From Paludibacter propionicigenes WB4 (GTDB lineage: Bacteria > Bacteroidota > Bacteroidia > Bacteroidales > Paludibacteraceae), in the NCBI RefSeq assembly GCF_000183135.1, contig NC_014734.1, positions 930,001-994,000 of the forward strand: a DNA stretch of 64,000 nucleotides, given 5' to 3'. Within the stretch, counting starts at the first letter, position 1; every line of letters begins with the position of its first letter. The translations under genes were made by a program, and so were the position numbers. The notes beneath the pieces were generated by a model. It searched no databases. It was not told the origin of the DNA and saw nothing but the letters and a program-made list of their open reading frames with translations. This document shows, piece after piece, positions 1 through 64,000 of this stretch.

Positions 1-56
1 TCATAAAACTCAACATGCATGTCACCTTTTTCAGTAATAATTTTCGCTGTTTTCAT
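1..56 (-). CDS. Peptidyl-prolyl cis-trans isomerase, cyclophilin type (5' end only)
   Basis: Only the first 18 codons are inside the window. They read MKTAKIITEKGDMHVEFY, the typical opening of a short cytosolic cyclophilin in Bacteroidetes (first beta strand, 'I T E K G D M x V E F Y'). The start is the ATG at 56-54 on the minus strand. No signal peptide is visible, so a cytoplasmic protein-folding role is inferred. The catalytic region lies outside the window, so the assignment rests on the N-terminus alone. Confidence 0.6.
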   Translation of the reverse strand, partial: MKTAKIITEKGDMHVEFY

Positions 57-273
57 TTTTATCTATTTATAATTGTTTTTTAGTTGGGGGTGCAAAGTTC
101 GTGATGTTTTTCGGCATTTCCAAACATCGGGGATCTTATTCGTTTTATTTAAAGAGTTACATCCACACAAACAGAGCATTAAACAATCAGCAGGATCTAA
201 TAAAACACCCCGTACCAACTAAATATTTCTTCCATATATATTAATCAAACCAAGATTATCTATTATATTTGTA

Positions 274-361
274 AACTACAGCATAAACATTTATACTGTA
301 CAGTATAAATGTTTATGCTGTACAGTTCATTTAGTTGAACTGTACAGCTCAATTATAAATT
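274..361. promoter_or_regulatory. Perfect 46-bp palindrome plus 22-bp-phased CTGTACAG sites
   Basis: Bases 277-322 form a perfect palindrome with its axis between 299 and 300. A second inverted repeat (13-bp arms 317-329 and 336-348, 6-base loop) overlaps it. The self-complementary octamer CTGTACAG occurs at 296, 318 and 340, exactly 22 bp apart, and a degraded fourth copy (AACTACAG) lies at 274. It sits 77-164 bp upstream of the HU-family gene in a gene-free stretch (57-437). Two-turn spacing suggests an operator array for a dimeric regulator; a cruciform or hairpin is the alternative. Function is inferred. Confidence 0.55.
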
Positions 362-437
362 ATACTGATCGTTTTGCTAATACTACCTTACCGCTTTCAT
401 AAAACATATTGTCCAATTACATAATTCGTTATCAGTA

Positions 438-836
438 ATGAGCATACAATACAAAATGATGGGGAAAAATGATAATATGAACCCCAAAGAATTAAAGAAA
501 AAAGGCTACTATCCTGTTGTAGTGCGTAAGCAAACAGTGGATATAAAGGGACTTGCCGAAAAAGCGGCACGACGCTGCAATTTGAGCAACTTTGAAATAG
601 AAATGGCTATAAAGGTTGCCTTAGAAGCTATACAAGACGAATTGCTGGACAGCAACAATGTTTGCCTGGAAGGCTTTGGAACATTTTCGTTGAAAGCAGA
701 AAGCCGGGATGTGGAAACTCCCGACGAACTCAGGGCTGAATCCATTTTCGTCAAGAAAATTTCATTTAAACATTCGCCTATCTTGCTTCAAAAAATGAAA
801 GCAGCCACCTTTGTAAAGTATAAAAACCTCAAATAA
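438..836 (+). CDS. HU-family DNA-binding protein (Bacteroidetes HU-like)
   Basis: This 132-residue basic protein matches the Bacteroidetes HU-like family. It opens MSIQYK, the usual opening of these proteins, which supports the ATG at 438 over the internal ATG at 477. The HU fold runs from about residue 35 to 120: helical part 'LAEKAARRCNLSNFEIEMAIKV', then the conserved turn 'VCLEGFGTFSLKAES', and a short C-terminal arm. Members bind and bend DNA as nucleoid or accessory proteins. It appears monocistronic and is preceded by the palindromic array at 274-361, which may control it. Confidence 0.8.
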   Translation: MSIQYKMMGKNDNMNPKELKKKGYYPVVVRKQTVDIKGLAEKAARRCNLSNFEIEMAIKVALEAIQDELLDSNNVCLEGFGTFSLKAESRDVETPDELRAESIFVKKISFKHSPILLQKMKAATFVKYKNLK

Positions 837-921
837 TTGTAAGCAGATCAAGTTGTTTTGGGAAAATCTTATATATTTGTCTGAAAAATTGAGCCACTTC
901 CATTACTAAATTTATACTATC

Positions 922-2346
922 ATGAACCACAGAATAAACCGCCTGCTCGTAAGCATATTGTTCGCATTAACCGTGATATCCCCTTTCGCTTCATTAGTCA
1001 CAGCTCAGAATTTCCCGAAAGTAAGAGTGGATGCCGACAAGCGTAATTTTGTGAGTCCGGCTATCGAACGGAAAATTACACAGATACAATCGGTCATTAA
1101 AGATCCGGAGCTGGCGTGGATGTTTGGCAATTGCTTTCCCAATACACTCGACCGCACAGTGACTTTTACGCAAAAAAACGGTAAGCCGAATACCTTTGTT
1201 ATCACCGGCGATATTTATGCCATGTGGCTCCGCGACTGTTCGGCACAGGTTTGGCCTTATATGCCTTACATGAAAGAAGATCCTTCACTGCAACAACTTA
1301 TTGCCGGAGTGATTAATCGTCAGGCTGAATCAGTATTGATTGACCCCTATGCCAATGCGTTTAATATGAACAAAGAAGGCGGCATGTGGATGAGCGATAA
1401 TACCCAAATGCGCCCCGAACTGCATGAGCGCAAATGGGAAGTAGACGGTCTGTGTTATGTTATCCGGTTGGGGTACCGTTACTGGAAACTGACCGGTGAT
1501 ACTTCCAGCTTTGACAGCCGCTGGCTGGATGCTATGAAGCTGATTGTAAAAACGTTTAAAGAACAGCAACGCAAAACCAATCAGGGTCCATACAGCTTTA
1601 TGCGTCGGACTGAAAGGGCTATTGATACGCAGTTTGGCAACGGATTCGGCAATCCCGTTCGCCCTACGGGAATGATTTGCTCCGCCTTTCGTCCGTCCGA
1701 CGATGCTACCATCTACGGCTACTTGGTTCCGTCCAACTGTTTCGCCGTAGTATCGCTCCGCCAGCTATCGGAAATGGTGAAAAGCATCAAACAAGATAAA
1801 GCTTTTGCCAATGAATGCACTGCTCTGGCTGCCGAAGTAGATGCAGCTATAAAGAAATACGCCATTGTAAATCACCCGAAATACGGAAAAATATATGCTT
1901 TCGAAGTGGATGGTTACGGCAACTACCTGATGATGGACGATGCCAATGTGCCTTCTTTACTATCGCTGCCTTATCTGGGTTATACGTCCATCAATGATCC
2001 TGTTTACAAAAACACCCGTAAGTTTGTATGGAGCAACGATAACCCTTATTTCTATAAAGGCAAAGCAGGAGAAGGCATAGGTGGACCACACGTCGGGGTG
2101 GATATGATCTGGCCTATGTCTATCATTATGAAAGCGCTAACTTCAAACAATCCTGAAGAAATAGCTGCCTGCCTTAAAACGCTGAAGCAGACTCATGCCG
2201 GTACCGGTTTCATGCACGAGACATTCCACAAAAACGATCCCGCCAATTTTACCCGCTCGTGGTTTGCCTGGGCCAATACTTTGTTTGGCGAATTGCTTAT
2301 CAAAACAGAGAAAGAACATCCTGAGATTTTAAAGAGAGAATATTGA
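922..2346 (+). CDS. Secreted glycoside hydrolase family 125 exo-alpha-1,6-mannosidase
   Basis: This 474-residue protein has an N-terminal signal peptide (hydrophobic residues about 10-27, likely cleavage after 'VTA') and then one GH125 domain. The family-typical segment 'GDIYAMWLRDCSAQVWPY' is near residue 95 and 'EGIGGPHVGVDMIWPMS' near residue 388. Characterised GH125 enzymes are metal-independent inverting exo-mannosidases that remove alpha-1,6-linked mannose from host or fungal glycans. Location is probably periplasmic. A TATATTTG -7-like element at 872-879 precedes the ATG by about 43 bp. No other polysaccharide-utilisation genes are adjacent, so it seems to be a lone gene. Confidence 0.88.
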   Translation: MNHRINRLLVSILFALTVISPFASLVTAQNFPKVRVDADKRNFVSPAIERKITQIQSVIKDPELAWMFGNCFPNTLDRTVTFTQKNGKPNTFVITGDIYAMWLRDCSAQVWPYMPYMKEDPSLQQLIAGVINRQAESVLIDPYANAFNMNKEGGMWMSDNTQMRPELHERKWEVDGLCYVIRLGYRYWKLTGDTSSFDSRWLDAMKLIVKTFKEQQRKTNQGPYSFMRRTERAIDTQFGNGFGNPVRPTGMICSAFRPSDDATIYGYLVPSNCFAVVSLRQLSEMVKSIKQDKAFANECTALAAEVDAAIKKYAIVNHPKYGKIYAFEVDGYGNYLMMDDANVPSLLSLPYLGYTSINDPVYKNTRKFVWSNDNPYFYKGKAGEGIGGPHVGVDMIWPMSIIMKALTSNNPEEIAACLKTLKQTHAGTGFMHETFHKNDPANFTRSWFAWANTLFGELLIKTEKEHPEILKREY

Positions 2347-2420
2347 TTTTTAATAAGTTATATTCTCACTAAATTGAATTCGCAAATTCAATGGTTCACT
2401 TCAAATAAAACATAATCTTA

Positions 2421-2623
2421 GATTCCCGAAGGGAATCAATGTAAATAACCACGGGTGCAACCCGTGGCTAAAACATACAACTACGACAGAACCCTGAAAG
2501 GGTTCAATAACATTATTTTATTGTGATATTCAGCCCACTTCGGGGCTGAAGTTATATCTCGCTTTTCATCCCCCGGTTGCGCTTCACTTACCGGGGGCTA
2601 TTTACATTTAGCCACTCCGTGGC
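2421..2623. repeat. Cluster of six short GC-rich hairpins (REP-like)
   Basis: The 394-bp gap between the mannosidase and hcp has no gene. It carries six tight inverted repeats in about 200 bp: 2421-2437, 2449-2467, 2489-2505, 2529-2550, 2570-2597 and 2611-2623. Stems are 5-8 bp, for example CCACGGGT/ACCCGTGG and TTCAGCCC/GGGCTGAA. They are GC-rich islands in AT-rich DNA and resemble the dispersed intergenic palindromes common in Bacteroidetes genomes. Role unknown. Confidence 0.6.
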
Positions 2624-2681
2624 AATAAATAGTCTTTCAATTGACTCTTATAGTAGGGACTTATATAATATCTAATAATAA

Positions 2682-2720
2682 AATAAACCCTTCAGAATGA
2701 TTTATTCTGAAGGGTTTATT
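2682..2720 (-). terminator. Rho-independent terminator of hcp
   Basis: A perfect 17-bp stem (2682-2698 with 2704-2720) has a 5-base loop and a T-rich tail on the minus strand. It lies 21 bp after the hcp stop codon. Confidence 0.85.
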
Positions 2721-2740
2721 GCGTATAATGAGAAAAAAGA

Positions 2741-4402
2741 TTATGCCACTTCTACTTCGGGCAAGAACAACTTCATGTCTTCGTCCACGCTTCCGATCGG
2801 TGCGATTCCAAAGTTTTCAACAAGTACTTTAGCTACATTAGGCGACAGGAAAGCCGGTAATGTTGGACCGAGGTGAATGTTCTTCACTCCCAGATAAAGT
2901 AAAGCGAGTAATACAATTACTGCCTTTTGCTCGTACCAGGCAATATTATAAGCTATTGGCAGCTCGTTGATATCATTAAGTTCAAAAACTTCTTTGAGCT
3001 TCAAAGCAATCATTACCAACGAGTAACTATCGTTGCACTGTCCGGCATCGAGTACCCGTGGAATGCCACCTATATCACCCAACGGCAATTTGTTGTAACG
3101 ATACTTAGCACAACCTGCGGTTAGAATCACGGTGTCTTTCGGCAATTGTTCGGCAAATTCGGTATAATAACTACGACCTTTCATCCGACCATCACAACCT
3201 GCCATAACAAAGAATTTACGAATCGCTCCCGATTTTACGGCATCAACCACTTTATCGGCCAGGGCAAATACCTGCGCATGAGCAAATCCACCAACTATTT
3301 CGCCTGTTTCTATTTCTGTCGGAGCTCCACACTCTTTAGCATGGGCAATCAGTGCTGAAAAGTCTTTAGGTTGACCATTTTGTCCTTCTTCAATATGCTT
3401 GAAGCCGGGAAAGCCTGACGAACCTGTAGTATACACCCTGTCGGTATAGGTAGCTGTGCTTCTTGGTGGAACAATGCAGTTGGTGGTAAAGAGAATCACA
3501 CCGTTGAAAGTTTCAAAATCAGTTACCTGACTCCACCATGCACCGCCGTAGTTACCTACAAAGTGGCTATACTTTTTGAATGCCGGATAATAATTAGCCG
3601 GAAGCATTTCGCTGTGAGTGTATACGTCAACACCCGTTCCTTCGGTTTGTTTCAACAACTCTTCCATATCTTTCAGGTCGTGACCACTGATAAGAATACC
3701 CGGATTGTTACGAACCCCAAGGTTTACCTTCGTGATTTCCGGATTACCAAACGAAGTGGTATTGGCTTTATCAAGCAACGCCATGACGCTCACGCCATAT
3801 TTACCCGTTTCGAGTACCAAAGCAGTTAGCTCATCAGCCAAGAAAGCATCGTTGGTAGTAGCCACAAGCGCACGCTGAATAAACGGATGTACTTCGGCAT
3901 CATTGTACCCCAGGTTGTTAGCATGCTCAACATAAGCCGCCATCCCTTTCAAACCATAGATAACCAGTTCGCGAAGTGAGCGAACATCTTCATTTTCGGT
4001 AGCCAACACTCCTACTTCTTTGGCTATAAGCTCCATTTCGGCAGACGTAACAGCCGTCCAGGTAAGCAAGTCGGTTTTTTCGAGCTCTACCTTATTCTCC
4101 TGTAGAGTAGATTTCAGTTGAGCACGGAGTTTAAACCCATCGCGAATGCGATTCACAAAACGTTCGTAATCGAAATTAGCATTGGTGATAGTCATAAACA
4201 GACTGTCGGTGATAAAAAGATTGGCTTCCTCGTTCTCTATGTTCAACGTACGCAGAGCCTGAGTATAATGAGACAATCCTTTTAGTTGATAAATCAGTAA
4301 ATCCTGCAAAGCAGCTACTTCGGGTGTTTTTCCACAAACTCCCTTAATCTCGCATCCGGTACCTTTGGATGCTTCCTGGCATTGAAAGCAAAACATGTTC
4401 AT
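2741..4402 (-). CDS. hcp: Hybrid-cluster protein (hydroxylamine reductase / NO-detoxifying)
   Basis: At 553 residues this is a full-length class I Hcp. The N-terminal cluster cysteines are C5, C8, C17 and C23. Hybrid-cluster ligands can be recognised in 'ISGHDLKD', 'THSEMLP', 'TTNCIVPP', 'MAGCDGR', 'TAGCAKYR', 'GQCND' and 'WYEQKAV'. Hcp proteins reduce hydroxylamine in vitro and are tied to nitric-oxide detoxification in anaerobes; location is the cytoplasm. It is the last gene of a probable cupin / Fe-S protein / hcp operon. The heptad-repeat array at 4403-4440 touches its start codon and may affect translation. It ends at a strong terminator. Confidence 0.95.
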
Positions 4403-4515
4403 AATGTATAATGATTAATTGTGAATGATAAATGATTAATTTTTTGTGATAAGAGCAGAATCGGGATGGTGAATAAAAGGCATTTATAATTTAGCATTAA
4501 TCATTCACCATTATT
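4403..4515. repeat. Inverted heptad-repeat array abutting the hcp start codon
   Basis: Five consecutive 7-base units beginning AAT (AATGTAT, AATGATT, AATTGTG, AATGATA, AATGATT) fill 4403-4437. An inverted partner at about 4496-4515 reads, on the other strand, AATGGTG AATGATT AATG. The array begins one base before the hcp ATG in the gap between the Fe-S gene and hcp. A transcript of this gap could fold into a long imperfect hairpin over the translation start. Confidence 0.5.
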
Positions 4516-5406
4516 TCACACCCACTCTTCTTTCAGCACATCGCCTCTGGTTCCTATAACAACCAATTTGACAGGAATCTTGCAACCCGATTCGGCAACG
4601 GCTTTTTGTGCCAGTCGGAACAGTCCTCCACAGCAGGGAACTTCCATAATTACAACTGTCAACGTATTGATTGTGGAATAGACAATCATGTTTTTCAGTT
4701 TCTCGACGTACATCTCCTGATTTGAGTCGAGTTTGGGACAAGCAATGGCTAGTATTTTACCCGTCAGAAAGCGATTATGAAAATCGGCAAAGCTATAGGC
4801 CACGCAATCTGCCGCCAACACTACGTCTGCGCCTCTAAAGTATCCTGCTTCCGGGTTCAGCAAATGAAGTTGTACCGGCCATTGGCGTAGTTGAGACGGC
4901 GACTGTACATCAGCTGAAGCCATCTTAAAAGCCTGTGGAGCAGCCGGAGCAAATGACATCTCACGACTTCCCGGGCAGCCACCACCATGACTGTGTTGCA
5001 CTGCCGATGCAGGTTTCGAAGCACAACCAGCTCCACTATGGTTATGCACCTGTGCAAAATCAATTTGAACACTATTGGCTCTCAGGTAGCTCACGCCTTG
5101 TTTTAAATATTCTATTTCGCCGTGATCTTTCAGATGTTTCAGGTGAGCAATGATGGTTTTCTCGCCCTTCGGAATCATGCGCTCAATGGTAGCAATTTCG
5201 TCATAAGCTTCGGCTTCACGTTCTTCAAGCGTGATAGCTCCTACCGGACAATCACCGATACAAGCCCCCAAGCCGTCGCAAAACAATTCGCTAACCATAC
5301 GGGCTTTACCATCTATCATCTGAAGTGCACCTTCATGGCAACCACTTACACAAGCTTCGCATCCATTGCAAAGATCTTCGTCTATTTTTATAATTGTTCG
5401 TTTCAT
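4516..5406 (-). CDS. Ferredoxin-domain Fe-S protein, probable Hcp redox partner
   Basis: This is a 296-residue protein. The N-terminal ferredoxin-like domain has one complete C-x2-C-x2-C-x3-C motif (C13, C16, C19, C23). The second motif, 'CDGLGACIGDCP' (C43, C49, C53), has Leu where the second cysteine is expected. Residues about 121-144 form a His/Cys-rich linker (HNH, C128, HSH, C144). The C-terminal 100 residues contain 'VPCCGG' and further cysteines. Homologues sit next to hcp in anaerobes and are thought to pass electrons to it; that role is inferred from context. The gene is flanked by repeat elements on both sides (5409-5516 and 4403-4515). Confidence 0.75.
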   Translation of the reverse strand: MKRTIIKIDEDLCNGCEACVSGCHEGALQMIDGKARMVSELFCDGLGACIGDCPVGAITLEEREAEAYDEIATIERMIPKGEKTIIAHLKHLKDHGEIEYLKQGVSYLRANSVQIDFAQVHNHSGAGCASKPASAVQHSHGGGCPGSREMSFAPAAPQAFKMASADVQSPSQLRQWPVQLHLLNPEAGYFRGADVVLAADCVAYSFADFHNRFLTGKILAIACPKLDSNQEMYVEKLKNMIVYSTINTLTVVIMEVPCCGGLFRLAQKAVAESGCKIPVKLVVIGTRGDVLKEEWV

Positions 5407-5408
5407 TT

Positions 5409-5516
5409 GACCCCTAACCCCTAAAGGGGAATTAAGTTAGTATTGTTTTATTTCTGTAATAGTTTATTCTTTATGTAGAAACTGCGTCTTAAAGCCCCTT
5501 TAGGGGTTTGGGGTTC
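5409..5516 (-). repeat. 108-bp element with terminal inverted repeats (element A, copy 1)
   Basis: The whole cupin / Fe-S intergenic space is this element. Its ends are inverted copies of about 21 bp: ACCCCTAACCCCTAAAGGGG at 5410-5429, and CCCCTTTAGGGGTTTGGGG at 5495-5513. It contains the block AGACGCAGTTTCT (5475-5487, minus strand), which recurs at 16231-16243. The element stops 2-3 bases before the Fe-S start codon. It has no coding capacity, and the structure resembles a MITE or ERIC-type intergenic repeat. Confidence 0.6.
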
Positions 5517-5517
5517 A

Positions 5518-5844
5518 TTATTTTATCATGGTCAGCAACATCTTAAACTGCTCAACAGCTACCACTGCATGCCGAACGTTGGCTGGCATAATAATACTTT
5601 CGCCCACGGCTAGCTCGAATGTTTTTCCATCAATAACTACCTCGCCTTTACCATCCAGAACCTGTACAATGGCGTCGAATGGTGCGGTATGTTCACTCAG
5701 AAATTCGCCTTTGTCAAAGGCAAACAGAGTCACGTTTCCACGTTCGTTTCTTATTATGATTTTGCTTACCACCGAACCTTCGGCATAAGCCACTTTATCT
5801 GTCATGCTGAATTTTTCAGCTGTAGGGAATGCTTTATTTTCCAT
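5518..5844 (-). CDS. Small single-domain cupin protein
   Basis: This 108-residue protein is one cupin beta-barrel. Motif 1 is 'GEFLSEHTAPFDAIVQVLDGKGEVVIDG' (about residues 46-73) and motif 2 'VGESIIMPANVRHAV' (about 81-95). The usual metal ligands are only partly kept (His52 and His93 visible), so metal binding is uncertain. Genes like this often accompany hcp in Bacteroidetes, possibly as a small-molecule sensor or stress protein; function is unproven. It is the first gene of the minus-strand operon. A CAAAAGTA element at 5905-5912 (TACTTTTG on the minus strand) is its likely promoter. Confidence 0.8.
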   Translation of the reverse strand: MENKAFPTAEKFSMTDKVAYAEGSVVSKIIIRNERGNVTLFAFDKGEFLSEHTAPFDAIVQVLDGKGEVVIDGKTFELAVGESIIMPANVRHAVVAVEQFKMLLTMIK

Positions 5845-5904
5845 TATCTTGAGTTTTTATTTGTTATCTGTCTGTTTCAACCATTGGTTGTATTAATTAT
5901 GCGG

Positions 5905-5974
5905 CAAAAGTATAGCCCGAAAAACAATAAATGTGTAACATCTGTTACACTCACAAAATTTGTTTGTATTTTTG
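5905..5974. promoter_or_regulatory. Divergent promoters with a shared Crp/Fnr-type operator
   Basis: The cupin-regulator gap has a minus-strand -7 element (5905-5912, TACTTTTG on that strand) and a plus-strand -7 element (TATTTTTG, 5967-5974). Between them, at 5933-5950, lies an 18-bp palindrome GTGTAACA-TC-TGTTACAC, which is the size and symmetry of a Crp/Fnr-family site. Neither promoter has a TTTG -33 box at normal spacing, which fits activator dependence. The regulator encoded next door is the obvious candidate ligand. Confidence 0.6.
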
Positions 5975-5994
5975 TGCATAAATAACTATCAAAC

Positions 5995-6663
5995 ATGAGC
6001 AAAATAGATCTATCAGCCTGCCCGGTGTGTAGTAAGATTAAAATTGAGAATGAAGAGGCTTTTCTGGAAGACTTAAAATACAGCATTAAAGCACATCCTA
6101 AAAATGAATTGATTATCAGGCAAGGAGATGTATGCGATGCCTTGTACATGCTTATGGTAGGCTCCGTAAAAACAGAAATGATTACCGATAATGGAAATGT
6201 ACTTGGCATTGAAATAATCAAAGCTCCACGCCCGTTGGCTCCGGCTTTTCTTTTCTCTGATAACAACCATTTTCCGGTCGATGTAACGTCGCTGGAAGAA
6301 GTAGAGATCATGAAGATACCAAAAGCGGAAATCTTGCGACTAATGACTACCAATTTGGATTTCATGTCGAGCTTTATGACTCATAATGCTAATCGCACGC
6401 AATTTCTGACCAATCGTCTGCAACTGCTTTCTATAAAAACCATAAAAGGAAAAATTGCCCATTTTTTACTCGAAAACTCTCCGGGTGAAGGAAAACCGTT
6501 TGAAATCAACCGTAATCAGACTGAGTTAGCCGATTTCTTCGGAGTAGCCAGACCATCGTTGGCCAGAAGTATTTCTGAAATGGTGCAGGAAGGTATCATC
6601 GAAGTCAACAAGAAAAAATATACCATACTCCATTCGAAAGCGTTACGCGAATTGCTGGTGTGA
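5995..6663 (+). CDS. Crp/Fnr-family transcription regulator (HcpR-like)
   Basis: This 222-residue protein has a cyclic-nucleotide-binding-like beta-roll (about 25-120), a dimerisation helix, and a C-terminal winged helix with 'NQTELADFFGVARPSLARSI' as the recognition motif (about 169-190). The N-terminus carries a CPVC pair (C9, C12) that could bind a metal or Fe-S cluster. Divergence from the cupin / Fe-S / hcp operon, with a palindromic site between them, points to an HcpR-type regulator of nitrosative-stress genes. That role is inferred from family and context. The ATG at 5995 follows a TATTTTTG promoter element by 20 bp. Confidence 0.8.
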   Translation: MSKIDLSACPVCSKIKIENEEAFLEDLKYSIKAHPKNELIIRQGDVCDALYMLMVGSVKTEMITDNGNVLGIEIIKAPRPLAPAFLFSDNNHFPVDVTSLEEVEIMKIPKAEILRLMTTNLDFMSSFMTHNANRTQFLTNRLQLLSIKTIKGKIAHFLLENSPGEGKPFEINRNQTELADFFGVARPSLARSISEMVQEGIIEVNKKKYTILHSKALRELLV

Positions 6664-6827
6664 ACAATATCTCCTCTTCAAATTTTTTTTCAAAAAAACT
6701 CACACGCTCACAAGACTATTTTTCAGCCAGATACACTTCTCAATTACAAGATCCGACGAACTTTTACATACATTAAAACCCGCAAAACACTTTCTCATTT
6801 CAGAAAAATGTACTACTTTTGCTCTCG

Positions 6828-7075
6828 CTTTGGTTTTAGTTCACGATTTCTCGTGAGCTGAATTAAAAGGGAAACAGGTGTAATTCCTGTACAGTCCCGC
6901 TGCTGTAAGCTCTTTAAACGTTTTGAACAACACTTTTGCCACTGAAATTCTCAGTAAGCAGTGAACAGTGAACAGTAAACAGTCCCATATAGACTGATAA
7001 CTGATAACTGATAACTGATAACTGAAATCGGGAAGGCGTTCAAAACGGGAGTAAGTCAGAAGACCTGCCAGACAA
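6828..7075 (+). promoter_or_regulatory. Cobalamin (AdoCbl) riboswitch, with an insertion
   Basis: The conserved core is clear: AAAAGGGAAACAGGTGTAAT then TCCTGTACAGTCCCGCTGCTG (6864-6905), and AAGTCAGAAGACCTGCC (7053-7069), the B12-box end. A TACTTTTG promoter element at 6814-6821 sets the transcript start near 6828. A peripheral stem CGTTTTGAAC (6919-6928) / GTTCAAAACG (7038-7047) encloses about 110 extra bases that hold a heptad-repeat hairpin. It precedes btuB by 130 bp and should reduce expression of the B12 uptake genes when cobalamin is plentiful. Confidence 0.92.
6952..7027 (+). repeat. Mirror heptad arrays inside the riboswitch
   Basis: Five units of CAGTnnn (6952-6986) face five units of ACTGnnn (6993-7027), with a 6-base centre. 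CAGT pairs with ACTG, so the RNA could form a ladder of 4-bp helices separated by 3-base internal loops (AAG, GAA, GAA, AAA against ATA). The unit length of exactly 7 is kept throughout both arms. Confidence 0.75.
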
Positions 7076-7205
7076 CAATCAATTTTCAGAAGCTTTCGAG
7101 GAAAAAGCGACGAAACATCAGCAAAAAACAACAATAATTTTGCCTTTGTGAGGTCATTTTCGGGAGCTATTTGATCGGTTTATTCATCGTCAAATAGTTA
7201 CAACT

Positions 7206-9227
7206 GTGTTTAAAAACTTTTTATTTACATTCGTTATATTTTTATCAGTAACTACTTCGGCTTTTTCAAAGGTTTCGGGAGCTGACTCTATTCACGTCCA
7301 AGATCTAAAAGAAGTTACGGTAAACGGTCAGGCTATTAAAAATGCAAGAGCCTCCATGCCCATTCAAATTATTACCAATAAAGAAATGGCATTGCTTAAT
7401 GCCAATAACGTTTCAGATATTGCCAAATATTTTTCAGGCGTTACCATTAAAGATTACGGTGGCATAGGCGGAATGAAAACTGTTTCACTTCGTGGTATGG
7501 GAACTCAATACACAGGCGTCAGCTACGATGGCGTAATGATGAGTGACATTCAATCAGGACAAATTGATCTGGGTCGTTTCTCTCTCGATAATATCTCAGA
7601 AGTATCATTGACTAACGGTCAGCCTAATGACATATTCCAATCGGCACGTTTGTTTTCGTCGGGCGGTATTCTTAGCCTCAGAACAAAATTGCTGGATTAT
7701 AATAAAGACCAATCAATTGCAGGAAAAGTAGTAATTAAAGCCGGTTCATTCGGATTACTAAATCCTAGTTTATTTCTGACAAAGAACATTAATGAAAAAT
7801 GGGCATTTAATCTATCTGCAGATGCACTTACGGCCAATGGTCAATATAGTTTCTTACAATATTATGGTTCTACCGATAACCTTTCGGAAAAACTAACCCG
7901 AACAAATAGTGATGTAAAATCATTGCGCACTGAAATGAACTGGTTGTATCGGATCAAAGAAAAAGAGAGTATTACATTTAAAACTAATTTCTTCGGCTCA
8001 GAACGTGGATTGCCCGGTAGCGTTACATTTTACAATACCTATGACTCTCAGCAGCGCTTAAAAGACAGAACATTCTTTTCACAAATCCACTATGAAAACC
8101 TGATTTCGGACAGATTTCAACATCAATATTTCGCAAAGTTCAACATATCAGACAATCATTACTCTGACAGAGATCCTAAATATAGTATCACCAATGGAAT
8201 TCTCAAAGATCATTATTTGCAAAAGGAATATTATCTATCATCCTCATTTCAATATAAGTTATTTGAACCAATGTTCTTATCGTTAGCAACAGATTGGTTT
8301 TATAATACTCTTGATATCAATTCAAATGTCAACTTCAAAAACTTTCAATATCCGACGCGCCATACGGGTATGGCTAACCTTGCAACCAAATATGTAACGG
8401 AAAGACTAACTTTGGGAGCGAACCTGCTTTACACTCTTACGCGTGAACAGGTACAAACTGGAAATGCCTCACCAAATAGAGACAAGCTATCACCAACAGC
8501 AAATTTGTCATTCAAATTACTTGAAAACAAAGAACTAAGGATAAGAGCTTTTTACAAAAATATTTACCGTCTTCCGTCATTCAACGATTTATATTATCAG
8601 GATATGGGAAATTCAAATCTGCGTCCTGAAAATTCAAATCAATATAATATCGGATTCACCTATCTGGACACAGAAATACCTTTTTTGTCGGAATTTGCTA
8701 TCATGGCCGACGGATATTATAACCGGGTAACAGATAAAATCATTGCTATTCCGCGAGATATGTTTCATTGGAGTATGACAAATAGAGACAAAGTAAATAT
8801 TAAAGGTATTGATATTAGCCTAAAAGCAAGTGTCAAAGTAAAAAACTCCGATCTCCTGAAACTGAAAAGCAACTATTCATACCAAAATGCTAAAGATGCT
8901 ACTCAGGGGAGTGATAACTTTGGAGAACAAATTCCTTACACCCCCTTACATTCAGGCTCGGGCTCCCTATCTTACGAACATAAAAAATGGGAAGTTGGAT
9001 ACAACATGATATTTTCGGGTATAAGATGGATAGGACAAACAACAGACAAAACAAACAAAATGGATGGCTATACCATACACTCAATATTTGTATCAAAAAA
9101 TTACAAACAATGGAGGATAAACGCTGAAATCATTGACTTATTCAACACTCAATATGAAGTCGTGAAATTTTACCCCATGCCACGCCGAAATTTCAGGATC
9201 ACAGTAGCAATGAATTTAGGCAAATAA
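7206..9227 (+). CDS. btuB: TonB-dependent outer-membrane corrinoid receptor
   Basis: This 673-residue protein has an N-terminal signal peptide, then 'KEVTVNGQAI' (TonB-box region), a plug domain (about 45-165, with 'VSLRGMGTQYTGVSYDGVMMSD') and a 22-strand barrel ending in an aromatic-rich C-terminus. Length and plug match BtuB-type vitamin B12 receptors, and a cobalamin riboswitch lies directly upstream. It imports corrinoids across the outer membrane using TonB energy. The frame opens with GTG at 7206; no good upstream ATG exists. The BtuG-like lipoprotein gene follows after 28 bp, so the two are probably co-transcribed. Confidence 0.9.
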   Translation: MFKNFLFTFVIFLSVTTSAFSKVSGADSIHVQDLKEVTVNGQAIKNARASMPIQIITNKEMALLNANNVSDIAKYFSGVTIKDYGGIGGMKTVSLRGMGTQYTGVSYDGVMMSDIQSGQIDLGRFSLDNISEVSLTNGQPNDIFQSARLFSSGGILSLRTKLLDYNKDQSIAGKVVIKAGSFGLLNPSLFLTKNINEKWAFNLSADALTANGQYSFLQYYGSTDNLSEKLTRTNSDVKSLRTEMNWLYRIKEKESITFKTNFFGSERGLPGSVTFYNTYDSQQRLKDRTFFSQIHYENLISDRFQHQYFAKFNISDNHYSDRDPKYSITNGILKDHYLQKEYYLSSSFQYKLFEPMFLSLATDWFYNTLDINSNVNFKNFQYPTRHTGMANLATKYVTERLTLGANLLYTLTREQVQTGNASPNRDKLSPTANLSFKLLENKELRIRAFYKNIYRLPSFNDLYYQDMGNSNLRPENSNQYNIGFTYLDTEIPFLSEFAIMADGYYNRVTDKIIAIPRDMFHWSMTNRDKVNIKGIDISLKASVKVKNSDLLKLKSNYSYQNAKDATQGSDNFGEQIPYTPLHSGSGSLSYEHKKWEVGYNMIFSGIRWIGQTTDKTNKMDGYTIHSIFVSKNYKQWRINAEIIDLFNTQYEVVKFYPMPRRNFRITVAMNLGK

Positions 9228-9255
9228 CAGATAAATCAAAACAACAAAATTATTT

Positions 9256-10341
9256 ATGAAAACAACAAAAATTATTACAGCTTTATTATTAGCAGTTCTT
9301 TGTACTCCAACATTTACTTCTTGTAGCTCAAAGGATGAAGTTGAAAAAGTTAGTTCTCCCAGCTCGCCAAGATCATTAACGGCAGCAAACGGTAAAGTAT
9401 ATATAGTACAATTTGATGGTCATGTAACACAATTAGATACGACAAACTTATCATTAGGGCAAACAATCACTGTGGGAGCCAATCCTGACGCCAGCGTTAT
9501 CGCAGGCAACAAATTATATGTTGCAAACACCGGTGGAATGGCTGCAGTAATGGATAGTACAATTTCGGTTATTGATCTTTCTACTTTTAAAGAAACTAAG
9601 AAAATTAAAGTCAACCTTAACCCGGCAGGTATCAAAGCAGACAGCTATGGTGACGTATACGTTGTTTCAAATGGTGATTATAAAAACATCCCCGGAAAAT
9701 TCCAACGTATAGAAGCAGGTACAGATAAAGTTACAGATATCAATGTCAAAGCCAAAAATTTTGATATAGTAGGCGATAATGCTTATATTTCGAACTTCGA
9801 ATATGATGCAAATTGGGCTGCAGCAAACAAAACTATTGCAATATACGATGTCAAGAATGAAAAGCTAGTTAGTGCCAATATAATTTCTACCGAAATAGCA
9901 AAAACTCCTTATTGTATCGACGTTAATCCGGTAACCAAAGATATCTATTTAGGAGTTACTGATTATACAAACAATGGTAAGATGTACAGCTTCAAAGAAG
10001 ATGGAACTTATAATTTTGAATTTACGACTGGTATAAATCCATCTAAAACAATATTTTCTAAAGATAACAAAAGTCTCATTGTATTAAACGAAGGAAAATA
10101 TGAAGCTAACAATGCAGGCTTAAGTTTCTTCGACCTTACAACTAAAACAAGCACAGATAATTATTTTCTTGCAAAAAATAATCGTGCATTAGGAGATACC
10201 GGACAAGATATGATCAGATATGGTTCTAAAATCTATATTGCCGTATATAAATCAAGCATCATTGAGGTTATTAATGCAGTTACAGGAATTTCTATTAAAA
10301 CAATTCCAATGGTAACTTTAACCGATAAAGTCGCGAAATAA
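9256..10341 (+). CDS. Surface lipoprotein with YncE-like beta-propeller, BtuG-like
   Basis: This 361-residue protein has a lipoprotein signal peptide (lipobox 'FTSC', Cys23) followed by SSKDE, an acidic/lysine start resembling Bacteroidetes surface-export signals. The rest is repeated propeller blades, such as 'NGKVYIVQFDGHVTQLD', 'GNKLYVANTG' and 'STISVIDLSTFKETKKI'. In Bacteroides, BtuG proteins of this type sit on BtuB and bind cobalamin with extreme affinity. Position directly after btuB behind the B12 riboswitch supports the same role here. The specific B12-contact residues cannot be judged by eye. A terminator at 10384-10435 ends the unit. Confidence 0.75.
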   Translation: MKTTKIITALLLAVLCTPTFTSCSSKDEVEKVSSPSSPRSLTAANGKVYIVQFDGHVTQLDTTNLSLGQTITVGANPDASVIAGNKLYVANTGGMAAVMDSTISVIDLSTFKETKKIKVNLNPAGIKADSYGDVYVVSNGDYKNIPGKFQRIEAGTDKVTDINVKAKNFDIVGDNAYISNFEYDANWAAANKTIAIYDVKNEKLVSANIISTEIAKTPYCIDVNPVTKDIYLGVTDYTNNGKMYSFKEDGTYNFEFTTGINPSKTIFSKDNKSLIVLNEGKYEANNAGLSFFDLTTKTSTDNYFLAKNNRALGDTGQDMIRYGSKIYIAVYKSSIIEVINAVTGISIKTIPMVTLTDKVAK

Positions 10342-10383
10342 GAGAAAAACAAGCATTCATTCTAAGCAAACGATGCATGGTTT

Positions 10384-10435
10384 GGAATAACTGAAACTAA
10401 GATGCTGCCATATCTTATGTTCGGTTATTCCTTTT
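10384..10435 (+). terminator. Probable terminator after the btuB-btuG unit
   Basis: GGAATAACTGAA (10384-10395) pairs with TTCGGTTATTCC (10420-10431), with one T-G wobble and a 24-base loop, followed by TTTT. It would separate B12 uptake genes from the cobA-led operon. The long loop lowers confidence. Confidence 0.55.
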
Positions 10436-10500
10436 ATAAATAATTACAGCTTTTCCATAGTCTAGCACTTTGAAAAAGTTTGCTTAAACACAAGAGTAAT

Positions 10501-11016
10501 ATGAAGGGATACGTACATGTTTACACCGGAAACGGCAAAGGAAAAACTACTGCATCGCTCGGATTGGCGGTTAGAGCATTGGGAGCCGGAAAGAAAGTAT
10601 ATATCGGACAATTTGCCAAAAGCAAACATTATTCCGAATTAGTCACAATTGATAAGTTACTGACCGATATCACCCTCAAGCAGTACGGCATGGGGTGCTT
10701 CATTTTTGATAAACCTAAGGAAGAAGATATTCAGGCGGCTCAGCAAGGACTGAAAGATGCTATTGCTGCTATCGAATCCGATAAATATGATTTGATTATT
10801 CTGGATGAAGCTAATATCGCTATTCATTACAGTCTTTTTAGTGCAGCCAACCTGATAGAGGCATTAAACCGAAGAAATGAGCGAACTGAAATTGTAATTA
10901 CAGGTCGATATGCATGTCAGGAAATCATTGATTATGCGGATTTAGTGACTGAAATGAAAGAAGTAAAACACTATTATCAACAAGGCGTACAAGCTCGTGT
11001 TGGTATTGAAAAATAG
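10501..11016 (+). CDS. cobA: Cob(I)alamin/corrinoid adenosyltransferase, CobA/BtuR type
   Basis: The 171-residue product has a P-loop near the N-terminus ('GNGKGKTTASLGLAVRA', residues about 11-27), the Walker B-like 'DLIILDEANIAIHY' and the family ending 'VKHYYQQGVQARVGIEK'. It transfers the adenosyl group of ATP to cob(I)alamin or cobinamide and is cytosolic. I chose the ATG at 10501 because the longer frame begins with TTG and the family normally opens 'MKGYVxVYTGNGKGKTT'. It leads the cobinamide-salvage operon. Downstream lies the heptad repeat at 11022-11111 and then cobQ. Confidence 0.92.
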   Translation: MKGYVHVYTGNGKGKTTASLGLAVRALGAGKKVYIGQFAKSKHYSELVTIDKLLTDITLKQYGMGCFIFDKPKEEDIQAAQQGLKDAIAAIESDKYDLIILDEANIAIHYSLFSAANLIEALNRRNERTEIVITGRYACQEIIDYADLVTEMKEVKHYYQQGVQARVGIEK

Positions 11017-11021
11017 GATGT

Positions 11022-11111
11022 AGTTACGAGGTGATAGTTACAAGTTACGAGGCTGCTCTTTATACTCATGTAACGTGTAACTTGTAACTCGTAACTTATA
11101 ACTCGTAACTA
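11022..11111 (+). repeat. Inverted heptad-repeat array abutting the cobQ start
   Basis: Left units based on AGTTACN lie at 11022-11049. Six right units based on GTAACNN begin at 11070, 11077, 11084, 11091, 11098 and 11105, exactly 7 bases apart. The two arms are complementary, and the right arm ends 4 bases before the cobQ ATG. It fills the cobA-cobQ gap. Confidence 0.75.
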
Positions 11112-11115
11112 AAAT

Positions 11116-12591
11116 ATGACTCAGCTCTCTCCCCTCATGTTTGCCGGAACAGGCAGCGATGTAGGTAAAACCATTATCGCAGCAGCATTCTGTCGCATAT
11201 TCAAACAGGATGGTTACTCTCCTGCCCCTTTCAAAGCACAAAATATGGCTTTGAACTCATTTGCAACACCCGAAGGGTTGGAAATCGGTCGGGCACAAGC
11301 TGTTCAGGCCGAAGCTGCATGTGTTCCCTGTCATACCGACATGAATCCTCTGCTGCTTAAACCAACCACCGATACCGTTTGTCAGGTAGTATTGAATGGA
11401 AAATCAATTGGGAACAAACATGCTTTTGATTATTTCAAGACAAACAATAAAGCCAACCTGCGTAAGGAAGTTTGTGCAGCTTTCGACAGGTTGGAAAGTC
11501 GATTCAATCCCATAGTGATTGAAGGAGCCGGAAGTATTTCAGAAATCAATCTGCGTGAATTCGATCTGGTAAATATGTCGATGGCCGCACACGCCAAGGC
11601 ATCGGTTATATTGGTAGCAGACATCGACCGCGGAGGTGTATTTGCGTCTGTTTACGGCTCTGTTATGCTTCTTACCGAAGAAGAACGAAAACTGGTTAAA
11701 GGAATACTAATCAATAAGTTCAGAGGTGATATTCGCTTGTTCGAGTCAGGCATAAAAATGATTGAAGACTTATGCAAAATTCCGGTTGTAGGAGTTGTTC
11801 CTTATTTTCATGATATCTACATTGAAGAAGAAGACTCGGTGATGCTGCATACAAAAAATCGTTTTGCCAAGGAAGGGAAAGTCAATGTAGCTGTGGTACT
11901 CCTACAACACATGTCTAATTTTACGGATTTTAATCCACTCGAAAGAGATGACCGCATTCATCTGTTCTACACAAATCAACCAAAAGATATTGAGAATGCA
12001 GATATTGTAATTATTCCCGGAACGAAAAGCACCCTGCATGATTTGCAAATTCTACGCAAGGATGGAATGGCACAGGCTATTATTCAGGCCAATAAAAATG
12101 GAAAAACTGTGGTGGGTATCTGCGGTGGCTACCAGATGCTGGGCACTGAATTATCCGATCCTGCAGGTGTAGAAAGCGACATCAGACAACTTCCCGGATT
12201 GAACTTACTCCCTCTGAAAACCACTCTGGAAGGCGAAAAGATAACCAAGCAGGTAAGATTTTCATTTCTAGGCGGAGAAACCCTATGCGAAGGGTATGAA
12301 ATACACAATGGACGTACTGAAATCTTATCAACAGACGTACAAACCTTGAACACTCTCGAAAACGGCTCGACTGATGGTTGTATAAAAGCTAACTGCATTG
12401 GAACATACATCCATGGAATACTGGATAATGCAGAGTTTGTGGATTATCTGATTCAACCTTTTTTGAAAGAAAAGTCAAGTGAGACGAGCTTTGACTACTT
12501 CAAATTTAAGGAAGAGCAGTACGATAAACTGGCAGCGCACGTCCGCAAATATGTGAATATGGACTTAGTTTATTCAATGATAACTAAATAG
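11116..12591 (+). CDS. cobQ: Cobyric acid synthase (glutamine-hydrolysing)
   Basis: This 491-residue, full-length CobQ has an N-terminal dethiobiotin-synthetase-like ATPase ('GTGSDVGKTIIAAAFCR') and a C-terminal class I glutaminase with nucleophile Cys in 'GICGGYQMLG' and His in 'GTYIHGIL'. It amidates the b, d, e and g side chains of adenosyl-cobyrinic a,c-diamide to give cobyric acid. No corrin-ring genes are in the window, so either they are elsewhere or this enzyme serves salvage of incomplete corrinoids. The next gene starts 13 bp on. Confidence 0.94.
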   Translation: MTQLSPLMFAGTGSDVGKTIIAAAFCRIFKQDGYSPAPFKAQNMALNSFATPEGLEIGRAQAVQAEAACVPCHTDMNPLLLKPTTDTVCQVVLNGKSIGNKHAFDYFKTNNKANLRKEVCAAFDRLESRFNPIVIEGAGSISEINLREFDLVNMSMAAHAKASVILVADIDRGGVFASVYGSVMLLTEEERKLVKGILINKFRGDIRLFESGIKMIEDLCKIPVVGVVPYFHDIYIEEEDSVMLHTKNRFAKEGKVNVAVVLLQHMSNFTDFNPLERDDRIHLFYTNQPKDIENADIVIIPGTKSTLHDLQILRKDGMAQAIIQANKNGKTVVGICGGYQMLGTELSDPAGVESDIRQLPGLNLLPLKTTLEGEKITKQVRFSFLGGETLCEGYEIHNGRTEILSTDVQTLNTLENGSTDGCIKANCIGTYIHGILDNAEFVDYLIQPFLKEKSSETSFDYFKFKEEQYDKLAAHVRKYVNMDLVYSMITK

Positions 12592-12604
12592 ACCGTAAAT
12601 AATT

Positions 12605-13624
12605 ATGGCAAGTCTACACGGAGATGATTATCAGGGAGAGTTGAGAGCCAATTTCAGTTCAAATGTATGGCATGAAGCCGACAATACTGATATGTACAAT
12701 CACCTTTGCAATTTATTCGCAAAAACCCGTCGTTACCCTGAAACCGAAGCTGAATCCTTGAAAATGACATTGGCTGAGATATATCGCATTGAATCGTCAC
12801 ACATCAGCATTGGTAATGGTTCAATAGATATTATCTACCGGATTGCACAATCTTATCGGGGGAAAAAATCAATCATTGTTTCTCCTACCTTTTCGGAATA
12901 TTCCAGGGCGTGTGAGATCAATGAACATACTATAAAGCTTTGTAGCAGGGAAGATATAATGGTTGAAATTGATAAGTTTCAACCGGATATGGTATGGCTT
13001 TGCAACCCAAATAACCCGGACGGAACATGCTTTGACCGAAAGGAATTACAAGCTATTTTATACACTTATCCACTGGTTACTTTCATTATTGATCAATCTT
13101 TTCTGGATTTTACGATGCAGGAGACCTTGACTGCAAACTCTGTTCTTGAATTCACCAACCTGATACTTATTTATTCACTAACTAAACGATACAGCATCCC
13201 CGGATTACGGATTGGATATGTAATTGCTCCTAAAACAATTATTTACAAACTGGATTGTTTTAAAATACCCTGGTCGGTAAACACGCTGGCCATAGAAGCC
13301 GGAAAATATGTTATTAGCCAAAAAGACAGCTCTTTCGATTTAAAAACATGGTTAACGGAAAGCATTCGTTTTCAAAAAGAAATAAACCGCATTGATATTT
13401 TTGAGGCATTGTCAAGTCATACTCCATTCTTTCTTGTAAAATTGCGTAAAGGAAGAGCAGCTGATCTGAAAGCCTTTTTGTTGAAAGAAGGCATTTTAAT
13501 TCGCGATGCATCGGGATTTTATAATAACAAAGTGCAAATGATCAGGCTAAATACCCTTTCAATAAATCAGAATAATCTTTTAATTGAACGCATGAACGCA
13601 TGGAAACAGAGCTTATCACGTTAG
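12605..13624 (+). CDS. cobD: Threonine-phosphate decarboxylase (aminotransferase fold)
   Basis: This 339-residue PLP enzyme has the fold-type I pattern 'WLCNPNNPDGTCF', 'IIDQSFLDF' and the PLP-lysine segment 'YSLTKRYSIPGLRIGY'. In the context of cobQ and cbiB it is the L-threonine-O-3-phosphate decarboxylase that makes (R)-1-aminopropan-2-ol phosphate, the linker of the nucleotide loop. A histidinol-phosphate aminotransferase is the main alternative by sequence; the operon argues against it. Its end overlaps cbiB by 25 bp. Confidence 0.88.
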   Translation: MASLHGDDYQGELRANFSSNVWHEADNTDMYNHLCNLFAKTRRYPETEAESLKMTLAEIYRIESSHISIGNGSIDIIYRIAQSYRGKKSIIVSPTFSEYSRACEINEHTIKLCSREDIMVEIDKFQPDMVWLCNPNNPDGTCFDRKELQAILYTYPLVTFIIDQSFLDFTMQETLTANSVLEFTNLILIYSLTKRYSIPGLRIGYVIAPKTIIYKLDCFKIPWSVNTLAIEAGKYVISQKDSSFDLKTWLTESIRFQKEINRIDIFEALSSHTPFFLVKLRKGRAADLKAFLLKEGILIRDASGFYNNKVQMIRLNTLSINQNNLLIERMNAWKQSLSR

Positions 13625-14544
13625 CCGCTTTGGTAGTGGGTTTTCTGCTCGATAGCATATTGGGCGACCCTGCCGGTATACCTCACCCGATAGTTGGATT
13701 TGGCAACTTAATCGGATGGTTGGAAAAACGGTTGAACAAAGGTTCGCACCGGTTCATCAAAGGCACTCTGAGTACGGTGGTATTAGTAGCTGCTACATTT
13801 GCTATCACGCACTACTGCATCCTTTTATCCGAACAGATTTCTCCCTTTATCAGCTTCTGTTTAAACTCGGTTATCGTATTCTTCTGCCTTTCGGCTTTAA
13901 CTCTCAGAAAAGAGGTGGCCATGGTATTTGAAGCATTGCACCAGTCACTTTACAAGGGGCGTAAACAGGTAGCACGCATAGTGGGACGTGATACAAAAAA
14001 TCTAACCACAACTCAGATTAAAACAGCTGCTTTGGAAACGCTCGCTGAAAATCTGAGCGATGGGGTCATTGCCCCATTGTTTTGGTTTGCCCTGTTGGGT
14101 GCTCCCGGCATGTTGAGCTATAAAATGATTAATACGCTCGATTCTATGATAGGATATAAAAATGAACGTTACAGCCTTTTTGGTAAATTTGCTGCCAGAC
14201 TTGATGATGTAACTAATTATATTCCGGCTCGTCTTACAGCTTTGCTCATGCTAATGGTCAGCGGACAGCCCGCTAAATTAAAATTTGTGCTGGACAATGG
14301 AAATAAGCATGCCAGCCCTAACTCAGGTTATCCTGAAGCCGCACTGGCAGGCATACTGGGCTGTCGATTTGGTGGTCCAAACTACTATTTTGGCAAAGAG
14401 GTATTGAAACCCTATATCGGAACCACTGAGAAACGACTAAATGACGATGATTTGGAAATGTCGCTGATAGTCAATAAACGGTGTGAGCTGGCTATGCTCA
14501 TACTGGTGTCTATAACTTTATTTATTCCGGCTTTATTCTCATGA
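13600..14544 (+). CDS. cbiB: Adenosylcobinamide-phosphate synthase
   Basis: This 314-residue integral membrane protein has several hydrophobic segments and the family-typical opening 'LLDSILGDPAGIPHPIVGFGNLI'. Also visible are 'ENLSDGVIAPLFW', 'NTLDSMIGY' and 'NSGYPEAALAGILG', all CbiB signatures. It attaches aminopropanol phosphate to adenosylcobyric acid. It overlaps cobD by 25 bp and the next gene by 4 bp (ATGA), indicating translational coupling. The symbol cobD is used for this gene in some organisms. Confidence 0.94.
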   Translation: METELITLAALVVGFLLDSILGDPAGIPHPIVGFGNLIGWLEKRLNKGSHRFIKGTLSTVVLVAATFAITHYCILLSEQISPFISFCLNSVIVFFCLSALTLRKEVAMVFEALHQSLYKGRKQVARIVGRDTKNLTTTQIKTAALETLAENLSDGVIAPLFWFALLGAPGMLSYKMINTLDSMIGYKNERYSLFGKFAARLDDVTNYIPARLTALLMLMVSGQPAKLKFVLDNGNKHASPNSGYPEAALAGILGCRFGGPNYYFGKEVLKPYIGTTEKRLNDDDLEMSLIVNKRCELAMLILVSITLFIPALFS

Positions 14545-15680
14545 AAACAAGAAACCTGATTCTGCTTACCACACTATGCCTTCTTGCTTGTACAAATCAG
14601 CGCAAGAAGCAAGACATTTCTATCCAACATACTAAACAGAACAAAGAGGTACACTATGCCAAAGGCTTTAGCATCAACAGATTTAAAGACTACACACAAA
14701 TCGTAGTACGAAATCCTTGGGATTCGACCAAAGTGCTGGACACCTACATACTCGTAGACAGAAATAAAAAGCTTCCGGCACAATTGCCCGAAGGAAATCT
14801 GGTAAGAACACCTGTAGAACGCGTGGCTTTTGCTTCATCGGTTCATGCAGGCATCTGGAATCAACTGAAAAAAGCACATCTAACCGTTGGTGTCTGCGAG
14901 CCGGAGTATTTTAGTATTCCGGTAATCAAAGAAGGTCTTAAAAGCGGTAAAATTACTGATCTGGGGATGGCTACTTCGATAAACATTGAAAAACTCATTG
15001 CCGCTTCGCCCGATATACTGGTTATTTCGCCTTTTGAAAACACGAAACGTACTGAATTTGAGAAAGTAAACATAGTGGTGGTAAAAGATGCATCATACAT
15101 GGAAGAATCACCTTTGGGTCGGGCCGAGTGGATTAAGTTTGAAGCTGCATATACAAATGAAGGCAAACTGGCAGATGAGATTTTCAGTAAAATTGAGCGA
15201 AACTATTTGGAACTTTGTAAAAAAGTCTCGGGTACAACTAACAGACCAACTGTATTCACCGAGAAAAAATTCGGCGATATATGGTATATTGCCGGTGGCA
15301 AAAGCTATTTAGGTACGTTTATGAAAGATGCCGGAGCTGATTATTTGTGGAAAGATTTGAATTTTTCAGGCTCAGCACCCTTTACTTTTGAGAATGTCTA
15401 TGCAAAAGCCATCAAAGCCGATTTTTGGTTATTGAAATACAATGATACTCAGTCCTATTTAACCTACGAATCGTTAAAAAACGAGTATAATCTGTATGGC
15501 AATTTCAACGCCTTTAAACAGAAACAAATTTTTGCCATCAACACGGCTAAAACACCTTTTTATGAATCCGGTCCCATGGAACCCGACTGTGTTTTGGCCG
15601 ATCTGGTTCATATTTTTCATCCGGAATTATTACCCGGATACAAACCCAAATATTATTTCAACCTGGATAACAACAAATAG
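14541..15680 (+). CDS. Periplasmic-binding-protein lipoprotein, BtuF-like
   Basis: This 379-residue protein has a lipoprotein signal (lipobox 'LLAC', Cys17) and a BtuF/FepB-type helical-backbone binding domain: 'VERVAFASSVHAGIWNQL', 'IEKLIAASPDILVISPF', 'IWYIAGGKSYLGTFMKDAGADYLW'. Its position in a cobalamin operon suggests corrinoid binding for an ABC importer, but family members also bind ferric siderophores. No BtuC permease or BtuD ATPase lies in the window, so the partner must be encoded elsewhere. Start overlaps cbiB stop (ATGA). Confidence 0.8.
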   Translation: MKTRNLILLTTLCLLACTNQRKKQDISIQHTKQNKEVHYAKGFSINRFKDYTQIVVRNPWDSTKVLDTYILVDRNKKLPAQLPEGNLVRTPVERVAFASSVHAGIWNQLKKAHLTVGVCEPEYFSIPVIKEGLKSGKITDLGMATSINIEKLIAASPDILVISPFENTKRTEFEKVNIVVVKDASYMEESPLGRAEWIKFEAAYTNEGKLADEIFSKIERNYLELCKKVSGTTNRPTVFTEKKFGDIWYIAGGKSYLGTFMKDAGADYLWKDLNFSGSAPFTFENVYAKAIKADFWLLKYNDTQSYLTYESLKNEYNLYGNFNAFKQKQIFAINTAKTPFYESGPMEPDCVLADLVHIFHPELLPGYKPKYYFNLDNNK

Positions 15681-15689
15681 AAACAAACT

Positions 15690-16205
15690 ATGGGCACTAA
15701 AAGAATCATTTTAATAACAGGAGGGCAAAGATCCGGGAAAAGCAGTTATGCGCAAAAACTGGCCTTATCACTAACGGATAATCCTGTATACCTGGCTACT
15801 TCGGCAGTTTGGGACGAAGAACATCGTCAACGAATAGAACGTCACAAGCGTGACCGCGGACCGGAATGGACTAATATTGAAGAACAGAAAGATCTGCAAA
15901 ATATCGATGTAACAGGACGTGTAGTGGTCATTGACTGCGTAACACTCTGGTCAACAAACTTCTTCAGCGAAACCGACGGAGACGTAGATGTCTCTTTAGC
16001 TGCCGTAACCGAACGTTTTGAAGCATTTACACAGCAGAATGCCACCTTTATTTTTGTAACCAACGAGTTGGGACTTGGCGGAACATCGACGAATGACTTG
16101 CAACGCAGGTTTAATGACTTGTTGGGTTGGGTTAATCAACACATTGCTGCCGCCTCAGACGAGATGGTGCTTATGGTTTCAGGCATACCGGTATATATCA
16201 AATAA
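15690..16205 (+). CDS. cobU: Adenosylcobinamide kinase / cobinamide-phosphate guanylyltransferase
   Basis: This 171-residue CobU/CobP protein has the P-loop 'GGQRSGKSSYAQ' (about 10-21), 'WDEEHRQRIERHKRDRGPEW' containing the guanylylated His, 'VVIDCVTLW' and 'FVTNELGLGG'. It phosphorylates adenosylcobinamide and then adds GMP, giving AdoCbi-GDP for CobS. Ten bases separate it from the BtuF-like gene. Directly after its stop codon lies element A copy 2. Confidence 0.94.
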   Translation: MGTKRIILITGGQRSGKSSYAQKLALSLTDNPVYLATSAVWDEEHRQRIERHKRDRGPEWTNIEEQKDLQNIDVTGRVVVIDCVTLWSTNFFSETDGDVDVSLAAVTERFEAFTQQNATFIFVTNELGLGGTSTNDLQRRFNDLLGWVNQHIAAASDEMVLMVSGIPVYIK

Positions 16206-16321
16206 GAACCCAAAAACCTGAAGGGGCTTTATGACGCAGTTTCTTTATAAAAAATAATATTAATAATCTCTTGTTCCCCTTTAGGCTTCGGCGTGAGCTC
16301 AGTCGAACGGGGCTAGGGGTT
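16206..16321 (+). repeat. Element A, copy 2, interrupted by a REP sequence
   Basis: It begins right after the cobU stop with a degraded left end (16206-16226, ending GAAGGGG). GGGGCTTTATGACGCAGTTT follows, shared with copy 1 (5409-5516, opposite strand). The right end, CCCCTTTAGG ... GGCTAGGGGTT (16276-16321), is split by the REP at 16285-16308. As in copy 1, the element lies between two co-transcribed genes in the same direction relative to transcription. 16322-16381 shows no other feature. Confidence 0.6.
16285..16308. repeat. REP-type palindrome nested in element A
   Basis: GCTTCGGCGTGAGCTCAGTC followed by GAAC is an imperfect palindrome centred on TGAGCTCA. A near-identical copy lies at 17454-17476. 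It resembles the widespread CTTCGAC...GCTCAG REP sequences of Bacteroidetes and other bacteria, and it interrupts the right terminal repeat of element A. Confidence 0.6.
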
Positions 16322-16381
16322 AATTCTCAAACAAATACTAACTTCCCTGCTCCTTTTAAGGGCTGGGTATAATTTATAATT

Positions 16382-17425
16382 ATGTCACACAAAGCATTCA
16401 ACATCAAATCACCCGAAAAGGAAATTGTTCCTCATCTTATCGAGAAAATTGATAACCTTACTAAACCAAAAGGATCATTAGGCCGATTGGAAGAACTGGC
16501 TATACAAATCGGAACTATCCAGCAAACCCTTACTCCTACCCTTAACAACCCATACCACATCATATTTGGTGGCGATCATGGTATTACAGCCGAAGGAGTT
16601 AGCTACTCACCGCCAGAAGTCACTCCACAAATGGTTTTCAATTTTATGGAAGGTGGAGCTGGGATTAATTTTCTGGCTCGTCAGCACAACATCAAAATGA
16701 AAGTTGTAGATGCCGGGATCAATTATGACTTCGAAGGTCTGGATAGATTAATCGACCTCAAAGTGCGTAAGGGAAGCCGTAATTATATGCATGAACCGGC
16801 CATAACCCATGACGAATTTAATCTTTGTATCGAACGCGGTGCACAGATTGTAGCCGATTGTCATAAAGAAGGATGCAATGTTATCAGCTTTGGCGAAATG
16901 GGTATCGGCAATACTTCATCGTCATCGCTTTGGATGAATTGCCTGACTGGAATATCGCTTGACAAATGTGTTGGTGCGGGTAGCGGCTTCGACAGTGAAG
17001 GTGTGAAGCGAAAGTACAGTATTCTGAAACAAGCTTTGGAGAACTACAAAGGTGACGGTTCGGTGGTTGATATTCTTTGCCATTTTGGTGGTTATGAAAT
17101 GCTTATGGCAGTTGGAGGTATGCTTCAGGCAGCAGAACTGAACATGGTTATTTTGGTTGATGGTTTTATCATGACCAATTGTATGCTGGCTGCCGCAAAA
17201 TTATATCCGGCGATATCAGAGTATGCCATCTACGGACATCAGGGCGACGAAGCCGGACATAAACTTGTGCTCGATTATCTGGAAGCCAAACCGCTTCTGA
17301 ACTTCGGTATGCGCTTAGGCGAAGGAACCGGAGCACTGTGCGCCTATCCTTTAATTGATTCGGCTGTTCGCATGATCAACGAAATGAGCACATTTAAGAA
17401 AGCGAGTGTTACCAAGTATTTCTAA
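16382..17425 (+). CDS. cobT: Nicotinate-nucleotide:dimethylbenzimidazole phosphoribosyltransferase
   Basis: This 347-residue full-length CobT shows '[13 protein letters not shown]', 'FGGDHGI', '[12 protein letters not shown]' and the C-terminal catalytic-glutamate segment '[19 protein letters not shown]'. It makes alpha-ribazole phosphate from a lower-ligand base and NaMN, setting the lower ligand of the cobamide. No bluB or bzaA-type base-synthesis gene is present, so the base must be imported or made from genes elsewhere. ATG at 16382. Confidence 0.95.
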
Positions 17426-17444
17426 AATTAGTAGTTGGAAATAG

Positions 17445-17485
17445 TCCGGTATGCTTCGGCCTGAGCTCAGTCGAAGCCTACCGGA
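17445..17485. repeat. REP hairpin between cobT and cobS
   Basis: An outer stem TCCGGTA/TACCGGA (17445-17451, 17479-17485) encloses GCTTCG/CGAAGC and a TGAGCTCA centre. The inner part is the same REP as at 16285-16308. It lies 20 bp after the cobT stop. Confidence 0.65.
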
Positions 17486-17506
17486 AATAACTTATTATAA
17501 TTAGGA

Positions 17507-17537
17507 ACTAAATTTCCCTTTAGGGGTTAGGGGTTAT
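17507..17537 (+). repeat. Element A right end only (copy 3), abutting cobS
   Basis: AACTAAATTTCCCTTTAGGG and the following GTTAGGGGTTAT match the right end of copy 1 (minus strand of 5409-5440) and run directly into the cobS ATG at 17538. The rest of the element is missing. Confidence 0.55.
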
Positions 17538-18308
17538 ATGAAAAAAGTATTTTATCAACTGGCGGCAGCAATTACATTCTTTACCAGAATACCGCTTTGG
17601 CGCATAATTGATATTCCTGGAGAAAGTTTCAGGAAAATCATTGGATTCTGGCCTCTTACAGGCTGGATCACGGGTGGTATTACGGCTTGTGCGTGGTATG
17701 GGTTTTCTTTGATCTTCACTCCCACCATTGCCATTATGCTGGCCTTTACGGTCAGGATATTGCTTACCGGTGGGTTCCACGAAGATGGGCTGGGCGATTT
17801 TTTTGATGGATTTGGCGGAGGAAAAACAAAAGAAGATATTCTGCGTATAATGAAAGATTCGCATGTGGGTAGCTATGCATTAATCGGTATGATAATATAT
17901 TTTCTTTTACTGGTCAATACGCTTATTGCTATTCCGCACAAAATGGTATTTCAGGTTATTTTGGTTGCCGATCCTTTATCCAAACTACTCACAGCGGGCA
18001 TGATGAATTTCCTGCCTTATGCGCGTACCGAAATGGAAAGTAAAAGTAAAACACTCTACGACAAATTAACCCCAACAAGGTTAGTATTTGCCTGTGTTTT
18101 CGGACTTCTTCCGTTGCTATTGTTATCAGACTATAGCTTATGGCTGTCTATCGTTATTCCAATAGCTTTAGTAATCGTGCTATATTTCCTGGCAAAGAAA
18201 AAAATCGGCGGTTACACGGGAGATGTATGTGGAGCAACAGCCCTTTTGTGCGAATTAGGCTTCTATCTGGGAGCCTATATAATGGTCCGTCATTTTGCAA
18301 TTATTTAA
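17538..18308 (+). CDS. cobS: Adenosylcobinamide-GDP ribazoletransferase (cobalamin synthase)
   Basis: This 256-residue polytopic membrane protein shows the family core 'GGFHEDGLGDFFDGFGGGKTKEDILRIMKDSHVGSYA' region (about 77-113), a DGxxDxxD-like metal-binding helix, and 'KIGGYTGDVCGATALLCEL' near the C-terminus. It joins AdoCbi-GDP to alpha-ribazole (phosphate), completing the cobamide. It is followed after 9 bp by cobC. Confidence 0.94.
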   Translation: MKKVFYQLAAAITFFTRIPLWRIIDIPGESFRKIIGFWPLTGWITGGITACAWYGFSLIFTPTIAIMLAFTVRILLTGGFHEDGLGDFFDGFGGGKTKEDILRIMKDSHVGSYALIGMIIYFLLLVNTLIAIPHKMVFQVILVADPLSKLLTAGMMNFLPYARTEMESKSKTLYDKLTPTRLVFACVFGLLPLLLLSDYSLWLSIVIPIALVIVLYFLAKKKIGGYTGDVCGATALLCELGFYLGAYIMVRHFAII

Positions 18309-18317
18309 ACACAACAG

Positions 18318-18845
18318 ATGGAAATAACGCTTATTCGACATACTTCGGTTGATGTAGAACCTGGCATTTGCTACGGTCAGAGCGATGTAGGTGTCTCCGT
18401 CGAATTTGAAAAAGAAGCCAATGCCGTTCGTTCAAAATTACGCGAACAGACTTTTGACTGCATATACAGTAGCCCTTTATCCCGCTGTCTTAAGTTGGCT
18501 GACTATTGCGGCTATTCCAACCCTGTAATTGATAAAAGACTCATGGAAATTGACTTCGGCGCATGGGAAATGAAACGATGGTCAGATATAAAGGATCCGC
18601 AATTGCAGCGTTGGTTTGATGACTGGCTCGCAGAAAAGCCTACACGTGGAGAATCGTTTAATGATATGATACGACGGGTCGATAAGTTTATATCGGAAAT
18701 TGAAAGACATTCTTATCAAAAAGTGGCAATCTTCACGCACGCCGGTGTTATTCGCGCTGCTTGTATTATCAACAAACAGTTTAGCGCTGCCGAAGCCTTT
18801 AATTATAAGGTAAATTATGGAGATTGTATCAAGATTATTATATAA
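18318..18845 (+). CDS. cobC: Alpha-ribazole phosphatase-like histidine phosphatase
   Basis: This 175-residue protein has the histidine-phosphatase RHG-type motif as 'LIRHTSVD' (His8), 'IYSSPLSRCLKLA', 'LMEIDFGAWEM' and the second catalytic His in 'AIFTHAGVIRAA'. As the last gene of the cob operon it most likely removes phosphate from alpha-ribazole-5'-phosphate or adenosylcobalamin-5'-phosphate. A generic phosphatase is possible by sequence alone. It ends at the strong terminator 18843-18890. Confidence 0.88.
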   Translation: MEITLIRHTSVDVEPGICYGQSDVGVSVEFEKEANAVRSKLREQTFDCIYSSPLSRCLKLADYCGYSNPVIDKRLMEIDFGAWEMKRWSDIKDPQLQRWFDDWLAEKPTRGESFNDMIRRVDKFISEIERHSYQKVAIFTHAGVIRAACIINKQFSAAEAFNYKVNYGDCIKIII

Positions 18846-18890
18846 ATAAAAAACAGCCTCATCAGTCAAGATGAGGCTGTTTTTTATTTA
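18843..18890. terminator. Bidirectional terminator between cobC and a cupin gene
   Basis: A perfect 20-bp stem (18843-18862 with 18871-18890) has an 8-base loop. Its A- and T-rich flanks allow termination from both sides. It serves cobC (plus) and the cupin gene (minus), which converge here. Confidence 0.9.
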
Positions 18891-18903
18891 TCTTGGTAAC
18901 GGC

Positions 18904-19239
18904 TTATTTCAGAAAATCTTCCCGAACAGGACTAAAAGAATCGATCAGAATGCCTCTTTTGAGACAAATAACTCCATGAACAACGTTTGGAGCAATATAA
19001 AGTCCATCACCACCTTTTACAATTTTTTTCTCCGAACCAATTTCAAACCTGTAAGTACCACTGGCAACATAAGTAGTTTGTGAGTGAGGATGCGCATGAA
19101 GGCTTCCGACAGCTCCTGCCTCGAACTCCACTTTCACTGTCATAAGCTGATCATCATATCCCATTATCTGTCTACGGATACCGTTACCCAAATCTTCCCA
19201 CACGGTTTCAGCCTCAAAAAGATAATCTTTACTATTCAT
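18904..19239 (-). CDS. Cupin protein, KdgF-like
   Basis: This 111-residue cupin has an intact metal site: 'GSLHAHPHSQTTYVASGTYRFEIG' provides HxH and Gln, and 'GDGLYIAPNVVHGV' the last His. The layout matches KdgF-type enzymes that linearise unsaturated uronates from pectin or alginate, but many cupins of this size have other roles and no pectin genes are near. The ATG at 19239 is preferred because the longer frame begins with TTG inside the preceding gene. It lies downstream of the PurF-like gene with only 14 bp between. Confidence 0.72.
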   Translation of the reverse strand: MNSKDYLFEAETVWEDLGNGIRRQIMGYDDQLMTVKVEFEAGAVGSLHAHPHSQTTYVASGTYRFEIGSEKKIVKGGDGLYIAPNVVHGVICLKRGILIDSFSPVREDFLK

Positions 19240-19253
19240 CTGAATTTTACTAC

Positions 19254-21053
19254 TCAATTATTATCCCTGCCTTCGTAATAATTAATGAAAGCTTTATTTA
19301 CTAACCGGTTGCCTCCGGGTGTTGGGTAATTTCCCGAGAAATACCAATCGCCTGTATGATTTGGGCAGGCCTTATGAAGACCATCAATAGTTTGATAAAC
19401 CAGTTCTACCGGACAATTTACATCGCCGGGAGTAAGCATCTCTGCTATCTTCTTTGATATTTCATCCTGAGTAAATGGTTCGTAGATCTCAGTTACATAA
19501 TTCACTACCTGCTCTTTTGGAAGATTTTCCTGTGCTTTGGATTTATGATATACCGCGTCAATCAAACTTTGTCTCCCTGATTCCTTCAGCAGTTCAATAG
19601 CAGCTCTGAAAGCACAAAACTCGTTCATACGCGCCATATCTATTCCATAATAATCGGGGAATCGCACCTGAGGCGACGATGAGACAATAACTATTTTCTT
19701 GGGTTCAAGTCGATTCAAAATCTTCAGAATACTTTGTTTCAACGTTGTACCACGTACAATCGAATCATCGATACACACCAGATTATCAACTTTTCCTCGT
19801 CTGATAGAGCCGTAAGTCACGTCGTAAACGTGGGTTGCCAAGTCATCCCGCTCGTTATTGCTAGAGATAAACGTTCTTAGCTTTATGTCTTTAATAAGTA
19901 CTTTTTCAACCCTTATAGGTACTTTAGTCGAAGCTTTTATACCATCTTTCATCCCATAAAATGCAACTTCTGCTGTATTGGGGATGAATGAAAATACAGT
20001 GTTTTCAATGTCGTTATCGATTGCTTTTAAAATTGGCTGAGCCAACGATTCTCCTAATTGTTTCCTTTCGCGATAAATATCAATGTCACTACCACGCGAA
20101 AAGTAAATGCGCTCAAACGAACATTTAGCTAATTCAGGGGCAGCAGACCGAATAGTTTCAAATTTGACAGTACCATCCTTTTTAATAATCATGGCCTCAC
20201 CCGGTTGCAATTCCTTGATATCCTCTTCTTTTACGTTCATTGCCGTCTGAATAACAGGACGTTCAGAAGCTGTAACCACAATTTCATCACTAATATAATA
20301 GAATGCGGGACGTATTCCTTTAGGATCGCGGAAAACAAAAGAATCGCCATGACCTAACATTCCGCAAATTACATATCCACCATCCCACATCTTTTCAGAT
20401 TTTCGAATAAAAGATGCTATATCAAGATTTTCCTCGATTTTTTGGGTAATAACTAAATCGTTGGAATAACGTTTTTTAATTATATCATACTCTTTCTGCA
20501 CTTCCTGATCCAGTTGAAATCCCAGCGATTCAAGCATCAGGAATGTATCGCCTTTGTCTCTTGGGTGTTGTCCCTTAAGAGTCAAATGATCAAAGAGTTC
20601 ATCTACATTTGTCAGATTAAAATTACCGGCCAGCACCAACGTTCTGTTTTTCCAGTTATGACGACGAAGGAAGGGATGAACATACGATAATCCGCTTCTT
20701 CCGGTGGTACTGTATCGTAAGTGTCCCAAATACAACTCCCCGGCAAAAGGCAATTCTTCTTTGGATTTCGCTACATTTCTATAAACATCAGCTGTAGCAT
20801 TAGACATTTTTTTATTAATCGTTGCAAAAATCTCCTGAATGGCATTTTTCCCTTCCACTCGTTCACGCCAGATATATTCTTCACCGGCAGGCATATCGAG
20901 CTTAACAGTGGCCAGTCCGGCTCCCTCCTGTCCCCGATTGTGCTGTTTTTCCATAAGCAAATACATCTTTTGCAAGCCGTATTGCCATGTTCCGTACTTT
21001 TCCTGATAATAATCCAACGGCTTCAAGAGCCTAACCATTGCTATTCCGCACAT
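19254..21053 (-). CDS. Large amidophosphoribosyltransferase (PurF) homologue
   Basis: This 599-residue protein has an N-terminal class II glutamine amidotransferase domain starting directly at 'MCGI' (nucleophile Cys2, no propeptide) and a phosphoribosyltransferase domain with the PRPP motif 'LVCIDDSIVRGTT' (about 429-441). It is about 100 residues longer than typical PurF, as in a Bacteroidetes-specific branch. The oxyanion-hole Asn-Gly is Asn144-Phe145 here ('LAGNFNLTN'). It may make phosphoribosylamine for purines or be a divergent paralogue; a second purF cannot be checked from this window. The heptad repeats at 21061-21120 lie just before its ATG. Confidence 0.8.
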   Translation of the reverse strand: MCGIAMVRLLKPLDYYQEKYGTWQYGLQKMYLLMEKQHNRGQEGAGLATVKLDMPAGEEYIWRERVEGKNAIQEIFATINKKMSNATADVYRNVAKSKEELPFAGELYLGHLRYSTTGRSGLSYVHPFLRRHNWKNRTLVLAGNFNLTNVDELFDHLTLKGQHPRDKGDTFLMLESLGFQLDQEVQKEYDIIKKRYSNDLVITQKIEENLDIASFIRKSEKMWDGGYVICGMLGHGDSFVFRDPKGIRPAFYYISDEIVVTASERPVIQTAMNVKEEDIKELQPGEAMIIKKDGTVKFETIRSAAPELAKCSFERIYFSRGSDIDIYRERKQLGESLAQPILKAIDNDIENTVFSFIPNTAEVAFYGMKDGIKASTKVPIRVEKVLIKDIKLRTFISSNNERDDLATHVYDVTYGSIRRGKVDNLVCIDDSIVRGTTLKQSILKILNRLEPKKIVIVSSSPQVRFPDYYGIDMARMNEFCAFRAAIELLKESGRQSLIDAVYHKSKAQENLPKEQVVNYVTEIYEPFTQDEISKKIAEMLTPGDVNCPVELVYQTIDGLHKACPNHTGDWYFSGNYPTPGGNRLVNKAFINYYEGRDNN

Positions 21054-21060
21054 AATATAT

Positions 21061-21120
21061 AAGTTACAAGTTTTGAGTTACAAGTTACCAGACAGTAAAC
21101 AAGTAAACGAGTGAACAAGT
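21061..21120. repeat. Heptad/octad repeats upstream of the PurF-like gene
   Basis: Four 7-base units (AAGTTAC, AAGTTTT, GAGTTAC, AAGTTAC) at 21061-21088 are followed by 8-base units AGTAAACA, AGTAAACG, AGTGAACA from 21094. On the minus strand the heptads end 7 bases before the ATG at 21053. Unlike the other sites, the two parts are not complementary to each other. Confidence 0.6.
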
Positions 21121-21217
21121 TGTTCGATAAATAATAAATAATGCTTAACGTCAATATGTTTTATGAATTGAACGCAAAGCTTACTTTTGTAAAAAACGGT
21201 ATCTTTTTTATCAAATG

Positions 21218-21251
21218 AAAAACCCCAACGTTTAGCGCAGGGGTTATTTTT
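21218..21251 (-). terminator. Terminator of glmS
   Basis: AACCCC (21221-21226) pairs with GGGGTT (21240-21245). The minus-strand tail reads GGGGTTTTTCATTTG. The stem is short, but position 10 bp after glmS supports it. Confidence 0.6.
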
Positions 21252-21255
21252 CACA

Positions 21256-23097
21256 TTATTCTACAGTCACAGATTTTGCAAGGTTACGCGGTTGATCCAC
21301 ATCGCAACCCTTGACTACAGCTATATGATATGCCAGAAGCTGCAACGGTATAGCCGCTAATAAGGGCACCAGACATTCCTCCGTATCAGGGATACTGATA
21401 ATGTGGTCAGATAAATTACTAACAACCTCATCGCCGTCAGTGACAATAGATATAATTCGACCTTTACGGGCTTTTATTTCCTGAATATTGCTAACCACTT
21501 TTTCGTACATTCCGGCACTGGTAGCAATTACTACCACCGGCATTTCCTGACTAATCAGGGCTATAGGTCCGTGTTTCATTTCAGCAGCCGGGTAACCTTC
21601 CGCATGGATATAGGAGATTTCTTTCAGTTTTAAAGCACCTTCCAGCGCCACAGGGAAATTATAACCACGTCCCAGATAGATAAAATTCTGAGCATACGTA
21701 AATGTTTTAGCAAATTCAGCAATTGTGGAGTCTTGCTTCAAAATCACTCCTATTTTCTCAGGAATACGTGCCAGTTCATACACAATTTTCAGGTAATCTT
21801 CCTGACTCAACGTTCCTTTTTCTTTTCCAATCATCATTGCCAGCATGGTAAGGACTGTAACCTGAGCTGTGAAAGCTTTAGTAGAAGCAACTCCGATTTC
21901 AGGGCCAGCATGAGTATAGCAGCCTGAATGCGTATTACGCGGAATAGAAGAACCTACCACATTACAAATTCCAAAAATAAAGGCTCCTTTTGATTTGGCG
22001 AGCTCTACAGCAGCCAGCGTATCAGCGGTTTCACCCGATTGAGAAATAGCAATCACAATATCATCTTCATGAATTACAGGCTTACGATAGCGAAATTCTG
22101 ACGAATACTCCACTTCTACCGGTATACGTGCAAATTCCTCGATAGCATATTTACCGATTAAAGCCGAGTGCCAAGAAGTTCCACAAGCTGTAATAATAAT
22201 GCGTTTTGCATTCAGGAATTTTTCTTTATTGTCAATAAATCCTGCCAGAGTGATATTGTTTTCGTCCACATTTACACGACCACGCATACTGTCGGCCAGC
22301 GTCTTTGGTTGCTCAAAAATTTCCTTAATCATGAAATGAGGATAGCCACCTTTCTCCAACTGGCTCAGGGTCATTTCAAGTTTTTTAATTTCAGGAGTTT
22401 TTTCAACGTTTCCTATTGTTTTAATTTTAAGCTGTTTGCCTCGCTGTAGAGTTACAACTTCTTCATCTCCAACATATACCACCTGATCGGTAAATTCAAC
22501 AATGGGAGTAGCGTCAGAAGCTAAAAAGAATTCATCATCACCTATACCAACCACTAAAGGGCTACCTTTACGCGCAGCAACAATTACATCAGGGTGGCCT
22601 TTTTCAATAACTGCTATAGCATAAGCACCAACAACCTGATTTAATGCCAGTTGAACAGCTGTAGTAAGATTTACTTCATTCGATTTCTTGATATATTCGA
22701 TCAATTGTACCAATACTTCAGTATCCGTTTGACTTGAAAAAGTATAACCATGTTTCGTCAAGCCTTCTTTAAGAACGGCATAATTTTCAATTATTCCATT
22801 ATGAATCAATGCCAACTCTTCTGACTGAGAGTAATGAGGGTGCGCATTTACCTGATTCGGCTCGCCATGTGTTGCCCAACGGGTATGAGCAATTCCAATT
22901 GTTCCTTCAATATCTTTCTGCTCGGCAAACTGCACTAAATCAGACACTTTACCTTTTGCTTTATAAACACTTAGTTTGTCGCCATGTATCAACGCAATTC
23001 CGGCACTGTCGTATCCTCTGTATTCTAGTCGTTGAAGACCTTTTATAAGAATAGGATAAGCTTGCTTATTACCGATGTAACCTACGATTCCACACAT
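21256..23097 (-). CDS. glmS: Glutamine--fructose-6-phosphate aminotransferase (isomerising)
   Basis: This 613-residue, full-length GlmS has an N-terminal glutaminase domain ('MCGIVGYIG', Cys2, 'HTRWATHGEPN') and two SIS domains ('GTSWHSALIGKYAIEEFARIPVEVEYSSEFRYR', 'SQSGETADTLAA'). It ends in the canonical 'DVDQPRNLAKSVTVE'. It makes glucosamine-6-phosphate for peptidoglycan and LPS. It lies between dapL and the PurF-like gene, all on the minus strand, but terminators or gaps suggest separate units. Confidence 0.97.
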   Translation of the reverse strand: MCGIVGYIGNKQAYPILIKGLQRLEYRGYDSAGIALIHGDKLSVYKAKGKVSDLVQFAEQKDIEGTIGIAHTRWATHGEPNQVNAHPHYSQSEELALIHNGIIENYAVLKEGLTKHGYTFSSQTDTEVLVQLIEYIKKSNEVNLTTAVQLALNQVVGAYAIAVIEKGHPDVIVAARKGSPLVVGIGDDEFFLASDATPIVEFTDQVVYVGDEEVVTLQRGKQLKIKTIGNVEKTPEIKKLEMTLSQLEKGGYPHFMIKEIFEQPKTLADSMRGRVNVDENNITLAGFIDNKEKFLNAKRIIITACGTSWHSALIGKYAIEEFARIPVEVEYSSEFRYRKPVIHEDDIVIAISQSGETADTLAAVELAKSKGAFIFGICNVVGSSIPRNTHSGCYTHAGPEIGVASTKAFTAQVTVLTMLAMMIGKEKGTLSQEDYLKIVYELARIPEKIGVILKQDSTIAEFAKTFTYAQNFIYLGRGYNFPVALEGALKLKEISYIHAEGYPAAEMKHGPIALISQEMPVVVIATSAGMYEKVVSNIQEIKARKGRIISIVTDGDEVVSNLSDHIISIPDTEECLVPLLAAIPLQLLAYHIAVVKGCDVDQPRNLAKSVTVE

Positions 23098-23188
23098 AAT
23101 TCTTCGTTTATTTATCTTCTAAAAAAATTCCTTAGAAGTGATTTGACAATTTAGATTATAATATCTTAAACTCACATTAATCGCTTTT

Positions 23189-24415
23189 TTAAACTCCTCT
23201 CCTTAGTCGTTCAATAGCTAAAAGCGTATCTTCTCTGCTGCTAAAACCTGTAAAACGCATATACCCTTCGCCCAACGAGCCAAAAACTACTCCGGGGGTA
23301 CCAACAATATGGTTCTCATAAAGCAGCTGTTGAAAAAATTTCCAGGACGATTGATTATAAGCGGTTTTAAACCAGACATACGGAGAATTGGTTCCTCCGT
23401 ATACTTCAAAACCAATTGAAAGCAGTTCGTTTCTGAGCAACGATGCATTGGTAAGATAATAATCTACCAATTCATGCACCTCAGCTTTACCTTTACGAGA
23501 GTAAACAGCCTCAGCTCCACGCTGAACTATATACGAAACACCATTTGTATAATTGGCATTTCGTCTACTCCAAAGTTTAATAAGCGGCACTTCTTCACCG
23601 TATTTCGTGTACACCAACAATTCTTGAGGAAAAACGGAGTAACCACATCGTAAACCGGTGAAACCGGCAGTTTTAGAATAACTTCTTATTTCTATAGCTA
23701 CTTTTTTAGCTCCTTTTATTTCATATATACTGCGTGGCACATCGGGCTCATTTATATAAGCCTGATAAGCACCATCATACACAATAATACTTTGATGTTC
23801 AATAGCATAATCCACCCACTTCTTCAACTCAGGCTTTTTCATTACAGTTCCTGTCGGATTATTGGGGTTACACAAGTAAATCACATCAACTTTTTCGGTA
23901 GGTAGTTCCGGAACAAAACCCGTATCTTCAGTGCAACGTAAATAAACAACATTACTCCACTTCTGATCATCGGTCAATACTCCCGCTCTACCACTCATTA
24001 TTGTGGCATTTTCATATACAGGGTAAACCGGATCTGAAATGGCAATAATATTGTCACGACCCAAAACATGTCCGATATTTCCAATATCCGACTTTGCTCC
24101 ATCATTTACAAAAATGCTGTCTTTGTCTAAGAAAACACCTATTGAGCGATATTCTTTTAATATTTTTTCAATAAGAAAATCATAACCCTGTGGAGGACTA
24201 TAACCCCGAAAGCTATCCAGTACAGACATCTCATCTACTGCTTTATGCATAGCCTGAACAACTTCATTAGGCAACGGGCGGGACACATCTCCTACTCCTA
24301 AACGAATCACTTTTGCATTAGGATGTAGAACTTTAAAAGCGTTAACGCGTTTCTCAATTTCGTCAAAACAATAGATTTCGGGAGTTTTTAAATAGTTCTC
24401 GTTCGCTAATGCCAT
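23189..24415 (-). CDS. dapL: LL-diaminopimelate aminotransferase
   Basis: This 408-residue PLP enzyme matches DapL: 'RLGVGDVSRPLPNEVVQAMHKAV', 'FRGYSPPQGYDFLIEKI', 'FVNDGAKSDIGNIGHVLG', 'YLCNPNNPTGTVM', and the PLP lysine in 'EIRSYSKTAGFTGLRCGY'. It converts tetrahydrodipicolinate to LL-diaminopimelate in one step, the lysine/peptidoglycan route used by many Bacteroidetes and Chlamydiae. The 200-bp region upstream (24416-24615) shows no other gene. Confidence 0.95.
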   Translation of the reverse strand: MALANENYLKTPEIYCFDEIEKRVNAFKVLHPNAKVIRLGVGDVSRPLPNEVVQAMHKAVDEMSVLDSFRGYSPPQGYDFLIEKILKEYRSIGVFLDKDSIFVNDGAKSDIGNIGHVLGRDNIIAISDPVYPVYENATIMSGRAGVLTDDQKWSNVVYLRCTEDTGFVPELPTEKVDVIYLCNPNNPTGTVMKKPELKKWVDYAIEHQSIIVYDGAYQAYINEPDVPRSIYEIKGAKKVAIEIRSYSKTAGFTGLRCGYSVFPQELLVYTKYGEEVPLIKLWSRRNANYTNGVSYIVQRGAEAVYSRKGKAEVHELVDYYLTNASLLRNELLSIGFEVYGGTNSPYVWFKTAYNQSSWKFFQQLLYENHIVGTPGVVFGSLGEGYMRFTGFSSREDTLLAIERLRRGV

Positions 24416-24615
24416 TCAGAGAAGGGTTATAAAAATGTGGTTGAAATACTGTTAGAAATAAAGTGCAAAATTGCGCTTTTTTTTTCATTAATAAAAGAGT
24501 TTTGATTAAAAAGATTTGAACATTGATTAATGTCGTCGAATTTACAGAAACCAAACTCATTTTTATAGAAATTATTAATTCCGAAAATCAAATTGAATAC
24601 TCAAATAACATACTA

Positions 24616-25611
24616 TTAATCAATCATTTTCACGATAGTTCGCCCTTTGAGTTTTCCTTCTAAAATTAAATCAATACGGCTTTTAATCTCCTCTATGTTT
24701 ATTTCAGAATACAAATCGAGTAAGTTGTTTGGTTTCCATTCATTTGCCAACTTCTGCCATAGTGGTTCCCTGAGATGTGTTGGGTAATTCTGTGCAGATA
24801 CTCCTATTAAGCTTATACCCCTTAAAATGAACGGAAACACTGTCATATTCAACTGAGTAGATGAGACACTTCCGCAAGTTGTAACAGCTCCTAGAGGCTT
24901 AAGACCTTTAAGTATATTCTCCAAAATTGCACCACCAACCGTATCTATTGCTCCGGCATATTGCGATGAAAGCATGGGGCGCTTATCCACCACCTGAAAA
25001 TCATTTCTAGGAATAATTTCTGTAGCTCCTAATGCGTGTAAAAAATCTGATTCCTCTTGTTTCCCTGAAATAGCTATTGTCTGATAACCAAGTTTTGAAA
25101 GTAAAGATAGCGCTACCGATCCAACACCTCCCGTTGCGCCCGAAACAACAACTTTACCATTTTCAGGTTTAACTAATTCGCTCAACCTTAACACTGAAAT
25201 TCCGGCTGTAAAACCGGCCGTACCTATTATCATAGATTCTTTCATGCTCAAACCCTCGGGGAGTTTGACCACCCATTCGGCAGGAATCCGAATATATTGA
25301 CCAAAACCACCAGCCGTGTTCATACCCAGATCATATCCTGTTACAATAACCTTATCACCCTTTTTAAATTTCTCACTTTCAGAGCTTTCAACCATACCGG
25401 AAACATCTATTCCTGGCGTGTGCGGATATTGTTTTGTCACACCTTTATTACCGGTAGCCGAAAGTGCATCTTTATAATTTATAGAAGAATAATGAACCCG
25501 CACTAAAACATCGCCCGCAGGTAAGTCAGCTACATTCAGAGTTTTTACGGTCTGTATAAATTTTCCATCAATTTCTTCTACCACGAATGCTTTGTATTGT
25601 ATATTTTCCAT
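24616..25611 (-). CDS. YhdH/AcuI-like zinc-free quinone/acryloyl-CoA oxidoreductase
   Basis: The 331-residue MDR-superfamily protein has the N-terminal GroES-like domain ('VLVRVHYSSINYKDALSATGNKG', 'TPGIDVSG') and a Rossmann domain with 'VVVSGATGGVGSVALSLLSKLGYQ'. The pattern 'SSINYKDALSATG' and the 'GVSAQNYP' segment match the YhdH/AcuI subfamily, which reduces acrylyl-CoA or related enones with NADPH and lacks the zinc ligands. I use ATG at 25611; the longer frame starts with TTG at 25650. Confidence 0.82.
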   Translation of the reverse strand: MENIQYKAFVVEEIDGKFIQTVKTLNVADLPAGDVLVRVHYSSINYKDALSATGNKGVTKQYPHTPGIDVSGMVESSESEKFKKGDKVIVTGYDLGMNTAGGFGQYIRIPAEWVVKLPEGLSMKESMIIGTAGFTAGISVLRLSELVKPENGKVVVSGATGGVGSVALSLLSKLGYQTIAISGKQEESDFLHALGATEIIPRNDFQVVDKRPMLSSQYAGAIDTVGGAILENILKGLKPLGAVTTCGSVSSTQLNMTVFPFILRGISLIGVSAQNYPTHLREPLWQKLANEWKPNNLLDLYSEINIEEIKSRIDLILEGKLKGRTIVKMID

Positions 25612-25733
25612 CTTAAAAGTTTTTATATTATATTCCACCCATTTAAACAAAAACGTTGAAGTAAATTTACTTCAACGCCCTAATATATATAACCTGAATA
25701 TTTAATTATTCATCTTTATTCGTTTGTCTTTCT

Positions 25734-26120
25734 CTATTCCGAAGCAGATAAACTTAATTCATCTTCTTTCATAGAACAAGTACCGTTAAATACCGCATTA
25801 GGTTCAACCATCAAAACCTTGGTTTTTACTTCACCTTTAATCACAGCTGTGCTTCGTAGAGAAAGAGTCTCCGTAACTACAATATCACCTTCTACTGTTC
25901 CTACAATCTCAGCGTTTACACATGAAATTGAGCCTTTTAGAAATCCTTTTTGCCCAATAACCACTTTCCCGTTACAGGTAATAGTGCCTTCTACGTCGCC
26001 ATCTATTCTGAAATCACTATCAGCAAAGATTTTACCTACAATCTTACTTCCGTTGGTTAGCGCATTATACATCGCACCGGTATTTGCCACTACTTCTTTA
26101 GCCATATTGTTTCTTAACAT
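25734..26120 (-). CDS. Bactofilin-family cytoskeletal protein
   Basis: This 128-residue protein is a right-handed beta-helix built of short repeats: 'GSKIVGKIFADSDFRIDGDVEGTITCNGKVVIGQKGFLKGSISCVNAE...' with short polar tails at both ends. Bactofilins polymerise without nucleotides and organise cell-wall or membrane-associated complexes. The start may be ATG 26120 or, more like other family members (MAKEV...), ATG 26105. A minus-strand TAATTTTG promoter element lies at 26134-26141. Confidence 0.88.
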   Translation of the reverse strand: MLRNNMAKEVVANTGAMYNALTNGSKIVGKIFADSDFRIDGDVEGTITCNGKVVIGQKGFLKGSISCVNAEIVGTVEGDIVVTETLSLRSTAVIKGEVKTKVLMVEPNAVFNGTCSMKEDELSLSASE

Positions 26121-26302
26121 TAGTTTGAATGCTCAAAATTACAATTTTTCTTTCTATATAAAAAAAATAATTCATTAAAAAATGACAAAACCTTTTTGAA
26201 TGAAGACTAGAATGTAATTTCAATCGTTTAAATTAACGGTAATTTAATAAGCAATATCAAAAAAACAATTACTTTTGTTTAGCATCTGTTAAGCCCGTTT
26301 AC

Positions 26303-27181
26303 ATGAAGTTAATACATCTGCGAAATAAATCCATTGACACAAAACAATGGGACAACTGCATTGCACAGTCAAAAAACCATCTGACTTATGCATTTTCGTG
26401 GTATCTGAACGTAGTAAGCCCCGAGTGGGAAGCCTTGGTGAGTAAAGATTATGAATATGTCATGCCACTGCCTGTTAAAAGCAGATATGGCTTTCCATAC
26501 CTTGTACAACCACCACTTACACAACAACTTGGAATTTTCTCCAAACATGAAATCACTCAAAATGTGGTAGAGAAATTTATGAAGGAAATTCCGTATTTTA
26601 GCTACGAACTGAATCTGAACGAACATAATTTCTATGAAAAAGCGCTAATCTACCCAAATTTTATACTTGATATAAACAAACCGTACAACGACATATCTTC
26701 CACATACTCAAAGAATTGCAAACGTAATGTCAGCAAATCCGTTGCAAACAATTTAAGAATCCAACACAACATTACGAAAGAAAGCTTTCTGTCTTTCTAT
26801 TTTTCAACTGAGAAACACTATTTATCTCCAAAACAGCCTGTTTTGAAAGAACTGATTGATAAAGGAATATCTGAAAATTCATTGAAACTGTATGGTGTCT
26901 ATTCAGTTGATAACAAGTTGGTTGCCGGGCTTTGTCTGTTGGAAAGTAATAATCGCTTAACATACCTTCTGTCATCATCCAATAGTGAAGGGAAAAAACT
27001 ATCGGCTATGTTCTTTTTGATAGACTATATTATTAAGAAATATGCCGGAAAGGATTATGTTCTGGACTTTGAGGGTTCAAAAATTGAAGGCATATCACGT
27101 TTATACAGAGGCTTTGGAGCCAAGTACCATCCCTATTATATACTGAAACGGTTCAGGCCGTCGTTTCTTATCCGCAAATGA
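26303..27181 (+). CDS. FemAB/GNAT-like acyltransferase, glycan-cluster protein
   Basis: This 292-residue protein has a C-terminal acyltransferase fold: 'LKLYGVYSVDNKLVAGLCLLESNNRLTYLLSSSNSEGKKLSAMFFLIDYIIKKYAGKDYVLDFEGSKIEGISRLYRGFGAK' covers the GNAT-like core, with the 'FEGS...Y..FGA' ending of FemAB-type proteins. Such proteins add acyl or aminoacyl groups to cell-surface or peptidoglycan precursors; the substrate is unknown. It overlaps the glycosyltransferase gene by 4 bp (ATGA), forming a three-gene coupled operon. A TACTTTTG promoter element lies at 26270-26277. Confidence 0.7.
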   Translation: MKLIHLRNKSIDTKQWDNCIAQSKNHLTYAFSWYLNVVSPEWEALVSKDYEYVMPLPVKSRYGFPYLVQPPLTQQLGIFSKHEITQNVVEKFMKEIPYFSYELNLNEHNFYEKALIYPNFILDINKPYNDISSTYSKNCKRNVSKSVANNLRIQHNITKESFLSFYFSTEKHYLSPKQPVLKELIDKGISENSLKLYGVYSVDNKLVAGLCLLESNNRLTYLLSSSNSEGKKLSAMFFLIDYIIKKYAGKDYVLDFEGSKIEGISRLYRGFGAKYHPYYILKRFRPSFLIRK

Positions 27182-28350
27182 AACCAACTCTCACTAAAGT
27201 TCTATTTCTATCGCAGTGGTATCCACATCGAAATGATCAGATGTTTGGTTTGTTTGTTCAAAAACATGCTGAAGCAGCAAGTTTATTTTGCCAGATAAAG
27301 GTGCTTTACGTACAATCGGATGCAAGCATTACTGATTTTGAAACAGAAATCAAAGAACAAAATAACCTGAGTGAAATTATTGTTTATTATCCTGCCAAAA
27401 AACAAAACTTATTATCTAAAATTCTCAATACAATTAATTATTACAGAGCATATTGGAAAGGCTATAAAATTATTTATTCCGACGATTTCAAACCTGATAT
27501 TATTCATGCTAACATTCTCACCCGAACTGCATGTGTAGCTTATATTTTTAAACTGCTAAAAGGAATTCCCTACGTAATTACCGAGCATTGGTCAAGATAC
27601 CTCCCTGCACGAGATTCATTTAACGGCACGTTACGTAAATTAGTCACTCGTATTGTTGTCAGCAATGCCGATGCTATTTTGCCGGTTTCTGAAAATCTAA
27701 AACAGGCCATGCAATCTCATAAATTACTTAATAACAATTACATTGTAGTAAACAACGTTGTAGATAATTCATTCTTTACTGAAAGTACAGTCATTCATCG
27801 TTCAAAAAAGCGAATCATTCATGTCTCATGCTTTGATGAAGAAGCAAAAAACATAAAAGGAATTATTAGCGCAACTTTTGAATTGTCAAGACAACGTGAA
27901 GATTTTGAACTAATGTTGATTGGAACAGGCATCGATTTTGAAATCGTAAAAAAATATGCTGATACTCTTGATTTTCAAAAAGATGTTATTCATTTTTTAG
28001 GAGAAAAAACTCCAAAAGAAGTAGCAAATTGGATGCAGAATAGTGACTTTTTGATTTTATTTTCTAATTTTGAAACAGCTGGAGTTGTAATTGCAGAGAG
28101 TCTTGCTTGTGGAAAACCTGTAATAAGTACCTGCGTAGGTATTGCACCAGAATGTATCGACGAAAGTAACGGTATATTGCTTTCAACTAATACAGAGAGT
28201 GAACTTGTAGAGAAAATGAACTATCTCCTTGATAATTTTCAAAGTTACGATGCAAATTTAATTAAAGCAGATGCAAAAAATAAATTCAGTTATGCTCACA
28301 TAGGAAAACAGCTGTCAACCATCTACGAAAAATCTATTTTGAGAAAATGA
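27178..28350 (+). CDS. Glycosyltransferase family 4 (GT-B) enzyme
   Basis: The 390-residue GT-B protein has an N-terminal acceptor domain ('LSQWYPHRNDQMFGLFVQKHAEA', typical for surface-polysaccharide GT4) and a C-terminal nucleotide-sugar domain with 'HFLGEKTPKEVANWMQNSDFLILFSNFETAGVVIAESLACGKPVI' carrying the E-x7-E motif. It transfers a sugar to a lipid-linked or surface glycan; donor and acceptor are unknown. Four-base overlaps on both sides couple it to the acyltransferase and the flippase. Confidence 0.85.
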   Translation: MKPTLTKVLFLSQWYPHRNDQMFGLFVQKHAEAASLFCQIKVLYVQSDASITDFETEIKEQNNLSEIIVYYPAKKQNLLSKILNTINYYRAYWKGYKIIYSDDFKPDIIHANILTRTACVAYIFKLLKGIPYVITEHWSRYLPARDSFNGTLRKLVTRIVVSNADAILPVSENLKQAMQSHKLLNNNYIVVNNVVDNSFFTESTVIHRSKKRIIHVSCFDEEAKNIKGIISATFELSRQREDFELMLIGTGIDFEIVKKYADTLDFQKDVIHFLGEKTPKEVANWMQNSDFLILFSNFETAGVVIAESLACGKPVISTCVGIAPECIDESNGILLSTNTESELVEKMNYLLDNFQSYDANLIKADAKNKFSYAHIGKQLSTIYEKSILRK

Positions 28351-29627
28351 ATGCTTCCCCAATCAACAAGCTTAATATCTTCAAGCAATTTTACCAGAAA
28401 GGATTCTTTCATCTTTTATCGGCTAACGTACTGATACAAATTGTGGCATTTGCATCTCAGCTTTTTGTTGCAGGCATTTTATTACCTGACGATATCGGTC
28501 GTATTAAAATTATCCAAACTTACCTATCGGTCTTTTCAATAATCGCCGGAATGGGATTCAATACTTCAGTTTTAAAACTGTGCTCTGAAAACTCTACAGC
28601 CGAAACTAAAAAACACTTGCTGGAATCTTCATTACTTTTTACTCTCATAAGTAGTGTGAGCCTCTATTTCATCATCATTTTTTTAAACCTATTTGGTATT
28701 TTCAGTAGCGATAATCTTATCAAATATCTCATTCCTATAGGTTTATTCCCTATGATCAGTAACTCGTTTTTTATGGTTTTCATTGCTTACTTTCAGGCAA
28801 TAAAAGACATGAAATTGATCTCTAAACTCACCGTATCCAATAAATTAATATCCATAATCGGGATAATAATGCTTACCTATTGGTTCGGAATTAAAGGATT
28901 TTATATGGCGTACAATGTAAGCTTCTTGCTCATGCTGATTGTCTGTTTCAAAATATACCACCGATCTCAGAATCTTAGAATTTTTCAAACAAGAAACTTT
29001 TCCGGCTTCCCTACTGTTTGGAAATATGCAAAACCGTCTATTTTAGCCAACCTATTTTCTGAAATGTCTGCTTACATTGATATTTTATTAATAGGCTTTT
29101 TCGTAAAAGACATGCATCAAGTTGGTTATTATAGTTTTGCTTTGACAATAACAGTTATTTTTAGACTATTCCCCGGAACAGTTCAACAAATGGCTTCACC
29201 TTATTTTTCATCATTGTCGCAACAACAGGAAGATTTCTCTTTAATTTTAAGAAAATACAACAGATTACTTTATCTGGTGGTTATTGCGTCTCTTGGAATA
29301 TCACTTATCGGAGTTCCATTTTGCATACAATGGATATTTAACGGGAAATACGAACAATCAATCATATACTTTCCCTTTTTGGCAATAGGATGGAGCTTGC
29401 GTCAACTTGTCCAACTTCAGAGTGCTGCGATATTCGGTTTGGGGAAAATACATTACAATGCTTATATAAGTCTTTTTACATTGATTTTTAGCGTCATATC
29501 AATTACATTAGCCCTCCTCTGTTGGGGTTTAAAAGGGGCAGCCTATGCTTCGATTCTGAATGGTGTGGCTTTTGCATTGTGCTCTGCTTACTTTTACAAA
29601 AAAGCCCGAAATGAGGTCTTCAATTAA
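28347..29627 (+). CDS. Polysaccharide flippase (Wzx/MATE-like)
   Basis: This 426-residue membrane protein has about 12-14 predicted transmembrane helices and the start 'GFFHLLSANVLIQIVAFASQLFVAGILLPDDIGRIKI', typical of RfbX/PST exporters that flip undecaprenyl-linked glycans. It is the third gene of the coupled cluster, so it probably flips the glycan made or modified by its neighbours. No polymerase is in the window. Confidence 0.85.
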   Translation: MNASPINKLNIFKQFYQKGFFHLLSANVLIQIVAFASQLFVAGILLPDDIGRIKIIQTYLSVFSIIAGMGFNTSVLKLCSENSTAETKKHLLESSLLFTLISSVSLYFIIIFLNLFGIFSSDNLIKYLIPIGLFPMISNSFFMVFIAYFQAIKDMKLISKLTVSNKLISIIGIIMLTYWFGIKGFYMAYNVSFLLMLIVCFKIYHRSQNLRIFQTRNFSGFPTVWKYAKPSILANLFSEMSAYIDILLIGFFVKDMHQVGYYSFALTITVIFRLFPGTVQQMASPYFSSLSQQQEDFSLILRKYNRLLYLVVIASLGISLIGVPFCIQWIFNGKYEQSIIYFPFLAIGWSLRQLVQLQSAAIFGLGKIHYNAYISLFTLIFSVISITLALLCWGLKGAAYASILNGVAFALCSAYFYKKARNEVFN

Positions 29628-29687
29628 TACAACTTCAAAACAAATAGAATTAAAAACTTACTATTCAATCAAATTATTTCCAACATT

Positions 29688-30059
29688 ATGATTCATTCAA
29701 CTTTTACCCAATCAACTAAGGTTTCAGACCATCAAACAGCCGCTTATCTTGGATCAGGAACTCTTGAAGTTTTTGGCACACCGGCTTTAGTCGCATTTAT
29801 GGAAAATACGGCAATGAAGATGTTGTCTGATTTACCGACCGAAAGTACAAGCGTGGGTATATCAATGAATATGCAACATCTGAAAGCGAGTCCTGTAGGA
29901 GCAACTGTAGAATGCACTGCTACAATAACAGCCATAGAAGGCAGGAAATACAGCTTTGCCATTAAAGCTATTGATGCATCCGGAGACCTTATTGGTGAAG
30001 CTATGCATGAACGAGTAATCGTGAACATCGATAAATTTATGAGTAAAGTGTTGTCATAA
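29688..30059 (+). CDS. FlK-type hotdog thioesterase
   Basis: This 123-residue single hotdog-domain protein has the FlK-like catalytic trio Thr31 ('FGTPALVAFMEN'), Glu39 and His64 ('MQHLKASPVG'). FlK from Streptomyces hydrolyses fluoroacetyl-CoA, but bacterial homologues are mostly of unknown acyl-CoA specificity. It starts 60 bp after the flippase and may be separate from the glycan operon. No clear terminator follows. Confidence 0.82.
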   Translation: MIHSTFTQSTKVSDHQTAAYLGSGTLEVFGTPALVAFMENTAMKMLSDLPTESTSVGISMNMQHLKASPVGATVECTATITAIEGRKYSFAIKAIDASGDLIGEAMHERVIVNIDKFMSKVLS

Positions 30060-30157
30060 AAATCAATAGAACCTGAAAATGATTAGACTAACTTTCTTTC
30101 AAAATTCAAAAAAGAGTTAAAGTACTGTACACGATAATATGAATAAAAAAATAAGAC

Positions 30158-30307
30158 TACCTTTGCGCCGTAATTAAAAATTTATCCAATATGGACGACG
30201 ACCCTGCGATACAAAAATTAGTAAGAATCACCCTGATTCAATAAGGTTCGTCTGTTTGCATCTTCCTCTCAGCCGCCTTTTTGAGTCAACAAAAAATGGA
30301 GGTGGCA
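30158..30307 (+). promoter_or_regulatory. Leader of the metal-transport operon (uORF plus RBS-masking hairpin)
   Basis: A TACCTTTG promoter element (30158-30165) is followed about 25 bases on by a 17-codon ORF (30191-30244). A hairpin GAATCA-CCC-TGATTC (30225-30239) lies in the ORF's last codons. A second hairpin pairs GCCGCCT (30272-30278) with AGGTGGC (30300-30306), with one G-U. This covers the AGG of the ribosome-binding site GGAGG (30298-30302), 5 bases before the ATG at 30308. The layout suggests translation- or ion-controlled expression. No M-box or Mn2+ riboswitch core was recognised. Confidence 0.55.
30191..30244 (+). CDS. Putative leader peptide, 17 residues, acidic/proline start
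   Basis: The frame reads MDDDPAIQKLVRITLIQ and ends in TAA at 30242. Three Asp plus Pro directly after Met are the kind of start that destabilises ribosomes at low Mg2+ in the enterobacterial MgtL leader, which also has 17 residues. It lies about 20 bases after the likely transcription start and 64 bases before the MgtE-N gene. Translation is inferred only; a chance ORF of this size is possible. Confidence 0.4.
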   Translation: MDDDPAIQKLVRITLIQ

Positions 30308-31603
30308 ATGACATCACAAGTAACTTTCTATGTTAGCCAAATTATTGGCTGCAAGATCTATGACGTAAACGGAACCCGTTTAGGAAGCGTTATGGATATA
30401 ATGGTAAATACAGCTCAATCGGATGCATCTGTAGAAGATGCGTTCAGACCTGTAATTATCGGACTTAAAACTAAAACAAGTGGTACAGTTCGATATCTCA
30501 ATTTTGAACATATCAAAATTGTAAACAAGAATAAGCGTTTTTCATTCATCTGCCAACAAGCAGAAAACCTTGCTGAGAATGCTTTAGAAAACAGTTTGCC
30601 GTTGGTAAAAAATATTCTCGACAGACAAATCGTAGATATAAACGGACGCAAACTGGTACGCGTAAATGATATTCGGTTGGTTTCTATTGCATCAGGAACT
30701 TACGCAATAGCCGTTGATATAGGCACTGAAGGTCTGCTTCGCAGACTTGGAGTAGCCGGTATCGTAAACAAATCCCTACGTGTTTTCAACACTACACTTC
30801 CTACACGTTTTATCTTGTGGGACGATGTTGGTGCACTGGACAACACCAACTTCAACATTAAACTATCTCAAACATCCAGTAAGCTTCAACGATTACATCC
30901 TTCTGATTTGGCTGATATCATTGAAGAAATGGGTGCTCAATCGAGAACTAAGATTTTCGAATCACTTGATGAAGAACGGGCGGCTGATGTACTTGAAGAA
31001 ATGGAACCTTATGCTCAGGCTCAAATTATCGAAAGTTTATCGATAGGTAAAGCTGCGGACTTACTTGAAAAAATGCCCGCAGATGAGGTTGCCGATTTGC
31101 TCGATGAACTTGAAGATGACACCGTGGAGTTGTTGCTGAACGAAATGGAGAGAGAATCATCGGAAGAAGTCAGAGAATTACTGGAATACGAAGACAAAGA
31201 AGTGGGCAGTCTCATGACTACCGATTATCTTTCCTTCCGTGAAACAATGACAGTTGACCAGACTCTCAACGAGTTGCGTGAGCAAAAACCTGAGGCTGAC
31301 ATGATCTATTCATTATTCATCACCAATGAACAGGAAAAATTAATCGCCACCGTTTCATTAAGAGATTTGGTAATTTCGTTACCAACGATGACATTGGGCG
31401 AAATAATGAACAAACAAATTATCTGCGTTTCGGATGAGGACAAAATTGATACTCTGGCTGAAATTATTTCTAAATACGACTTGTTAGCCATTCCGGTTAC
31501 GGATGCAGAAAATACCTTGGTAGGTATGGTAGTAATTGATGATATTGTTGAAGACCTTATGTATAAAGGTAAAACGAAGAAAGGAGGTCGGTCATGGAGA
31601 TGA
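30308..31603 (+). CDS. Soluble PRC-barrel / MgtE-N / CBS-pair protein
   Basis: The 431-residue protein has two PRC-barrel-like segments ('IIGCKIYDVNGTRLGSVMDIMV', 'ILDRQIVDINGRKLVRVNDIRLV'). A MgtE N-terminal superhelix follows (about 190-290, 'LHPSDLADIIEEMGAQSRTKIFESLDEERAADVLEEM...') and a CBS pair (about 300-425). It has no transmembrane region, so it is not a full MgtE channel. In MgtE these domains sense Mg2+, so a metal-sensing partner of the adjacent transporter is inferred. ATG 30308 is chosen because GGAGG lies 5 bases before it; ATG 30296 and TTG 30281 are less likely. It overlaps the next gene by 10 bp. Confidence 0.85.
   Translation: MTSQVTFYVSQIIGCKIYDVNGTRLGSVMDIMVNTAQSDASVEDAFRPVIIGLKTKTSGTVRYLNFEHIKIVNKNKRFSFICQQAENLAENALENSLPLVKNILDRQIVDINGRKLVRVNDIRLVSIASGTYAIAVDIGTEGLLRRLGVAGIVNKSLRVFNTTLPTRFILWDDVGALDNTNFNIKLSQTSSKLQRLHPSDLADIIEEMGAQSRTKIFESLDEERAADVLEEMEPYAQAQIIESLSIGKAADLLEKMPADEVADLLDELEDDTVELLLNEMERESSEEVRELLEYEDKEVGSLMTTDYLSFRETMTVDQTLNELREQKPEADMIYSLFITNEQEKLIATVSLRDLVISLPTMTLGEIMNKQIICVSDEDKIDTLAEIISKYDLLAIPVTDAENTLVGMVVIDDIVEDLMYKGKTKKGGRSWR
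31580..31588 (+). promoter_or_regulatory. Perfect Shine-Dalgarno site of the NRAMP-related gene
   Basis: AAAGGAGGT lies 5 bases before ATG 31594 and is fully complementary to the standard 16S rRNA tail. Most genes in this window have no such site, and Bacteroidetes ribosomes normally hide that tail. Confidence 0.8.
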
Positions 31604-32856
31604 TAAAAATGACAGAATTTACCAAAAGACGAAAGAATATCTGGCGCAATATAATTGTCTTTCTGGCTGTTCTTGGTCCGGGTATTATTACCGGCAGCGT
31701 AGACAACGATGCCGGAGGGATTACCACTTATTCAATAGCTGGCGCTTTGTATGGTTACAATTTACTCTGGACCATGATTCCCGCATTGATTGTGCTTATC
31801 GTTGTACAAGAAATGAATGCCCGCATGGGAATTGTTTCCGGTAAAGGGCTAGCCGATTTAATTCGCGAAAATGCAGGTGTCAAAATTACGTTCTTTATTT
31901 TCGTTGGTCTGCTTATAGCCGATATAGGTAACACTACCACTGAATTTGCCGGAGTAGCTGGTAGCATGCAGGTTTTCGACATCAGCAAGTATATCAGTGT
32001 ACCCATCGCCTCTGCCCTCGTATGGTGGTTGGTAGTAAAAGGTACCTATAAATTCAGTGAACGGGTTTTTCTTATTTTTAGTGCGTTTTTGCTTGTTTAC
32101 GTCGTTTCTGCTATAATTGGAAAACCCCATTGGCATGATATAGGTCGGGCAATGATTAAACCCGATATTCAATACAATAAAGAGTATCTGGCAATAGTTA
32201 TTGGTATCATCGGAACCACCATTGCTCCATGGATGCAATTCTATATGCAGTCGGCTGTTATCGAAAAAGGATTGACTATCTCCGATTATAAATATACGCT
32301 TTGGGACGTTATCATAGGAAGTATAATAACGGTGGTAGTAGCATTCTTCATTATTATAGCATGCGCGTCAACGTTACATCTGAATGGCATCAAAATAGAA
32401 GAGGCTAAAGATGCGGCTATGGCATTAAAACCTATTGCCGGCGATTTAGCATCAATCACGTTTTCATTTGGATTGTTTATCGCATCAATTTTCTCGGCAA
32501 CCATCCTTCCCGTTGCTACGGCTTTTTACGTATGCGAAGCTTTTGGTTGGGAAGCAGGTATCGACAAAAAATGGAAAGAAGCACCACAGTTCTACTGGCT
32601 ATTTACCTTTATAATCATTCTCGGGGCTGCTATTATTTTAATTCCCAATGCACCACTGATTGTTATTACGCTGTGGTCTCAGGTTGCTAACGGATTATTA
32701 CTGCCTATCGTATTAGTTTGCATGATGCTGATAGTAAACAACAGGGAAGTTATGGGTAACTACGTAAACAAACCCTGGCAAAACATCATTGGTTGGACAA
32801 CTATCACTATTTTGATAGGATTGACGATTACGCTATTTGTTTCTTCGTTTTTTTAA
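31594..32856 (+). CDS. NRAMP-related divalent-metal (possibly Mg2+) transporter
   Basis: The 420-residue protein has about 11 transmembrane helices with the NRAMP layout. The TM1 motif DPGN of Mn/Fe carriers is Asp37-Asn38-Asp39-Ala40 here ('GPGIITGSVDNDAGG'). The TM6 Met-Pro-His is Ala211-Pro212-Trp213 ('TTIAPWMQFY'). Loss of the soft-metal-binding Met to Ala is a feature described for NRAMP-related Mg2+ transporters. With an MgtE-N/CBS protein before it and CorA after it, Mg2+ (or Mn2+) transport is the best guess. A perfect Shine-Dalgarno site precedes it. Confidence 0.8.
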   Translation: MEMIKMTEFTKRRKNIWRNIIVFLAVLGPGIITGSVDNDAGGITTYSIAGALYGYNLLWTMIPALIVLIVVQEMNARMGIVSGKGLADLIRENAGVKITFFIFVGLLIADIGNTTTEFAGVAGSMQVFDISKYISVPIASALVWWLVVKGTYKFSERVFLIFSAFLLVYVVSAIIGKPHWHDIGRAMIKPDIQYNKEYLAIVIGIIGTTIAPWMQFYMQSAVIEKGLTISDYKYTLWDVIIGSIITVVVAFFIIIACASTLHLNGIKIEEAKDAAMALKPIAGDLASITFSFGLFIASIFSATILPVATAFYVCEAFGWEAGIDKKWKEAPQFYWLFTFIIILGAAIILIPNAPLIVITLWSQVANGLLLPIVLVCMMLIVNNREVMGNYVNKPWQNIIGWTTITILIGLTITLFVSSFF

Positions 32857-32865
32857 ATATCTTTG
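32836..32865 (+). promoter_or_regulatory. Consensus Bacteroidetes promoter for corA
   Basis: TTTG (32836-32839), an 18-base spacer and TATCTTTG (32858-32865) match the -33/-7 consensus, at the very end of the transporter gene. It gives corA its own 5' leader of about 65 bases. Confidence 0.75.
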
Positions 32866-32935
32866 CTCAACAGGTTTTGTGAGTTAAGATATTGAACAAG
32901 AAAATTCTCAACCAAATAAAGAAAGGAATAGACCC

Positions 32936-33883
32936 ATGGGTGAATTAAGAATATTTTATCACGAGGATAACAAGATCAAGATATCAAAAAGCCTTGATAT
33001 CTTGAAGAAAGTTACCCTGAAAGAATTGGTTTGGATTGATCTGAATGATGTATCTGAAGATATAGAAGACAAACTGGAAGAATTTCTTAAAATCTATATT
33101 CAGGAAGATGAAGAGATTGAAGAAATTGAAATGAGTTCGCGCTATATGCAAACTGATGACAGCATTGTTGCCAACTCCAATTTTTTACAGGAAAATTATA
33201 CTGTAGAGCCGGTTTCGTTTATAATTAAAAATGGAATTCTGGTATCTGTAAGGCATGCGGAACTTAAATCTTTCAGCGAAACTGTAAAGAAAATTTTTGC
33301 AAACTCACGTAACTTTATTACAGGTTATCACGTACTGGTTACGCTGCTTGAAACGCGCGTAGAGTATGATGCCGACATGATAGAAGATGCCACAGATCTG
33401 ATTACAGGCCTTAGTAAGACTCTGAATACAGAAGATGATTTGGATCAGGGCATCTTGATTAGAATTAAAGACTTACAGGAAAAGGTAATGATTATCCGTC
33501 AGAATATCATGGATAAACAACGTGTTGTATCCAACATGCTGAAATGCAATTTTTTCCCCGAAGAATTATTGCCAAGGCTTACAATGATTATTAAAGATAT
33601 AAACTCTCTTTTTGAATATACCCGATTTGGATTTGATAGACTGGATTATCTCCAGGATACTTTTCTGGGTTTAGTAAACTTACAGCAGAATAAGATAATA
33701 AAAATATTTACTGTAGTATCTGTAATCTTTATGCCCCCTACCCTTATAGCAAGTATTTATGGTATGAACTTTAAGCATTTGCCTGAATTGGACTGGAAAC
33801 TTGGCTATCCTGTATCAATTTTAATGATGGTGGGATTTTCTGGAGCAGTTATGCTCTATTTTAAAAAGAAGAAGTGGTTGTGA
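32936..33883 (+). CDS. corA: CorA-family Mg2+/divalent-cation channel
   Basis: This 315-residue protein has a large cytosolic N-terminal domain with a long stalk helix and two C-terminal transmembrane helices. The first ends in the signature 'IYGMNF' (Gly-Met-Asn, about residue 281), and the short loop 'KHLPELDWKLGY' follows. CorA channels mediate Mg2+ (also Co2+, Ni2+) influx and close when cytosolic Mg2+ is high. Its own promoter and the clustering with two other metal genes indicate a divalent-cation homeostasis locus. Confidence 0.92.
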   Translation: MGELRIFYHEDNKIKISKSLDILKKVTLKELVWIDLNDVSEDIEDKLEEFLKIYIQEDEEIEEIEMSSRYMQTDDSIVANSNFLQENYTVEPVSFIIKNGILVSVRHAELKSFSETVKKIFANSRNFITGYHVLVTLLETRVEYDADMIEDATDLITGLSKTLNTEDDLDQGILIRIKDLQEKVMIIRQNIMDKQRVVSNMLKCNFFPEELLPRLTMIIKDINSLFEYTRFGFDRLDYLQDTFLGLVNLQQNKIIKIFTVVSVIFMPPTLIASIYGMNFKHLPELDWKLGYPVSILMMVGFSGAVMLYFKKKKWL

Positions 33884-33891
33884 TCTTAAAG

Positions 33892-33925
33892 AAAATAGGG
33901 TGTCCAAAAATGGACACCCTATTTT
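33892..33925 (+). terminator. Terminator of corA
   Basis: A perfect 15-bp stem (33892-33906 with 33911-33925), AAAA loop and T run, 9 bp after corA. Confidence 0.93.
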
Positions 33926-33932
33926 TTTTGAG

Positions 33933-34005
33933 AGCGGAAGACGGGACTCAAACCCGCGACCCTCAGCTTGGAAGGCTAATGCTCTATCAACTGAGCTACT
34001 TCCGC
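33933..34005 (-). tRNA. tRNA-Gly (anticodon TCC)
   Basis: A 73-base cloverleaf on the minus strand: acceptor GCGGAAG/CTTCCGC, anticodon loop CTTCCAA (TCC, glycine), T arm GCGGG TTTGAGT CCCGT, discriminator T. The 3' CCA is not encoded. Confidence 0.97.
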
Positions 34006-34030
34006 GGTATTAAAATGCTATTGAAAATTG

Positions 34031-34113
34031 TGGGCAGTGAAGGATTCGAACCTCCGAAGTCGAAAGACAGCTGAGTTACAGTCAGCCCCAGTTGGCCACT
34101 TTGGTAACTACCC
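34031..34113 (-). tRNA. tRNA-Tyr (anticodon GTA)
   Basis: An 83-base class II tRNA with a long variable arm. The acceptor is GGGTAGT/ACTGCCC and the anticodon loop CTGTAAC (GTA, tyrosine). It lies 25 bp upstream of tRNA-Gly on the same strand, probably one transcript. Confidence 0.97.
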
Positions 34114-34134
34114 ATGCCTTTTTCAAAAGCAGTG

Positions 34135-34166
34135 CAAAGATAGCTTTATTTATCCAGACTACCAAA
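34135..34166 (-). promoter_or_regulatory. Promoter of the tRNA-Tyr/tRNA-Gly unit
   Basis: On the minus strand, TTTG (34166-34163), a 20-base spacer and TATCTTTG (34142-34135) lie 21 bases before the tRNA-Tyr 5' end. It overlaps the 3' end of ribH. Confidence 0.7.
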
Positions 34167-34683
34167 CAATATTGGCCATTTTTATGGCTGTTATTGCGGC
34201 TTCCACGCCTTTATTTCCATGTACACCACCTGCCCTGTCAAGTGCCTGTTGTAAGGTATTGGTAGTTAGTACACCAAAGATTACAGGACATCCATCGGTA
34301 CGTGTATTCAGGTTAGAAATGCCATACGTCACCCCCTGACAAACATAATCAAAGTGTGGAGTATCTCCCTGAATTACGCAACCCAACACAATAACGGCCG
34401 AGTACTTATGTACTTTTATACCATCTATCAAGCAATAATAATCATCGAGCAATTGCTTTGCAGCAAAAGTCAATTCAAATGTGCCTGGTACATGCACAAT
34501 CTTTATTTGCGAAAGTCTAACCCCATTTTCTACTAATGAGTCAACTGCGCCTTGGAGTAAAGTATGAGTAATCTGAGGATTCCAATCTGCAACAGCAATT
34601 GCATATTGCTGTTCCGATACTTTCTTTTTATCGGGCATTAAATCGGGATTGTATTCTGATAAATTTTGATATTGGGTTGCCAT
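34159..34683 (-). CDS. ribH: 6,7-dimethyl-8-ribityllumazine synthase
   Basis: This 174-residue protein is a lumazine synthase: 'IAVADWNPQITHTLLQGA', 'VHVPGTFELTFAAKQL', 'VIVLGCVIQGDTPHFDYVCQGVTYGI', 'PVIFGVLTTNTLQQALDRAGG.HGNKGVEAA'. The catalytic His is in 'GDTPHFDY'. The enzyme performs the penultimate step of riboflavin synthesis and assembles into 60-mer or pentameric shells. The N-terminal 25 residues extend beyond the core. A terminator at 34709-34740 separates it from the TPR gene upstream. Confidence 0.95.
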   Translation of the reverse strand: MATQYQNLSEYNPDLMPDKKKVSEQQYAIAVADWNPQITHTLLQGAVDSLVENGVRLSQIKIVHVPGTFELTFAAKQLLDDYYCLIDGIKVHKYSAVIVLGCVIQGDTPHFDYVCQGVTYGISNLNTRTDGCPVIFGVLTTNTLQQALDRAGGVHGNKGVEAAITAIKMANIVW

Positions 34684-34708
34684 CTTATTGAGTCTTATTA
34701 TGAATTAA

Positions 34709-34740
34709 AAAAGCTACTTCATCTAACTGAAGCAGCTTTT
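34709..34740 (-). terminator. Terminator of the TPR gene
   Basis: 13-base arms (34709-34721 with 34728-34740), one mismatch, 6-base loop, and a TTTTTT tail on the minus strand. Confidence 0.8.
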
Positions 34741-34765
34741 CTTTATGATTGGTTGTTTCAAAAAC

Positions 34766-35443
34766 TTATTTTTGAACTCGCGCCAGATATTTATCAATAT
34801 CAGCTGCTTCAGCACTTTTTGGATATTTTTCCTTTATTGTAGTGTATGCTTTCTCTGCTTTCTCCGGTTGATTAAGCGATTCATAAACCAACCCTGCTTT
34901 TTTCAAAAATACCGGACTTATAACTGCATTATCCTTATCGGCAGCTTTTTCAAAATAACCGATAGCTTTGGTTTTATCACCTAATTCAACATAACAATCG
35001 CCTGTCAGACCAATTACAGAAGCACTGAAATACTCATCTTTTCCGTCGAACTGAGAAAGATATTTAATTGCTTTTTCATACTGTCCCAATCTGTAATAGC
35101 AAATACCTGCATAAGCGGCTGCCAGTTTACCTGAGCTTGTAATACTATATTCTGAAGAAATTTCTTTAAACCCAATCGATTCTACACCATTACCTTCGAC
35201 TGCCAAACGGAAAGAATCTTTAGCAAAAAAGTTTTGTGACTTATACATCTCATTTTCTGCTGTAACTTCACGAGGTTGCAAATAAAAGTTGCGGAACGCC
35301 AAAATCACTAACACAACCAACACGATAGCACCAACTCCCATCAAAATCTGCTTTTGATATTTTTCAATAAACGCTTCGGTAGAATTTAATGCATGTTCAA
35401 CATTTACTAGTTCGTCGTGCTTTTTTTCCTCTTTCTTCGACAT
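34766..35443 (-). CDS. Membrane-anchored tetratricopeptide-repeat protein
   Basis: This 225-residue protein has a short cytosolic N-terminus, one transmembrane helix (about 33-52, 'ILMGVGAIVLVVLVILAF') and then TPR repeats ('AAAYAGICYYRLGQYEKAIKYLSQF', 'GLTGDCYVELGDKTKAIGYFEKAA', 'LKKAGLVYESLNQPEKAEKAYTTI'). The layout is like YfgM, a periplasmic chaperone-network protein, but function here is not known. A minus-strand TACTTTTG promoter element lies at 35496-35503. Confidence 0.75.
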   Translation of the reverse strand: MSKKEEKKHDELVNVEHALNSTEAFIEKYQKQILMGVGAIVLVVLVILAFRNFYLQPREVTAENEMYKSQNFFAKDSFRLAVEGNGVESIGFKEISSEYSITSSGKLAAAYAGICYYRLGQYEKAIKYLSQFDGKDEYFSASVIGLTGDCYVELGDKTKAIGYFEKAADKDNAVISPVFLKKAGLVYESLNQPEKAEKAYTTIKEKYPKSAEAADIDKYLARVQK

Positions 35444-35660
35444 AAGATTATGATATTAATTGCTTTTTGTTAATTGAATTTTTTATTCAGAGTTGCAAAA
35501 GTAGATATTTTCTTTTAGATAACGAAATTTTAGCTTGAGTTTTTTTATTGGGTGAGACAAATGCAATTTCTAATGATAAAAACAACGGGAAACAATCACA
35601 TTTAACTATAAAAACACTTGCTCATGGATTAATTCAATAAATAATGCCTTATCTTTGTAT

Positions 35661-35851
35661 CAGGTAAAAAAACAACCGCATTGTTCTGAGATTGGAAAAC
35701 TCAACGTTAAAAAATTTAACGAGTAATGTTCGGTTTTTAATGGCGGGCTGCGCCTTCGGGTATCCCATGTGGACGGCAGATTACAACGAAAACTAACATC
35801 TCAAATCCTATTTATAGGAGTTTTCTCAACTAATGGCAATGCGGCTTTTTT
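35661..35851 (+). ncRNA. Candidate 6S-like structured RNA
   Basis: A TATCTTTG promoter element (35650-35657) precedes about 190 bases without a convincing gene. The ends pair: CCGCATTG (35676-35683) with CAATGCGG (35837-35844), followed by CTTTTTT. An internal bubble follows, then GAAAACTC (35695-35702) pairs with GAGTTTTC (35818-35825). A hairpin CGTTAAA/TTTAACG lies at 35705-35721, and there is a GC-rich apical part (35743-35778). A closing stem, central bubble and apical stem ending at a U run is the 6S RNA layout. Identity is inferred from structure only. Confidence 0.5.
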
Positions 35852-35899
35852 CATCTACCTCGTTGAACAACTCCTACTTTCCTCAAACATCTCTGACCA

Positions 35900-38800
35900 T
35901 CAAGAGAAAGGTACAATCTCCGACAAAACCTCAAATGCCTTTTCTACCGTTTTCACCTCTGAAAACACAACCGAGCGTCTCTGATTCTGCTCTCTGAGCT
36001 GACATTTCCGAGGATGCGATGTCATATACTGCAATAAACGTCCAAATGGTTCGGATTGATAATAAACCGATTGAGGATTTGAGACAAGGAAAGCAGTCAT
36101 TCGTTCATTTTTCAACACCAGTTTCTCTATCCCTAAGCGCATAGCCAACCAACGCAATCGAACGACCAGGATAAGACTCTGTCCTTCAGTCGGTATTTTC
36201 CCAAATCGGTCAACCAAACGCTTTTCAAACTCAAGTAGCTCATCTTCACTATCGATATTATCCAGCTCCCGGTATAAACTTATACGTTCAGAAACATTCT
36301 CAATATACTCACCTGAAAACATCACCTCCAAATCGGAATCGATCTGACAATCATTAACAAAAGCTGTAGAGCTTGCATTCTCCTTACGTTCATCAGCATA
36401 CAAATCGGCAAATTCTTCATCTTTCAATTCATGAACTGCTTCGTTCAGAATTTTCTGATAGGTCTCATAACCCAAATCAGCTATAAATCCACTTTGTTCG
36501 GCTCCCAGCATATTTCCCGCTCCGCGAATGTCTAAATCCTGCATAGCTATATTGAACCCGCTTCCAAGTTCTGCAAAAGTTTCCAAAGCCTGTAGACGTC
36601 GTCTTGCTTCCGGAGTCAACAAGCTTAATTCCGGAGCCAACAGATAGCAGAAAGCTTTTCGGTTGCTTCTCCCTACCCTGCCCCGCAACTGATGCAGATC
36701 GCTCAACCCGAAGTTGTGTGCACTGTTTATAATAATGGTATTGGCATTTGAAATATCAATTCCAGATTCAATAATGGTAGTTGCAACCAGCACATCGTAC
36801 TCATAATCTATAAAATCAACAATTATTTCTTCCAGCTTGTCGGCAGGCATTTGCCCATGACCAACCGCCACACGACAGCCCGGCACCAGCCTACGGATCA
36901 TCGCCTCGATATTATAAATATTCTGAATACGATTATTGACAAAAAATACCTGTCCATTCCTGTTCATCTCCAACTGAATAGCTTCACGTATGACATCCTC
37001 GTCAAACACATGTACTTCTGTTTGCACAGGATAACGATTAGGAGGAGGAGTATTTATAATGGATAAATCGCGTGCTCCCATCAATGAAAATTGTAGCGTA
37101 CGGGGAATAGGAGTAGCTGTCATGGTAAGTGTATCCACATTTACTTTCATTTCTTTTAGTTTTTCCTTTACAGACACACCAAACTTTTGTTCCTCATCTA
37201 TTATCAAAAGACCCAGATCATTGAATTTTACACTTTTGCCTACCAACTTATGTGTACCAATAACGATATCAACGTCGCCTTTTTCCAATCTGTCCAACAC
37301 TTCCTTGGTTTGTTTTGCTGTACGGGCCCGACTGAGATACTCTATAGAACACGGAAAATCTTTCAGACGATCTTTAAACGTATTGTAATGCTGCAAAGCG
37401 AGCACAGTGGTAGGAACAAGTACTGCAACCTGCTTGCTGTCTGTAACAGCCTTAAAAGCTGCCCGAATGGCCACTTCGGTTTTGCCAAAGCCCACATCGC
37501 CGCAAACAAGTCTGTCCATGGGTAATGTCGATTCCATGTCTTTTTTTACATCTGCGGTAGATTTTATCTGATCTGGCGTATCTTCATATATAAAAGAAGC
37601 TTCCAGCTCTTGCTGCAAGTAACTGTCCGGCGAAAACTGAAATCCCTGCTCCGCTTTTCGTTTGGCATACAACTTAATAAGCTCACGCGCTATATCTTTT
37701 ACTTTCGACTTGGTGCGCTCTTTCAGGCGCTCCCAGGCTCCTGAACCAAGTTTATTGATGCGTGGCGATTCACCTTCTTTTCCCTTGTATTTCGAGATAC
37801 GGTGAAGCGCATGGATACTTACAAAAATAATATCATCGTCCTTGTAAACGAGTTTTACCATTTCCTGCATTTTCCCATTCACGTTAGTCTTTATCAATCC
37901 TCCGAATGTACCTACACCATGGTCAACGTGCACCATGTAATCACCAATTTGAAACTGATTCAACTCCTTAAGAGTCATAACAACTTTTCCAAGTCTAGTT
38001 TTATCCGTTTTGAGCTGGAACTTATGGAAGCGGTCAAAAATCTGATGATCTGTATAACACAATAAGGATAAATCATGATCGACGAATCCTTCGTGCAAGG
38101 TATTTTTTATCGGTTGAAATGGTATTACATCTCCTCTGTCCGCAAAAATGGCAGCTATACGATCAGTTTGTTTAACACTATCGCTAAGAATGTAAAGCTT
38201 GTACCCTTCGTTTAGTTTTTGTTTTAAATTATCAGAGACTAAATCAAAGTTCTTATGAAAAATAGGTTGTGGTGAAGTATTAAACCCGATTACTGATTTA
38301 TGCTGGAAATATGCTTTATCGTTCCACTCTATAATTCTAAAATCCTGAACCTGTTCTACAAATTGTTCGCCGGTAATCTGAATCTGCAATAAATTTGAAG
38401 TTTTTTGCCCTGTTTCATTAGCTTTAACCAACGCTTCGTTATACAACAGGTTAATCCTTTCCCGAACAAAGGCCGCATTCGCAAAACTAAACCAGGTTAG
38501 TTTAGGAACAAATTCAAAAAAAGATACGTGTGGAGACTCCGTATCACTTTGTAAATCAGGAATTATTATTATCTCTGATTTCTTCTCTTGCGATAGCTGA
38601 GTTTCTATATCAAAAACCCGAATGGTCTCAATTTCGTCTCCGAAGAAATCACAGCGGTAAGGCAATTCGTTGGCATACGAGAAAATATCAACAATACTAC
38701 CCCGAACGGAAAACTGACCCGGTTCATAAACAAAATCAACCCGCTCAAATCCGTATTCAATCAGCATTTCCACTACGAAATTCAGGCTGAGACCTTCGCC

Positions 38801-39241
38801 TGTGTGCATTCGCAACATACGGGTCTGCATACTCCCGGCCGATACCACCTTTTGCATCAACGATTCGGGATAGGTAACAACCACAATTGGTGAGGAGGTA
38901 TTCGCAAGCCGATTCAAAACTTCAGTTCGAAGAATTTCATTTGCTGCATCCAGTTGAGAGAGCTTAATTGCTCGCTTATAGGAAGACGGAAAGAAAAACA
39001 CTTCTTCGGTTGAAAGAATTTGCTTCAAATCATTGTAAAGATATGCGGCATCGTCAGCATCGTTCATCACCAAAATCTGTGTATTACTATGAGCTTTGAA
39101 AAGCGATGCGGCCACTAAAGCGCACGATGATCCGCTCAAACCAGAAATTTTTATATTCTGTTCGGATGAAGAAGCCCAACTTACAAGTTCTTTTACCTGT
39201 GGATGTTGAGCATAAAGTTGTTGAAAATCAGAAAGAGTCAA
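35900..39241 (-). CDS. mfd: Transcription-repair coupling factor
   Basis: This 1113-residue, full-length Mfd has an N-terminal UvrB-like region and an RNA-polymerase interaction domain with 'GDYMVHVDHGVGTFGGLI'. The RecG-type translocase has Walker A 'GDVGFGKTEVAIRAAF', 'IIDEEQKFGV', 'LTMTATPIPRTLQ' and 'RGRVGRSNR', and the C-terminal domain follows. It removes stalled RNA polymerase at DNA damage and recruits UvrA. The reading frame opens with TTG (39241-39239), with no upstream ATG in frame. An octad-repeat array lies just upstream. Confidence 0.96.
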   Translation of the reverse strand: MTLSDFQQLYAQHPQVKELVSWASSSEQNIKISGLSGSSCALVAASLFKAHSNTQILVMNDADDAAYLYNDLKQILSTEEVFFFPSSYKRAIKLSQLDAANEILRTEVLNRLANTSSPIVVVTYPESLMQKVVSAGSMQTRMLRMHTGEGLSLNFVVEMLIEYGFERVDFVYEPGQFSVRGSIVDIFSYANELPYRCDFFGDEIETIRVFDIETQLSQEKKSEIIIIPDLQSDTESPHVSFFEFVPKLTWFSFANAAFVRERINLLYNEALVKANETGQKTSNLLQIQITGEQFVEQVQDFRIIEWNDKAYFQHKSVIGFNTSPQPIFHKNFDLVSDNLKQKLNEGYKLYILSDSVKQTDRIAAIFADRGDVIPFQPIKNTLHEGFVDHDLSLLCYTDHQIFDRFHKFQLKTDKTRLGKVVMTLKELNQFQIGDYMVHVDHGVGTFGGLIKTNVNGKMQEMVKLVYKDDDIIFVSIHALHRISKYKGKEGESPRINKLGSGAWERLKERTKSKVKDIARELIKLYAKRKAEQGFQFSPDSYLQQELEASFIYEDTPDQIKSTADVKKDMESTLPMDRLVCGDVGFGKTEVAIRAAFKAVTDSKQVAVLVPTTVLALQHYNTFKDRLKDFPCSIEYLSRARTAKQTKEVLDRLEKGDVDIVIGTHKLVGKSVKFNDLGLLIIDEEQKFGVSVKEKLKEMKVNVDTLTMTATPIPRTLQFSLMGARDLSIINTPPPNRYPVQTEVHVFDEDVIREAIQLEMNRNGQVFFVNNRIQNIYNIEAMIRRLVPGCRVAVGHGQMPADKLEEIIVDFIDYEYDVLVATTIIESGIDISNANTIIINSAHNFGLSDLHQLRGRVGRSNRKAFCYLLAPELSLLTPEARRRLQALETFAELGSGFNIAMQDLDIRGAGNMLGAEQSGFIADLGYETYQKILNEAVHELKDEEFADLYADERKENASSTAFVNDCQIDSDLEVMFSGEYIENVSERISLYRELDNIDSEDELLEFEKRLVDRFGKIPTEGQSLILVVRLRWLAMRLGIEKLVLKNERMTAFLVSNPQSVYYQSEPFGRLLQYMTSHPRKCQLREQNQRRSVVFSEVKTVEKAFEVLSEIVPFS

Positions 39242-39263
39242 TGGTTGATTATATATTGGTTAA

Positions 39264-39410
39264 TTGGTTGATTAGTTGATTAGTTGATTGGTTAGTTTGA
39301 ACTAAATCATTCTACATGTTGATCAATTTCACCCTAACAGCTAAATCAGCGAATGACTTAACAATACAACAAGCGAACACCCCAATCAACTAATCAACTA
39401 ATCAACCAAT
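39264..39410. repeat. 28-bp inverted repeat made of octads, mfd-guaD gap
   Basis: The arm at 39264-39291 (units of TTGATTAG/TTGATTGG) is exactly complementary to 39383-39410, with 91 bases between. It fills the space between the guaD stop and the mfd start (both minus strand), ending 22 bases before the mfd start codon. Confidence 0.8.
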
Positions 39411-39881
39411 TCAATAGTCTATCTTATCCGTAGTATTTACCCAACTTTCAAAAGCTTTAATAGCTTCATCGGGCAACAACTGTACACTTTGTAAACGTCG
39501 GTTCTCAGGTTTCAATTCAATTTCATCATAAATAAACGAATCATCAAAACCTATGTTTTTAGCGTCTGCTTTGGTGTTTCCATAGTACATTTTATCCAAA
39601 TGCGCCCAATATACCGCCCCTAAACACATAGGGCAAGGTTCGCACGATGTATATATCTCACAACCGGACAAATCAAATGTTCCTAACTTTTTAGCCGCTT
39701 TGCGAATAGCATTTACTTCCGCGTGAGCTGTTGGATCTGTATTAGCCGTAACCCGGTTCGCCCCGGTAGCTATTATTTTCCCCTCTTTTACAATCACTGC
39801 AGCAAATGGGCCTCCTCCATTTTCAATATTTTTCAAAGACAAAGCTATGGCTTTGCGCATAAACTTTTTATTACTATCCAT
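39411..39881 (-). CDS. guaD: Guanine deaminase (CDA fold)
   Basis: This 156-residue zinc deaminase has 'TAHAEVNAIRKA' (His53, Glu55) and 'TSCEPCPMCLGAVYWA' (zinc Cys83, Cys86). The segments 'GGPFAAVIVKEGKIIATGANRVTANTDPTAHAEV' and 'GFDDSFIYDEI' follow the Bacillus subtilis GuaD pattern closely, rather than TadA. It converts guanine to xanthine and ammonia. A minus-strand TATCTTTG promoter element lies at 39915-39922. The 523-bp region to the next gene holds only the promoter region at 40204-40275. Confidence 0.88.
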   Translation of the reverse strand: MDSNKKFMRKAIALSLKNIENGGGPFAAVIVKEGKIIATGANRVTANTDPTAHAEVNAIRKAAKKLGTFDLSGCEIYTSCEPCPMCLGAVYWAHLDKMYYGNTKADAKNIGFDDSFIYDEIELKPENRRLQSVQLLPDEAIKAFESWVNTTDKIDY

Positions 39882-40203
39882 ATATCGTTAACAAAACCTT
39901 TAAAAATCGAATTACAAAGATAGTATTTTTTAAATTGAAACTGAACTTTCAGATAAAATAGCTATTTCCATTGATTGTTATTATTTTCACAATAATGATT
40001 GCATAAAGCTAGCATTATTTCGGAAATTCAGAATTTAAGTAAGACAGACGAAAGATTAACTATATATTTCAACACTTCTAGCAAATATCAAATAACAAGT
40101 AAAATTGCGTTATAAGCACATACTTCGTACCATTTTATTTGGTATTCATTTCAATTTGTAACTTTTTCAACTAATACGAATTGCTAAAACATAAACTCTC
40201 CGA

Positions 40204-40275
40204 TTTTTTGTAATAAATTGTTGATAAATATTCATATTGATCAAACAGTTATTAACACAGAAAGTCTTATATTTG
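40204..40275 (+). promoter_or_regulatory. Promoter region of Oar-like receptor 1, with shared upstream block
   Basis: A TATATTTG -7 element lies at 40268-40275. The upstream block TTTTTTGTAA...TGATAAATATTCATAT (40204-40237) recurs at 43925-43957 before the paralogous receptor gene, at a similar distance from its -7 element. This suggests a shared regulator or a duplicated promoter. Confidence 0.5.
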
Positions 40276-40404
40276 CAGAAATCGCTAAAAAAACTAAAAC
40301 TACGTTTAATTAATTCAACGACAATACTATTAGTTTAAGATAATACAAAGGACAAAATAAATATTTGAATTAGGAATTTAGTAATAACAAAAAAAACTAT
40401 CTTT

Positions 40405-43400
40405 ATGATTAAACAATTAAAATTCTTAGTGCTATCATTATTGCTTTTCTCGGCAACTATGAACGCACAAGTAACCACTTCCGGAATAAGCGGAAAAGTA
40501 ACATCAAATGGAGAACCAATTTTTGGAGTATCAATAATTGCGACACACACTCCATCAGGGACTACCTACAGATCAATAACAAACATTGATGGACGTTATG
40601 ATATCACGGGTATGCGTGTTGGAGGTCCATATACAGTAAAAGTTTCTTTTATTGGTTATTCAAAAGAGACTATTTCCGGAATTCAATTACAGCTCGGAGA
40701 AATATATCCGCTTAGCATTCAATTAAAAGAAGGTTCTAAAGAATTAAGTGAAGTTGTTGTCACAAAACAAAGAACAAAATTCTTAACAGAGAAAACTGGA
40801 GCAAGCACAAACATATCTTCAGAAAATATAGCTTCGATGCCAACTATAAGCAGAAGCGTATCTGATATCGCACGTCTTTCTCCATATGCTTCGGGAATGA
40901 GTTTCGCCGGTAGCGATGGACGGTCGACTAACTTTACTGTTGATGGTGCAAACTTTAATAATAACTTTGGTCTTTCATCAAGTTTACCAGGCGGTGGAAA
41001 TCCTATTTCTTTAGATGCTATTGAAGAAATTCAAGTTGTAGTAACCCCTTATGATGTTCGTCAAACGAACTTTATCGGTGGTGGTATAAATGCAATTACC
41101 AAATCAGGAACAAATACTTTTAAGGGATCTGCTTACACTTTCTTCACAAATCAGAATTTGCGTGGTAATAAAATTGGAGATTATGATTTTGGTTCACGTA
41201 AAGCTTCATCCAAAAAAGTATATGGTCTAACGTTAGGTGGCCCAATTATTAAGAATAAATTATTCTTTTTTGTAAATGCTGAAACAGAAAAGAAACCTGG
41301 ACAAGTAGTTACATGGAGACCGTCTGCAAATGGAATCAGTGATGGAAAAACTCTTTCTCGTGCAAGTATTGCCGACATGGATGCTGTTCACAAGTTTTTA
41401 CTTGATAATTATGGCTATGATGCAGGATCTTATACCGATTACCCGGGTGATGAAAACAATAAGAAATTCTTGGCCAGAATAGACTGGAATATCAATGAGA
41501 AAAACAAATTGAATGTTCGTTATAACTATACTAAGAACATAGCATGGAATCCAACTAACGGAAACTCAACAGATGCTGGATCGAGAAACCAAAACATGGA
41601 TCGTATTTCTCAGTACGGTATGGCATTTTCAAATTCTCTATACTCTATGAACAATATTGTAAAATCGCTATCTGCAGAATTAAACACTCGACTAAATGAA
41701 AAGATGTCAAATCAATTTTTGACAACTTATACTAAGATAGATGATGTTCGTGGGTCTAACTCTGATAAATTCCCTTTTGTAGATATATTAGCCGGACGTG
41801 CTCCAAACGGGAATCCAATTATTGAGCCATACATTTCTGCAGGTTACGAACTATTTACTTGGAACAATGGAGTTCACAATAAAAATCTGACTTTTACTGA
41901 CAACTTCACATATTATTTAGATAAACACAAAATAACTGCAGGCTTAAGTTATGAGCACCAAATGGCAAACAACGCATATATGCGTAATGGAACTGCTTAC
42001 TACAGATATGCTAGCTTAAGCGATTTTATCAACAAAGCTGCTCCTATTGATTTTGCTCTTACATATGGTTACGACGGTGAAAGCAATCCTAACGCACAAG
42101 TATCATTTAATCAATATGGTGCATACATTCAAGACGAATGGAACATTAAAGATAATTTAAAAATAACCTACGGTATTCGTGCCGACGAGCTCAAATTTGT
42201 TGACAATATCATTAGAAATAATGCAATTTACAATCTTGATTTTGGAGGTCGAAAAATTGATACTGGTACATGGCCTTCTGCGAAAACCTTATTCTCACCT
42301 CGCCTAGGATTTACTTGGGATGTATTTAATGACAAATCTTTCAAAGTGCGTGGAGGTACAGGTATATTTACGGGAAGACTTCCTTTAGTATTTTTCACTA
42401 ATATGCCTACAAATGCTGGTATGGTGCAAGGAAGCTATAAGGCAACTACAACATATAATACTAACGGTTCAATCAAAACAACAAGTCCTGCATTAGCAAC
42501 TTTAGCAGGAGGTATGATTACCGATGTTGATAAATTAATCGAAAAATTAGGACTCCCTAAAACCATTACTCCTGAAACTGGAGCGCTACCTTCTGAAATA
42601 GCAGGTGTAGATCCAAACTTTAAAATGCCTCAGGTTTGGAAATCATCAATCGCATTAGATTATCAAATACCTGCTTCATTCCCATTATCTGTTACTGTTG
42701 AAGGTATTTACACCAAAACATTGAATGCGGTAATGCTAACAAATTACAATTTGAAAGATCCTGATGCAACTTGGACAAGATTTAGTGGTCCTGACAATAG
42801 ATATATTTATCCTGCCAATTACAAATATTCTACAACTAATCCAAATGCATATGTATTAACAAATACAGATAAGGGTTGGGGAGCAATCGGAAATATTACA
42901 ATCAATGCTACTCCGATTAAGAACTTAAATTTAATGGCAGCCTACACTCACACCGAATCTAAGGAAATTACCGGTATGCCAGGTAGCAATGCCTCATCAG
43001 CATATGGTGGACTTTCTTCGGTAGATGGACCTCAGTTACCAACTCTTCAACGCTCTCAATATGTAACACCAAATAAAATTATTGCATCTTTATCGTATAA
43101 GTTGCCTTATGCAAATAATAGCATGGCTACATCGCTTAATTTGTTCTATTCAGGCTACTCAACTGGAGGTTATAGCTACACATATTCAACTGATATGAAT
43201 GGAGATGGTTGGAAAACAGACTTGATATATATCCCGGCGCGAAGAGGCGACGTTAAGTTCTTAACTCCGGCTGATGAAGATGCATTTTTTGCATATATGG
43301 CTCAAGACAAATACCTAAGTTCACATAAAGGTAAATATGCTGAAGCAAATGCCGCCAGAGCACCCTGGGTTAACAATGTAGATTTGAGATTAACTCAAGA

Positions 43401-43695
43401 CTTCAAATTTAGAGTAGGTGAAAATACAAATACTCTTCAACTTAGTTTTGATGTGTTGAATTTTGGCAATTTATTAAATAGCAAATGGGGTATAGCCCAG
43501 AACATGTCTTCATCTAACAATGGTCAAATCTTAAAATACGAAAGTAAGGATGCTAATAATGTACCAACTTATTCAGTCGTAAAAATTAAAGATCCGGCTG
43601 GTAATATGGTATATCCTACTCAATCTTTTAGTACTGTTTATTCTTATTCTCAAACATGGAGTTTACAAATAGGACTTAAATATATATTTAATTAA
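40405..43695 (+). CDS. Oar-like TonB-dependent receptor (copy 1)
   Basis: This 1096-residue protein has a signal peptide (cleavage near 'MNAQ', about 22), a CarboxypepD_reg-like beta-sandwich (about 27-110, 'ISGKVTSNGEPIFGVSII...GRYDITGMRVGGPYTVKVSF'), a TonB plug ('NFTVDGANFNNNFGLSSSLPGGGNPISLDAIEEIQVVVTPYDVRQ') and a large barrel ending in 'QIGLKYIFN'. Proteins of this OmpA-related/Oar type are outer-membrane receptors of unknown ligand. No SusD partner follows, so it is not a classical SusCD pair. It is paralogous to the next gene. Confidence 0.85.
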   Translation: MIKQLKFLVLSLLLFSATMNAQVTTSGISGKVTSNGEPIFGVSIIATHTPSGTTYRSITNIDGRYDITGMRVGGPYTVKVSFIGYSKETISGIQLQLGEIYPLSIQLKEGSKELSEVVVTKQRTKFLTEKTGASTNISSENIASMPTISRSVSDIARLSPYASGMSFAGSDGRSTNFTVDGANFNNNFGLSSSLPGGGNPISLDAIEEIQVVVTPYDVRQTNFIGGGINAITKSGTNTFKGSAYTFFTNQNLRGNKIGDYDFGSRKASSKKVYGLTLGGPIIKNKLFFFVNAETEKKPGQVVTWRPSANGISDGKTLSRASIADMDAVHKFLLDNYGYDAGSYTDYPGDENNKKFLARIDWNINEKNKLNVRYNYTKNIAWNPTNGNSTDAGSRNQNMDRISQYGMAFSNSLYSMNNIVKSLSAELNTRLNEKMSNQFLTTYTKIDDVRGSNSDKFPFVDILAGRAPNGNPIIEPYISAGYELFTWNNGVHNKNLTFTDNFTYYLDKHKITAGLSYEHQMANNAYMRNGTAYYRYASLSDFINKAAPIDFALTYGYDGESNPNAQVSFNQYGAYIQDEWNIKDNLKITYGIRADELKFVDNIIRNNAIYNLDFGGRKIDTGTWPSAKTLFSPRLGFTWDVFNDKSFKVRGGTGIFTGRLPLVFFTNMPTNAGMVQGSYKATTTYNTNGSIKTTSPALATLAGGMITDVDKLIEKLGLPKTITPETGALPSEIAGVDPNFKMPQVWKSSIALDYQIPASFPLSVTVEGIYTKTLNAVMLTNYNLKDPDATWTRFSGPDNRYIYPANYKYSTTNPNAYVLTNTDKGWGAIGNITINATPIKNLNLMAAYTHTESKEITGMPGSNASSAYGGLSSVDGPQLPTLQRSQYVTPNKIIASLSYKLPYANNSMATSLNLFYSGYSTGGYSYTYSTDMNGDGWKTDLIYIPARRGDVKFLTPADEDAFFAYMAQDKYLSSHKGKYAEANAARAPWVNNVDLRLTQDFKFRVGENTNTLQLSFDVLNFGNLLNSKWGIAQNMSSSNNGQILKYESKDANNVPTYSVVKIKDPAGNMVYPTQSFSTVYSYSQTWSLQIGLKYIFN

Positions 43696-43714
43696 ACAGC
43701 AAAACTATTTCAAT

Positions 43715-43750
43715 AAAAATGGCTATCTCAGGTTTGAGATAGCCATTTTT
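43715..43750 (+). terminator. Terminator of receptor 1
   Basis: A perfect 16-bp stem (43715-43730 with 43735-43750) with GGTT loop and T-rich tail, 19 bp after the stop. Confidence 0.92.
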
Positions 43751-43764
43751 TATTTCATTTTACC

Positions 43765-43875
43765 TTATGCCTTCGGCATCTCAGCGGAATTTGTTTTTCC
43801 ACCTTTGGAAGTTCCAATCCGCTTAAGGATGAAAGTAAAGGTATAATCGTCCACCTCATCAGGAATTTATTTCAT
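43765..43875 (-). pseudogene. Decayed 3' gene fragment, copy 1
   Basis: Read on the minus strand, 43765-43875 encodes about 36 residues containing 'DDYTFTFILKRIGTSKGGK' and a TAA stop, with an upstream in-frame stop and no start codon. A similar fragment at 47363-47536 reads 'DDYTITSILQRIGTSKGGK'. The parent protein is not recognised. Each fragment lies just after a receptor terminator and in the opposite direction. Confidence 0.55.
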
Positions 43876-43924
43876 TCTGGAACCGTAACACTAAGTACAA
43901 ATTGTTTAAGCTGAAAGTTGCTGG

Positions 43925-43995
43925 TTTTTTGTAACAATTACTGATAAATATTCATATCAATGTCACATCTTTAAAATCATAAAACCTTACATTTG
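43925..43995 (+). promoter_or_regulatory. Promoter region of Oar-like receptor 2, with shared upstream block
   Basis: TACATTTG at 43988-43995 is the -7 element. TTTTTTGTAACAATTACTGA (43925-43944) and TAAATATTCATAT after it match the block at 40204-40237. The start codon lies about 50 bases downstream. Confidence 0.5.
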
Positions 43996-44044
43996 CAAAA
44001 AATAAAAAAAGAAAATTCAAAAATTCAAATTTAAAAAGAAAAGT

Positions 44045-47000
44045 ATGAAAAAAATGAAAGGAATAATGATAATGTTATTATTATCATTATCATTAGCTAG
44101 CATTGCACAAGAAACAACTTCTGAGATTTCGGGAATTGTTTTGGATGCTAATTCATCTCTGCCAGGCGTAAACATTACTGCAATCCATGTTCCAACCGGG
44201 ACTAAGTATTTTACGACAACACGTAAAGATGGTCGTTATAATTTACCGAACCTAAAAGTAGGAGGGCCTTATACTGTAACAGCAAGTTTTGTTGGATATA
44301 ATTCCAATAGACAATCTGATATCATGTTAAATTTAGGCCAAACTTTCGAGCAAAACTTTAAATTAGTTGAGTCAGACAACACAAAATTAAGCGAGGTAAC
44401 GGTAAAAGCAACTAAAAGTAAGGTTTTTAATTCAAGTAGAACAGGTTCTCAGGAAATTATTTCAAGGTCTACAATTGAACAGTTGCCGACTATTTCCAGA
44501 TCCTGGAAAGACATGATAAAATTAGTACCGGCGCAAAACAACTCATCTTTTGGTGGTATAAGCTCTCAATTAAATAATCTGACCATTGATGGCGCGAACT
44601 TTAATAATTCATTTGGATTATCAGATGCCATTGGCGGTCAAACCGGTGCACAACCTATTTCTTTAGATGCTATTGAACAAATTCAGGTGAATGTTTCTCC
44701 TTACGATGTTAAATATGGTGGTTTTAATGGTGCTGGGATTAATACTGTTACCAGAAGTGGTAAAAATCAGGTATTTGGCTCTGTTTACGATTACGTAAAA
44801 AGTAAAGATCTACAAAGTTATAAAGTGGGAGATGTTTCGTTAGCTAAACAAGATTTCAACTATAATCTTTTTGGGTTTACTGCAGGTGGCGCTATTATTA
44901 AAAACAAATTGTTTTTCTTTATAAACGGAGAAACCGAGAAAAAAGTGTCTCCGGGAACTTCGTGGCAAGCAAGTAATTCCACAAATACTCCAAATGGAGT
45001 GAATTATTCAAATGCAAATGCAAATAAATTAGATTCATTAGCCAACTTTTTGAAATCCAAATATGGCTATGATCCGGGTAATTATCAAGGATACTCTTAT
45101 ACTGCTGAATCAAAGAGATTAACAGTAAAAATAGATTGGAATATCAATGAAAAAAATACTTTTTCATTTAAATACAATTTATTAAGGTCATCAAATCAAA
45201 TAAAACCTTCCGATAGTGGTTCATCCAATACTAGTTATGGTAGAACTCCCGGACAATATGCCATGCCGTTTTACGGGGCTGGCTACCAAATCAACAACAA
45301 TGCTGATATTTTTATCGCAGAGTTAAATTCAAGATTTTCAAATACAATAAATAATAAAGTTCAGGTTGGATATACTAAGTTAAGAGATTTCCGTAAATCT
45401 TTATCATCGCAAGATTTTCCTTTAGTTGATATATTAGACGGTAACGGACAACCTTTTACATCATTTGGATATGAACAATATACTTATGGAAATAAATTAA
45501 ACACTGATGTTATTCAATTTAACGATGTTTTAAATATTTATGTCGGTTCACACGAAATTACTTTAGGAACTCAGAATTCATATAAAGTTTATTCAAATGG
45601 ATTTTCACCGTCGTACGAAGGTGTCTATCGTTTTAATAGTTTGGCAGACTTTTATGCCTCTACCAATGGAACAAAAGCAGCTGCAAGATATGATTTATCT
45701 TATACGTTAGGTGGTGGTGATTTTCCATTAGTTGGTCCAAAGGACTTAGAATTAAGTGCTTTTGCTCAAGATAAATGGAAAATCAAAGACAACTTCACAT
45801 TGACGTATGGAGTTCGTTTTGATTACACAAAATTCTATGATACATTCTTATATAATCCGGTAGTTGATACTCTGTCTAATTTTTACAATGGAATTCATGC
45901 AAATACTGGTTTAGCTCCTTATGCAGCAATTCAAGTTTCACCCCGTTTAGGATTTAACTGGGATGTTTTAAAAGATAGAACTTTACAAGTTCGTGGAGGA
46001 ACCGGTTTATTTCAAGGACCACCACCTTTTGTATGGATTTCAAATCAAGCATCAAACAGTGGAATGGCATTATTTGGATCAATATCGAATGGAACAGGAT
46101 ATAAATTTTCACCGGATATAAATGCATACAGACCAACCTCTTCCGGAACATTAAGCTCATCTTATAGCATTAATGTTACTGATCCGAATTTCAAATTTCC
46201 ACAAGTTTGGAAATCGACTTTAGCAGTTGATAAAAAATTATTTGGATGGACGGTAACTGTCGAAGGTACCTACATTAGCAATATCAACGCTTCTGTATTC
46301 CAAAACATTGCTTTGCCTTCTACAGGTTTAATTACTTTATCCGATGGCAGGGTTCGTTTTCCTTACAAATCAGCTTATCCAATCGCAGGAAAACCTACAA
46401 GTGCTTCTAATCCAAGCATTGGTAATGCAATTTATATGACCAATGCTAATGCAGGTTATACTATGTATGGTACGTTGCAAATTCAAAGACAATTTAAAGA
46501 CTTATATGTAAGTGTCGCATATACCAGAATGACTGCTAAGGATGCTGCTGTAAGCGGTTCAACAGCTTCAACCATGTGGGGTTCAAAAATGACTTCAGGA
46601 AACTCAAATGATTTTAATATTGGTAATTCAAATAATTATATCCCTCATAGAATTATTGCCAACATAAACTACAAAAAAGAATGGTCAAAGATGCTTACAA
46701 CTAGTGTTGGGTTATTGTATGAAGCTGCTCCAAATTATGCTACATCAGTTATTTACAGCGGCGATTTAAACAATGATGGTTTCAACAACGATTTAATGTA
46801 TGTTCCAAAAAATAGTTCGGATATCAAATTAACGCAAGCCAATGGAGGAGATACGAGAACTACTGCTGAAATATGGACACAGTTAGATAACTTCATCAAC
46901 AATAGTCCATATTTTTCTAAGCACCGAGGTGAAATTGTAGAAAGAAATGCAATGGTGCTGCCATGGACTAATCGAGTAGATTTAAACTTTACTCAAGACA

Positions 47001-47281
47001 TTAATTTCAAAGTTAACAATAATAAGCACACGTTGAAACTCACAGCCGACATATTCAATTTAACGAACTTATTGAATAGTAATTGGGGTGTAAATCAGTT
47101 ACCAACGACCACAGCTCCACTAACATTTGTCAAGATGGATACGGATGGAAAAACACCAATTTTCTCATTTCCATACTTAGATGCCGCAAATAAGACTCCT
47201 TATTCGAAACCATTTAAAAATGATATTGGTTTAGGTTCGCGTTTCCAAATCCAAATTGGTGTTAGATATCTATTCAATTAA
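44045..47281 (+). CDS. Oar-like TonB-dependent receptor (copy 2)
   Basis: This 1078-residue paralogue of the preceding receptor has the same order: signal peptide (to about 'SIAQ', 21), CarboxypepD_reg-like domain ('ISGIVLDANSSLPGVNITAIHVPTGTKYFTTTRKDGRYNLPNLKVGGPYTVTASF'), plug ('LTIDGANFNNSFGLSDAIGG...PISLDAIEQIQVNVSPYDVKYGGFNGAGINTVTRSG') and barrel ending 'QIQIGVRYLFN'. The ligand is unknown. The two copies differ across the barrel, so the duplication is old. Confidence 0.85.
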   Translation: MKKMKGIMIMLLLSLSLASIAQETTSEISGIVLDANSSLPGVNITAIHVPTGTKYFTTTRKDGRYNLPNLKVGGPYTVTASFVGYNSNRQSDIMLNLGQTFEQNFKLVESDNTKLSEVTVKATKSKVFNSSRTGSQEIISRSTIEQLPTISRSWKDMIKLVPAQNNSSFGGISSQLNNLTIDGANFNNSFGLSDAIGGQTGAQPISLDAIEQIQVNVSPYDVKYGGFNGAGINTVTRSGKNQVFGSVYDYVKSKDLQSYKVGDVSLAKQDFNYNLFGFTAGGAIIKNKLFFFINGETEKKVSPGTSWQASNSTNTPNGVNYSNANANKLDSLANFLKSKYGYDPGNYQGYSYTAESKRLTVKIDWNINEKNTFSFKYNLLRSSNQIKPSDSGSSNTSYGRTPGQYAMPFYGAGYQINNNADIFIAELNSRFSNTINNKVQVGYTKLRDFRKSLSSQDFPLVDILDGNGQPFTSFGYEQYTYGNKLNTDVIQFNDVLNIYVGSHEITLGTQNSYKVYSNGFSPSYEGVYRFNSLADFYASTNGTKAAARYDLSYTLGGGDFPLVGPKDLELSAFAQDKWKIKDNFTLTYGVRFDYTKFYDTFLYNPVVDTLSNFYNGIHANTGLAPYAAIQVSPRLGFNWDVLKDRTLQVRGGTGLFQGPPPFVWISNQASNSGMALFGSISNGTGYKFSPDINAYRPTSSGTLSSSYSINVTDPNFKFPQVWKSTLAVDKKLFGWTVTVEGTYISNINASVFQNIALPSTGLITLSDGRVRFPYKSAYPIAGKPTSASNPSIGNAIYMTNANAGYTMYGTLQIQRQFKDLYVSVAYTRMTAKDAAVSGSTASTMWGSKMTSGNSNDFNIGNSNNYIPHRIIANINYKKEWSKMLTTSVGLLYEAAPNYATSVIYSGDLNNDGFNNDLMYVPKNSSDIKLTQANGGDTRTTAEIWTQLDNFINNSPYFSKHRGEIVERNAMVLPWTNRVDLNFTQDINFKVNNNKHTLKLTADIFNLTNLLNSNWGVNQLPTTTAPLTFVKMDTDGKTPIFSFPYLDAANKTPYSKPFKNDIGLGSRFQIQIGVRYLFN

Positions 47282-47312
47282 AAATCGAAAATTAATTTTT
47301 CTACTCACGAAT

Positions 47313-47344
47313 AAATCCCCTCAAAGAAAGCTTTGAGGGGATTT
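47313..47344 (+). terminator. Terminator of receptor 2
   Basis: A perfect 14-bp stem (47313-47326 with 47331-47344) with an AAAG loop and T-rich tail. Confidence 0.92.
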
Positions 47345-47362
47345 TTATTATATCAATTGACC

Positions 47363-47536
47363 TTATGCTTTCCCAGTCTTAGCAGAATTTGTTTTTCCTC
47401 CTTTAGAAGTTCCTATGCGCTGAAGGATGGAAGTAATGGTATAATCGTCCACTTTCGTGGCATCCACACCGCGATAAAGCGCTTTTCCCCTGTCGGTAAT
47501 GAGAATCATCCCATAATCATTATAAGTGCCGTTATT
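47363..47536 (-). pseudogene. Decayed 3' gene fragment, copy 2
   Basis: On the minus strand this gives 57 residues, including 'YGMILITDRGKALYRGVDA' and 'DDYTITSILQRIGTSKGGK', ending in TAA. A stop codon directly precedes it, so it is a fragment, although an internal ATG would allow a 49-residue peptide. It is the longer relative of 43765-43875. No family recognised. The gap from 47537 to 47811 shows nothing else I can support. Confidence 0.5.
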
Positions 47537-47811
47537 TTAAGTCCAATGATTCATATCACTATCTTATTTTCATATAAGCAGCCAGTTCATTAGGTTCAAT
47601 TTAAATACTGTTGACATGAAACAATTCTATTGGAGATATAAGACTATTTAGAACTTATAATCAAATTCTCATTACAATTTCTCCTACTACAATAAAGCTT
47701 GGTTATCAACATCTAAAACAGTCAATCATCCAAGAATAACAGTGTTTTCGCAACTATCAGACTTATTTGATCCAAAGTCAACAATTATCAAATACGTTTT
47801 CAAAGCAACAA

Positions 47812-47843
47812 AAAAGGCTATCCGGTTTCCCGAACAGCCTTTT
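47812..47843 (-). terminator. Terminator of the secreted TPR gene
   Basis: On the minus strand AAAAGGCT-GTTCGG-GAAA-CCGGAT-AGCCTTTT folds into a 14-bp stem (two G-U pairs) with a GAAA tetraloop and a TTTTTT run. Confidence 0.88.
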
Positions 47844-47864
47844 AAAATAAGAGAAAATGAGAAA

Positions 47865-49085
47865 TTACATTGCATTAATTTCTTTATTAATGGCTTCGAA
47901 TTCTGCATCCATTTTCAGACGATAGTACAAAGTCTTAAGTGTCTTTTTGTAATCAACTTCTTTCGGATTCATTTCTGAAGCTTTTTTGAAGAAAGGAACT
48001 GATTCTTTAAACACACCATCAACCTTTTTCATTTCAGCATTATAAGCCTTTACGTCTTTAATTTTATTAGCTTCTTCAGCCATTCTCACGGCTTTATTGT
48101 AATACAAACGTCCTTTAGCAGCATAAGCATCAGCCATTGTTGGATCCAGTTGTATTGATTTATCTATAGCCGCCAATGCTCCGTCAAAGTTATTATTGGC
48201 TTCTTCCAGGTTACCCTTTACATAATAATATTGACCCATGGTAGGTTCTTTTTCGATAGCTGCATTCAGGTAAACTAATGCATCATTAATCTTTTTAGAG
48301 TAGATGTAGTAATTTATCAGATTTTGCATGAACCACATATCAGACGGGAACTTATTAACAGCTTCTTTCAAAGTATTTACAGCGCTAGTCGAATCTTTTT
48401 TATTCATATATTGCTCATAAAGCGATTGATAAACTGCCTTAGTTTCATATTTCTTAGTTTTCAAGCTTTCAAATACGCTGATTGCTTTATCAGTCATTTT
48501 CGCATTAATAGCCGATATTCCGGCATAATAAGAAATCATGTCATAAGTTGAATCCATCTTAATCTCATTATTCATAAGAGGAAGTTTTGGAATTTCTAAA
48601 AACACATTGAATGTGTTATAAGCTCCGGCAAAATCCTTCTTCTCAAACTGATAAGCTCCGTAAGAGATAAGGTGTTGTTGAGTTCTGTAATAGTCTGTCA
48701 ATTTCGCTTTGATATCTTTTGTAAATTTAGGCTTAACTTTACCTTTAGCATCAGGTTGTTGATCCAGTTTATCTGCCTGTACAAAATAGTCGTATGACTC
48801 CAACATTGCTTTTCCTTTAGCCACTGTATCGATAGGCTGTCTCAAAATTGCTTTTTTATAAGCAGCATCGCTTTGTGAATAGCCAATCAATCCGGCTACA
48901 TACCATGTCTCTGCCAGATTTTTTGTTGTAGAATCCTGCAATGCCAGTTTTATGGCCTCACGTGCTCCGGCAAAGTCCGGATTTTCCATTAAAGCTTTAT
49001 TCTTTGCCTTAGAAACATTTGCTTTTTGGGCATAGGAGAATGTAAAGCTTATTACCAAAAATAACGATAAAATAAGTTTTTTCAT
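47865..49085 (-). CDS. Secreted/periplasmic TPR protein
   Basis: This 406-residue protein has a signal peptide (cleavage near 'FSYAQ', about 19) and multiple TPR units, clearest at 'AVYQSLYEQYMNKKDSTSAVNTLKEAV', 'INYYIYSKKINDALVYLNAAI', 'YYVKGNLEEANNNFDGALAAIDKSI' and 'AYAAKGRLYYNKAVRMAEEA'. Such proteins scaffold envelope complexes in Bacteroidetes; the partner is unknown. It is downstream of gyrA on the same strand but separated by a terminator (49118-49150). Confidence 0.78.
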   Translation of the reverse strand: MKKLILSLFLVISFTFSYAQKANVSKAKNKALMENPDFAGAREAIKLALQDSTTKNLAETWYVAGLIGYSQSDAAYKKAILRQPIDTVAKGKAMLESYDYFVQADKLDQQPDAKGKVKPKFTKDIKAKLTDYYRTQQHLISYGAYQFEKKDFAGAYNTFNVFLEIPKLPLMNNEIKMDSTYDMISYYAGISAINAKMTDKAISVFESLKTKKYETKAVYQSLYEQYMNKKDSTSAVNTLKEAVNKFPSDMWFMQNLINYYIYSKKINDALVYLNAAIEKEPTMGQYYYVKGNLEEANNNFDGALAAIDKSIQLDPTMADAYAAKGRLYYNKAVRMAEEANKIKDVKAYNAEMKKVDGVFKESVPFFKKASEMNPKEVDYKKTLKTLYYRLKMDAEFEAINKEINAM

Positions 49086-49117
49086 GATGACTTGAGTTTT
49101 TTATTAGCTATTATATT

Positions 49118-49150
49118 TTACACCGTTACACAATTTGTATAACGGTGTAA
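49118..49150 (-). terminator. Terminator of gyrA
   Basis: TTACACCGTTA (49118-49128) pairs with TAACGGTGTAA (49140-49150) across an 11-base loop, just after gyrA. The tail on the minus strand is AT-rich rather than a pure U run. Confidence 0.7.
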
Positions 49151-49158
49151 GTTGTTTA

Positions 49159-51777
49159 TTATTCTTCCACTTGTTCTTCTGTTTCGGTCTGAACATCAGT
49201 CTCGGTTTCACCTACTACAGCATCTGTTACCGGAACTGCCGATACTTCAGTTTCTTCAACTACTTCTTCTTCGTTTTCAGAAAGCACCTTACATACTGAT
49301 GCTATTTCATCGTTTCGTTTTTCCAGATTTATCAACCGAACTCCTTGAGTGGCACGTCCCATAACCCTGAAATCAGCTACTTTAAGTCGAATAGTGATAC
49401 CTGATTTATTGATAATCATCAGGTCGTTTTCGTCTGTAACGTTTTTGATTGTAACCAGTTTTCCTGTTTTATCGGTAATGTTCATGGTTTTCACACCTTT
49501 TCCTCCACGATTGGTAACACGGTATACCGGAATAGTTTCACCATTTTCGTCAAGCATAAGATTACCTTCGTCATCCACTTCATCAAGCAGTGTACGCTTT
49601 CCGTAGCCTTGTTGCGAAACAACCATAATGTTTTCATTATCTTCTTTGTTTACACAAATCATGCCTACCAATTCGTCCTCTCCATCTTCGTCAAGCGTCA
49701 TACCACGTACTCCGGTAGCTGTACGACCCATTTCACGTACTTTAGACTCATGGAAACGGATTGCACGACCATTGCGGTTAGCCATCAATACTTCCGAGTT
49801 TCCATCCGTCAGGCGAACTTGTATCACCTGATCATCTTCTCTGATAGTGATTGCATTTACACCATTCTGGCGTGGACGAGAATAAGCTTCGAGCGAAGTT
49901 TTCTTGATTACACCGTTTTTAGTTGCAAAAATCAGATAGTGCGATTTGGTATATTCAGGGTCATTCAGCCCTTTGACACGAATAAATGCGTTCACTTTAT
50001 CATCGTTATCAATGTTAAGCATATTCTGAATGGCACGTCCTTTTGAATTTTTGCTTCCTTCAGGAATATCGTATACTTTCAACCAATAGCATTTACCTTT
50101 CGATGTAAAGAATAACATCGTGTTGTGCATCGAAGCTGGATATATGTACTCAATAAAGTCCTCGTCGCGCGAATCGCTTCCTTTCGAACCAACTCCTCCC
50201 CGACCCTGAGCCCTGAATTCGCTCAATGCAGTACGTTTGATGTAGCCAAGATGAGAGATAGTGATAATCATTTCATCATCGGCATAGAAATCTTCAGGAT
50301 TAAATTCTTCGGAAGAATATACAATTTGTGTACGACGAGCGTCGCCATATTTTGCTTTCACTTCCAACAATTCATCTTTAATGATTTGCATACGAAGTTC
50401 TATCTTTTCAAGAATTTCTTTCAAGTGTGCAATCAACTTCATTACTTCTTCATACTCTGCACGAAGTTTATCCTGCTCCATGCCGGTAAGCTGACGCAAA
50501 CGCATTTCTACAATAGCACGAGACTGAATTTCAGACAATCCGAAGCGTTCCATTAAACGAGTACGGGCTTCATCGGGAGTTTTTGAATCACGAATAATCT
50601 GAATTGCTTCATCAAGATTATCCAAAATAATCATAAAACCCTCCAATAAATGAGCACGTTTTTCGGCTTCACCAAGCTCGAATCTTGTACGGCGAATAAC
50701 TACTTCATGACGGTGTTCTACGAAATAATGAATCAAATCTTTCACGTTCAACATGCGTGGACGACCATGAACCAATGCAATATTATTTACACTAAAAGAC
50801 GATTGTAAAGCAGTGTACTTAAACAGTTTGTTCAACACTACACTCGAATTGGCATCGCGTTTAACATCCACTACGATACGCATTCCTTCACGGTCCGATT
50901 CATCGTTGATATGTGCAATACCTTCCACTTTTTTATCTTCAACCAAAGCAACTACGGCCTTGATTAGCTCCACTTTGTTTACCTGATAAGGTATCTCGTT
51001 GATGACGATTTTTTCGCGTCCCTGAGCATCAGTTTCAATTTCTACTTTAGAGCGAACAACGATACGTCCGCGTCCTGTTTCAAAAGCTTCTTTTACTCCT
51101 GCATAACCGTAGATGATGCCACCTGTCGGGAAATCGGGAGCTTTGATATATTTTAAAATTTCCGAAATTTCAATGTCGTTATTATCAATGTAAGCAATAG
51201 TTGCATCAACTACTTCGCTCAAATTATGAGGAGCCATATTGGTAGCCATACCTACAGCAATACCCGAAGATCCGTTAACTAACAAGTTGGGAATACGGCT
51301 TGGCAAAACAGTAGGTTCTTTCAGTGTATCATCAAAGTTCAACTGAAAATCAACTGTGTCTTTATTTATGTCAACCAACATATCCTCAGACAATTTGCGC
51401 AAACGTGCTTCGGTATAACGCATTGCAGCAGGACTATCACCATCTACCGAACCAAAGTTTCCCTGTCCGTCAACCAAAGGATAACGCATAGACCAATGCT
51501 GAGCCATACGAACCAATGTACCATAAATGGAAGAGTCACCATGCGGGTGGTATTTACCCATTACTTCCCCAACAATTCTTGCAGATTTTTTATAGGGTTT
51601 ATCGGAGTTATTTCCCAATTCGTTCATCCCAAATAAAACTCGGCGGTGAACCGGTTTAAAACCATCACGCACATCAGGTAATGCACGGGATACAATCACC
51701 GACATGGAATAATCGATGTACGAAGACTTCATCTCTTCGTCAATGTTTACCTTAATAATTCTGTCTTGATCAATCAT
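49159..51777 (-). CDS. gyrA: DNA gyrase subunit A
   Basis: This 872-residue protein has the breakage-reunion domain with catalytic Tyr121 ('AAMRYTEAR'). The C-terminal beta-pinwheel contains the GyrA-box '[10 protein letters not shown]', which separates it from ParC, and the tail is acidic (Glu/Val-rich). With GyrB it introduces negative supercoils. The quinolone-region sequence is '[17 protein letters not shown]', with Gly86 at the Escherichia coli Asp87 position. The 186-bp gap to ispE has no feature I can name. Confidence 0.97.
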
Positions 51778-51963
51778 CTATTTTTTAATTTTATTTCTAT
51801 CTAAAAAATCGCACTAAAGTACTACTTTTAATTGGATTAGGCAAGCCTTTTGCTAAAAAATCACACTCTACAAAAATGTATTTTAACACACAATATAAAC
51901 CCAAACATATTATTGAAAATCAAAATATTACAACTCAAACAAAAGAATAATTTGCACGATAAA

Positions 51964-52782
51964 TCAGTCAAGTTCACCACCAGTTACAAAGTAGTCTTGA
52001 AACACCTCTGTTTTTGGAGGCGCCGATTCAAAAATTCCATAAACCGACGAGCCCGAACCCGACATGGAAGCATAAATAGCACCCATATTGTACAGTGTAT
52101 TTTTTATATTTTCAATTTCGGGATATTTAGCAAAAACTGATTTTTCGAAATCATTTTTTACCACATTTTTCCATTCGGAAATTGGCTTGAGAATAAGTTC
52201 CGAAAGAGACACTTCCGGTTTTTGTGGATCTATCATCGAATAGGCCACAGGAGTCGACACATGGATATCCGGTTTTACGAGCAAAAGAAAATAACCTTTC
52301 AAAGATAATTTTATTGGTGTAAAGACATTACCTATACCTGTAGCAAATACCGGTTTATTCTTTATAAACACCGGACAATCTGCCCCCAGTTTAGCCGCTA
52401 TTTTTTCCAGTCTTCCGGGTGTAATTTTAAGCTGAAACATTTCATTAAGCGTCTCCAACATAAAAGCCGCATCGGACGAACCGCCACCCAGACCCGCTCC
52501 AAAGGGTATTTGCTTGATCAGCGAAATATCTATGGGTGGAAACTGATATCCCGAACGCAAAAGATGATAAGCTTTCACAATCAGATTATCTTCCGGATCA
52601 CCGTCGATCTGAATACCCGAGGAAGAAAAGCTGTAATCAGTACATGTTTCTGAAACTTCAACCTGCAGGACATCCGACAAACCGATGGGATAAAAAATCG
52701 TTTCGATATTATGATAACCATCCGGACGTTTTTCAACGACATTGAGCCCCAGATTTATTTTTGCGTTTGGATATGTAAGCAT
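51964..52782 (-). CDS. ispE: 4-diphosphocytidyl-2-C-methyl-D-erythritol kinase
   Basis: The 272-residue GHMP kinase has '[32 protein letters not shown]' at the N-terminus, the ATP motif '[15 protein letters not shown]' (about 90-104) and '[13 protein letters not shown]' near the C-terminus. It acts in the MEP isoprenoid pathway. The start is ATG 52782: the longer frame (to 52833) would begin within the promoter element CAAAGATA at 52831-52838, and the family opens '[13 protein letters not shown]'. Confidence 0.93.
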
Positions 52783-52830
52783 TTGGATAAAGAGTATAAA
52801 TCTCGTATAAGTTTTTGAGAAAACATAATT

Positions 52831-52838
52831 CAAAGATA
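52831..52838 (-). promoter_or_regulatory. Promoter -7 element of ispE
   Basis: TATCTTTG on the minus strand, 49 bases before the ispE ATG at 52782. Its position supports the shorter ispE start. No clear -33 box. Confidence 0.5.
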
Positions 52839-52994
52839 AACATTTTTTATCATTCTGAGGATAAATATTACAGGATAATTTGAGCTTACATGTGAATAAG
52901 TTGTTGAAAAAATTAATATGAAACTATCGAAAATCTTTAGTACTTTTGAAACTCACAAAAACAAATTTCTAAACGAGTAACTTTACCTATCAAA

Positions 52995-54554
52995 ATGGCT
53001 GAAAAACGCAATTATAGCAAAAAACCTACAACACCTACTCCAATTCCCGCTAATGAATTTGGTAAACTTCCACCACAGGCTCCTGAACTTGAAGAGGCTG
53101 TGTTGGGTGCAATAATGATTGAGAAAGATGCATATTCTCTCATTTCTGAAATTCTAAAGCCCGAATGCTTTTACAAAGTAGCGCATCAAAAGATTTATGA
53201 GGCTATAACTACGCTGGCTATGCAACAGGAGCCGATTGATATGCACACGGTTACTGAGCAATTGCGAAAAAACGGAAATATCGACGAGGTAGGCGGACCG
53301 TATTACATTACATTACTTACAGCCAAAGTTTCGTCGGCAGCTCACCTGGAGTATCACGCACGTATCATTACGCAGAAATTTCTTGCCAGAGAGCTGATAC
53401 GGATTTCTACTGAAATACAAACCAAAGCTTTTGACGACAAATCGGATGTGGATGACTTAATGCAGGAAGCAGAAGGAATGCTCTTTGAAGTATCGCAGCG
53501 CAACCTGAAAAAAGACGTTACGCAGATCAATCCGGTTATAGAAGAAGCCATTCACCGTATGCAGGCAGCGGCCGAGAAACAAGGTGCCAGCGGTGTGGCT
53601 ACCGGCTTCCACAGCCTCGATAAGATAACATCAGGTTGGCAAAAATCCGATTTGATTATCATTGCAGCCCGTCCAGCGATGGGGAAAACAGCTTTTGTGC
53701 TCTCTATGGCTAAAAACATGGGGGTAGATTATAATCAACCGGTTGCACTGTTCTCGCTCGAAATGTCCAACGTTCAGTTGGTAAACCGTTTGATAATGAA
53801 CGTATGCGAACTGGAAGGTGAAAAAGTAAAAAACGGACAACTGGACAAAGAAGAATGGAACAAACTGGACAAGGACATAAAAGAATTGATTGATGCTCCC
53901 ATTTTTGTGGACGACACTCCCAGTTTATCGGTTTTTGAGCTCAGAAGTAAAGCACGCCGGCTGGTAAAAGAGCATAAAGTACAATGTCTGATTATTGACT
54001 ACCTGCAGTTGATGAATGCCAGTGGTATGAGTTTCGGTAGTCGCGAGCAAGAGGTAAGTATTATTTCCCGCTCGCTGAAAGGACTGGCAAAAGAACTTGA
54101 TATTCCAATCATTGCACTCTCGCAGCTCAATCGTGGTGTTGAAGGGCGCTCGGGTCTGGAGGGAAAACGTCCTCAATTATCGGATTTGCGTGAATCCGGT
54201 GCTATCGAGCAAGATGCCGACATGGTTTGCTTTATCCACCGACCGGAGTACTATCATCTGACCGAAGATGCTCAGGGAAACTCGCTATTGGGAATTGCCG
54301 AAATCATTATTGCCAAACACCGTAATGGTGCAACAGGCGATGTACAACTGAAGTTTAAAGGGCAATACGCAAAATTCATGAATAAAGATGACAGAGACAA
54401 AGATGACAATCCTTTCAATGCAGGTTATCAGGTTATTTCATCCAAAATGAATGAACCAGCCGGAACTAATTTCTACGGAGATGGCGTTTTAAGTACTCCG
54501 CCTGCTTCCAATCCTTTGCTTGGAGGTGGACGAAACGATGAAGTGCCGTTCTGA
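52995..54554 (+). CDS. dnaB: Replicative DNA helicase DnaB
   Basis: This 519-residue protein has the DnaB N-terminal helical domain (about 25-130, 'PPQAPELEEAVLGAIMIEKDAY') and a RecA-like motor with Walker A 'AARPAMGKTAFVLSMA', 'LFSLEMSNVQLVNRL', Walker B 'QCLIIDYLQLM', and 'ALSQLNRGVEGR...LSDLRESGAIEQDADMV'. It unwinds DNA at the fork as a hexamer. No intein is present. A TACTTTTG -7 element lies at 52941-52948. It ends at a strong terminator. Confidence 0.97.
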   Translation: MAEKRNYSKKPTTPTPIPANEFGKLPPQAPELEEAVLGAIMIEKDAYSLISEILKPECFYKVAHQKIYEAITTLAMQQEPIDMHTVTEQLRKNGNIDEVGGPYYITLLTAKVSSAAHLEYHARIITQKFLARELIRISTEIQTKAFDDKSDVDDLMQEAEGMLFEVSQRNLKKDVTQINPVIEEAIHRMQAAAEKQGASGVATGFHSLDKITSGWQKSDLIIIAARPAMGKTAFVLSMAKNMGVDYNQPVALFSLEMSNVQLVNRLIMNVCELEGEKVKNGQLDKEEWNKLDKDIKELIDAPIFVDDTPSLSVFELRSKARRLVKEHKVQCLIIDYLQLMNASGMSFGSREQEVSIISRSLKGLAKELDIPIIALSQLNRGVEGRSGLEGKRPQLSDLRESGAIEQDADMVCFIHRPEYYHLTEDAQGNSLLGIAEIIIAKHRNGATGDVQLKFKGQYAKFMNKDDRDKDDNPFNAGYQVISSKMNEPAGTNFYGDGVLSTPPASNPLLGGGRNDEVPF

Positions 54555-54575
54555 AAAGCTTAAAAATAATCTACA

Positions 54576-54617
54576 AAAAAAACTGCTGTAAGGATTATTC
54601 TTTACAGCAGTTTTTTT
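54576..54617. terminator. Terminator between dnaB and the nucleoside permease
   Basis: A perfect 16-bp stem (54576-54591 with 54602-54617) with a 10-base loop and A/T runs on both sides, so it can serve both convergent genes. Confidence 0.92.
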
Positions 54618-54654
54618 ATCTGTTTAATAGTAGCGACTTTACGCTACATCAAAC

Positions 54655-55911
54655 TCATGCTTCTTTCGGATTGTGTTTATACCTGAATAATACGGAAAAT
54701 AGAATAGCTACTACCAATGCATATCCGGCAAAAGAATACCATATTCCGGGCCAGTCTTTAGCATGTGTTATCGGATTCTCAAACCATTTGGCAATAACGA
54801 ATCCGGCGATAATATTTCCTAATACGGCACCAACTCCATTGGTCATTAGCATAAAAACTCCCTGCGCCGATGACTGGATAGATGAGTCTGTGTTTTGCTC
54901 AACGAACAATGCTCCTGAAATATTGAAAAAATCGAATGCCATTCCGTAAATAATGCACGAAGACACTATCAATGCGAAACCTATGTTGGTATTTCCGGCC
55001 AAACCAAATAAACCAAAACGCAATACCCAGGCAAGCATACTGAGCAACATAACATTTTTGATACCCAGCCTCTTCATAAAGAAAGGAATAGCCAAAATGA
55101 AAAGAGTTTCCGAAATTTGAGAAATAGACAAAATTATGGTTGAAAAATTATTGATTATGCCCCCTTTCGGAAACACATCTGCATCCTGCAGAAAGCTGTC
55201 ACCGTAGGCATTGGTCAATTGAAGTGCAGCTCCCAACATTAAACTAAAGACAAAGAACAGCGCCATCTTTTTTTGTTTAAACAGCACAAAAGCTTCTAAC
55301 CCTAATTTCTGCACCAACGTTCTGGCAGCAAGACTTTTTGGTTCTTTCTTTACGACAGGCAAAAATATGAACGAGAAAAGAGACAGCGCAAAAGCCATTA
55401 TCGCTGCAATGAAAAAAGACACTTTTATGCTTTGCCCAAAGCCCCACTCTTTGGTAAACAGATTGGTAATCCACATGGCTACAATAAAACCTACTGTGCC
55501 CCAAACCCTTATAGGAGGAAAATATGTTGTAGGATCTTTTCCCTCGTTTTTCAACACATTGAAACCAATCGAATTATTAAGACCGATAGTCGGCATATAA
55601 AAACTCATAGCCACGAGTAAAACCCAGAAAAACGGCATCGGCGCATCAATAAGCGGCAGAAAACACATCGTCGCTCCAAACAGTAAATGCAAGATAGCAT
55701 AAACGTACTTAGCCTGCCATTTATCTGCAATAATTCCAAACAATGTTGGCATAATGAGTGATGCAAATCCCATGGTAGAAAACACCAAACCAAATTCAGC
55801 TCCATTCCATTGTTTTTCAACAAAGCCGTAATGCCCCAATGTCATCATCCAGGCACCCCATACAAAGAACTGAAGAAAATTCAGTATTATCAAACGTAAC
55901 TTTAAATTCAT
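54655..55911 (-). CDS. Nucleoside:H+ symporter, NupG/XapB family
   Basis: This 418-residue protein has 12 hydrophobic segments. The opening 'LRLIILNFLQFFVWGAWMMTLGHY' is the NHS-family signature, and 'GFASLIMPTLFGIIADKW', 'PPIRVWGTVGFI' and 'GMAFDFFNISGALFVEQ' also match NupG-type permeases. It likely imports purine or pyrimidine nucleosides across the inner membrane; the exact substrate is unproven. Confidence 0.88.
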   Translation of the reverse strand: MNLKLRLIILNFLQFFVWGAWMMTLGHYGFVEKQWNGAEFGLVFSTMGFASLIMPTLFGIIADKWQAKYVYAILHLLFGATMCFLPLIDAPMPFFWVLLVAMSFYMPTIGLNNSIGFNVLKNEGKDPTTYFPPIRVWGTVGFIVAMWITNLFTKEWGFGQSIKVSFFIAAIMAFALSLFSFIFLPVVKKEPKSLAARTLVQKLGLEAFVLFKQKKMALFFVFSLMLGAALQLTNAYGDSFLQDADVFPKGGIINNFSTIILSISQISETLFILAIPFFMKRLGIKNVMLLSMLAWVLRFGLFGLAGNTNIGFALIVSSCIIYGMAFDFFNISGALFVEQNTDSSIQSSAQGVFMLMTNGVGAVLGNIIAGFVIAKWFENPITHAKDWPGIWYSFAGYALVVAILFSVLFRYKHNPKEA

Positions 55912-55964
55912 GATTTCTTGTTTTACTTAAGTTGTTTATGCTTTTGAAATAATAACTGCGTGGT

Positions 55965-56564
55965 TTATTTTGAGTCGGAGTGTCTTTTAATGGCATCACG
56001 TATAGTGACAGCCAATTCGTATTTTTCTTTATTTATAGCCATTTCGAGCATTTCTTCCAAGGCTGTCAACGGCAATAAATCCAAATCTTCGTCGGTTAAG
56101 TCTTCATTATTTTCGGGTAAATTCACCTTTTTTACTTCCTCTTGTGCCTGTGGCTCTACTTCGGTTCCCACAATATTCAGAATTTCCGATTTAATGTATA
56201 TCGGACAGTCCGAACGCACTGCCAACGCCACAGCATCCGAAGTGCGGGCGTCAATAATCAGAACGTTATCATCTTTTTTGATATAAAGTTCTGAATAAAA
56301 CACATCATTCACCATATCATAGATCAACACTTTCTGCAATTCGGCCTCAAACACCCCGAGCAAACTCTTGATTAAGTCATGAGTTAGCGGTCTGGGAGAT
56401 TTCTTGTTGTTCATCTTTAATGCGATAGATTGCGCCTCAGGTTCGCCAATCATCACCGAAAAACGCCGGTTACCAAGCTCTTCGCTCAATACCAGCCCAT
56501 AAGTCCCCACAACTGTTTGATTGTAAACCAACCCTGTAATTGTCAACTTTATATCAGAATCCAT
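55965..56564 (-). CDS. Bifunctional nuclease (BFN/DUF151) with UvrB/C-like C-terminal helix
   Basis: In this 199-residue protein the DUF151 domain spans about 8-140 ('FSVMIGEPEAQSIALKM', 'RPLTHDLIKSLLGVFEAELQKVLIYDMVNDVFYSELYI', 'IDARTSDAVALAVRSDCPIYI'). The C-terminal 'ALEEMLEMAINKEKYELAVTIRDAIKRH' is a UVR-type coiled coil. Plant BFN homologues have nuclease activity; the bacterial role is unclear. A minus-strand TATATTTG element lies at 56658-56665. It is divergent from smpB. Confidence 0.85.
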   Translation of the reverse strand: MDSDIKLTITGLVYNQTVVGTYGLVLSEELGNRRFSVMIGEPEAQSIALKMNNKKSPRPLTHDLIKSLLGVFEAELQKVLIYDMVNDVFYSELYIKKDDNVLIIDARTSDAVALAVRSDCPIYIKSEILNIVGTEVEPQAQEEVKKVNLPENNEDLTDEDLDLLPLTALEEMLEMAINKEKYELAVTIRDAIKRHSDSK

Positions 56565-56763
56565 ATTTATTCAATTAATAATTAAAGGATTATACTTGAC
56601 AGTCGTATCCTTATTTTTTCAACATCAAAGCACTATTGCATTTATTTTAACGGGCAACAAATATACAGATATTTTTAAAAGGATAATTCATAAATTAAAT
56701 AAAACTTTGGTATAAAGGGGATAAATGCTTTTTGAGCTCAAAAACGGAAGTTACCCGAATATA

Positions 56764-56794
56764 TTGGGATATTCATTTCTTTGATGTACTTTTG
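56764..56794 (+). promoter_or_regulatory. Promoter of smpB
   Basis: TTG (56764-56766), a 20-base spacer and TACTTTTG (56787-56794), 21 bases before the smpB start. Confidence 0.6.
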
Positions 56795-56815
56795 TTGAGC
56801 AAATTATAAAATTCG

Positions 56816-57271
56816 ATGTTCAAAAAATCAAATATACTTATCAGAAACAAGCGGGCTACTTTCGATTATGAAATACTCGACAAGTATCTGGCTGGAATTC
56901 AACTATACGGAACTGAAATAAAATCCATCCGGGATGGAAAAGCCAGTTTGGCCGATACGTATTGCACCTTTATCAACAATGAATTGTGGGTAAGAAACAT
57001 GCATATTGCCACCTATTTTTTTGGCACTTACAATAATCACGACGTGCGCAGAGACCGCAAGCTACTGCTTACCAAAAGAGAACTAAACAAACTCATTCGA
57101 GGAACCAAGGAAACGGGTAACACGATCATTCCCACCAAAATGTTTATAAACGACAAAGGATTAGCCAAACTGGAAATAGGACTTGGCAAAGGAAAGAAAA
57201 CATACGATAAGCGACAGTCTTTGAAAGAGAAAGAGGATAAACGAAGCATAGACAGAGCCATGAGGGCATAA
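56816..57271 (+). CDS. smpB: SsrA-binding protein
   Basis: The 151-residue, full-length SmpB shows '[40 protein letters not shown]', the OB-fold core and the basic C-terminal tail '[28 protein letters not shown]'. It brings tmRNA to stalled ribosomes. The tmRNA gene itself was not found in the window. The 3' end faces the AMP-dependent ligase gene across a shared terminator. Confidence 0.96.
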
Positions 57272-58958
57272 AAAAAGAGCGAATCATTTCGCTCTTTTTT
57301 TTATGTTCCGATTTATGCTGTTTTGAATACAAAAACCGCTTAATCTTCTGAGAAGCTGTTTTTTCGAAAGGCTCATCCATGATGTCGATACGATTAATCT
57401 GAGATACACGGTTCAGCTTCTCGTTCAGCTCTTTCATAAAATTGGCTTTCCATGCCTTGTGTTTCTCCTTCTTGTCTTCGATAACGGATTTAAAGTGACC
57501 GATAACTTTTTCAAGTTCTTCGATATCCAGCAATACCTTGGCTACCAGAAATCCATCTTCTTCCAATACAAGCGATTCTACAACCAACTTATGATTGTTG
57601 ATAATCGTTTCGATATCTTCCGGATAAATATTCTCACCGCTTGCACCGACTATCGTATTTTTAATTCTACCCTTTATGTAGAGCCTTTTACGCGAATCGA
57701 ACCGTCCGTAATCTCCGGTTTTAAACCAACCGTCTGCGGTAAGCACTTCTGCTGTCGCTTCGGGGTTTTTATAGTAACCTTTCATCACATTGGGTCCTTT
57801 TGCCCAGATCTCTCCTACCCCTTTTTTGTCAGGATTATTTATCTTTAGCTGAACGCCCGGAACAGCAAAACCGGTTGACTGTAATTTTGTTTGTTGAACT
57901 CCAGCGCCCGCCAGCAAAGGAGCAGTTTCGGTTAAACCATAACCAATAGCATAGGGAAATTTACCTTCTTTCATAAAGCGCTCCACACGCGAATCGAGTT
58001 TAGCTCCTCCAATGCCAAAGAACTTTAGCCTGCCTCCAAAAGTTTGATACAGTTTTTTACCGGCAATACGATGGATGATTTTACGGAAAAGCGGCGTTTT
58101 ATAAATCATCCGCTTAAATTGGTTGCTGGCGAACTTACTTTGAATTTGGGTTTTATAGAGTTTCTCCATAATTAAAGGTACGGAGAGCATCATAGTAGGC
58201 CTTATTTTAGCTAAAGCCGGTAGTAATGCAGCAGCAGTGGGAGGTTTTTCAAGATAATAAATGGATGCACCATACATAATGGGGAACAGCATCCCGATGG
58301 AATTTTCATACGTATGCGACAGGGGAAGCAATGACAGAAACACATCGGCTTTGGATATGGACTGAAATGCATCCGATTGCATGGCTATGAATGTTATGCT
58401 CTTGTGAGAAAGCACAACACCCTTTGATCTTCCGGTAGTGCCCGAGGTGTAAATTATGGCAGCAGTATCTTCCTCTTCGACGATGATTTTGGAGCAATCA
58501 ACTGCTTTAGCTTCAGTGTCAGAAGATCCGTTAAGTATCGAAAAATTATCAAGCAGAATTGTAGCTTCCAGCAATGGCAATTCCAGCCCTTCTATTCGCG
58601 TAAGCAATCTTTCACTGATAAACAATGCTTTCGATTCGGAATGTAGCAATACGTTTTCTATCTCTACACGGGTAAAATCGGGCAAAACAGGGACTATAAC
58701 CAGCCCCTTGGAAACTACAGCGAAGTAAGCAACCACCCAGTTGGGCATATTGTGGCTTAACAAGGCTACTTTATCTCCTTTTCGTAAACCGAAAGAGTAC
58801 AACAGTTTAGAGAGTTCCTCTATTTGCCGACCAAGCTCTTTGTAGGTGATAGGTTTACCATCAACGAATGAAACCGAAAGTTGGGTAGAAAAATTCTTTA
58901 CAGAATAATCAATCAAAGACTGAAGCGTAAGAGGCTTGGGCTCTATTTTTTTATTCAT
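57144..58958 (-). CDS. AMP-dependent acyl-CoA synthetase/ligase, with lost stop codon
   Basis: The 604-residue frame has the ANL AMP-binding motif '[23 protein letters not shown]', '[13 protein letters not shown]', '[29 protein letters not shown]' and the C-terminal subdomain up to '[15 protein letters not shown]' (about residue 549). It probably activates long-chain fatty acids. The last about 55 residues are encoded by the terminator and antisense to smpB, so they are almost certainly not ancestral. One extra A in the run at 57321-57324 would end the protein as ...YSKTA. A minus-strand TATCTTTG promoter lies at 59003-59010. Confidence 0.85.
57271..57300. terminator. Terminator of smpB (also possible for the convergent ligase)
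   Basis: A perfect 13-bp stem (57271-57283 with 57288-57300), TCAT loop, A/T runs on both sides. The convergent ligase reading frame runs through it, which is unusual. Confidence 0.9.
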
Positions 58959-59075
58959 TCGGTGTGTTTTATCTTAGCATTTCTTCTGCCTAAAAAGTCG
59001 CGCAAAGATAAAGCATATAATTGAAAAAGGTGCAGATTTTATATTTTCTTGAAGAAGTGAATATATCAGACCGGA

Positions 59076-59780
59076 TCAGGATTTATAAAGTATAAAGATA
59101 CAAGGTCTTTTGCTCAATTCAGGAAGCTTCGTTTTCCATTCTTTCACCGTATTGGTTTTGATAAATTCGGTTTCCAAAGTAATGTCCGCAGCAATACATA
59201 ACCGGGTAGCAGGCTGACAAACCCGGAGAATTTCTTCCAGCATCTTCATATTGCGGTAAGGCGTTTCGATAAAGATCTGAGACTGATTTTCAGAATATGC
59301 TCTTGATTCCAGTTTTTTTAAGGCTTTGGAACGTTCGTCGGGCTGTATGGGCAGATAACCGACAAAAGCAAAACTCTGTCCATTGAAACCCGACGCCATA
59401 AGCGACAACAAAATGGACGATGGACCAACAAGCGGAACTACCGTAAAATTGTGCCGTTGGGCAATAGCCACCACATCGGCACCCGGATCGGCAATGGCAG
59501 GGCATCCGGCTTCGGACAATACGCCAATATCGTTTCCGTCGAACATTGGTTTCAGAAATCCGCTCAATTCCTCGGGCGATGTATGCTGATTGAGAACATA
59601 GAAAGTCAGACTGTCAATATCAATGGCAGGGTTCGATTTCTTGAGAAACCGACGGGCTGTACGCACATCTTCCACTATAAAATACCGCAAGGCTGTAACA
59701 ATCCCGGTATTATACGCGGGAAGAATTCTACTAAAATCACACTCGCCCAGCGAAGTTGGAATAAGGTATAAGTTTGGCAT
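59076..59780 (-). CDS. RsmI-like SAM-dependent methyltransferase
   Basis: The 234-residue tetrapyrrole-methylase-fold protein shows 'YLIPTSLGE', 'YFIVEDVRTARRFL', 'GVLSEAGCPAIADPGADVVAIA', 'LVGPSSILLSLMASGFNGQSFAFVGYLP' and 'IFIETPYRN'. These are the features of RsmI, which methylates the 2'-O of C1402 in 16S rRNA. Bacteroidetes often carry a second, divergent member of this type, so the exact target is not certain. Confidence 0.85.
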   Translation of the reverse strand: MPNLYLIPTSLGECDFSRILPAYNTGIVTALRYFIVEDVRTARRFLKKSNPAIDIDSLTFYVLNQHTSPEELSGFLKPMFDGNDIGVLSEAGCPAIADPGADVVAIAQRHNFTVVPLVGPSSILLSLMASGFNGQSFAFVGYLPIQPDERSKALKKLESRAYSENQSQIFIETPYRNMKMLEEILRVCQPATRLCIAADITLETEFIKTNTVKEWKTKLPELSKRPCIFILYKS

Positions 59781-59852
59781 AATTTATTGAATCTTGTTTT
59801 TATATTTCTAATGTGCACAGCTTAAGCCTTTACAACTTCAGCAGCATAGGTT

Positions 59853-59978
59853 TTACCTATTTCATAGTCCTTTATGCTCTGAAGTGTCATCTTTTTGCCC
59901 TAAGGGGATGCCTTTATGCTCTAAGGGGTCATCTTTATGCTCCGAGGGGATACCTTTATACTCTGCAATGAAGTCTTC
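59853..59978. repeat. 21-bp tandem repeat (7-codon periodic)
   Basis: Units of 21 bp start at 59874, 59895, 59916, 59937 and 59958, with a weak earlier one at 59853. Typical units are ATGCTCTAAGGGGTCATCTTT and variants. On the minus strand an open frame to 60050 would encode heptads such as EHKDDPL, EHKGIPL and GQKDDTS after an acidic stretch, but it has only a TTG start. It follows the ABC-F gene by 38 bp. Small protein or minisatellite: undecided. Confidence 0.6.
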
Positions 59979-60088
59979 GAACTCTTCCGAACCGTCTTCA
60001 AAGTTTTCAGAGCCATACTCAGGTGTTTCGGAGAAGTATTTCGTTAGCAAAGAAACTTCATAGAAAGCAACAAAGTGCCTTACAGAAC

Positions 60089-62035
60089 TTAATCGGCGAC
60101 TTCAGCTTTCAGGTTATCGGCCTCTTCGCTCAGTATTTCCCACTCGTACACTTTCTGTTCCATTTCACGCTGTTTTTTCTGATAAAGCATAATATAATCA
60201 TTATCGGATGCGTATTCTGGCAATTCGAGTTGCTTAACCATGGCAGCAATTTCGTCTTCCAGCGCCGAAACCATCTTTTCAACTTCTTCCACTGCTTTTT
60301 CGGCTTTTCTTATTTTCCGGTTATGCTCCTTTCTGGCTTCATAACTCATCTTGTTCTCCGAAACCGGTTTTTCTACAGCATCGCTTGTGGCTTTAAGCGA
60401 AGTCGCAACCTCCAGTTCTCGCAAGGTATCCATCTTTTTATACTGAAGAAATTCATAGATGCCTCCTAAATGTTCGCGTACTTTTTTGTTGCCAAACTCA
60501 TACACTTTAGTTACCAGTCCATCCAGAAATTCACGGTCGTGCGAAACCACGATAACCGTTCCATCAAAAGCTTTGATAGCTTCTTTCAATACATCCTTCG
60601 AGCGCATATCCAAGTGATTGGTAGGCTCATCCAGAATCAACAAATTGACCGGTTCAAGCAATAGGCGAATCATAGCCAACCTGCTGCGTTCACCCCCTGA
60701 GAGTACTTTCACTTTCTTGTCGGAAGCTTCGCCTCCAAACATAAATGCGCCCAGAATATCGCGTATCTTGGTTCGAATATCGCCCACCGCCACGTAGTCA
60801 ATCGTTTCAAAAACAGTTCTGTTTTCATCGAGCAGCGAAGCCTGATTTTGAGCAAAATAACCGATTTTTACGTTATGTCCCAGTTTCAGTATTCCCGAAT
60901 ACTCTATTTCGCTCATAATACATTTTACGAGCGTACTTTTACCTTCACCGTTTTTACCTACAAAAGCCACTTTTTCTCCCCGGTTGATAATCATCCCGAT
61001 GTTATCCAGAATCAACTGGTTTCCATACGCTTTTGACAAATGCTCAATCTCCACAGGAATGCTTCCCGACCGCGGTGCAGGCGAAAACTTAAGACTTAAT
61101 TTTGAATTATCTTCCTGATCAACCTCCAACCGTTCCAGTTTTTCCAGCTGCTTGATGCGCGACTGAACCTGAACGGCCTTGGTTGCCTGATAGCGGTAAC
61201 GGGCAATAAACTCCTCGGTATCGGCAATCAGTTTCTGCTGATTCTCGTAGGCTCTTACCTGTTGGTCGTGCCTTTCGATGCGCAACTGCACATACTTTGA
61301 ATAATTTACGTTGTAATCGTAAATCTTACCCAACGAAATTTCGATAGTCCGCGTGGTAACTGCATCAATAAAGGCGCGGTCGTGCGAAACCAACAAAATA
61401 GCACTTCCACAAGTAATCAGGAAACTTTCCAGCCATTGTATTGATTCTATATCCAAATGGTTGGTCGGCTCATCGAGTAGTAATACGTCAGGACGTTGCA
61501 AGAGGATCTTGGCCAACTCAATGCGCATACGCCATCCGCCACTAAATTCCGAACACTGGCGATCGAAATCCGAACGCAAAAAACCTAGTCCGAGCAATGT
61601 TTTCTCTATTTCGCCATAAAAATTACCGTTGCCTATAATCTGTAGATGTTCATTATCCCGAGTCAGCTTCTCTATCAAATCGTGGTACTCTGCCGATTCG
61701 TAATCAGTTCTTTCGGCCAGTTCCACATTCATGCGTTCAATTTCGGCCTGCAAATCGGTAATGTGCTCAAAAGCCTTTTCTGCTTCCTGCATCACCGTGG
61801 TACCTTCGTTATGAATCATATGCTGTGGCAAATAGCCAATGGACAAATCCTTCGGAATTAAAATCTTTCCTTTCGTAGGAGCCTGCTTTCCGGAAAAAAT
61901 ACGGAGTAATGTGGTTTTACCCGCTCCGTTTTTACCTACTAAGGCTATTCTGTCTTTAGGATTTACTAAAAAACTAATTTCATCAAAAAGCGGCGAGCCG
62001 CCAAATTCAACCGTAAGTTGTTCTACAGATATCAT
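60089..62035 (-). CDS. ABC-F family ATPase
   Basis: This 648-residue protein has two ABC domains without transmembrane regions. Walker A motifs are 'GKNGAGKTTLL' (about 36) and 'GKNGEGKSTLV' (about 360), and ABC signatures 'SGGWRMRIELAK' and 'SGGERSRLAMIR', with a linker between. A C-terminal charged coiled coil (about 560-648) is of the Uup type. ABC-F proteins act on ribosomes (translation factors or antibiotic resistance) or, for Uup, in DNA metabolism; which applies here cannot be told. Confidence 0.9.
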   Translation of the reverse strand: MISVEQLTVEFGGSPLFDEISFLVNPKDRIALVGKNGAGKTTLLRIFSGKQAPTKGKILIPKDLSIGYLPQHMIHNEGTTVMQEAEKAFEHITDLQAEIERMNVELAERTDYESAEYHDLIEKLTRDNEHLQIIGNGNFYGEIEKTLLGLGFLRSDFDRQCSEFSGGWRMRIELAKILLQRPDVLLLDEPTNHLDIESIQWLESFLITCGSAILLVSHDRAFIDAVTTRTIEISLGKIYDYNVNYSKYVQLRIERHDQQVRAYENQQKLIADTEEFIARYRYQATKAVQVQSRIKQLEKLERLEVDQEDNSKLSLKFSPAPRSGSIPVEIEHLSKAYGNQLILDNIGMIINRGEKVAFVGKNGEGKSTLVKCIMSEIEYSGILKLGHNVKIGYFAQNQASLLDENRTVFETIDYVAVGDIRTKIRDILGAFMFGGEASDKKVKVLSGGERSRLAMIRLLLEPVNLLILDEPTNHLDMRSKDVLKEAIKAFDGTVIVVSHDREFLDGLVTKVYEFGNKKVREHLGGIYEFLQYKKMDTLRELEVATSLKATSDAVEKPVSENKMSYEARKEHNRKIRKAEKAVEEVEKMVSALEDEIAAMVKQLELPEYASDNDYIMLYQKKQREMEQKVYEWEILSEEADNLKAEVAD

Positions 62036-62084
62036 ATTATAAACTTTCGAGATAATTCTACTCTTAAAAAACTAAATCATTATA

Positions 62085-63161
62085 TTACTTCAACACTTTT
62101 CTTTCAACTACTCGCCATAAAATATAGGTAAGCACGCATGCTATTGAAAAAGCTACCGCAACCAATAGTCCGATTGGCCAATTACGCCCGACAATGCCCA
62201 GCGCGATGTAAAAAATTGAAATTATTATCAACAAAAACGTCACCTGAAGATGCGTCAAACCAGATTTCAGCAGCCAGTGATGTATGTGGTTTTTATCCGC
62301 ACGAAAAGGTGAAATTCCATGTATAATCCGGGTAAGCATAACGCGCATAGCATCGAATAAAGGAACAGACAAAACACAAACAGCTACAGCCGGAGCAGCT
62401 GACATGTGAAAAGATACAGGAGTTATTACTTTAGTATTTATGTCACAAAACTCAAACACATACAGAGCTATCATATAGCCCAGCAGCAACGAACCTGAAT
62501 CGCCCATAAATATCTTTCGTTTGCCGGATATTACATTGTATATAAAAAAAACGGCCAAAGAACCTACCATGGCATAAGCCGAGATTGCCAAATTAATGAA
62601 CAACACCGAATGAAAATAAACAGCAAAAAACAAACAATACAATATCCCCAACCCCGATGCCAAGCCATCAATACCATCTATCAAATTCAACGAATTGATG
62701 ATCAAAATAAAAACAAAAAATGAAAGCAAATAACTTGCTCCTATCGGCAACTCATATATGCCCAAAAAGCCATGTAGACTTGACATACGAATATCAGAAA
62801 CTACAATCAGAAAAAAAGCAGAAGCACTCTCCCCAAATAATTTCCAGGCTGGTTTTATATCAATCAAATCATCAACAAATCCTACCAGCAGTATAATAAA
62901 AACGCCAACAATCGTAAATTGAAGTTCGCTGAATATAGAGAATGTGAACAAAAACACTGTCAGCAAAAACGAAATAAATATATTTATTCCGCCCACATTG
63001 GGGATTATGCCTTCGTGCGAAGTTCTTTTATTGGGCTTTACTACAAAATTTCTTTTTCTGGCAATATTCAGAACCATAGGCATAAAACACAGCCCAATGA
63101 TAAAAGAAACGAATGCAGAAAGAAAAGGATAGTTCTGAATAAATTTATCAATATCAAGCAT
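62085..63161 (-). CDS. WecA/TagO-like undecaprenyl-phosphate sugar-1-phosphate transferase
   Basis: This 358-residue protein has about 11 transmembrane helices and the PNPT motifs 'VVKPNKRTSHEGIIPNVGGI', 'LVGFVDDLIDIKPAWKL' (DDxxD), 'NLIDGIDGLASG', 'FMGDSGSLLLGY' and 'DKNHIHHWLL'. It transfers a HexNAc-1-phosphate to undecaprenyl phosphate, starting O-antigen or other surface-glycan synthesis; HIHH favours WecA over MraY. A minus-strand TATCTTTG element at 63297-63304 would give a leader of about 130 bases. Confidence 0.88.
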   Translation of the reverse strand: MLDIDKFIQNYPFLSAFVSFIIGLCFMPMVLNIARKRNFVVKPNKRTSHEGIIPNVGGINIFISFLLTVFLFTFSIFSELQFTIVGVFIILLVGFVDDLIDIKPAWKLFGESASAFFLIVVSDIRMSSLHGFLGIYELPIGASYLLSFFVFILIINSLNLIDGIDGLASGLGILYCLFFAVYFHSVLFINLAISAYAMVGSLAVFFIYNVISGKRKIFMGDSGSLLLGYMIALYVFEFCDINTKVITPVSFHMSAAPAVAVCVLSVPLFDAMRVMLTRIIHGISPFRADKNHIHHWLLKSGLTHLQVTFLLIIISIFYIALGIVGRNWPIGLLVAVAFSIACVLTYILWRVVERKVLK

Positions 63162-63425
63162 TTAAACAATAGACAATTATTACCACTGTAGTACAGAAGT
63201 CAATCGATATTTGGAAATTACAACTCCTATACGTATCGACAGCATTACCTGTAAATTCAGGTTGAATTAATTCATTAAAGTATTAAAAATAAAGTGCAAA
63301 GATAAGTTTAAAATGCGAAAAACAGATTCAAAAATCAAACATATCATTTAGCGGGCACAAAGTCCGATGTAACCACCTCATTATCTGAACAAAAAACAAT
63401 ACTTTTTTATAATTCACACTCCAAA

Positions 63426-63457
63426 TTGCCGATTGAAAATATAATATTATATCTTTG
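63426..63457 (+). promoter_or_regulatory. Promoter of panB
   Basis: TTG (63426-63428), a 21-base spacer and TATCTTTG (63450-63457), 27 bases before the panB start. The rest of the 322-bp gap (63162-63483) holds only the wecA-like promoter element at 63297-63304. Confidence 0.65.
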
Positions 63458-63483
63458 CACTCTCAATTCAAAAATGAATAAAT

Positions 63484-64000
63484 ATGTCGATACACAGTGA
63501 AGACTCAAGAAGAGTAACGACTCAAAGATTGTTGGAAATGAAACAACGTGGTGAAAAAATCAGTATGCTCACAGCATACGATTACACCATGGGAACCATT
63601 GTTGACAGAGCCGGAGTAGATATAATATTAGTTGGTGATTCTGCATCGAATGTTATGTGTGGAAACATCACTACGCTTCCAATCACATTGGATCAAATGA
63701 TTTTTCTGGCAAAATCGGTTGTCAGAGGTGTAAACCGGGCGTTGGTTGTAATCGATATGCCATTTGGATCCTACCAGGGTAACTCCAAGGAAGCGCTCGC
63801 TTCGGCCATTCGTATCATGAAAGAAACTCATGGAGACTGTTTAAAAGTAGAGGGTGGAGAGGAAATTCTGGAATCAGTTAAACGTATTCTTAGTGCCGGA
63901 ATTCCTGTTATGGGGCATCTGGGACTTATGCCTCAATCCATAAATAAATACGGATCTTATGCCGTAAGAGCGAAGGATGACAGCGAAGCTGATAAACTTA
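63484..64000 (+). CDS. panB: 3-methyl-2-oxobutanoate hydroxymethyltransferase (3' end missing)
   Basis: The first about 172 residues are inside the window: '[36 protein letters not shown]', '[32 protein letters not shown]', '[22 protein letters not shown]' and '[14 protein letters not shown]'. These match PanB, a Mg2+-dependent TIM-barrel enzyme that makes ketopantoate for coenzyme A. The ATG at 63484 follows a good promoter. The C-terminus runs off the window. Confidence 0.95.

Follow-up and report, generated by a model that had tools for sequence, protein, structure and literature searches.

Directly upstream of a Mg2+ transporter operon in Paludibacter propionicigenes WB4 lies a very short open reading frame (sORF) that begins with acidic residues and a proline, which raises the question of whether it is a leader through which the translating ribosome senses Mg2+. 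The DNA analyzed here (the window) is a stretch of 64,000 nucleotides, positions 930,001 to 994,000 of contig NC_014734.1, and all coordinates given below refer to it. An earlier note on this DNA had claimed a 17-codon ORF at 30191..30244, preceded at about 20 bases by a promoter element and followed by a cluster of MgtE-N/CBS, NRAMP-related, and CorA genes. The ORF is found where it was placed and encodes MDDDPAIQKLVRITLIQ, and the domains of the three downstream genes were recovered by Pfam. The promoter element, TACCTTTG, is present as well, but the gap between its end and the sORF ATG is 25 nt and not ~20 nt. The features concerned are the following.

30158..30165, + strand: TACCTTTG, putative promoter element, read from the sequence and recurring in relatives as TAnnTTTG.
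30191..30244, + strand: leader sORF MDDDPAIQKLVRITLIQ, 17 codons plus TAA (ATG at 30191, TAA at 30242-30244).
Codons 1-5 of the sORF 30191..30244, + strand: MDDDP, proposed destabilizing start, from the codon pattern.
30308..31603, + strand: gene 1, with PRC barrel, MgtE_N, and CBS domains (Pfam; start taken from the Shine-Dalgarno sequence [SD] and the orthologues).
31594..32856, + strand: gene 2, NRMT-like Nramp transporter, predicted to carry Mg2+, overlapping gene 1 (Pfam Nramp; best relative 7qia).
32936..33883, + strand: gene 3, CorA Mg2+ transporter (Pfam).

The 17-codon ORF of the window is a real, conserved leader. A relative of gene 1 is present in 28 of 295 genomes drawn evenly from the order, representing 23 genera, and in 27 of these 28 genomes an ATG-initiated sORF of the form MD..P starts 93 to 126 nt before gene 1, the single miss being L012. 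Among 49 orthologous loci (at least 42% identity), which include 14 close Paludibacter-like relatives (L030-L042 and L074, two of which, L032 and L074, appear to come from a single genome), 43 possess an MD..P leader; the six loci without it are L012, L034, L038, L039, L045, and L046. No MD..P leader was found in the distant gene 1 relatives L047-L071 (25 loci, about 26-31% identity). Dinucleotide shuffles of the 170-nt upstream regions contained an MD..P sORF with an ATG start and at least 8 codons in 212 of 21,500 cases, and this rate of about 1% is what speaks for a chance sORF. Such a reading can practically be dismissed, being refuted by conservation: the pattern holds in 27/28 evenly drawn leaders, and leaders of the same type also precede CorA and MgtE genes in relatives. 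The lack of conservation among relatives that the earlier note had named as damaging to its idea is, by the same 27/28, not what is observed.

It is the beginning of the peptide that is maintained. Typical starts are MDDDPA, MDEGPD, MDDGPA, MDGDPA, MDSDPA, MDADPG, MDPEPA, and MDPYPS. The codon pattern was derived from 40 of the 43 leaders, with identical sORFs counted once, as was also done in the two arm-position and helix C tests described below. Codon 2 is GAC or GAT and codon 5 is CCT or CCG, with pairwise differences at positions 1, 2, and 3 of 0, 0, and 0.14 for the former and 0, 0, and 0.41 for the latter, i.e., Asp2 and Pro5 show third-position changes only. Codons 3 and 4 mostly exchange D, E, and G: the residues encoded are D (23 sORFs), E (11), G (2), P (2), S (1), and A (1) at codon 3 and G (22), D (15), L (1), E (1), and Y (1) at codon 4. 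In codons 7 to 10, the pairwise differences exceed 0.48 throughout, which is near saturation, and the peptide is not conserved from codon 7 onward. These sORFs were chosen by the MD..P rule, outside of which fall the placement of proline at exactly position 5 (40/40) and the third-position pattern. The first proline is at position 5 in 41 of the 43 leaders and at position 3 in the other two, both of which also have Pro5. By this pattern, the acidic residues and the proline within the first five codons are conserved as amino acids. The first 5 or 6 residues are kept as a peptide and the C-terminus is not, which would fit a destabilizing start that acts early and is unlike a C-terminal arrest peptide. 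Thus, the check proposed in the earlier note, namely, whether the sORF and its D/E/P-rich start are kept with synonymous change, comes out in its favor (27/28 and 43/49 loci, with codons 2 and 5 changing in the third position only).

A different arrangement is seen at L034, L038, and L039, where an sORF starting MDDYHSELL, a start devoid of proline, lies within ~420 nt 5' of gene 1. Behind it comes another sORF, of some 35 to 50 codons, whose conserved C-terminus, F.FPVEQF.TPIP, looks like that of an arrest peptide; the FPVEQF.TP motif had no match among 159 genomes of the order. Judged by eye, pairing by an arm of the first leader could mask the region where the second sORF starts.

The codon pattern also bears on the reading that the locus is an RNA-only Mg2+ riboswitch, in which the conserved ATGGAYGANGGNCCTGCG block would be an RNA element and the sORF incidental. 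In some lineages, the start block can indeed form a helix with the RNA that follows the stop (helix C, below). However, the block varies by codon, through third positions, D/E/G swaps, and the variants MDPEP, MDPYP, MEEDP, and MKDDP; the pairing arms described below keep pairing and not sequence; and Rfam has no match at gathering score, all of which makes a riboswitch a very unlikely explanation. The Rfam search at gathering score covered 17 loci, the window's own leader included, and returned nothing; at relaxed score, the window gave three below-threshold snoRNA/miRNA matches (E 2.6-6.7), at the level of chance. The M-box (ykoK) riboswitch, a Mg2+-responsive leader of Mg2+ transporter genes, was considered as a candidate and rejected, since it matched neither the window, even under the relaxed score, nor any of the 17 loci under the gathering score.

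The leader has a recurrent layout. A TAnnTTTG sequence, of the TACCTTTG type that we take to be the Bacteroidota-type -7 promoter element, occurs within 90 nt 5' of the sORF in 41/43 leaders, at a median gap of 26 nt. The Bacteroidales leader sORFs range from 10 to 23 codons, and no SD is evident before them. Neither an intrinsic terminator nor an excess of sigma-70-like promoters over shuffles was found in the leader.

The genes behind the leader were examined for their likely substrate. Gene 1 most likely starts at ATG 30308, behind GGAGG at 30298-30302, and its nearest named relatives are from Paludibacter sp. and Bacteroidales MAGs, at up to 89% identity. The best solved relative of gene 2 is 7qia (E 6e-112), and the next sequence, an MntH, follows at E 3e-26. 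7QIA is named in the EleNRMT paper (PMC8806188), passages of which describe EleNRMT as an uncoupled Mg2+ transporter and list, as changes in the binding site, Gly replacing Asn in helix 1, an Ala-to-Thr and a Met-to-Ala change in helix 6, and a Trp in the place of a His. When aligned with 7qia, the gene 2 stretches NDAGG and TTIAPW match the NRMT binding-site changes given in those passages, with the helix 1 Asp kept. By its best solved relative, gene 2 is closest to the Mg2+ transporter EleNRMT, and by these residues it appears to belong to the NRMT branch of SLC11/NRAMP, and the window operon looks like a Mg2+ operon. An NDAGG protein is encoded 3' of gene 1 in 39 of the 43 leader-bearing loci, the exceptions being L022, L025, L028, and L029, the last of which is counted as an exception with only 66 nt of sequence available 3' of gene 1. 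Another CorA gene is located elsewhere in the P. propionicigenes genome, at G000:C1:2759719-2760591.

To what genes the leader is attached was asked with a blind pattern, ATGGAYGANGRNCC...GGAGG, searched in the 295 genomes of the order. The pattern gave 36 matches in 34 genomes, compared with 5 for a reversed control pattern. Of 30 retrieved loci, 20 qualify as leaders under a strict rule that requires TAnnTTTG within 60 nt and caps the sORF at 30 codons, and all 20 stand before Mg2+ transporter genes (13 gene 1, 5 CorA, and 2 MgtE). In a wider sense, defined after the matches were known and adding L083, L284, and the gene 1 leaders of G217, G294, and G195, 25 of the 36 matches are stand-alone leaders, again all before Mg2+ transporter genes (17 gene 1, 6 CorA, and 2 MgtE); the remaining 11 lie inside longer open frames or lack the promoter element. 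By Pfam, all eight non-gene-1 cases are CorA or MgtE. Two further CorA leaders, MDEGPRYRKIKL (L207) and MDEGPYHSRINY (L223), came from 90 CorA genes examined, comprising the 30 best-scoring and 60 short-form genes among the matches listed in at least 198 genomes. Seven leaders were found among 86 of the 87 listed MgtE genes (the 87th being L102), namely, that of the L080/L157 gene, MDDVPGYIKQVY, MDDGPYHSWREQKY, MDDVPDYHSCNN.., MEEDPYRSYSREKETMC, MKDDPYSCCLINH, and MDEGPYSSKN. The leader is thus linked with three kinds of Mg2+ transporter genes, the NRMT operon, CorA, and MgtE.

This association argues against an attenuator that responds to amino acid or general translation status, through charged tRNA-Asp, -Gly, or -Pro, and not to Mg2+. 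The logic of the pairing arms would fit any cue that halts the ribosome at codons 2 to 5, but 25/25 stand-alone leaders from the blind search precede Mg2+ transporter genes. Moreover, D, E, G, S, A, and P interchange at codon 3, a freedom not expected of a charged-tRNA sensor, and such an attenuator is judged quite improbable.

Within the CorA and MgtE families, the leaders are an exception that is tied to certain subfamilies, and most of the CorA and MgtE genes examined are without one. L151, L237, and L266, MgtE genes with similar N-termini, have no leader in 175 nt, and no counted leader was found among the FELTREY-like MgtE genes, the 30 best-scoring CorA genes, or the CorA group starting MIETIKIGTL; looser regular-expression matches at L156, L185, L197, L212, L231, and L247 were left uncounted. 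In the MIETIKIGTL group (L168, L170, L175, and similar), GGAGG- or GGGGA-like letters often occur before the start. The CorA leaders L224 (MDDDSCIRY) and L227 (MDDHHSYDY) keep the acidic start, with the proline absent. In 390 genomes outside the order, the pattern gave 22 matches compared with 18 for the reversed control, and only two of the 22, the window's own (L100) and L294 of G454, have TAnnTTTG and no long open frame over the match. G454, which belongs to the same phylum but not to the same class, has the leader MDDDPGGLTNLNNHE (L044/L294). The only other loose-pattern match in the P. propionicigenes genome, at window 59413-59426, is antisense within the ORF 59076-59780 and was taken as chance.

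Three RNA arms can be delineated in the stretch from the last codons of the sORF to the ATG of gene 1.

30234..30247, + strand: arm 1, 5' arm of the anti-sequestor, overlapping the sORF stop codon (predicted duplex with arm 2).
30272..30288, + strand: arm 2, common arm, a partner for either arm 1 or the SD arm (duplex and swap tests).
30291..30306, + strand: arm 3, 3' arm of the sequestor, holding the SD GGAGG (30298-30302) (predicted fold).

In the window, the duplex of arms 1 and 2 (helix A) is predicted at -16.5 kcal/mol, with 0/200 shuffles as low, and arm 1 occupies nt 44 to 57 counted from the sORF ATG. The duplex of arm 2 with arm 3, the SD region (helix B), is predicted at -15.2 kcal/mol (p 0.05) and also appears in the predicted fold. 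Across the 43 leaders, helix A averages -12.5 kcal/mol compared with -7.7 when arm 2 is shuffled, and helix B averages -14.3 compared with -9.5 kcal/mol; taken singly, 26/43 leaders for helix A and 27/43 for helix B reach p <= 0.05. Arm 2 is common to both helices in 42/43 leaders, and arm 1 touches the stop codon in 35/43. Because the 49 loci hold 14 close relatives, the swap test, in which arm 1 was looked for at nt 31 to 64 from the sORF ATG, was redone on the 27 evenly drawn leaders, which still include some pairs of one genus. Helix A averages -15.5 within genomes and -10.2 between genomes, helix B -14.3 and -11.4, and neither mean was reached in any of 5000 genome swaps or any of 300 shuffle sets. 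The arms of each genome therefore fit each other, i.e., they covary, conserving pairing and not sequence. The 18 CorA/MgtE leaders (omitting the duplicates L195 and L157 and the judged non-leaders L185, L212, L151, L237, and L266) behave similarly, with helix A at -14.2 compared with -8.0, helix B at -10.4 compared with -6.6, a common arm in 18/18, and p <= 0.05 in 12 leaders for helix A and 10 for helix B. These tests point to two mutually exclusive pairings around the sORF and the SD that covary between genomes.

The position of arm 1 was examined in the 40 non-identical leaders. The best partner of arm 2 over the whole leader lies near the stop in 29/40 (9.3 expected); the other 11 comprise four long sORFs with the partner 48 to 60 nt from the ATG and seven with the partner near the sORF start. 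The spread of arm 1 over all 40 leaders (sd 15.7 nt from the stop and 16.2 from the ATG) decreases to 5.7 and 3.8, respectively, in the 29 leaders with the partner near the stop, and in 7 sORFs of 18 to 23 codons, arm 1 is found at 46 to 60 nt from the ATG, a hint, judged after the fact, that arm 1 is tied to the ATG more than to the stop. Anchoring an 11-mer count at the stop discriminated less well than searching in free register: it gave 8.4 vs 7.6 pairs, and 9 or more pairs were reached in 21/40 leaders vs 0.19 of shuffles. An mgtQ-like stem 1:2, in which the sORF start would pair with RNA 3' of the stop (helix C), averages -11.5 vs -10.1 in the gene 1 set (Fisher 0.003); it is weak, with p <= 0.05 in few single leaders (3/40 gene 1, 1/10 CorA, and 2/8 MgtE), and is not claimed.

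How strongly ribosome position would shift the balance between the two helices was estimated by equilibrium folding with a ribosome footprint blocked at the stop or at the start of the sORF. In the 43 leaders, covering the stop region gives a mean SD accessibility of 0.09 and covering the start one of 0.16, the free leader having 0.10; shuffles give 0.25 (stop) and 0.23 (start), and the window gives 0.14 (stop) and 0.17 (start). The stop-versus-start difference beats shuffles at the 0.05 level in only 9/43 leaders, and the whole window leader folds at a z of only -1.5. In this model, SD sequestration at equilibrium is real and the sequestor wins, but the predicted switch is modest. With so modest an equilibrium switch, the choice between helices would have to be kinetic, and for the same reason, support for two states comes from the complementarity of the arms and from the swap tests.

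The make-up of the sORF, together with the pairing arms, suggests that the ribosome itself is the magnesium gauge that switches uptake on. We consider it probable that the leader is a translational attenuator in which the ribosome dissociates at MDDDP when Mg2+ is low. Transcription would start just 3' of TACCTTTG, and a ribosome would then initiate on the leader sORF. With ample Mg2+, the ribosome would pass MDDDP and cover arm 1, upon which arm 2 would pair with arm 3 and hide the SD of gene 1 together with its start region (OFF). With low Mg2+, the acidic and proline-containing nascent start would cause the ribosome to drop off or stop at about codon 5, where its footprint would end before arm 1; the free arm 1 would capture arm 2 once the latter is made, leaving arm 3 open and the NRMT/CorA operon translated (ON). 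We infer the translation of the sORF, the drop-off at MDDDP, the dependence on Mg2+, and the co-transcriptional (kinetic) choice of helix. The Mg2+ leader proposed in the earlier note gains support from the conservation of the sORF, the occurrence of the same leader at CorA and MgtE genes, the NRMT-like character of gene 2, and the RNA arms over the SD.

The same anatomy could also operate with a ribosome that does not dissociate at the acidic-proline start but is stalled or slowed there, through a shortage of EF-P or slower elongation at proline in low Mg2+. A ribosome at codon 5 would, given the size of its footprint, not reach as far as arm 1 of the window, and a stall would thus yield the same ON state. 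Furthermore, translation of mgtL proline codons has been proposed as the sensor of Salmonella mgtA (Gall 2016, as cited in passages of PMC11552253). Nevertheless, the acidic residues at positions 2 to 4 recur as regularly as Pro5, the start of most leaders contains a single proline, and E. coli studies of bL31 and EttA favor destabilization at MgtL, according to passages of PMC11282234 and PMC11552253. Stalling is accordingly regarded as unlikely, though deserving of attention, and dissociation is retained as the preferred reading.

Comparison with the known acidic leaders clarifies what kind of device this would be. MgtL, the leader of mgtA in E. coli and Salmonella, starts with EPDP, with Glu2 and Asp4, and its ribosomes dissociate in low Mg2+ (passages of PMC11282234 and PMC11552253). 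The Bacteroidales leaders share the acidic/proline start and, by prediction, destabilization and the ON state in low Mg2+; in L025 (MDPEPANS), even the [D/E]P[D/E]P order is that of MgtL EPDP. Conversely, MgtL belongs to another phylum and another transporter, and no similarity is seen beyond the acidic-proline start. The output of MgtL is described in the same passages as Rho-dependent termination, although one of the sources (PMC11552253) contains a statement that such termination was undetected for E. coli mgtA. MgtL proper was rejected for the window, where the downstream genes are PRC-MgtE_N-CBS, Nramp, and CorA, and not mgtA. Judging from the phylum, the genes, and the predicted output, the device is likely independent in origin from MgtL.

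The second comparison is with MgtQ, a uORF in the Salmonella mgtC-mgtB intergenic region with Asp2, Pro4, and Glu5, whose acidic codons destabilize the ribosome; in the model given in passages of PMC8092293, stems 1:2 and 3:4 alternate with stem 2:3, such that 3:4 hides and 2:3 frees the mgtB SD. The likeness to that description extends to a short acidic/proline ORF, alternative stems, and, by prediction, destabilization of the ribosome at the acidic codons, the hidden or freed SD of a Mg2+ transporter gene, and a translational output. MgtQ differs, according to the same passages, in being gammaproteobacterial and intergenic, in having 8 codons and its own strong SD, in controlling mgtB, and in its proline, which acts by base pairing, whereas the Bacteroidales leader lies 5' of the first gene, has 10 to 23 codons with Pro at 5, and has a weakly supported stem 1:2. 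MgtQ proper was likewise rejected, the window sORF having 17 codons and lying outside the mgtC-mgtB setting. CorL, finally, is a uORF lying in the leader of corA, which encodes a Mg2+ channel in E. coli and Salmonella, and its translation is inverse to corA expression (passages of PMC11552253); as described there, it has fewer acidic and proline residues and is Rho-based, whereas in Bacteroidales the leaders of CorA genes have MD[D/E]GP-like starts and arms that overlie the SD. The Bacteroidales leader is not an orthologue of MgtL or MgtQ and would be a fresh variant of the acidic-leader Mg2+ attenuators; by analogy, it may represent the MgtL/MgtQ principle in another phylum. The earlier note knew of no such leader in this phylum, and among the open-licence PubMed Central papers covered, no description of one in Bacteroidota was found.

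The SD itself poses a separate question. GGAGG precedes gene 1 in 39/43 leaders, compared with a crude count of 1/35 window ORFs of at least 200 aa that have GGAGG 5' of the first ATG. Bacteroidia ribosomes are reported, in passages of PMC9976891, not to recognize SDs, so that hiding the SD need not be the control point. The conserved GGAGG would be either kept as a pairing arm or used by these mRNAs to engage a special ribosome pool. Flavobacterium rpsU provides a precedent for bS21-lacking ribosomes with a free anti-SD. It is conceivable, if rather doubtful, that Bacteroidales employ one design on the NRMT operon, CorA, and MgtE, that combines Mg2+ sensing by ribosome stability, convergent with MgtL, with a GGAGG that reserves these mRNAs for free-anti-SD ribosomes. 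If true, this reservation would constitute a second layer of Mg2+ control, one of ribosome heterogeneity. That ribosomes of this class reportedly ignore SDs, yet Mg2+ genes carry a conserved one, can be tested directly.

Nascent-chain Mg2+ sensing through intrinsic ribosome destabilization was discovered in enterobacteria. The 58 natural leaders assembled here (40 non-identical gene 1 sORFs and 18 CorA/MgtE leaders) represent a mutational series for nascent-chain instability. If the same logic holds in these bacteria, on three unrelated transporter families, ribosome destabilization would be a Mg2+ gauge of bacteria in general rather than a peculiarity of enterobacteria.
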